27,909 bases of DNA from a virus: the IMG/VR virus record IMGVR_UViG_3300010373_000114, positions 1 to 27,909 of that record; one strand, given 5' to 3'. The position numbers were made by a program, and so were the translations under genes. Below the pieces are notes generated by a model. That model worked only from the letters and a program-made list of their open reading frames with translations. It did not search any database and was not told where the DNA came from. Positions within the stretch are counted from its first letter, which is position 1. Each line of letters begins with the position of its first letter. Of this stretch, positions 1-27,909 are shown in pieces.

Positions 1-125
1 CTCCTCCGGTTTCCACGCTTTCGAGCGGGCAGCGCTCGGCACGCCTTCTTCCGCCGATCACGGTTGCGGTCATTGAGGCGCAGAGCGGCCATTCGCTCAG
101 CGTCAACATTAACGTCCAGCAGTAA
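1..125 (+). CDS. C-terminal end of probable tail sheath protein (partial)
   Basis: An open frame enters from the left edge and stops at TAA 123-125, giving about 40 residues that include PPITVAVIEAQSGH and end in NINVQQ. The beta-strand-like end with a PPITV motif resembles the C-terminus of DUF3383-type phage tail sheath proteins. A sheath gene is also what normally precedes the tail tube gene in this kind of operon. The family assignment is an inference from a short tail plus context. The gene ends 35 bases before the tube gene. Confidence 0.5.
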   Translation, partial: PPVSTLSSGQRSARLLPPITVAVIEAQSGHSLSVNINVQQ

Positions 126-145
126 GCGGGGTCGATTTGAACACT

Positions 146-150
146 AGGAG
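146..150 (+). promoter_or_regulatory. Ribosome-binding site of the tail tube gene
   Basis: AGGAG lies 10 bases before the ATG at 161. It supports that start over any internal one. Confidence 0.7.
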
Positions 151-160
151 ATTGTAAAGA

Positions 161-619
161 ATGTCAAACATACTCGTAACCTATTCAGCAAAAGACACCA
201 GTATGTCTATGGTGCATCCGTTGATCGATCCCATACAGGTGGCGGGAACCTCTGCCTTGGGTCTCAATAAGATCACCGTCCGCATGCTGCAGGACCAGAC
301 CAGCACGAAGGTTGGCGGGGACGGAGCTGTAATTATCAGCGCCATACCCGGAGACCAGGGAGAGATCGACGTGGAGGTGTGGCAGACCAGCACCCTCCAT
401 CAGCAATTTCTCGCCTGGTATAACCAGTGCAAGGCCGCGCGAGACCAAGGCGACGTATCCGTGTGGGCCGGCGCTAAGGTCGTAGTGTGGAATGCCGTGG
501 ACGGATCTAAGCATATAGCGATCGGCGTCGCGCCAAAGAAAATCCCCGACAAGACGTATGAAGCTGAGGCCCAGACGATCACCTGGACCTTGGTGTGTGC
601 TGATATTACGAGTACGTAA
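161..619 (+). CDS. Tail tube protein (DUF3277-like)
   Basis: The 152-aa product matches the size and pattern of DUF3277-type phage tail tube proteins. These polymerise into the inner tube of a contractile tail. Visible features are a beta-rich fold with a short N-terminal lead, an ISAIPGDQGEIDVEV strand region near residues 59-73, and the family-like segment STLHQQFLAWYNQC near 77-90. The C-terminus ends in a strand (TITWTLVCADITST). The start has an AGGAG site. The stop codon overlaps the AAGGGGAG site of the chaperone gene downstream. The position between a probable sheath and the chaperone/tape measure pair is exactly that expected for a tube gene. Confidence 0.8.
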   Translation: MSNILVTYSAKDTSMSMVHPLIDPIQVAGTSALGLNKITVRMLQDQTSTKVGGDGAVIISAIPGDQGEIDVEVWQTSTLHQQFLAWYNQCKAARDQGDVSVWAGAKVVVWNAVDGSKHIAIGVAPKKIPDKTYEAEAQTITWTLVCADITST

Positions 620-633
620 GGGGAGCCTCGCGC

Positions 634-1014
634 ATGCCTATTGAACGATTCAAGGACGTAGACGTCAACGGAAGGAAGTTCCGCGTAGGAAGGGTGCTAT
701 CTGATATTGGGGTCTGGATAATGCTCCAGATCGAAGGTCGCAAAACGTCCGACCCTGACGTCTACGCCAAAATAAAAAATCACCTGTTCAACCTCTGCTC
801 CTCATGCGAAGACATCGACGGAACCGTAATTCCAAGGCGCGTCTACGCGGACGGAAAATGGTTGATTCCGGAGCTTGAGCTGGATTACGACGCCGAAACG
901 GTGAAAGAAATATTCGAGGCGTCCATGGAGTTCAACTTCGGCGGTTTTTTCAAGAAGCTACTGGCGCAGATCAGAGCCGCGGAAGAAGCAGCGAGATTGG
1001 CTACCGACCAGTAG
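634..1014 (+). CDS. Tail assembly chaperone, short form (G-like)
   Basis: This 126-aa protein lies between the tube gene and the tape measure gene, the standard place for the tail assembly chaperone that coats the tape measure before tube polymerisation. It begins MPIERFKDVDVNGRKFRVGR and ends in a helical region rich in Ala, Glu and Arg. The ATG at 634 follows an AAGGGGAG site at 618-625 that overlaps the stop of the tube gene. A TTTTTTC slippery heptamer at 945-951 and a downstream stem allow a -1 shift into a second frame, which makes a longer G-T form. The short form is therefore the zero-frame product. Assignment rests on position, size and the frameshift architecture rather than on a strong motif. 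Confidence 0.75.
   Translation: MPIERFKDVDVNGRKFRVGRVLSDIGVWIMLQIEGRKTSDPDVYAKIKNHLFNLCSSCEDIDGTVIPRRVYADGKWLIPELELDYDAETVKEIFEASMEFNFGGFFKKLLAQIRAAEEAARLATDQ
945..951 (+). other. -1 ribosomal frameshift slippery heptamer
   Basis: T TTT TTC fits the X XXY YYZ rule exactly in the zero frame of the chaperone gene (ggT TTT TTC aag). Both tRNA-Phe can re-pair on TTT TTT after slipping back one base. It is the only good heptamer in the overlap of the two frames (879-1014). Confidence 0.8.
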
Positions 1015-1211
1015 CTCTCCCACCAGATATATCCGGCTATCTATGGCGGCCGGTTATCGCCGGTCTCTGGCGCCAGCACGAAACCAGCGACGGAACATAC
1101 ACGTTCGCCGATCTGGTTGAAGTGAACCGCGTTCTCGACGTCCATGAAGAGAATGTGAGGCGCGCGCGCAAAGCCGCGGCGCAGGAAGCGCAGCGCAACA
1201 AACCACGATGA
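951..1211 (+). CDS. Frameshift extension of the tail assembly chaperone (T part of G-T)
   Basis: This segment is open from 879 to the TGA at 1209-1211, lies in the -1 frame relative to the chaperone, and has no good start codon of its own. Shifting at 945-951 gives a 192-aa G-T fusion: 106 residues of G plus 86 new ones. The extension contains YLWRPVIAGLWRQHE and DGTYTFADLVEVNRVLDVHE, then an Arg/Ala-rich helix ending QRNKPR. A WRPVxxGL motif, then DGTxxxxDxxxxNxxLDVxxEN, is the pattern I know from second frames of chaperone genes in Mu-like and related myophages. The TGA overlaps the ATG of the tape measure gene (ATGA at 1208-1211), so the fusion ribosome ends at the tape measure start. Without this reading, 1015-1207 would be an unexplained gap. 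Confidence 0.8.
   Translation, partial: QEATGADQSRGRSSEIGYRPVALPPDISGYLWRPVIAGLWRQHETSDGTYTFADLVEVNRVLDVHEENVRRARKAAAQEAQRNKPR
956..1016 (+). promoter_or_regulatory. Predicted frameshift-stimulating stem-loop
   Basis: AGCTACTGG at 956-964 is perfectly complementary to CCAGTAGCT at 1008-1016, a 9-bp stem that starts 4 bases after the slippery heptamer. The 3' arm contains the zero-frame stop codon TAG (1012-1014). Inside the 43-base loop, AGCC (975-978) can pair with GGCT (999-1002). The spacer is slightly shorter than the usual 5-9 bases. The role is inferred from placement. Confidence 0.65.
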
Positions 1212-3358
1212 GCAATATCCTCGAAGAGTACCTTGTAAAGCTTGGCTACGAGAACGATGAACCGTCTCTCGTCAAGATGCAGGGGATTCTTGCGCGCGCC
1301 GACAAGGCCGTAACCACTCACGCAAGTGGCATCACGCGCCGGTTACTCGAAGTGCAGAGCGCGATTGTCGGCTCGTTCACTTCGATCTCTGCCGCGATCC
1401 TCGGGACAGTTGATAAAGTCGCCATGGCCGATCAGGGATACCGCCTGATGGGGCTGCGCATGCTGATGACTACCGACAGCGCGCGTAAGCTCGACATGAT
1501 CACCAAGGCTCTCGGCGCGGATCTCCCGACGATTATTTGGGACCCGGAGTTACACCGCCGCGCCGTGGGAATGAGCGACGATATCGACCGCATGACGACC
1601 GCTCTCGGACCGGACTTCGAAAAGCGCATGCTCGGCGTGCGCGATATCCGCGCCGAGTTCTCACGCCTGGAAATCGCAACCAAGTTCCTGGGCATGAACT
1701 TCGCGTCGAAACTCTTTGAAAAGTTGCTTCCCGGCCGCGACCTTGACGAGAAGCTGGACCGTCTGCATTCGTGGGTTACAGAATTCGGCGACAAGCTGCC
1801 GCAGATTGCGGATAAACTCTCGGATCGGGCAATTCCGGTACTTCGGCAGACGTGGACCATGATCGAGGGTATCGTCGAAGTCGCGAAGTCGGGAGCGATC
1901 GCATTCACTAACCTGATTGGCGCGATCTCTGGGGACACGTCCATCCAAGGGACGCAGTTCAGCTTCGATAATCTCGCAACCGCGATTCAGCACGTTGGAG
2001 ACTGGCTGGTTAAATTCGAGACGTGGCTGGCGCACGCTGAAGTATCAGCGGGGCACTTTGCCTCCGCAATGGCCTTGGTATTGCGCGGAAATTGGAGCGG
2101 AGCGTCTGAAGAGTTCGACAAAGGTAAGCATTCCTTTGACGCGCCGAAGGCTCCTGGAGCGGCAAATGATCTGAGCGGCGCACCGCGAATGCCGGAGCTA
2201 AACTCTGGCGTCAACGTAACGTCTCACCCTCGGCCTTCAGGCTGGAGAGAATCCATCGAAGAGAAGACCATAGGCGCGCTGGACTGGCTTGAACGCTTTA
2301 CGCACCGTTACGGCCTAACGAAGCCGCTCGGGGATAAGAAACTGCGGGAGTACACGAACCGACTCGAAGATAAATGGTTTGGGTCTACGCCTCCACAGCA
2401 GGAGAAGGCGGCCAGCCCAACTGTATCTCAATCCTTTACTCTTCCGGAGATGCCGCCTACCGCCGCCAGTCCCACGATGGAGAGTCCAGCCACTCCTGCG
2501 GCCGGTGCGCCGGCTTCCAGTCCATCATTCATGAGCCGCGCTGCCCTGGTAGACGCTCTGTCGAATGCTATCGCTAAATTCGAAGCTGGCGACAAGGCCG
2601 ATCCCGTATCGCGGCGCAACAACAACCCCGGAAACCTCCGCTGGTGGGGCAACTATCCTGTCGTGAATGGCTACGCGAAGTTTCCCGATTGGGAGACCGG
2701 CATGGAAGCCCTCCGGCAACAGGTCCGCACGAACGTCTTTGGCCGTGGCCTAAACCTGGAGCAATTCTTTGGCGGAAAGCCGGAAGTTTACCCCGGATTC
2801 GCACCCGCCAAAGACGAGAATGATCCGGAGTCTTACGCCAACACCATCGGGAAGTGGCTAGGAATAGATGTGCACGTTCCCCTGAATCAGGTGGTGCCGA
2901 GCGCGCGCGGCGGAATGGAAGTGCCCGCCAATGTCAGTTCTCTGCTTTCTATCCTGCACCCTGAAGAGATGGTCCTGCCGGCCGATCTATCGCGCGGGCT
3001 CCGCGGCCTCATTTCAGGCCGCATGCAAGAGAACGCGGGATGGTTCAACGACGTGCCGCGTTGGATCAGCAATCCGCCGTCGTGGTATAACTCGCCGGCA
3101 TGGATCAACCCCGGACCGTCGACGTCGGCACTCCAGCGCGACTGGTCGCCCGCCATTTCGGAAATGCAGAGACCGATAGCTCCGTCCACAAGCGTGAACC
3201 ACGATGATCACAGCGTGGAGATCGGTGACATTAATATCTACATCACGCATCCGGGCGCGGACGAGCGGACTATCGAACGTGCGGTACGCGCGGGCATTGG
3301 CAAAGAACTTGACCGCCAGAATCAGATTGATCTGACGCAGCTTTCTCCAGCGTACTAA
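1208..3358 (+). CDS. Tape measure protein with embedded muramidase-like domain
   Basis: The 716-aa product fits a tape measure protein, which sets tail length. At about 0.15 nm per residue it predicts a tail near 107 nm. The start ATG overlaps the T-frame stop. Residues 1-350 are mostly helical with a hydrophobic stretch near 53-72. Residues about 390-440 are a Pro/Ala/Ser/Thr-rich linker. Residues about 442-563 look like a phage muramidase domain, with RRNNNPGNLRWWG, YAKFPDWETGMEALRQQV, GLNLEQFF and NTIGKWLGI in the usual order. Next comes a typical tape-measure C-terminal segment, GGMEVPA...LHPEEMVLPADLSRGL. The final 60 residues contain ITHPGADERTIERAV. The domain could locally open peptidoglycan during DNA entry. 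The protein contains no cysteine. Confidence 0.85.
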   Translation: MSNILEEYLVKLGYENDEPSLVKMQGILARADKAVTTHASGITRRLLEVQSAIVGSFTSISAAILGTVDKVAMADQGYRLMGLRMLMTTDSARKLDMITKALGADLPTIIWDPELHRRAVGMSDDIDRMTTALGPDFEKRMLGVRDIRAEFSRLEIATKFLGMNFASKLFEKLLPGRDLDEKLDRLHSWVTEFGDKLPQIADKLSDRAIPVLRQTWTMIEGIVEVAKSGAIAFTNLIGAISGDTSIQGTQFSFDNLATAIQHVGDWLVKFETWLAHAEVSAGHFASAMALVLRGNWSGASEEFDKGKHSFDAPKAPGAANDLSGAPRMPELNSGVNVTSHPRPSGWRESIEEKTIGALDWLERFTHRYGLTKPLGDKKLREYTNRLEDKWFGSTPPQQEKAASPTVSQSFTLPEMPPTAASPTMESPATPAAGAPASSPSFMSRAALVDALSNAIAKFEAGDKADPVSRRNNNPGNLRWWGNYPVVNGYAKFPDWETGMEALRQQVRTNVFGRGLNLEQFFGGKPEVYPGFAPAKDENDPESYANTIGKWLGIDVHVPLNQVVPSARGGMEVPANVSSLLSILHPEEMVLPADLSRGLRGLISGRMQENAGWFNDVPRWISNPPSWYNSPAWINPGPSTSALQRDWSPAISEMQRPIAPSTSVNHDDHSVEIGDINIYITHPGADERTIERAVRAGIGKELDRQNQIDLTQLSPAY

Positions 3359-3361
3359 CCA

Positions 3362-4087
3362 ATGGCATCCCTCGCCTCAATATTGAGCGGCATTCGGTTC
3401 ACCGTGAACACCAGCCAGGACCTCGAAGACAGCGCTGGAATCTGGCGCCCGCCCCAGTGGGCCAGAGGTATCCCCGCTATCGCCATTACCGCTACCGATC
3501 CGGTGACGAAAGCACAGACAGCGTACGTGTTCGATGCGGTAATTCGCGCAGAGCACGAACAACGGACGGCGGTCACCCTGAACCCAGTCCAGACCGGAGC
3601 GGCGATTTCCGATCATGCGTATACTATTCCGGCCAGTCTCGTTCTCGAGATCGCGATGAGCGACGCGATGCAATCGTTCACGATGGGCCAGTGGGCAGAC
3701 GGCCCATCAAAGAGTGTTTCGGCGTACCAGAAACTGATTTCGCTGCAAAAGCAGCGATTGCCGCTTCAGGTCTCTACGCGGCTTCGCTCGTACAGCAACA
3801 TGATGATCACCGGCGTTCATGCCGAGGAAGATCACGAAACCGCCTCAGCGTTGAAAGCAACGGTCACGTTTCAGGAGATCCTGACGGCCACCGTGATTAC
3901 TGCGGATTCGAGCAGTTCGGATTCGGCGCTGCCGCAGACCACGAATCAAACGGTCGTAGGCCAGATACAGGCGCAAGCCGTGCCTCAGTCGGTGCAGGCG
4001 CAAAACAGCACTGCCGGCCAGTCGCTTCCGTCCATACCGGGCGCTGGATCGTGGAGCAGCACCAGCGCTAGCCAGATTCAGCCATAG
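3362..4087 (+). CDS. Dit-like baseplate adaptor protein
   Basis: The 241-aa protein follows the tape measure after three bases. Its order HAYTIPASLVLEIAMSD, then SVSAYQKLISLQKQRLPLQV, then a strand-rich end of the core (ALKATVTFQEILTA) matches the Dit-like N-terminal domain found in myophage baseplates, where it links the tube to the hub. The last 65 or so residues are Ser/Gln/Thr-rich, low in complexity, and probably flexible. No obvious Shine-Dalgarno sequence precedes the ATG, so translation is likely coupled to the tape measure. I am fairly sure of a baseplate role and less sure of the exact subfamily. Confidence 0.65.
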   Translation: MASLASILSGIRFTVNTSQDLEDSAGIWRPPQWARGIPAIAITATDPVTKAQTAYVFDAVIRAEHEQRTAVTLNPVQTGAAISDHAYTIPASLVLEIAMSDAMQSFTMGQWADGPSKSVSAYQKLISLQKQRLPLQVSTRLRSYSNMMITGVHAEEDHETASALKATVTFQEILTATVITADSSSSDSALPQTTNQTVVGQIQAQAVPQSVQAQNSTAGQSLPSIPGAGSWSSTSASQIQP

Positions 4088-4093
4088 AATCCG

Positions 4094-4426
4094 ATGGCCC
4101 AAACAATACCGCTCACCTCGGCGCCAAACCAAGCTCTGCGCGTCGCGCTTAACATCAATGGGGCCACGGTAACGCTGAATCTCGAAATTTCCTACAACTC
4201 TTCGGGCGGGTTTTGGGTGATGTCGGTCGCGGACCAGAATGGACAGCCGCTCCTGTCTTGCGTGCCACTGCTGACTGGAATTTGGCCGGCGGCTAACATC
4301 CTCGGACCTTACGATTACATGCAGATCGGCTCCGCGTTTCTGATCAACCAAAACGGCGCGGCTACGGACTTTCCGGACGATACAAATCTCGGCTCAGGCT
4401 TCATTTTGCTCTGGGATAACAACTGA
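4094..4426 (+). CDS. Baseplate plug protein
   Basis: The 110-aa beta-rich protein resembles the phage baseplate plug family described from the minimal cyanomyophage Pam3. Visible signs are an N-terminal MAQTIPLTSAPNQALRVALN, a GGFWVMSVADQNGQPLL hairpin, GPYDYMQIGSAFLI, and a C-terminal FPDDTNLGSGFILLW. The motif 'tNLGsgFxLxW' near the end is characteristic. It lies directly between the Dit-like and hub genes, as in that phage. Its last base is shared with the hub start (TGATG). Confidence 0.75.
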   Translation: MAQTIPLTSAPNQALRVALNINGATVTLNLEISYNSSGGFWVMSVADQNGQPLLSCVPLLTGIWPAANILGPYDYMQIGSAFLINQNGAATDFPDDTNLGSGFILLWDNN

Positions 4427-5514
4427 TGTCCACCACTCCGCAGCCGTTACCGTTTTTCGGGCGCGCGTGGCAGGTCGCGGTGAATACTGCGGACGGCAAG
4501 ACGTATTCCGTTCAGAGTACCGTAGCCGACGGCGAAGACCCGTTGCGCGTGACGTTCAAGATCGAGAATTACGCGCTGTTGGCTTACTGGCAGGCTGAAG
4601 TCGCGATCTACAACATGGAAGCGTCGATTCGCAACCAGGTCCGCGGCATTCAGAACCTCAACGACTTCTGGGCCTTCAACCAACCGCTGGTAGCCGGCGA
4701 CTCTCTATCTTTGAGCGCCGGATATCGCGCGGCGAATTCCACGCAACCGTTCGACGTTGGCGCAAACCTTCTCTACGCCGGGAAGATCCTGCAATCCGCC
4801 TGGACGCGGGAGAACGTAACGGATTACCGCCTCACGCTGCGGTGTGTGACCGGATTGCTCGAAGACGCGCTCAACTTCGTCAGTTTTTCGCTGAGCAAGG
4901 GGGCTACGGCTTACGATGCCGTGACGCAGGCAGCGGGGCATGCCAATATTCCGGTAGAGCATATAGACCAAGCGGCTACCGATGCGCTGAAGTCGAGTGC
5001 GTTTGCACGCGGACAGGCCTTCCACTCGCGACCGTTCAGCACCTTTCGAGACCTGACGAAGCAGAACAATCTGCTTGCGTGGGTGAGTCCGAATGGGCTG
5101 AACGTGCGATCGTTTGACCCAAAGACCACTCCAGCGGCCCCGAATTTCGCGTATGCGCCGGTCAATCTCGACACGAGTCAGCAGCAAAACCGGCAGACGG
5201 CAATCAAGGAAACGCTGATCGGCACTCCCGAGCAGACGCAGGACGGAGTAGTCTTCCGCGTTTTGCTGGATTCCTCGGTAAAGATCGGCGACATCGTGCA
5301 ACTTGCGGCGGGCACAATCGTGAACCTGTTTCCAGTCCAGATTGGGTCTTTGCCGCCGGTGCCGAGCCGGGATGGCCTGTACGTGGTGGCCGGTCTGAAG
5401 CACGTAGGAGACAGCCGCGGCCGCGGCGACGACTGGTACACGGAGGTTCAGGGCGTGACCATGGATTTCTTCGCCAATTTCTTGCAGGCGCGCAATCCGC
5501 TCGGAAAGAACTAA
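4426..5514 (+). CDS. Baseplate hub protein (gp27-like)
   Basis: The 362-aa protein is positioned and sized as the baseplate hub, the trimeric ring that carries the central spike. The N-terminus (FFGRAWQVAVN...YSVQSTVADGEDPLRVTFKIE) and the beta-barrel alternation are typical of hubs in phages with a plug protein. A linker and second barrel follow around residues 150-260 (SRPFSTFRDLTKQNNLLAWVS). The C-terminal part (GLYVVAGLKHVGDSRG, DDWYTEVQGVTMD) corresponds to the family's last domain. It shares TGATG with the plug and TAATG with the spike gene. Confidence 0.75.
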   Translation: MSTTPQPLPFFGRAWQVAVNTADGKTYSVQSTVADGEDPLRVTFKIENYALLAYWQAEVAIYNMEASIRNQVRGIQNLNDFWAFNQPLVAGDSLSLSAGYRAANSTQPFDVGANLLYAGKILQSAWTRENVTDYRLTLRCVTGLLEDALNFVSFSLSKGATAYDAVTQAAGHANIPVEHIDQAATDALKSSAFARGQAFHSRPFSTFRDLTKQNNLLAWVSPNGLNVRSFDPKTTPAAPNFAYAPVNLDTSQQQNRQTAIKETLIGTPEQTQDGVVFRVLLDSSVKIGDIVQLAAGTIVNLFPVQIGSLPPVPSRDGLYVVAGLKHVGDSRGRGDDWYTEVQGVTMDFFANFLQARNPLGKN

Positions 5515-6233
5515 TGTCCTCGAATTTCGGAGTATCGCTCGAACAGAGGCTCACACCTTCGATTGCGACAGCGCAGCGGCTAGCCGATTCCATTTCGCAA
5601 TCCATGCGCGTCGCTATCCCGGCCGTGGTGCAATCCTTCTCGCCGGGCCCACCCGCGACTGTTTCTGTGGTGGTGGCGATAAACGAATTCGTTATGCAGG
5701 ATTCTGGCGACGATTCCACCGTCTCGCTTGAAACCAGGGCCGTGCAGCTTCCCGTTCTCGAGGATGTACCGGTGATGGTTCCGAGCGCCGGCGGATGGAG
5801 CCTCACGTTTCCCATTCAGCCCGGTGACGAATGCCTGATCGTTTTCGGGGATGCCTCGCTTGATAGTTGGCTGGAAAGCGGCGGCGCGAACAATTATCCC
5901 GTGAGCCAGCGGCGCCACAGCCTTTCCGATGGAGTGGCCATTTTCGGCCTGCGATCGAAGCCCCGCGGGCTGTCCGGATACCCCACCGAATCCGCGCAAC
6001 TCAGGAACGATGACGGAACGGTAAAGATCGATCTCGCTCCCGATACGATCACCATCACCGCTCCCACGGTCAACGTGAACGCCGAGAGCGTGACAGTGGA
6101 CGCGTCAGAGACAGTGAAAATCGAGGGCGACAGCCAGGTGCTCATATCGAACGGCACCAAGACCCGCGATTTCTTCTCGCACCAGCATTCTGGCGTAGCG
6201 GGCGGAGTAGCAAATAGCGGACCGGTGTTCTGA
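5514..6233 (+). CDS. Baseplate central spike protein (Gp138/gpV-like)
   Basis: The 239-aa protein has an OB-fold N-terminal half in the Gp138 style (VPSAGGWSLTFPIQPGDECLIVFGD, residues about 85-109). A beta-helical needle follows near residues 160-215, with repeated short strands (TITITAPTVNVNAESVTVDAS). The tip ends in a HQHSGV...GPVF motif. In known spikes an HxH motif near the tip coordinates a metal ion. The protein sits on the hub and punctures the outer membrane. The start overlaps the hub stop, and the next gene starts at its own stop. Confidence 0.8.
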   Translation: MSSNFGVSLEQRLTPSIATAQRLADSISQSMRVAIPAVVQSFSPGPPATVSVVVAINEFVMQDSGDDSTVSLETRAVQLPVLEDVPVMVPSAGGWSLTFPIQPGDECLIVFGDASLDSWLESGGANNYPVSQRRHSLSDGVAIFGLRSKPRGLSGYPTESAQLRNDDGTVKIDLAPDTITITAPTVNVNAESVTVDASETVKIEGDSQVLISNGTKTRDFFSHQHSGVAGGVANSGPVF

Positions 6234-6592
6234 TGCCGACCATTCAGGTTAGAAAACTGGACGCGAACGGCGACCCGATGCGTGGCGCCGGTCTCGCGAA
6301 CTTCGTCACCGATATCGACGCCGTGGCGCAGATTATCCGCACGCGCCTCCTTCTACTGCAGGGCGAGTGGTTCCTGAACACGAGCGAGGGTTTGCCGTTG
6401 TTTCAGAAACTACTCGGGCATTCCACCACCGTGCGCGCCGTGGCGCTGGTGCTTCGCGAGCGCATCTTGGGCACGCCGTACGTGACCGGAATCAATTCTC
6501 TTTCGGTGGAATACGCGGCGGCGGGCCGCAATTTCACCTTCACCGCGAACGTGCAGACTCAGTTCGGTACGGTCTCCATCTCAAACCAGTAA
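6233..6592 (+). CDS. Baseplate wedge protein (gp25/gpW-like)
   Basis: The 119-aa product has the short wedge-protein layout: a helical region with DIDAVAQIIRTRLLLLQGEWFLN, then GLPLFQKLLG, then a helix (AVALVLRERILGTPYV) and two C-terminal strands. The 'GEWFLNtxxGlPlfqkllG' block is a good marker of gp25-like lysozyme-fold wedge proteins. In contractile machines this protein connects the hub with the sheath initiator. It is translationally coupled to the spike gene (TGATG). Confidence 0.8.
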   Translation: MPTIQVRKLDANGDPMRGAGLANFVTDIDAVAQIIRTRLLLLQGEWFLNTSEGLPLFQKLLGHSTTVRAVALVLRERILGTPYVTGINSLSVEYAAAGRNFTFTANVQTQFGTVSISNQ

Positions 6593-6596
6593 AGCC

Positions 6597-7970
6597 ATGC
6601 CCTACACCCCTCCGACCATCGGCCTGACAGGGCTGACGCTGCCGTCCTATGCCGACATTCTGAACTGGCTGACCGGTCAATTTTTGGCAATTTACGGAGC
6701 CGCATCCTATCTAGGCGCGGACTCTGCGGATTTCCAGGACATCGCCGTGCGCGCGCTGCAAGCCTATGACACAGCGCAAGCGTTGCAGGCGGTCTACCTG
6801 TCCATGAATCCATTGACGGCCGTGGGAACAAGCCTGGACCTCTGCGGGCGACTCATCGGCACGGCTCGTAAATCGGCATCATATTCGAGCGTCATCCTCA
6901 CGCTCAGCGGTGCGGCGGGAACGGTCATCACCAATGGCTTCGCAAAGGACGTGAACGGCAACTCGTGGAAACTGCCCTCGCCAGTGACGATCGGCAGCGG
7001 CGGAACGATCGCGGTTACCGCGACCGCTTCGACGCTTGGGAACATCACCGCGAACGCAAACGACATCACCACGATCGCGACGCCTACGGCTGGGTGGACC
7101 GGAGTCGTTAACTTGGCTGCTGCGATCCCGGGGTCCGCCGTGGAGCCGGATTCGCAATACCGGGCCCGGCTCCTTGTAGCGCAAATGAAGCCATCCATGA
7201 GCCTGCTTCCAGGCACGGCGGCGGCCATCGCGGCGGTTTCTGGTGTGACACGAAGCCAAGCGTACGAGAACCCGACGAACGCGACGGACTCCAACGGTCT
7301 GCCTCCCCATTCGATCACCTGCGTAGTAGAGGGCGGCGCCGCGGCAGACGTCGCGCAGGCCATCTATGATAACCGCGGCATCGGCTGCGACACGAACGGC
7401 ACCACAACGGTGACGATCACCGATCCGGCCAACCCCGGAATTACGATGCCGATTTCGTTCGACGTGCTCGCGTACGTGCCGGTATTCGTTGCGCTGAACG
7501 TGCACGCTTTGACGGGATACACCACGGCCACAACCGCGGCAATTCAGGCGGCGGTAGCAGCCTACCTGAACAGTCTCGGAATCGGAGAGGGCGTAGTCTA
7601 CAGCGAGCTTTTCGGTGCGGCGCTGAACGCGCGCCCCAACCCGGACCAGCCGCTTTTCTCTGTGCGCGCGATCGCATTCGGAGGAGCGGCGGCGCAGACC
7701 ACCGCCACTACGACCGCGAGCAGCCCGACCATCACGGTTGCGAGCGCAACCGGCATTGCCACCGGTCAGGTTGCAGTAGGTGCGAACATCCCGGCAGGCA
7801 CTACCGTTTCGGCAGTCAGCGGAACAACCATCACGCTATCCGCCAACGCGACGGCGAACGCGACCGGCGTGGCGGTATCTTTCTTCCCGACTGGCACTTC
7901 AGATTTGGCGGTCGCCTTCAACAAGGCTGCCAGCGGCTCTACGACATTCGTTCAAATCACTCTCGTTTAA
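6597..7970 (+). CDS. Baseplate J-like wedge protein with C-terminal inserted module
   Basis: The 457-aa protein starts four bases after the gp25-like gene and shows the baseplate J pattern: YADILNWLTGQFLAIYG near the start, then helical and strand domains with EPDSQYRARLLVAQM (residues about 180-195) and AIAAVSGVTRSQAYENPTN. The C-terminal domain near residues 290-360 carries VALNVHALTGYTT and IGEGVVYSELFGA. Residues about 362-433 are a Ser/Thr/Ala-rich module with IATGQVAVGANIPAGTTVSA, which splits the final J domain from its last strand (AVAFNKAAS...FVQITLV). This module type recurs in unrelated phage tail proteins, and its presence here looks like an insertion. Confidence 0.8.
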   Translation: MPYTPPTIGLTGLTLPSYADILNWLTGQFLAIYGAASYLGADSADFQDIAVRALQAYDTAQALQAVYLSMNPLTAVGTSLDLCGRLIGTARKSASYSSVILTLSGAAGTVITNGFAKDVNGNSWKLPSPVTIGSGGTIAVTATASTLGNITANANDITTIATPTAGWTGVVNLAAAIPGSAVEPDSQYRARLLVAQMKPSMSLLPGTAAAIAAVSGVTRSQAYENPTNATDSNGLPPHSITCVVEGGAAADVAQAIYDNRGIGCDTNGTTTVTITDPANPGITMPISFDVLAYVPVFVALNVHALTGYTTATTAAIQAAVAAYLNSLGIGEGVVYSELFGAALNARPNPDQPLFSVRAIAFGGAAAQTTATTTASSPTITVASATGIATGQVAVGANIPAGTTVSAVSGTTITLSANATANATGVAVSFFPTGTSDLAVAFNKAASGSTTFVQITLV

Positions 7971-7982
7971 AGGAAATCGATT

Positions 7983-8393
7983 ATGGCTCTGAACCTTCAA
8001 AACTCCGACGCTGCGGCAAACGCCGGCTGCAACGCGCTCTGCGCGCTCGCCAACGGTGGATTCATCAAACTATACACCGGCAGCCAGCCCGTGAACGCGA
8101 ATACGGCTCTCGGTGCTCAAACGCTTCTCGCCACACTGCCACTCTCGGCGACGGCTTTTGCGAATGCCGTTGCTGGTGTGGCCACGGCCAACGCCATCAC
8201 CGCAGCCGCCGCGGTCGCAAGCGGCACCGCTACCTGGTTCCGCTGCTACAAATCGGACGGCACAAGCGTGGTGTTCGACGGCACCGTAGGAACTTCAGGT
8301 TGCAACATCAACATGAATTCCAACGTGATTTCGAGCGGCGCGACCGTCGGAGTATCCTCGTTCACCTTCACCCTCAACGAAGCCGGCAACTAA
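7983..8393 (+). CDS. Conserved phage structural protein of unknown role
   Basis: The 136-aa protein begins MALNLQNSDAAANAGCNAL and carries GGFIKLYTGSQPVNANTALG, GVATANAITAAAA and TATWFRCYKSDGT, then VGTSGCNINMN. I recognise this order from small proteins in the tail regions of many phages, but know no demonstrated function. The C-terminal half is strand-rich. An AAAGGAA site at 7969-7975 precedes the ATG. It may be a small decoration or fibre-attachment protein, which is inference from location only. Confidence 0.7.
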   Translation: MALNLQNSDAAANAGCNALCALANGGFIKLYTGSQPVNANTALGAQTLLATLPLSATAFANAVAGVATANAITAAAAVASGTATWFRCYKSDGTSVVFDGTVGTSGCNINMNSNVISSGATVGVSSFTFTLNEAGN

Positions 8394-8426
8394 GCCACTG
8401 CTCCGTAAGGCCACTTCGTATTCGCT

Positions 8427-9602
8427 ATGTCTACCCAAACCTGGAATACTCCCGGCACTTTTACCTGGACATGCCCTGCTAATGTCAGCAGCGTCCAGAT
8501 TGAGTGCTGGGGGCCGGGTGCGGACGGCGGAGAAGGGTCGGACCAAAGCCTCGGGGAGGATTTCCAGGGCGGTGGCGGCGGTGGCGGCGGCGGTTACGCC
8601 AAGGTTTTATCGTATGCTGTAACTCCTGGAACCAATTACACCGTAGTCGTAGGAGGCGTCGGCAACTTCGTCGATTCTTCCTTCGCGTCTACAGTTTGCA
8701 TCGGCGGCAAAGGCTCTCCCGGAACGGATTCATCTGGAACCGGATTTGTCAGCGGGGGCGCCGGCGGATCCGGCACTGGCGACGTCGTAGTAGCGGGCTC
8801 ACCCGGACAGGACACCAGCGTTGGGGCAGCCGGTGCCGGTGGAAACGGGGGCAACGGCGGGACCGGTGGAGGTCCTGGAGATCCTACCGCGAGTCCAACC
8901 GGAACCACTGGCTTTGGCAGCGATGGCACCACTCCGGGTGGTGGTGGTGGTGGTGGATACAGCGCCTTCGACCACATCGGCGGGCCGGGGTATCCAGGCG
9001 GGGCCGGGGCAACGGGCGCGGTTACCCTCACCTGGCAGGTATCGTTTATCGGGACCGGATCGGTTTCGGCTAACTGCTCTCTGTCCGGCTCCGGTACCCA
9101 ATCGCTTTCCGGCTCCGGCGCGGTCACATCGGTATCGTCTTTTTCCGCTACAGGTTCCCAATCCCTTATCGGGCGGGCCGACCCATCGGCAAGATTCTCT
9201 CTGTCGGCATCGGGTACGGAGACGTTCTCCAGTACTGCGGCCCTCAGTTCGTCGGCATCGCTATCCGGCTCGGGGATCAAGGTCGATAATATCGCCTCTG
9301 GGTCTGTGGCGACGTCTGCCCAGATCTCAGGCTCGGGAACTGAGGCGTTCACTGGAAGTGGCGGCCCGCGAGCGCTCGCATCAGTTTCCGCCACCGGCAC
9401 CGAATCCTATGCCGGATCGGCGGCGGCCACCGCTCTCGCGTCAGTTGCCGCAAATGCTTCTCAATCGGTATCCGGCGACGGCGTGGTGAGCGTTTCCTCC
9501 TCCACCTTAGGCGATTTCTGGATGATCCCGCCCCCGCCTCTTCCGCCACGCTGGAAGACATCGGCGTATTATCTCGGCCTTTTGACGTCGGAGTATAAAT
9601 GA
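8427..9602 (+). CDS. Glycine-rich fibre protein with 20-residue repeats
   Basis: The 391-aa protein has three parts. Residues 1-200 are a glycine-rich domain of the type seen in phage fibres and adhesins (WNTPGTFTWTCPANVSSVQI, GGGGGGGGGYAKV, then YTVVVGG). Residues 207-347 are seven degenerate repeats of about 20 residues, each opening with an aromatic or aliphatic residue plus Ser/Gly and closing with a SGSGTQS-like end. The last 30 residues are PPPPLPP followed by YYLGLLTSEYK. That end resembles the first conserved segment of the DUF2612 domain, whose remainder is the next gene in the -1 frame. The stop overlaps the next start (ATGA). It probably forms an adhesin or fibre attached near the baseplate periphery. 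Confidence 0.7.
   Translation: MSTQTWNTPGTFTWTCPANVSSVQIECWGPGADGGEGSDQSLGEDFQGGGGGGGGGYAKVLSYAVTPGTNYTVVVGGVGNFVDSSFASTVCIGGKGSPGTDSSGTGFVSGGAGGSGTGDVVVAGSPGQDTSVGAAGAGGNGGNGGTGGGPGDPTASPTGTTGFGSDGTTPGGGGGGGYSAFDHIGGPGYPGGAGATGAVTLTWQVSFIGTGSVSANCSLSGSGTQSLSGSGAVTSVSSFSATGSQSLIGRADPSARFSLSASGTETFSSTAALSSSASLSGSGIKVDNIASGSVATSAQISGSGTEAFTGSGGPRALASVSATGTESYAGSAAATALASVAANASQSVSGDGVVSVSSSTLGDFWMIPPPPLPPRWKTSAYYLGLLTSEYK
9045..9467 (+). repeat. Seven tandem 60-bp (20-residue) protein-level repeats
   Basis: Within the glycine-rich fibre gene, units start near 9045 and recur every 60 bases (one is 63). They are conserved at the protein level (unit ends SGSGTQS, SATGSQS, SASGTET, SGSGTEA, SATGTES) but diverged in DNA. 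A partial eighth unit follows. Confidence 0.7.
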
Positions 9603-10120
9603 GCGCTCCCAACATGACGGCGTGGCTGAGCGCGAATCTCGAACTCTACCAGGACATTCTTCTGTGCCTATCGGAATTCGAAGACGCGTTTGATCTGCCG
9701 ACCGCAGTAGGGCCGCAGCTCGATATCTTGGGAGCCATTGTCGGACAATCCCGTACGGTTCTGTTTCAGCCGAGCGGCGGCGTTAGCCCGGTGCTGGATG
9801 ACGACACCTACCGCCTGTTGTTGCAGGCGCGCATCGCCCAGAATCACTGGGATGGGAAAATCGCGAGCCTGTTGGCAATTTGGAGCGCTCTATTCCCCGG
9901 CGGCACGCTCGTTGTTGACGATCACCAGCAGGATATGACGGTGGATATCTTCGTGTCCGGGGCGTTCACGAGCATCATTCAGGATCTCATCTTGAACGGG
10001 TACATGCTCCCGCGCCCTCAGGGCGTGCTTTATAACTACTCGCTCGCGGATCTGCCCATGCTCGGGTTCGACCGGGACGACTCATTTGTCGCCGGGTTTG
10101 ACGGCGGACGTTTTGTGTGA
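9599..10120 (+). CDS. DUF2612-like tail/baseplate protein (possible N-terminal truncation)
   Basis: The 173-aa product contains the DUF2612-type core: MTAWLSANLELYQDI, then AFDLPTAVGPQLDILGAIVG, then DDTYRLLLQARIAQNHWDG and a strand-rich C-terminus ending GFDGGRFV. Such proteins sit after baseplate J, in the position of the P2 gpI protein, and are thought to help attach tail fibres. The family's usual opening motif ('YLxLxTSEy') is not in this frame. It is found at the end of the upstream gene, in the +1-relative frame. The ATG overlaps the upstream TGA as ATGA. A second methionine lies at residue 6. The protein could function with a separate N-terminal segment, or the split may be a frameshift mutation. 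Confidence 0.75.
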   Translation: MSAPNMTAWLSANLELYQDILLCLSEFEDAFDLPTAVGPQLDILGAIVGQSRTVLFQPSGGVSPVLDDDTYRLLLQARIAQNHWDGKIASLLAIWSALFPGGTLVVDDHQQDMTVDIFVSGAFTSIIQDLILNGYMLPRPQGVLYNYSLADLPMLGFDRDDSFVAGFDGGRFV

Positions 10121-10129
10121 GGGTAATTC

Positions 10130-11020
10130 ATGTCAGGAACTTCTAACATTCTGCAGTGGAATCCGGCCGGCGCGAACATGGAGCCGGACTCCACGTACGC
10201 CTCCGATACGCTGCGCTCCGGCGGAGCGACCACGGGTGCCATCTTCGGATCTCCGGTCGGCAATAAGCTTTTCTATCAAATATCCACGTTCTGCGCGGCT
10301 TTCGGGGCGATGATGGCGACGAAGGGATACGCGATCTCCGACGAGAGCTTGTCCGCGCTCACCGCTACGCTGATGAACGTCAAGACGTCGGCTGACTTCC
10401 CTTCGTCGATTCTGTCTATCGCGTACGCCACGTCAGTCACCTTCGACGCAACCGCCTCCGAAGGCTTTGACCTGATCCTGACGGGTAACGTATCAGCCTC
10501 AAGCCTGACGGGCACGAGTCCGGGGCAACTGCTCACCTTCGTCTTTGCGCAGGACGCCACGGGAAGCCGGACGTTCGCGTGGCCCACGAATATAAAGGCG
10601 CCAGGCACGGTATGCCCATTCGCCAGTTCGGTGAGTATCCAGGTTTTCAAGGTACGCGCCGGCGGGACGATCATTCCCGTCGCGCCGATGCTCTGGATAT
10701 CGGCGGCGGGGGCCATCATCCCACAGAGCGCGGCCGTGGTCGTTTCCGTGAATTCCAGCGGCACGGTCACCTCGGGATTTGCCGAGATCACCGAGAAGGT
10801 GGATGCGAGCGGCGGGGCCATCACCCGCACTCTGTACGCCGGGATAGCGGCGCATACCGGCCTGAAGGTGAACGTCAAAAAGATGGACAGCAGTATCAAT
10901 TCCGTGACGATCGCCGGTGCCGGCTCACAAGGTATCGACGGCTTCCCGAGCATCACTATTTTCCGGCAATCCGACTCCATTACGGTGCAATTCGACGGCG
11001 CGAACTGGATCATCATCTGA
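10130..11020 (+). CDS. Tail fibre protein
   Basis: The 296-aa protein starts MSGTSNILQWNPAGANMEPD and continues with TLRSGGATTGAIFGSPVGNK and FYQISTFCAAFGAMMATKGY. This N-terminal pattern is common in tail fibres of Mu-like and other temperate myophages. The middle (LILTGNVSASSLTG, then FVFAQDATGSRTFAWPTNIK) and the C-terminus (VNVKKMDSSINSVTIAG, then ITVQFDGANWIII) are recurrent phage fibre modules. There is no signal peptide, in contrast to genes further downstream. A GAGGGT site at the end of the previous gene supports the ATG at 10130. Confidence 0.75.
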   Translation: MSGTSNILQWNPAGANMEPDSTYASDTLRSGGATTGAIFGSPVGNKLFYQISTFCAAFGAMMATKGYAISDESLSALTATLMNVKTSADFPSSILSIAYATSVTFDATASEGFDLILTGNVSASSLTGTSPGQLLTFVFAQDATGSRTFAWPTNIKAPGTVCPFASSVSIQVFKVRAGGTIIPVAPMLWISAAGAIIPQSAAVVVSVNSSGTVTSGFAEITEKVDASGGAITRTLYAGIAAHTGLKVNVKKMDSSINSVTIAGAGSQGIDGFPSITIFRQSDSITVQFDGANWIII

Positions 11021-11027
11021 GGTCTAA

Positions 11028-11702
11028 ATGAGCTTTCTCGGCGGCAGAATTCAAAAGCAGCAAGTCTTCACGGGCAGCGGCACGTTCTTGCTGTCGGCTC
11101 TACTGCAGCAGGCTGGAGGATGGGTGACCGTTCTCGCGGCCGGCGGAGGCGGTGGTGGCGGTGGCAACTTCGGTGGTGGCGGCGGCGGCGGGCAAGTCAT
11201 TGAGCGCGTGGTTCAGGTATCGGGGTCCTCGGTTGCCGTTACGATCGGTGGCGGCGGCTCCGGCGGCGCCAATGGCCTGCCCGGCAATCCCGGCGGACAG
11301 ACCTCCTTCGGTCCATACGTCACGGTTACGGGCGGGCGCGGCGGGGACGCCTCCGGCAACGGCGGAAACTGCGGCGACGGCAGCGGTGGCGGTTTTGGAA
11401 GCACTGCTGCGGGCGCTGGCGGAGGCGGAGCGGGCGGCGCCGGCGGCAACGCGCAAGTTGGGTCTGGCTTCGGCTCAATATCCGGTGGCGGCGGGATTGG
11501 ACTGAAAGGATTCGGCGGCGGTGGCGGCGGTGGTGGAACCCCAGGCCCGGGAAGTTGCGGAGGCGGAACGGGGGCGAGCGGGACATTACCGCCAACAGGC
11601 GCTACCGCCAATAGCGGATCTGGCGGCGGTGGAGCGAACCCAACGTACAACACAGGCGGAAACGGTGGCAGTGGCGTCGTGATCGTGACGTGGTGGGAAT
11701 AA
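11028..11702 (+). CDS. Glycine-rich fibre/adhesin protein
   Basis: The 224-aa product is extremely Gly-rich, with runs of eight and seven glycines near residues 38-58 and many GGG and GGGG blocks to residue 215. It opens with QQVFTGSGTFLLSALLQQAG and WVTVLAAGG and ends VVIVTWWE. The start and end strands with Gly loops between them match the glycine-rich domain also present in the gene at 8427. Such domains are found at the tips of phage fibres and in bacterial surface proteins. It lies seven bases after the fibre gene and one base before the next start. Confidence 0.65.
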   Translation: MSFLGGRIQKQQVFTGSGTFLLSALLQQAGGWVTVLAAGGGGGGGGNFGGGGGGGQVIERVVQVSGSSVAVTIGGGGSGGANGLPGNPGGQTSFGPYVTVTGGRGGDASGNGGNCGDGSGGGFGSTAAGAGGGGAGGAGGNAQVGSGFGSISGGGGIGLKGFGGGGGGGGTPGPGSCGGGTGASGTLPPTGATANSGSGGGGANPTYNTGGNGGSGVVIVTWWE

Positions 11703-11703
11703 T

Positions 11704-12156
11704 ATGGCTCAACAGACCTTTGCAATCGTGACGGGCGGGCGCGTCGCGAATATCATCTCAGCGGAGCCGGACGTGGCGGCGCAGAGCTTTCCGCAGGCCG
11801 TCCGAATTGACAACCTGAATCCGATACCGGGAGTGGGATGGACGTACTCGGCAGGAGTGTTCGCATCGCCGTACTCTACCGCTCCGCAGCCGTTTCCAAC
11901 GGTGTTCTCTAAATTCGGGTTCCGGTCTCTGTTCACGCTTTCAGAGCTAATGGGAATCGACAACTACGCCAGTAACCAAACCCTCACCGACGATCAGCGG
12001 GCGACACTGAACACCATCACAAAGAACTTCGATGTTTCTGAATCGATCGACGTCACCGATCCCGCAACACAGTTCGGAGTGAACTATCTCGCGTCCGCTG
12101 GGCTGATCAGTGATACGAGAGCCGCTATCGTCCTCAGAGGACAAGGCCCCAGCTAA
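11704..12156 (+). CDS. Small tail-fibre-associated protein, function unknown
   Basis: The 150-aa protein starts MAQQTFAIVTGGRVANIISA and has GVGWTYSAGVFASPY near residues 42-56, a layout seen in small proteins encoded next to phage tail fibre genes. The C-terminal half is helical (TLSELMGIDNYASNQTLTD and ALITD-like segments). It could be a fibre-assembly or tail-tip protein, but no diagnostic motif is visible. It ends the block of cytoplasmic-type tail genes. The next gene starts 25 bases on and has a signal peptide. Confidence 0.55.
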   Translation: MAQQTFAIVTGGRVANIISAEPDVAAQSFPQAVRIDNLNPIPGVGWTYSAGVFASPYSTAPQPFPTVFSKFGFRSLFTLSELMGIDNYASNQTLTDDQRATLNTITKNFDVSESIDVTDPATQFGVNYLASAGLISDTRAAIVLRGQGPS

Positions 12157-12180
12157 AGAGCAAAAGGAAGGCCTGTAGAA

Positions 12181-15100
12181 ATGAAAAGAATCCTATCTCT
12201 TGTAATCACCGCTGCGTGCACGCTGCCGGTCCTTGCGCAGCAGCCTCCGACGATTGTTCGGGGCGTGCAGACGTACCAGGAAAGTAAAGCTCCCGCCACT
12301 CCGCCTAGCCCCGGATACGGGAACGTATGGTTCGACGCGCAGGCGCACAAGTATTACGCGCAGAATTCCGATGGCACGATATCGCAGCCCGTTGCGGATG
12401 TTTCCGCGCTGCCTGCGACTTGCGCCATTGGCGACTTGGCCTTTCTGACCACGGGAAGCGTCGGGCTGAACGCCTGCACGGCACTCAATACATGGACAGC
12501 CGTAGGGATTGGAGCTGGAGGTGGTGCCAGTGGCCAATACTCTACAGCTTCGGCCTCGTACGCCGCGGGCACATACTACTTCGCTCCGGGCGGCGGGTTG
12601 GCGGCAAATTCCACCCGCACTAATGTTCAGGCCGTTCAGGGAGGCGCTGGCGCGATCAGCAACTTTGCCGCTACGGTAGTTCCTGCTCTTGGAGCCGGCG
12701 TCACCGCAGCATTCACTTGGTTCGATGGCCCCACAGGCCAGAGCGTGACGTGCACGGTAGCGGCGTTGGCTCAATCCTGTTCGGATACCTCGCACAACTT
12801 CAGTTACGCGGCCGGCGACTCCCTCTCTGTGCAGATGGTGGTCGCGGGGGGGTCCTTCTCCGGAACGGTAGCGATGTCTTGGGCCACTGGACAGGTAGGG
12901 CCGACTGGACCAGCCGGTCCAACTGGTCCAACTGGATCTACGGGCCCGACAGGCCAGACTGGACCAGCAGGGCCTACCGGTGCCACCGGACCAGCGGGAG
13001 CGACCGGACCTACCGGAGCGACCGGACCTACCGGAGCAACCGGTCCGTCCGGCCTTCTCTCCGGCACGCTCGCCGCGATTCCCGCGACTTGTGCGGCTGG
13101 CGCGTCCCTATACCAAGCCACGGATCAACCGACAGGCCTTCAGGTTTACGCCTGCACATCGACGAATACATGGACCCGCGCAGCGTATTCTCAAGGGTCT
13201 TCGAATCCCGGCGCCTGCTCTGTAGGGCAAATCTATTTCAATACGACGGCGCTTGCTGGCTCGAACCTTTATCTCTGCACAAGCAGCAATACATGGACGC
13301 AGGTGAGCGGAAGCGGCGGTGGTGGTGGTTCGGGAGCATCCGGCATCGCCTCCGCAAACTTCAGCATCGGCGCGACATCCGTCACAATCACACACAACTT
13401 CGGCACGCTGAGCTACGCCGTGTATTGCACCGACAACGCGGGGAATTCGTACGCGGGCAATGCCGTCAATGGGACGAACTCCGTAACGATCACCTTTGGC
13501 GGCGCGACTGCGGTAGCAGGGCAATGTACCGCAGTAGGCGGGACGGGCTTTGCCGGATCGTTCAATGTTACGAGTCTCCCGGCCAGTCCATCCACGGGTA
13601 CGCTCGCGGTCGCCATTGACGCCAATCCAAATTGCACGACTGGCGGAGGATCGGGCACTCCCGCCATCTGCCGATATTCCGGTTCAGCCTGGCAGACGAT
13701 CAGTGGAGGAGGTGGGGGAGGCGGGCTCGCGGACCCAGGTAGCAATGGAATCATCAAGCGCACGGCGCTGAATACGACGGCTCCGGCTGTGGCCGGAACT
13801 GACTATCAAGTTCCGCTGAATATCTCCCTAAATGGAGACGGAACAAACACCGCCACGAAGTCTGTTACGTGGGCATCCGCCTACAAACCGACCTTCAACG
13901 GAGGAGCAACCACCACTTGCGATCTGAGCCAATCGAACCTCTGTGAAGTGGACTTCGGCGCGGGTAACACCACGCTCGCGTTTGCGAATCCGCACGGCAG
14001 CGGGCCATATTGGCTGCGCTCCTGTCAGGACAGTGTTGGCGGCAGAACGTACACGTTCGCCGGCGCGATGAAAGGTTTCGTGCAGCCTGACCCGGCAGCG
14101 GGTACCAGCAATTGCACAGAGCAACCGTTTACGTTCGACGGCACGAACTATCAGGGTGGAACTTCGGCTGTCCCAACGAGCGCTTGGCACGGCGTAAGTG
14201 CCCCCGAGGGCAGCGCTCCTACGGCGACATCCGGCTCCGACATCATCTACGGCGATTCCGCTGCGCACCGCTTCAAGATGACGAATAACGGCGGGACGGC
14301 GGTGCAGGTAGTTGGCTCTGGAGCCGATATCAACACTTCTGATCAGGTGACATCGACGCACCTCTCTGCTGGCTTGCCGCGAGCGCAAGGCGGCCTGAAT
14401 TCCGCGAGCCCCGGCACGGGAATTTTGAGGGACGGAACTACGCCGACAGCCTCTGAGTTGAGCGGGGACGCGACTACATCCGGGTCAAATTCCGTAACCG
14501 TGGCAAAGGTCAACGGGACGAGTGTCCCCACGAATTCCGTAGCGGATCAGTTCCTTGGAACTACAGCATCGGCAACCGGAGCGTGGGCGTCGATGCCGAA
14601 TTGCGGGGATAGCTCCCACGCACTGGCGTACAACACTTCGACCCATGCTTTCAGTTGTCAGAGCGTAACGGGCGGGACCAGTTCTCCACCAAACTTCCCG
14701 GTCAACCCCCAGACTACCACCTACACTGCAACAGCAGCCGACTTCACGAATTGCAAGGTAATTTCAGTAGCGTCTGGGACTTTTACCGTGACGCTTGTAG
14801 CGAGTGGCTCTCAGCCATCCAACGGCCAATGCGTCTGGGTCGTGAACTACGGGTCGGGCGTTGTCACGCTCGCAAGAAACGGGCAAAATATCAATGGCGC
14901 AGCGGCCAACTTGACGTTGCCAGCGGGGTCGGCGTCTGCTCCCACCGGGGCGTTCGTTGTCTCGGATGGGACAAACTACTTCACGCAGCCGTTTGGAAGC
15001 GGCGTCACAGCCACAGTACAGCACGCCATTCCCTTCGTAATAGACGGCGGCGGCTCGGCCATCACAACGGGCGCGCTGAAGGATTTCCCAACGGCGGCAT

Positions 15101-15366
15101 TCTCCTGCACCATCAACCGAATTGACATCTCGGCGGATCAGGCGGGCTCAATCACGATCGATATTTGGAAGGCGGCGGGTGCGATCCCGACATCGGCCAA
15201 CAAGATTTCCGCATCGGCACCGCTGACTCTTTCTTCCGCGCAGTTGAATCAGAACGGCTCGCTGACGGGCTGGACTACCTCAGTAAGCGTCGGTGACGTA
15301 TTCGGGTTCAACGTGGCGACAGCCAGCACGGTAACCCATGTGGTCGGCCAGATCTGGTGCCAGTAA
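12181..15366 (+). CDS. Exported fibre-like protein with collagen-like segment
   Basis: The 1061-aa product opens with a clear Sec signal peptide: KR, a hydrophobic core, then VLA|QQ with likely cleavage after residue 19. A fibre-type motif follows ([20 protein letters not shown], then NSDGTISQ). Three copies of a CxxG...NTWT module lie near residues 77-110, 300-340 and 342-380. Residues 240-290 are 17 collagen-like G-X-Y triplets rich in GPT and GAT. Residues about 715-830 hold fibre-type segments ([33 protein letters not shown]). The C-terminal domain, 948-1061 ([40 protein letters not shown]), recurs at the ends of phage tail proteins. I count about 22 Cys in the mature part. An AAGGA site precedes the ATG. 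The domains say phage fibre and the N-terminus says export. Confidence 0.7.
12898..13050 (+). repeat. Collagen-like G-X-Y repeat region
   Basis: Seventeen consecutive Gly-X-Y codon triplets (GPT, GPA, GST, GQT, GAT, GPS) interrupt the exported fibre gene. At the DNA level an 18-base unit (accggagcgaccggacct) is repeated almost exactly near 13005-13045, which suggests recent slippage or recombination. The segment would form a trimeric triple-helix stalk. Confidence 0.85.
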
Positions 15367-15371
15367 GGAGG
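15364..15371 (+). promoter_or_regulatory. Strong ribosome-binding site overlapping a stop codon
   Basis: TAAGGAGG contains both the stop codon of the 1061-aa gene (15364-15366) and a full Shine-Dalgarno sequence for the ATG at 15376, with a 4-base spacer. It is the strongest site in the cassette and supports coupled translation. Confidence 0.8.
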
Positions 15372-15375
15372 CTTC

Positions 15376-16581
15376 ATGAAGAAACTTCTGTCTCTTTCTC
15401 TCGTTGCGCTGACGCTATTAGCCGTCGATGTGAACCGCATCCGGTTTGGATCGCCGGTGGAGGTCGGTACCGACAACTCTAGCCCCACCTTAACTGCCGT
15501 AAGCCTGAACAGCTCTACCACATTTCTGGCGTGGGTTTTCCCCGCTCCAAAGAGTGAAACGATTACTTCGTTCCTAATCCGCCAGTCCAGCGTGACGGGC
15601 ACGCAACCGCAGTACCGCGTGTCTCTGCAAACCGTGGATGCCAGCGGCAACGCGAGCGGGACCATCCTAGCGGCCGGCGCATACACCTCCGCGGGGAGCG
15701 GCGCCAACAATCTGTTCCAGACCATCTCGACACTCTTCGATGCTTCTGGTACATCGCTGCCGAGCGGAATCGCCGTCACGCGCGGCACATACTACGCGCT
15801 TGTGATCGATCCGTGTCCAAACTCCACGGCTCCATGCTCTGGCGCGGCCACTCCAGATGCAAGCGACTTCACGGCGTTTACCTCGGTGGTTACTGGCATC
15901 AATTCTGGCGCGACAGTCGGTCAGTCACCGTACTCCGAAACGTGGAATGGAACGACGTGGACCAAGAATACGAGCCAACCGGTGTACGGGTATCGGACAT
16001 CGGCCTCCACGACGCGCGGAGTCCCGATCCAGTCTATCCAGTCAACCACCACGAACCAAGGAGCCGAAACCGGCATCTTGCTCAATCTGCCAACCGGTTT
16101 CTGCTCTACCTTCCAAGTGGCCGGCATCCACTTTTGGGGCACGGCGGCGGTTGCGGCCAAGACGATGGACCTCACCGTGTACAACGGGACTACGGTAGTC
16201 GGGGCCACTACGGCTATCGACTCCGATTACGTGCGCACGCCGGGATCTTTTGCGGCGGAGCTTTGGTACTTCTCTGATACCACTCTGCCGACGCTAAATT
16301 GCGGGACTACTTACCGCATCGGGATAGCCCCAGCCGGCGGAGGCAGCGAAGCATTTTTCGTTCGCGCTCTGAACTTCCCGACTGCCCAAGACCGGCTGGC
16401 ATTCCCCGGCGGTGACTGGTTTGCCTACACGAGCCGCACGGGATGCACGGGAGCTTGCCCTGGAAATACCACGGCGTGGACCGATGACACGACCACGCGG
16501 CCAGTGCTCAATCTGATATTCGCCGACATCACTCCGCCGGCCGGGTCTGGAGGACAGCGCTCTTATGCGACGATTCGTTAG
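15376..16581 (+). CDS. Exported beta-rich protein, probable fibre or surface protein
   Basis: The 401-aa protein starts MKKLLSLSLVALTLLAVDV, a signal-like sequence with two lysines and a hydrophobic core. The cleavage site is not a clean A-x-A, so this is the weakest signal of the six. The rest is strand-rich with two related halves: residues about 45-140 (TFLAWVFPAPKSETITSFLI, YRVSLQTVDASGN) and about 230-330 (FQVAGIHFWGTAAV, MDLTVYNGTTVVG, YRIGIAPAGG). Both look like jelly-roll or carbohydrate-binding-type sandwiches that recur in phage tail proteins. No catalytic motif is visible. It has six Cys. The last 17 bases overlap the phosphoesterase gene. Confidence 0.6.
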   Translation: MKKLLSLSLVALTLLAVDVNRIRFGSPVEVGTDNSSPTLTAVSLNSSTTFLAWVFPAPKSETITSFLIRQSSVTGTQPQYRVSLQTVDASGNASGTILAAGAYTSAGSGANNLFQTISTLFDASGTSLPSGIAVTRGTYYALVIDPCPNSTAPCSGAATPDASDFTAFTSVVTGINSGATVGQSPYSETWNGTTWTKNTSQPVYGYRTSASTTRGVPIQSIQSTTTNQGAETGILLNLPTGFCSTFQVAGIHFWGTAAVAAKTMDLTVYNGTTVVGATTAIDSDYVRTPGSFAAELWYFSDTTLPTLNCGTTYRIGIAPAGGGSEAFFVRALNFPTAQDRLAFPGGDWFAYTSRTGCTGACPGNTTAWTDDTTTRPVLNLIFADITPPAGSGGQRSYATIR

Positions 16582-17602
16582 GCTAGCGCTGCTCGCGTCT
16601 CTATCCGTCGCGCTGTTCGCTCAAGCTCCGGCAACCTTCACCGTCGTCGTATGGAATGACATCCACACCGATTCAGCGGGCAATACAGTAGCGGGCGGGC
16701 ACATCCGCGATTGGATCGTCGCCAACAAGACCGCGCGAAATATTACGGGCTTCCTATCGGCGGGGGATGAAATCGCGGACCCGCTGAGCGCGACGGGCCA
16801 CTGGACCGATGTCGTCGGGCTACTGACGGATATCCACAATGCCGGAATTCCAGTGGTCACCGCGCTAGGCAACCACGACGTGGCATTCTTTTCAGCCCCA
16901 GACTCCTCGCAGTGGAATTTCTATATCGCACCCCTGAATGCCGCGTGGGCATCGCACGTTTCCAGTTCGCATTTCACGGGCGGTCTCGCTTCGGCGAACG
17001 AGCAGAACGTCAACGTCTATTTCCCCTGGGATGTTGTGACCGCCTCGGGAACTATCCATCTTGCAGGGGTCGCGGTGAACATGAACGCCGCGCATGGAGA
17101 TATTTCCGACGTGCGCGCATTGATGGATGCGGACACAACCCGCCAGTACATTCTGACGACGCATATGTTCGTGTCAACGCGGGACGCCTCAAATAATCCA
17201 GTGGCGGCGCATACCTGCCTGTACGGCGAGGAATTCTGCGTTGCGACCAACGCTGTCGGAGCGCAAGACGGCGTGGATATGTGGACTGACTTATCGGCCA
17301 ATCCTCGGATTCTCGCAATGATGTCGGGGCACGAGCATTTGCAGGGCTTCTACACCATGGCTGGCTCTGGCCCGAACCCCGTGATCGCGATGGAGAACTT
17401 CAACGCCGCGCTCAACGGGGGCACGTTCACCATCTTAAATTTCCGTCCAGCTGACCGCAAGATCGATCTCATCAGCTCGCAGTGGAACTCCGGCACGAGC
17501 ACTTTTGTCGAAACCACTTTGGGCACCTACGATTGGACGCCGATTCTATCGTCCGCATCTTCCTCCGCGCTGTACGGCGGGGGTCTGGTCGTGCACGAAT
17601 GA
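16565..17602 (+). CDS. Exported calcineurin-like metallophosphoesterase
   Basis: The 345-aa protein has a signal peptide (MRRFVRLALLASLSVALFA, cleavage near residue 19) and the metallophosphatase motifs in order: D32-x-H34 (NDIHTD), GD at 67-68 (SAGDEI), GNHD at 102-105, H200 (TTHM), and GHEH at 255-258. These residues bind two metal ions in the family, so the enzyme should be active on a phosphomonoester or phosphodiester outside the cytoplasm. The substrate cannot be read from the sequence. The start lies within the end of the previous gene, preceded by GGAGG near 16549. The stop overlaps the next start (ATGA). An exported phosphoesterase in a fibre cassette is unusual. It could act on surface phosphate polymers, nucleotides or phospholipids. 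Confidence 0.8.
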   Translation: MRRFVRLALLASLSVALFAQAPATFTVVVWNDIHTDSAGNTVAGGHIRDWIVANKTARNITGFLSAGDEIADPLSATGHWTDVVGLLTDIHNAGIPVVTALGNHDVAFFSAPDSSQWNFYIAPLNAAWASHVSSSHFTGGLASANEQNVNVYFPWDVVTASGTIHLAGVAVNMNAAHGDISDVRALMDADTTRQYILTTHMFVSTRDASNNPVAAHTCLYGEEFCVATNAVGAQDGVDMWTDLSANPRILAMMSGHEHLQGFYTMAGSGPNPVIAMENFNAALNGGTFTILNFRPADRKIDLISSQWNSGTSTFVETTLGTYDWTPILSSASSSALYGGGLVVHE

Positions 17603-20538
17603 GACTGCTGCTTTTCCTGTCCGTCTGCGCCGCGTCCGTCTCGGCTGCCACTTACCAGCCGGGATGGACCTACCTCGCGAATACGACCTTCGCGACGGCT
17701 GGCGTTGCGCCGCCTGATGGATTTGGAGGAGCAGTATGCCCTCCCGATGTGTCCGGAGAGTGCGGCAGCCCAGGCGGCCCGGTTCTGTTCTCCTCACACG
17801 CCGCTGGCATTATCGACGGCGACTGGAGCGGCGGCGTCTTAGATCCGGTGCACAACAGGCTGCTGTTTTGGGGAGGCGGCCACGGCGACTACTACGGTAA
17901 CGAAATATATTCCGTCAATCTTTCCGGCACGCCATCACTATCCCGCTTGACGAACCCGACCGTTCCAATTGCCGACGGCACGGGGTGCCCTCAATCCGCT
18001 CAGTTCGACGGCAATCCGATGCCGCGCCACACCTACAGCGGCCTGGTGAACATTGGAACTACCGGGTACTTGTACCAGTTCAATGGATCGGTATGGCCGT
18101 GCGGCTCGCATTTGGCGGATACCTGGATCCTCAATACGAACACGGCTACGCCGACATGGATTCGGCCCACCATTGCAGGAACCGGTCTGCCAAACCCGCT
18201 TTCTGCTGGCGAGTATGCTTGCACTGCGTGGGATTCTGTAGGCAACAGAGGGATGGTGGCTTATGCGGGGAATCTATGGGCATTCACCTGGAATAGCAGC
18301 ACCTCCACAATCACCTATACCCCTCTGGTTTCAGATGGAAGTTTAAACGCCTACCAGCCGAGTTGCGATATCGATCCCGTAATGCGTACGCCGCTAGGGG
18401 CTTCCACGGCCGGTCGCTGGTTCGTTTCGGTCGAGACCCAGTTTGCGAATGATCCGACAGTCGCACTTGGAAATTTCCGCATAATGGCCGTCGATATTTC
18501 GGGCAACGACCCTTCCTATACCGTGCAGAACTGGACTGCGGCCGCCAATGGCACTTGCACGGCGCTGCGCGGCAACACGTTGGGCTATCAGGGGCCGCCA
18601 GGATGGGCGTACGATGATGCGCTCGGGATGTTCGTTGGCTTCCCCCTTCTCGGCGGGAATACGGTTTATTTGTACTCCGTTGTAACGCAAACTTGCGTGC
18701 CCATGACATTTCCCAATGGTCCGGGCGCCGGCGGGTTGAACGGCGTCTTCGGAAGATGGCGTTACGTCAAGAATGGAAATTATTTTGTCGGCCTGAATTC
18801 GTCCACCCAAAATGCCTTCGTGCTGAATCTGGATGCGCCCATTCCCGGCCTAGGGGCCTCCACGTCTACGTGCATTGATGCAGACGGCGACGGATATGGA
18901 ACCGGCTCGGGGTGCCTGGGGCCGGATGCCAACGACCAGGACGCCACGGTCCACACTGCCGCACAGGCCATCGCGAAATACGGCAGTATTGACGCGACCT
19001 TCCAGTTGCGGAATTACCATCCGACTCGCTACTGGACCGTCGATCCCGCAGCGGGCAACGACGGAACGGGTGCGTCTTGCACGCCCGCAAATTTGGGCGC
19101 TGGTGGCGGCTCGGACTGCAAGCCGTTTCAGCATTGGTCCGCGCTCTCGGGCTCGGTTGCGGCGGGCGATGCGGTTGTGTTCCGCAGCGGCACGTATTCA
19201 TATCCCGTCACCATTGCGCAGGGCACCTCCTCTGCTTCCGTCTACTATCTGGCTTACCCCGGAGAGTCGGCGACGTTCGCTGCTTACCCGAATTACTGGA
19301 CCGTCATCGACAAGGCGTATTGGGTAATCGACGGACTCAGATTTGACGGACAGGGTGACAGCACAAGCGGCACTGGCTGCATTGTCGGCGGCACTGGAGA
19401 TCTGCAATCGAGTTCGACGCAGCATGACTTCATCGTCCGTAATGTGGAGTGCAAAAACTGGCTGAACGGCCCGTATATGTTCAACGGTCTCCAGAACGGG
19501 CTAATCGAATTCAGCTCCTTTCACGACATGACCGGGAGCCACGGTATCTATCTCGGATCTCGTGCGATGGCGAGCACGAGCATTACGGTTCGTAGGAACT
19601 TGCTGTACCGGAATTCCCGTTGCGGCGTGCAGTTCAACGGCCGCGTTTCGGACCTGCACATTGAGCAGAACTACGCATATCAAAACGGCATCGTGGATGG
19701 TGGGGACGACATTTGCCTAGAGAACGGCGTGCACGATTCCTTCATCCGCGGGAACGTGTCTCTCGGATCGGCATTCGGCATCACGATGAACACGTACGAC
19801 GGGAGCGAGTTCGGCGGCGTGGGCTCATCCAGTAATTGCGGAGCGGCGCAGAATCAGAACTGCACATGCGGGGCGAGCCCCAATCTGTTTGCGATTTGCG
19901 CCTTCAGCGAATTCAATAACCTGTTCTCGAACAACACGGCGGTCAACACCGGCCAGGACGTGAACGGAGCGGATATTTCCGGCAACCCGCTCTATCAGAT
20001 CGGGAGACAGCCGACCGATTGCACAACCGCGACATGCCTCGCTACTTCGTTCCCGAACAATACGTGGCAGAACATGGTGATTCTGTCGAAGGGGCTGGCG
20101 AGCTTTGCGCCTCCATGGACCTTCACAGGAGGAACCACCGCCCCTGAGTCCGGCCCTACAAACACGCTGAATCAGGTGGTTTACTTCCAGACTGCGGGGA
20201 CGGCGGAGGTGGTTGGCTACGGACTACAGGTCGGCTGCTGCGGATACCAGTCCTATTCGTGCGCGGCGGCGGTAAGCGGAGGGCACATCGGATCGGCCAC
20301 TAACTGCACGAAGTCCGACCCGAAATTCACCGCGCTCGGAGCGTACAACAACATCGCCGGATACAACCTGCGGTTGCAGCCGTCCTCCCCGGCGCTAACA
20401 GGAGCGATCATCCCCGGATCGCTTCCCATGGACATACTCGGCGCCCCAATAGTTTCTGGATCGCTAGGGGCCTACGAAGGAACTGTCGTTGCCATCCCGT
20501 CCATCACCTTTGGCGGGAGGGTAGTAATTCATCCCTGA
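17599..20538 (+). CDS. Exported Cys-rich protein with MopE-like motif and beta-helix
   Basis: The start chosen is ATG 17599, because it gives a signal peptide (MRLLLFLSVCAASVSA|AT) and overlaps the upstream stop. A longer in-frame reading from 17482 would lack one. The product is 979 aa. Residues about 20-400 resemble a Kelch or beta-propeller-like secreted domain (VLDPVHNRLLFWGGGHGDYY, MPRHTYSGLVNIG). Residues about 423-450 are a metal-binding motif like MopE repeats (CIDADGDGYGTGSGCLGPDA). Residues about 477-700 look like a right-handed beta-helix, with YWVIDGLRFDG, FIVRNVECKNW, GLIEFSSFHDM and ITVRRNLLYRN rungs. I count about 26 Cys in the mature protein. In phages, beta-helices often act as tailspike depolymerases, but no catalytic residue can be assigned here. 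Confidence 0.7.
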   Translation: MRLLLFLSVCAASVSAATYQPGWTYLANTTFATAGVAPPDGFGGAVCPPDVSGECGSPGGPVLFSSHAAGIIDGDWSGGVLDPVHNRLLFWGGGHGDYYGNEIYSVNLSGTPSLSRLTNPTVPIADGTGCPQSAQFDGNPMPRHTYSGLVNIGTTGYLYQFNGSVWPCGSHLADTWILNTNTATPTWIRPTIAGTGLPNPLSAGEYACTAWDSVGNRGMVAYAGNLWAFTWNSSTSTITYTPLVSDGSLNAYQPSCDIDPVMRTPLGASTAGRWFVSVETQFANDPTVALGNFRIMAVDISGNDPSYTVQNWTAAANGTCTALRGNTLGYQGPPGWAYDDALGMFVGFPLLGGNTVYLYSVVTQTCVPMTFPNGPGAGGLNGVFGRWRYVKNGNYFVGLNSSTQNAFVLNLDAPIPGLGASTSTCIDADGDGYGTGSGCLGPDANDQDATVHTAAQAIAKYGSIDATFQLRNYHPTRYWTVDPAAGNDGTGASCTPANLGAGGGSDCKPFQHWSALSGSVAAGDAVVFRSGTYSYPVTIAQGTSSASVYYLAYPGESATFAAYPNYWTVIDKAYWVIDGLRFDGQGDSTSGTGCIVGGTGDLQSSSTQHDFIVRNVECKNWLNGPYMFNGLQNGLIEFSSFHDMTGSHGIYLGSRAMASTSITVRRNLLYRNSRCGVQFNGRVSDLHIEQNYAYQNGIVDGGDDICLENGVHDSFIRGNVSLGSAFGITMNTYDGSEFGGVGSSSNCGAAQNQNCTCGASPNLFAICAFSEFNNLFSNNTAVNTGQDVNGADISGNPLYQIGRQPTDCTTATCLATSFPNNTWQNMVILSKGLASFAPPWTFTGGTTAPESGPTNTLNQVVYFQTAGTAEVVGYGLQVGCCGYQSYSCAAAVSGGHIGSATNCTKSDPKFTALGAYNNIAGYNLRLQPSSPALTGAIIPGSLPMDILGAPIVSGSLGAYEGTVVAIPSITFGGRVVIHP

Positions 20539-20542
20539 GGAG
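20537..20542 (+). promoter_or_regulatory. Ribosome-binding site of the 528-aa gene
   Basis: GAGGAG overlaps the TGA (20536-20538) of the previous gene and lies 4 bases before ATG 20547. It supports this start and coupled translation. Confidence 0.7.
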
Positions 20543-20546
20543 ACTT

Positions 20547-22133
20547 ATGAAAGCAGTAATTCTGATTCTGATTGCAACGGCGGCTTTCGCCCAGACCACG
20601 ACCAACGGAAGCACAACGGTAATCGGCGGCCGGGTGAACAACTCTGGCGCTGCGGCGACCCAACCACACCGGACGGGCACGGGCTCGCCAGTCGGTAGAG
20701 ACGCCTGTTCGTTCGTTGGAGAAACCTATTTTCAGTCCGACGCGACGGCCGGATCGAACGTCTGGGCCAGCACCGCCACGGGGACTCCGTGCACATGGAG
20801 TTTGCAGGGCGGCGGGGCTGTTGCCGCCTCACAGTTGAACACGCTACAGGTGACGCGCACAAGCCCCACGGTCCTCACCATCGGCGCGAACTGCTCCACC
20901 TCCACGCCCTGTAATGTTCAGGCGGGGACGAGCGTATTATCGATCGTCACGAGCGCGACGGCAACCATCTCAAGCGGAAACCCCACGGCCCGCATCTGGG
21001 TCGATAACACCGGAGCGGTAAATGTAGGCTACTCCACTTCCTCGGGCGTGGCATGCGTCAACGCGACCTGCGCGCCGAGTATATCCAGCTTCTCGAATTC
21101 CGGTATTGCTCCGACGTGGCAGTGGGTATCCAGCACCACGGCAGGCCAGTGGGACGCTGCTGGTGGAACAGACCTGCGCTCGGTGTACCACATTAGCAAG
21201 GTAGTCTCGGCGACCGGACCGGCCATGAGCGCCTCTCAAACTCCGACAGGAACGACCGTCACTTACTCTCCCACCAGCAACACGAACTCGGCGCTTGAAA
21301 CGTGCGCGCCTGCATCCGCGAGCGGTACGGCGTACGTGTGTTCAACTTCTCCTACCTTTACGCCGGTAAAGGGGAGTCGCATTATCTTCCAGCCAGACGT
21401 GGCCAACACCGGAGCGGCAACACTCGCTGTCAATGGCGCATCTGCCGCATCGATCACCAAACAGGCTGGAGCGGCGGCACTCGTCGCTAACGATATCCTG
21501 GCCTCTCCCGCAGAGTACACCTTGGTTTACGACGGCTCAACTTGGGAAATGCAAAGTCAATCCGGCAATGCTTCTGGAGGCACAGTCACCGGCCCGGTGT
21601 CTTCGACTACCGGCAACGTGCCGCAGTTCGCTGACACTTCTGGTAAGGTCCTTAACGGCGGTTTGCCCGTCACTCAGATAGGCGCTAACTCATCGCTGGT
21701 TGAGACGGACTCCTCTGGTGATATCGTCACCGGGGCGGGCGGCGCAATCAAGGTAGGTGGCGTTTCGGGCGTCGCCGTTATCGCGGCAAGCGGGAATATG
21801 ATCCCGTATTTCCGCATCGCCTTCGGCAACCTGGACACTGTTACTTGCACTGCTGGCGCCGCATCGCTATCCACGAATTACACGATCCACCGCGTAGACC
21901 TGAATAACCAGACATCGTGCGCGATCACTTTCACGGCAGCCTCGCAGGCGCAGCAGATAGCCACAGTATTGCTGTGCAACGGTGGTACGACCGCAACAAC
22001 AAGCATCACCTGGACGGGAGTTAAAGGCGCGACGGCGGCTGGTGGAACAACGGGACAATGCGCCCTCCAATCGTTCTATTACGACGCAACTAATTCTGTA
22101 TGGTATGGAGCGGGAGCCGGTACATGGAACTAA
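20547..22133 (+). CDS. Exported fibre-like protein
   Basis: The 528-aa product has a textbook signal peptide (MKAVILILIATAAFA|QTTT). A CxxxGETYFxxxATAGSN...W module near residues 52-90 resembles the NTWT modules of the 1061-aa protein. The middle has a domain of the kind seen in phage tail proteins (GSRIIFQPDVANTGAATLAV, then YTLVYDGSTWEMQ). A fibre-type linker follows at about 350-410 (NVPQFADTSGKVLNGGLPVT). The C-terminus ends in a strand-rich domain (SFYYDATNSVWYGAGAGTWN). It has about 12 Cys. This is the second protein in the cassette that combines fibre modules and export. The stop overlaps the next start by 10 bases. Confidence 0.65.
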   Translation: MKAVILILIATAAFAQTTTNGSTTVIGGRVNNSGAAATQPHRTGTGSPVGRDACSFVGETYFQSDATAGSNVWASTATGTPCTWSLQGGGAVAASQLNTLQVTRTSPTVLTIGANCSTSTPCNVQAGTSVLSIVTSATATISSGNPTARIWVDNTGAVNVGYSTSSGVACVNATCAPSISSFSNSGIAPTWQWVSSTTAGQWDAAGGTDLRSVYHISKVVSATGPAMSASQTPTGTTVTYSPTSNTNSALETCAPASASGTAYVCSTSPTFTPVKGSRIIFQPDVANTGAATLAVNGASAASITKQAGAAALVANDILASPAEYTLVYDGSTWEMQSQSGNASGGTVTGPVSSTTGNVPQFADTSGKVLNGGLPVTQIGANSSLVETDSSGDIVTGAGGAIKVGGVSGVAVIAASGNMIPYFRIAFGNLDTVTCTAGAASLSTNYTIHRVDLNNQTSCAITFTAASQAQQIATVLLCNGGTTATTSITWTGVKGATAAGGTTGQCALQSFYYDATNSVWYGAGAGTWN

Positions 22134-25100
22134 CCAAGCGGCTGGTTCTCATTCTGTTCTGCGCGTTCGCGGCGCGTGCGGCGAGTGTCGCGAATCTTGC
22201 CGTGCAGATTTCCAACACTCAGGCGATTCTGTCCTGGGACGCCGTAGATTACATCGGCTCCTGCGCGGTGACCGTGAGCGAGTCAGCCTCGATGACGCCG
22301 GTGGTGCATGACGTAGACGAAACGTTGTTCACCGCATCGAGTTCCGATGCTCGGTTTCCGCGGCTACGGGCTGGACAGCATCGCACCTTCGTGGTGGGTA
22401 CGCGGACAGTGCAAGTGGGAAACGACGGGCACAACTACAGCCGTGCCCTTCAGGCCGATACGATCCACTATGTTACCGTGACGTGCGGAACGGCCACCGC
22501 CACAATTTCATTCCGTACGGCCACGATCCCGTACGGCGCATCGTTCGGCGAGCAGCCCGTGGTGAATCCGGCGCACGATGGGACGTATCTGTACCCGACG
22601 TGGCTTATTGACACTGGCGGATTAACAGCCCGCACCAGCGCGCTGAATCGGGTCATCGAGCCGCACACTGGTTTACTGACCAAACCGTTCACGCTCTCCA
22701 CCGATCCGAACGCCGCAGGAACCGTCAATATGGGGTCCTCGGGCTGGCCGGATATGTGCTATCCGCAGACGGTTTCGCTCAACGACGGAACGCCGGGGTA
22801 CCAGTGCGTTCACCAATTCCTGACGGGCACGAGTTCATCGGGGCTCTATTGGGTCAACCCTGCGACTGGCGATTCGCGCTTTCTTACCTACCTCACGGCG
22901 CAGTACGGGCCGCCGGATATCGGATATGCAGGGCACTACTTTGGAGCGCTCGCGCCGCCTATGGACTTCACCGCTGGCGGGAATACCTTCTACACACAGC
23001 TATCCTCTAGCGTGGACACCACGGGTTTAACGTGGGTATTTTTCAAGGGCACGTACACCGGACATTCGGTCGCCGGACAGGACTCTGACCACACGGGGCT
23101 CAACTGGTCCACCACCACTCCGGCGACCACTCTGCATTTCGCGTCAAGCCCGACCAACCCGAACTCCTGCGGGGCTGATCCGAATGATTTGTCGGTGTGC
23201 ATGCTCGAACCATGGACACGCGACATCAAAACTTTGATCGCAGAATTGAATCCGGCAATGGCAAATATTTGCCAGCTAACGGGCGACAATCACGGCGGCG
23301 CGATCGAGACTCCGGGCAACGGCATTATTGTGCTGCGCTGTTTCACTTCTCAGGACGACCCCGGTTGGATTGCGGTGTTCGATGTGAACCGGACGGCTGC
23401 ACAGCAGACTACCAAACTCGGTAGCGCGGCGGGGTGCATCGACAATCCCGCCGTTGCGAGCGGAACGAACATCGCCGGGAAGACCGGCTGTTTCATCGCG
23501 GTCACGGGAACTCTGCAAAGTGGCGCGGAATCGCCGCTCCGGTTTGCTACGCTGCATCAACTGGCCGTCCTTCGCGCGACTGCAAATTTCGGATCGATAT
23601 ACATTTCGACGAACACGCTCCGCAATAAGCTGGGCAACGCCTATCAGGTCACGCTTAGCTCAGCGATCCACAGCGCCTCTGGTGACCCCACGACCGGCGA
23701 TTGGGGGCCATGCACGATGACGCAGCCCGTGGGAAACAATCTGCGGAACTGGCCTACTTCATCGTCTTGGGCGGATGGGTGCACGTACGCTACCGTGACC
23801 GGACTCAGTTCGACTTGGAGCGGCACATCATCGGCCTTGTTCCCAGCCAACATCACAATACACGAAGGGGACGTGATTATCACTAACTCCTCAATGGCCT
23901 CCCCGCAAAAAGAACCGATGCGTATTTTGAATATAGACCCGGATGGGCACACTCTGTACTTGCAGCGGAGTTACGGTTACGGCAGTTCGCAACTCGGGGC
24001 CAACGGGCATATGGAAATCGCCAGCGGCACTGCGATGGACATGATGCCAGATGCTATTTATCCGGACACAAATAACACCGGACTGGCCGCTATGTGGTGG
24101 GACTTCAATAACGGGCCGCTGGTCACCAACCAGCAGACCGTTTACATCGATCCCGAGCCGGTAGTTCACAACACCGCACAGAACGCCATCTCATGCACCG
24201 GATCAGACTGCCCCAAAGACAACCGTTGGACCTGGGCGGATTACGCGCAGGGCGGTGGGGAATTCGCGCGACTGACGAACGTGCCGTTTGCCAACAGTGT
24301 CCCGACGCCATCGATCTTCTTTCAGTCCGGCCTGGCCGCGCCCTACAAGTTTGCAAATACAGCCAACCAACTGGAAAGCCATCCGAACCTCAGCGTTACG
24401 ACGGGTACGGCTTTCGCGTTCAACCAACTCATCGACGTGCATCCGTTTTTCGGCAACCCGCCCACTCCGCTGCTTGCGGCGACATTGGCGAGCGGCGCCA
24501 CGCAGGTCTACAAGATCCCGGCTACCGGCTCTGTCGTCGCTACGGATTATAAATGGATGACCTGGATCGGCACGAGCGGCTGGCACGCCATGAGTGAGCT
24601 TTCCGGCCCATCGGTGATTCTCACGGATGCGAACGCCTATCAGTGGTGTGTGGTTCTGTTTGCCGGTGAGTGTTACACGGGATCGGCAGTCGGAGAAATC
24701 TACTTCAATGCTCCTAGCGTCGCCTTATTAACCTGCGATAAAAGTTGGAGCCAGAACATTGGTGACGGCGGCGGTATAAATGCCATTAGGGATATTTGCA
24801 TATCGCCACTGACGGCCGATTTCCAGGCAATCAAGACGCAGGACATGGTTGCAGACCCCCTCGGCAGCCGGTCGCGAGTTCTATCCAATGCGTTCCTCTG
24901 GCCAAAACTCGACTCAATTTTCCACAACGCCAGAATGTTGCCGGATGGCTCCTGGGGCTTCACGATGTTTGAGGATTCCCAACTCCACCTATTCAAAATC
25001 CCTGTGCGGCACATCGACAGCATCAACCGCGCGGCCTATGTCCCCGTAGACGTGACGGTCCAAGCTGGCGTGGCGTCAAACGCAGTGGTGGAATTTGGCT

Positions 25101-25354
25101 ACGCCGAGAACGGGACACCCGCGAGCGGGCAATTGTATTGCACGGCGAGGCAGGAAAACTGCGTAGCTCAATCAGCAACCGTGACGCAAGCGTCTCCATT
25201 CCTGTGGGCTACTACCGAGACGCACACCGGCATGTCCTGCTCCAGCGGCTGCACGATTAAAGTTCCCGGCATTAGCGGGCGGGTGCTCTGGTATCGGACG
25301 AACAACGCCGCATTGACGGCACCCGGACCGCTGCAAACAACAGTAGTGCCGTAA
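22124..25354 (+). CDS. Exported 1076-aa protein with fibronectin-III-like domain
   Basis: ATG 22124 is preferred over 22100 because it puts the signal peptide (MELTKRLVLILFCAFAARA|AS) at the true N-terminus and has GGAGC and GGGAG upstream. Residues about 20-140 look like a fibronectin type III domain (AVQISNTQAILSWDAVDYIG, then TIHYVTVTCGTATATISFRT). The remaining 900 residues are Gly/Ser/Thr/Trp-rich and probably beta-structured, with many short W-x-D/W-x-T motifs and about 23 Cys, but I recognise no family. A second Ig-like end domain is suggested near residues 975-1076 (VQAGVASNAVVEFGYAENGT, VPGISGRVLWYRTNN). The gene is the last of the exported row. Its final 83 bases are antisense to the PEP-CTERM gene. 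Confidence 0.65.
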   Translation: MELTKRLVLILFCAFAARAASVANLAVQISNTQAILSWDAVDYIGSCAVTVSESASMTPVVHDVDETLFTASSSDARFPRLRAGQHRTFVVGTRTVQVGNDGHNYSRALQADTIHYVTVTCGTATATISFRTATIPYGASFGEQPVVNPAHDGTYLYPTWLIDTGGLTARTSALNRVIEPHTGLLTKPFTLSTDPNAAGTVNMGSSGWPDMCYPQTVSLNDGTPGYQCVHQFLTGTSSSGLYWVNPATGDSRFLTYLTAQYGPPDIGYAGHYFGALAPPMDFTAGGNTFYTQLSSSVDTTGLTWVFFKGTYTGHSVAGQDSDHTGLNWSTTTPATTLHFASSPTNPNSCGADPNDLSVCMLEPWTRDIKTLIAELNPAMANICQLTGDNHGGAIETPGNGIIVLRCFTSQDDPGWIAVFDVNRTAAQQTTKLGSAAGCIDNPAVASGTNIAGKTGCFIAVTGTLQSGAESPLRFATLHQLAVLRATANFGSIYISTNTLRNKLGNAYQVTLSSAIHSASGDPTTGDWGPCTMTQPVGNNLRNWPTSSSWADGCTYATVTGLSSTWSGTSSALFPANITIHEGDVIITNSSMASPQKEPMRILNIDPDGHTLYLQRSYGYGSSQLGANGHMEIASGTAMDMMPDAIYPDTNNTGLAAMWWDFNNGPLVTNQQTVYIDPEPVVHNTAQNAISCTGSDCPKDNRWTWADYAQGGGEFARLTNVPFANSVPTPSIFFQSGLAAPYKFANTANQLESHPNLSVTTGTAFAFNQLIDVHPFFGNPPTPLLAATLASGATQVYKIPATGSVVATDYKWMTWIGTSGWHAMSELSGPSVILTDANAYQWCVVLFAGECYTGSAVGEIYFNAPSVALLTCDKSWSQNIGDGGGINAIRDICISPLTADFQAIKTQDMVADPLGSRSRVLSNAFLWPKLDSIFHNARMLPDGSWGFTMFEDSQLHLFKIPVRHIDSINRAAYVPVDVTVQAGVASNAVVEFGYAENGTPASGQLYCTARQENCVAQSATVTQASPFLWATTETHTGMSCSSGCTIKVPGISGRVLWYRTNNAALTAPGPLQTTVVP

Positions 25355-25880
25355 GCAGCACAAAGGAGGACGGCTCTGGCGTAGGAACCTGCTCCCCTCC
25401 GATTGTTCCCCCGGTCTGCACGATGCTCCACGAGGCTAGCCCATCTCCGACTTCCCATCCTAGCGAGTCGTTCTCCAGCATCAGTTGCGGAGGGATGAAC
25501 ATATCGACAACGTACGGGCGGTCAAGATCGGCAATGCCAACCTCAACTGCGGTTGCCCAAATGGACGCCGGCAGGGAACGTATCGGCGACTGCAAGACGA
25601 TGGCTGGCCCGTGGTACGCTTCGCCGTCAAACCAGGCGTTCACGGCCTCCCCTTGAACCGTTTCTGAAAACATGCCGCTCGTTAGAGTGAGCGAGAAACG
25701 GTCTCCGATATTTGCGGAATCGCCAACGAGGTACGGAACCACCTCATCGGGATACGCAGGCCCCACGAGCCGCGTCCATGTGTCGCTCAGCGTTACGTGC
25801 ATCACCAGGGTATCGCCGACGTTGAGCGTCGAGCCCATCGCCAGAACCGACGACAGAAGAATAGCAGCCGCAAGTCGCAT
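25272..25880 (-). CDS. PEP-CTERM sorting domain protein
   Basis: The 202-aa minus-strand product has both ends of an exosortase substrate. The N-terminus is a signal peptide (MRLAAAILLSSVLA). The C-terminus is TPEPSS (167-172), a hydrophobic helix (173-185), then R186 and RR191-192. In the PEP-CTERM/exosortase system such proteins are cleaved at the motif and passed to the cell surface or extracellular matrix in Gram-negative bacteria. The mature middle part (residues about 18-165) is beta-rich and not recognised. Ten residues (CSSDTRAPAR) extend past the arginines, longer than usual. No Shine-Dalgarno sequence or promoter is clear upstream. The last 27 codons, including half the sorting helix, lie opposite the 3' end of the 1076-aa gene. 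The gene may be cargo from the host. Confidence 0.8.
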   Translation of the reverse strand: MRLAAAILLSSVLAMGSTLNVGDTLVMHVTLSDTWTRLVGPAYPDEVVPYLVGDSANIGDRFSLTLTSGMFSETVQGEAVNAWFDGEAYHGPAIVLQSPIRSLPASIWATAVEVGIADLDRPYVVDMFIPPQLMLENDSLGWEVGDGLASWSIVQTGGTIGGEQVPTPEPSSFVLLTALLLFAAVRVPSMRRCSSDTRAPAR

Positions 25881-25964
25881 GGCTGAAGTTTAGAGCGAAT
25901 AGCCTTATCGTTCCGTGAAGCACCCACCATTCGGCCAACCCTGTACCTGAAAGAACAACGTTTT
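25881..25964. other. Divergent intergenic region
   Basis: This 84-base gap separates the divergent starts of the PEP-CTERM gene and the membrane-protein gene, so promoters for both are expected here. I see no convincing sigma70- or sigma54-type boxes on either strand. Confidence 0.4.
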
Positions 25965-26720
25965 ATGACACACGGAATACGAAACGCTGGCCCCGCATCG
26001 TGGGCCGGAGCGGTTGCTATTCTTGCGGTCGGATGCTCCCTGACGCTCGCCGCACTCGATGGTCGCGCGTTCATCAAGGCGCAGAACGGCAAAGCGGAGC
26101 GGGCCGACGTGCAGTGGCAGGCGCTCGCGGATCGGCACGCACGGCAGATCGAACAGGATCTACGCCTCCGCGAAGACGCGGCGGTCTCCGGGATATCTGC
26201 CCTCCACGCCACCGTTGACGCGCAACTGACTGGATTTCGCTCCGATCTCACGCGCGAATCATCCGCCTACCGCGGCGCACTCATGATCGCAGCCGGGATG
26301 CTGGATCGGCGCATAGGGCAAGGTCTTCAGATCAGCGACGCGCAGTTGACCGGATTTCGCGCGGATTTGAAACCCACGCTCGTGAATACGGCCGCGCTGG
26401 AGGCCACGTACACCGCCCTGCCAGACCGTATCGCATACGCGAATCGCTGGCTGTGGGATTGTCACGAATTCTCAGGCTGCCTGCAATCGCAAACGCTCGC
26501 TCTGGTGGGTTCAACGCGCTACACCCTTGGGCGCGTAGCGAAAGCATCCGACTCTTTTCCCGAACTCGTGCAAGGCATTGGCGGCATGGCGGCAGACGGA
26601 CATGCGTGGACCCGCAAGTACGTGATGCCGCATCCGATGAAAACCGGCGATTACTTCAAGGCGGCGGGGAAGATCACGATTGGCTTGGGCACGGCGGCCT
26701 TGCGGGGCGGGGTGTTCTGA
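25965..26720 (+). CDS. Single-pass membrane protein with coiled-coil, unknown function
   Basis: The 251-aa protein begins MTHGIRNAGPASWAG and has one transmembrane helix (residues about 13-31, AGAVAILAVGCSLTLAAL). A charged helical segment follows (residues about 32-90, KAERADVQWQALADRHARQI). The phrase DAQLTGFR-x-DL occurs twice, 40 residues apart (near 85-95 and 125-135), which indicates an internal duplication. The C-terminus is Gly-rich (ITIGLGTAALRGGVF). N-terminal helix plus long helical tail is the layout of inner-membrane spanins and of some sensor-like proteins, but no Rz motif is visible and the protein is long for a spanin. It is transcribed away from the PEP-CTERM gene, with 84 bases between the two starts and a weak ribosome-binding site. 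Confidence 0.6.
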   Translation: MTHGIRNAGPASWAGAVAILAVGCSLTLAALDGRAFIKAQNGKAERADVQWQALADRHARQIEQDLRLREDAAVSGISALHATVDAQLTGFRSDLTRESSAYRGALMIAAGMLDRRIGQGLQISDAQLTGFRADLKPTLVNTAALEATYTALPDRIAYANRWLWDCHEFSGCLQSQTLALVGSTRYTLGRVAKASDSFPELVQGIGGMAADGHAWTRKYVMPHPMKTGDYFKAAGKITIGLGTAALRGGVF

Positions 26721-26878
26721 GGCGCATCATGCGGGGCTGAATTTACAAAGCGCGCGGGCAATCAGGTTCGCTGCAAATCATGCGCGGAGGCGCGGGCGGC
26801 GAAGCTGGCGAAGTCTGCACTTCAGCGCTCACGCGCGAAGAAATCACTTTCGAAGTAGTACCCCAAAGGAGAAACACC
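26721..26878 (+). other. Longest non-coding gap of the window
   Basis: This 158-base stretch lies between the membrane-protein gene and the 80-aa gene. A longer in-frame reading from ATG 26780 is possible, but it lacks a ribosome-binding site and is Gly/Ala-rich, so I treat the stretch as leader. I find no terminator or promoter with confidence. Confidence 0.4.
26865..26871 (+). promoter_or_regulatory. Strong ribosome-binding site deciding the start of the 80-aa gene
   Basis: AAAGGAG lies 7 bases before ATG 26879. It selects this start over the upstream in-frame ATG 26780. Confidence 0.8.
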
Positions 26879-27121
26879 ATGGACCTATCGACGCTCGCAA
26901 ACGCGGCGGAATCGGCTCTTGCCACTTACGGTAACAGCCAAACTGCCGTCACCAACGACCAAACCAAAATCGCTGCCCTGCAAGCTCAACTGGCAACCGA
27001 CCAGACGCAGGCGGAAACCGATGGCGAAGCCGCATTCAAGGCGCTCAGCGACTTGCGCGATGCGATCACTACGCAGATGGCCACTCTGCCGCAACCCCCG
27101 GCTCCTGCTCCCGCTGCCTAA
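26879..27121 (+). CDS. Small coiled-coil protein, unknown function
   Basis: The 80-aa protein is almost entirely helical and rich in Ala, Gln and Thr (TKIAALQAQLATDQTQAETD near residues 29-48). It ends in a Pro/Ala tail (PQPPAPAPAA). It has no signal peptide, transmembrane segment or cysteine. Similar small helical proteins with Pro/Ala tails occur in phage late regions without assigned function. The strong AAAGGAG site suggests high expression. Its stop lies 7 bases before a very stable hairpin. Confidence 0.65.
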   Translation: MDLSTLANAAESALATYGNSQTAVTNDQTKIAALQAQLATDQTQAETDGEAAFKALSDLRDAITTQMATLPQPPAPAPAA

Positions 27122-27128
27122 CCAACCA

Positions 27129-27154
27129 GCGCGGCGTGCTTCGGTGCGCCGCGC
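27129..27154 (+). promoter_or_regulatory. UUCG-capped RNA hairpin before the patatin gene
   Basis: GCGCGGCG (27129-27136) pairs perfectly with CGCCGCGC (27147-27154). The inner bases extend this through two G-U wobbles and a C-G pair closing a TTCG tetraloop (27140-27143). C(UUCG)G is an exceptionally stable loop. No T-tract follows, so it is not a standard intrinsic terminator. It ends 11 bases before the patatin ATG, which has no Shine-Dalgarno sequence. Confidence 0.7.
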
Positions 27155-27165
27155 ACCTCCACAAC

Positions 27166-27909
27166 ATGAAAAGAATACTGAGTATCGACGGCGGTGGAAT
27201 CCGCGGATGCCTCCCGGCATGCGCGCTCATGGAACTGGAACAGCAAACCGGCAAGCTCACGCGCGATTCGTTCGACTTCGTAGCGGGGACTTCAACGGGC
27301 GCGCTGATCGCCGCTGCTGTGGCGGCCGGTGTTCCGGCGACGCGCATCCTCGACATCTACCTGAAGCGCACTCCCGAGATATTCAACCACGGCATTGCAG
27401 AGGCTTGGGGATTGCGCCTCACGCGCGGATGGGCCTACGATCCCCGCAATATCGCGCGGGTGCTCGCGTCCGAATTCGGCGTCGCGGCGGAGTGGTCGCT
27501 CAACGATTCGCCGATTCGCATCCTGCTGACGGCGCGCGGGGTGGGGCAGCAGCCTTGGTACTTCGTTCAGGACCGGCCGCGAAACGCGAAGACGACGGGC
27601 AAGCTGCACATAATCGATTGCGCGGTGGCGAGCGCGGCGGCGCCCACGTATTTCGCGCCGTGGTACGTTCCGCCCCTCGCTGGATCGCTCGTAGGGTGGT
27701 GCTTCGATGGGGGCACCGGCGTTACCGGAAATCCCGTGTACCAGGCGTGCGTCGAGGCTTTCGAGTACGACGATTTCACGCCGGCCGATACGCGCGTCAT
27801 CTCGCTCGGCACCGGCTTTCATCCCGGCGCCACGGTGAATCCACCGGAAGGACTGCTCGCAACGCTCTCCTGGACCATCGACTCGCTCACGAGCGCGCCG
27901 GAGGATCAG
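27166..27909 (+). CDS. Patatin-like phospholipase (partial, 3' end outside window)
   Basis: The 248 visible codons encode a patatin-like lipid acyl hydrolase. The start MKRILSIDGGGIRG carries the oxyanion-hole motif DGGGIRG (8-14). The nucleophile motif is GTSTG (41-45) with catalytic Ser43. ASAAAPTYFAP (155-165) is a conserved block. The catalytic Asp lies in the DGG motif (Asp181). The fold is thus complete for the Ser-Asp dyad. There is no signal peptide, so it would act on membrane lipids from the cytoplasmic side. Bacterial relatives include toxins, housekeeping lipases and defence effectors such as CapV, but no cyclase or other defence gene is visible here. In this context a role in lysis, membrane remodelling or a lysogen-expressed function is possible. 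No Shine-Dalgarno sequence precedes the ATG, and GTG 27136 is an unlikely alternative. Confidence 0.85.
   Translation, partial: MKRILSIDGGGIRGCLPACALMELEQQTGKLTRDSFDFVAGTSTGALIAAAVAAGVPATRILDIYLKRTPEIFNHGIAEAWGLRLTRGWAYDPRNIARVLASEFGVAAEWSLNDSPIRILLTARGVGQQPWYFVQDRPRNAKTTGKLHIIDCAVASAAAPTYFAPWYVPPLAGSLVGWCFDGGTGVTGNPVYQACVEAFEYDDFTPADTRVISLGTGFHPGATVNPPEGLLATLSWTIDSLTSAPEDQ

Follow-up and report, generated by a model that had tools for sequence, protein, structure and literature searches.

The window, which is the whole 27.9-kb virus record that was analysed (IMG/VR record IMGVR_UViG_3300010373_000114), was found to contain a contractile-tail gene cluster, and the features of the locus under study are collected in Table 1. 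The DUF2612 gene adjoined Baseplate_J within this cluster, two genes downstream of gpJ, which is the neighbourhood characteristic of its family. The Baseplate_J-like product would be the expected partner of the DUF2612 protein in the wedge core bundle. Further fibre-like genes followed 3' of DUF2612, and the other genes of the tail cluster were packed equally tightly.

Table 1. Features of the fibre-DUF2612 junction and of the genes preceding it (positions in the window; L003 is the related virus described in the text)
Feature	Position	Strand	Details
Hub, E217_GP41 family	4426-5514		
Baseplate_J-like gene (gp6/gp16 class)	6597-7970	+	PF04865, 1.3e-17
Small virion protein	7983-8393		
Tail-fibre gene	8427-9602	+	ORF of 391 aa; Pfam Gly_rich_2, 1.1e-07; PHROG tail fibre families
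Linker GDFWMIPPPPLPPRWKTSA from the fibre repeats to helix 1	9510-9566	+	0 amino-acid changes relative to L003
YYLGLLTSEYK, DUF2612 N-terminal (helix 1) segment in the fibre gene	9567-9599	+	Matrix score; profile positions 1-11
GGAG, Shine-Dalgarno-like site	9590-9593	+	5 bases 5' of the ATG, within the S-E codons of TSEY
ATGA stop-start overlap	9599-9602	+	DUF2612 ATG 9599-9601, fibre TGA 9600-9602; identical in L003
DUF2612 wedge gene without helix 1 (XM1 gp17/T4 gp7 class)	9599-10120	+	PF11041, 4e-26; phrog_587, 1.5e-40

The fibre protein consisted of a glycine-rich N-terminal domain (PF21722), Ser/Gly/Ala-rich repeats, a Pro-rich linker and a DUF2612 helix-1 segment, its C-terminus reading ...WKTSAYYLGLLTSEYK. 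The DUF2612 ORF encoded 173 aa, started with MSAPNMTAWLS and was read in frame -1 relative to the fibre. A start of the DUF2612 gene further upstream was impossible because an in-frame TAA (9596-9598) stood directly before its ATG. The first-pass annotation had described, at 9565-9640, a fibre ending in YYLGLLTSEYK that overlapped by ATGA with a -1 neighbour, and this description was borne out by the sequence, with the segment lying inside that interval.

The DUF2612 protein was recognised by the Pfam family profile PF11041 with 92.5 bits against a curated cut-off of 23.5, and the match began at position 12 of 181. The YYxxLxTSxY segment, with which the domain opens, was absent from the DUF2612 chain and was located on the upstream fibre gene. 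Using a profile of intact homologues, a score of 249.1 bits was obtained for DUF2612 alone, starting from position 12. When the fibre tail was joined to it, the match started from position 1 and reached 264.4 bits (~15 bits gained), the joined two-frame protein being scored by profile alone. The joining of 200 shuffled tails to DUF2612 resulted in a mean of 249.4 and a maximum of 255.1 bits, so the earlier proposal that the two chains together reproduce the usual opening of DUF2612 proteins was confirmed. A segment matrix was also built from 77 unique homologue segments, on which YYLGLLTSEYK scored 38.3 and the best homologue 39.3.

Based on the profile, fold and neighbourhood, it was concluded that the DUF2612 product was a baseplate wedge protein of the gp7/XM1-gp17 class. 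Its sequence profile matched gp17 of Vibrio phage XM1 (PDB 7kh1, 4e-13), gp23 of cyanophage Pam3 (PDB 7yfz, 1.9e-09) and gp89 (9zd7). The AlphaFold model of an intact homologue (L004, 67% identical, pLDDT 90.3) resembled XM1 gp17 with a Z of 11.8 (160 residues, 3.8 A) and Pam3 gp23 with a Z of 11.5. Helices were predicted in this model at residues 5-10 and 20-46 with a coil at 11-19 between them, which is consistent with a wedge fold that has an N-terminal helix-turn-helix. In XM1, the helix-turn-helix spans gp17 residues 1-48 and is joined with those of two gp16 chains to give the (gp16)2-gp17 core bundle (PMC10457771). Judging by the coil of the L004 model, the break between the two genes of the window falls in the turn of this wedge helix-turn-helix.

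For the main survey of relatives, mostly patterns taken from the central part of DUF2612 were used. It yielded 85 distinct intact homologues, each of which had the segment in frame with DUF2612, in most cases 2-45 residues past the start codon. A normal lack of the segment in DUF2612 homologues, which the first-pass annotation had named as a refuting outcome, was thus not observed. In an enlarged set of 124 distinct loci, L003 was the only one without an in-frame segment; the hits were ranked by an intact query, so the set was biased somewhat to intact forms. A second apparently segment-less locus, L109, had been flagged by the script due to a misalignment, and it reads MSQYTDLITSEH.

L003 is the virus record IMGVR 3300010396_000011, which shares ~9.4 kb with the window at ~90% DNA identity and has an identical split and junction. 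A comparison of the two gave dN 0.049 and dS 0.20 for the fibre, and dN 0.039 and dS 0.36 for DUF2612, the substitution pattern of two genes under purifying selection. There were 4 silent and 0 amino-acid changes in the last 30 fibre codons, compared with 23 amino-acid changes in the 110 codons before them. Measured against the fibre-wide ratio, selection on the last 30 codons had a P of about 0.1, a value resting on the four silent changes. In the DUF2612 protein of the window, the sequence DDHQQD was observed, which is one residue longer than in L003 and the other aligned relatives (DxxQD or DxxQN); apart from this residue, the stretch around it is conserved.

Further splits were sought in viral contigs with a degenerate motif ending on (A/G)TGA, and only the contig of L003 was matched. 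Therefore, the split arrangement appeared to be rare, as seen with a DNA pattern that fixes TCN for serine and misses other overlaps. A search of viral contigs with the whole fibre for a gene in which it was fused to DUF2612 returned only L012, which lies on the same contig as L003, and parts of the fibre had no match in the phage collection. The sole fibre homologue found thus adjoined DUF2612, and the alternative outcome, in which fibre homologues end with the segment but have no such neighbour, did not occur.

In-frame fusions with other modules were found among the relatives. The 329-aa gene of L005 encoded a mostly beta domain of ~145 residues followed in frame by a DUF2612 domain 66% identical to that of the window. 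The gene order of L005 was that of the window, namely gpJ (457 aa), DUF2612, a ~297-aa protein and a glycine-rich protein. The model of the L005 extension showed beta strands with a pLDDT of about 55-73, and many beta-sandwich modules matched it weakly (Z 7.0 and below), so that it was placed in no particular family. The fusion (L005:4524-5513) starts 2 bases past gpJ, and an internal ATG at 4959 could serve as the start of DUF2612 alone. In L057/L118 and L119, ARDSQD-type repeats were in frame with DUF2612. Several N-terminal repeats of the ARDSQD(x)LPV type were seen in L119:2501-3427 and L057:2653-3552, where a gene of about 350 aa intervenes after gpJ. Short Gly/Tyr-rich N-terminal extensions were common among other homologues. 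Four further candidates (L014, L134, L188 and L053), all with long N-terminal extensions, were not counted as fusions, as the residues 5' of the motif look like another frame (Arg/Cys-rich), and a start later than that of the long ORF is likely for these genes. The fusions and short extensions mark the DUF2612 N-terminus as a place for the addition of surface modules, and the simplest source of the present split would be an ancestor in which the fibre was fused there.

These fusions resembled the window in having an extra module just upstream of the helix-1 segment, after gpJ, but they were single covalent chains and their modules were not homologous to the fibre of the window. XM1 gp17 is a homologous wedge protein with an N-terminal helix-turn-helix, and the minimal baseplate wedge protein Pam3 gp23 belongs to the same family as the window's DUF2612 by sequence and fold; however, the former has helix 1 within its one chain and the latter is a single intact chain. 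In the AlgoCIS protein Alg12, a gp6-like and a gp7-like wedge protein are fused into one (PMC8894135). It demonstrates that the chains making up a wedge core bundle may be either fused or separate while the bundle is kept, although in this case two wedge proteins are fused and no fibre is involved. For Pseudomonas phage K8, an interaction between the DUF2612 wedge protein GP075 and the fibre GP076 was reported, but the GP075 gene is intact and the interaction takes place without a split helix (PMC9887876). The literature search yielded no paper on the fission of baseplate genes and no description of a wedge helix 1 that is provided by a fibre. As judged from the sequence, the split would be a variant on known parts, in which a protein of the family lacks only helix 1 in its own chain.

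We proposed the following account, to which a probability of about 0.6 was assigned as a whole. In an ancestor, a fibre-type module would have been placed in frame at the N-terminus of DUF2612, and the joint would then have come apart at the turn that links helices 1 and 2 of the wedge helix-turn-helix. Helix 1 would have been left behind as the C-terminus of the fibre, so that the wedge protein would now consist of two chains. DUF2612 would be started by coupled re-initiation at the ATGA, using the GGAG within the TSEY codons. The fibre C-terminus would fill the position of the missing helix by docking back into the core bundle of (gpJ-like)2-DUF2612, and the docked helix would anchor the fibre to the wedge non-covalently. 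The analysis established that the domain is split, that two viruses share the split, to which family the protein belongs, where the break lies and that fused relatives exist; from these results we infer the order of fusion and fission, the re-initiation and the docking in trans.

The split probably arose by fission of a fused gene, because in-frame N-terminal fusions are present in three related viruses (L005, L057/L118 and L119). The first-pass suggestion that an ancestral fibre-DUF2612 fusion was split was supported by these fusions and by the failure of both refuting outcomes named with it, but the fused genes found bear other modules and none has this fibre. The assembly of the two chains through a shared domain is the preferred function and is plausible, since the chain is interrupted at the turn of a helix-turn-helix that, in XM1 gp17, makes up the wedge core bundle. 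Its specific form, a domain complementation in which the fibre C-terminus acts as wedge helix 1 and a fibre oligomer sits on a single wedge copy with no covalent link, was given even odds. The occurrence of the split in two viruses only counts against the main account.

It is also conceivable, though rather unlikely, that the split is real and YYLGLLTSEYK is a remnant, with DUF2612 working without helix 1 and the fibre attached elsewhere. XM1 gp17 carries tail spikes, and these bind to its loop 80-106 and C-terminus rather than to helix 1 (PMC10457771), which speaks for such an arrangement and against the main account. Helix 1 was also short in the L004 model, and selection on the segment was gauged by the four silent substitutions only. 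On the other hand, the fit of the segment to the family was on a par with that of the top-scoring intact homologues, it was unchanged in L003 despite the diverged neighbouring repeats, and 0 intact homologues in the survey were without it.

Programmed -1 frameshifting before the TGA would yield some covalent fibre-DUF2612 fusion next to free fibre, and the first-pass annotation had likewise considered that translation passes between the frames. The -1 relation and the four-base overlap are compatible with it, reading across would restore the whole domain, and covalent fusions are known in relatives. However, no slippery heptamer X_XXY_YYZ was present before the fibre stop at GAG TAT AAA TGA, RNA folding downstream of the junction was no better than expected (z -1.39), and a good ribosome site stood 5' of the ATG. 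Joining by a -1 shift would also give a TSEY-to-AWL spacing of 8 residues, one above the 7 of most relatives (7-9 overall). The ATGA overlap together with the GGAG is best read as a standard coupled start, and it explains the translation of DUF2612. Frameshifting was therefore regarded as improbable, and the link between fibre and baseplate is probably non-covalent because the heptamer is missing, the RNA folding is unremarkable and the start is ordinary.

A sequencing or assembly error, which the first-pass annotation had wished to exclude, or a recent pseudogene could produce such a break by one small length change, but this was considered very improbable: the same junction was found in L003, a different virus at ~90% DNA identity, and both frames were otherwise intact and under purifying selection. 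The possibility that the fibre tail resembles the DUF2612 opening by chance, for which the length of just 11 residues might speak, was practically dismissed, as on the segment matrix the runner-up among the 11-mers from the six frames of the window scored 15.4 and 400,000 random 11-mers scored at most 13.2, and the segment sits exactly at the junction where the domain misses 11 positions.

Phages differ in how their fibres are attached to simple contractile baseplates, and the density often leaves this joint unresolved. If the proposed account is true, the complementation joint would be a fibre-baseplate attachment not described for solved contractile tails in the literature covered. A fibre supplying helix 1 would wire a receptor-binding part into the element thought to signal contraction to the sheath. 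The account also illustrates how a receptor-binding module that was once fused may become a separate protein with its attachment site kept, and the split would free the fibre copy number from the wedge copy number. For annotators, a simple check follows: DUF2612 proteins without the YYxxLxTSxY opening should show the motif at the end of the upstream gene.

Some other features of the window were recorded. Two glycine-rich (PF21722) proteins, at 8427-9050 and 11028-11702, flank DUF2612 and its neighbour. The idea that the fibre arose as a copy of the glycine-rich gene at 11028-11702 was rejected, the alignment being no better than composition. A calcineurin-like phosphoesterase gene was located at 16565-17602. 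It is overlapped by 121 bases by a long ORF at 17482-20538 with a GTG start, which lies among tail genes and has a weak beta-helix match.
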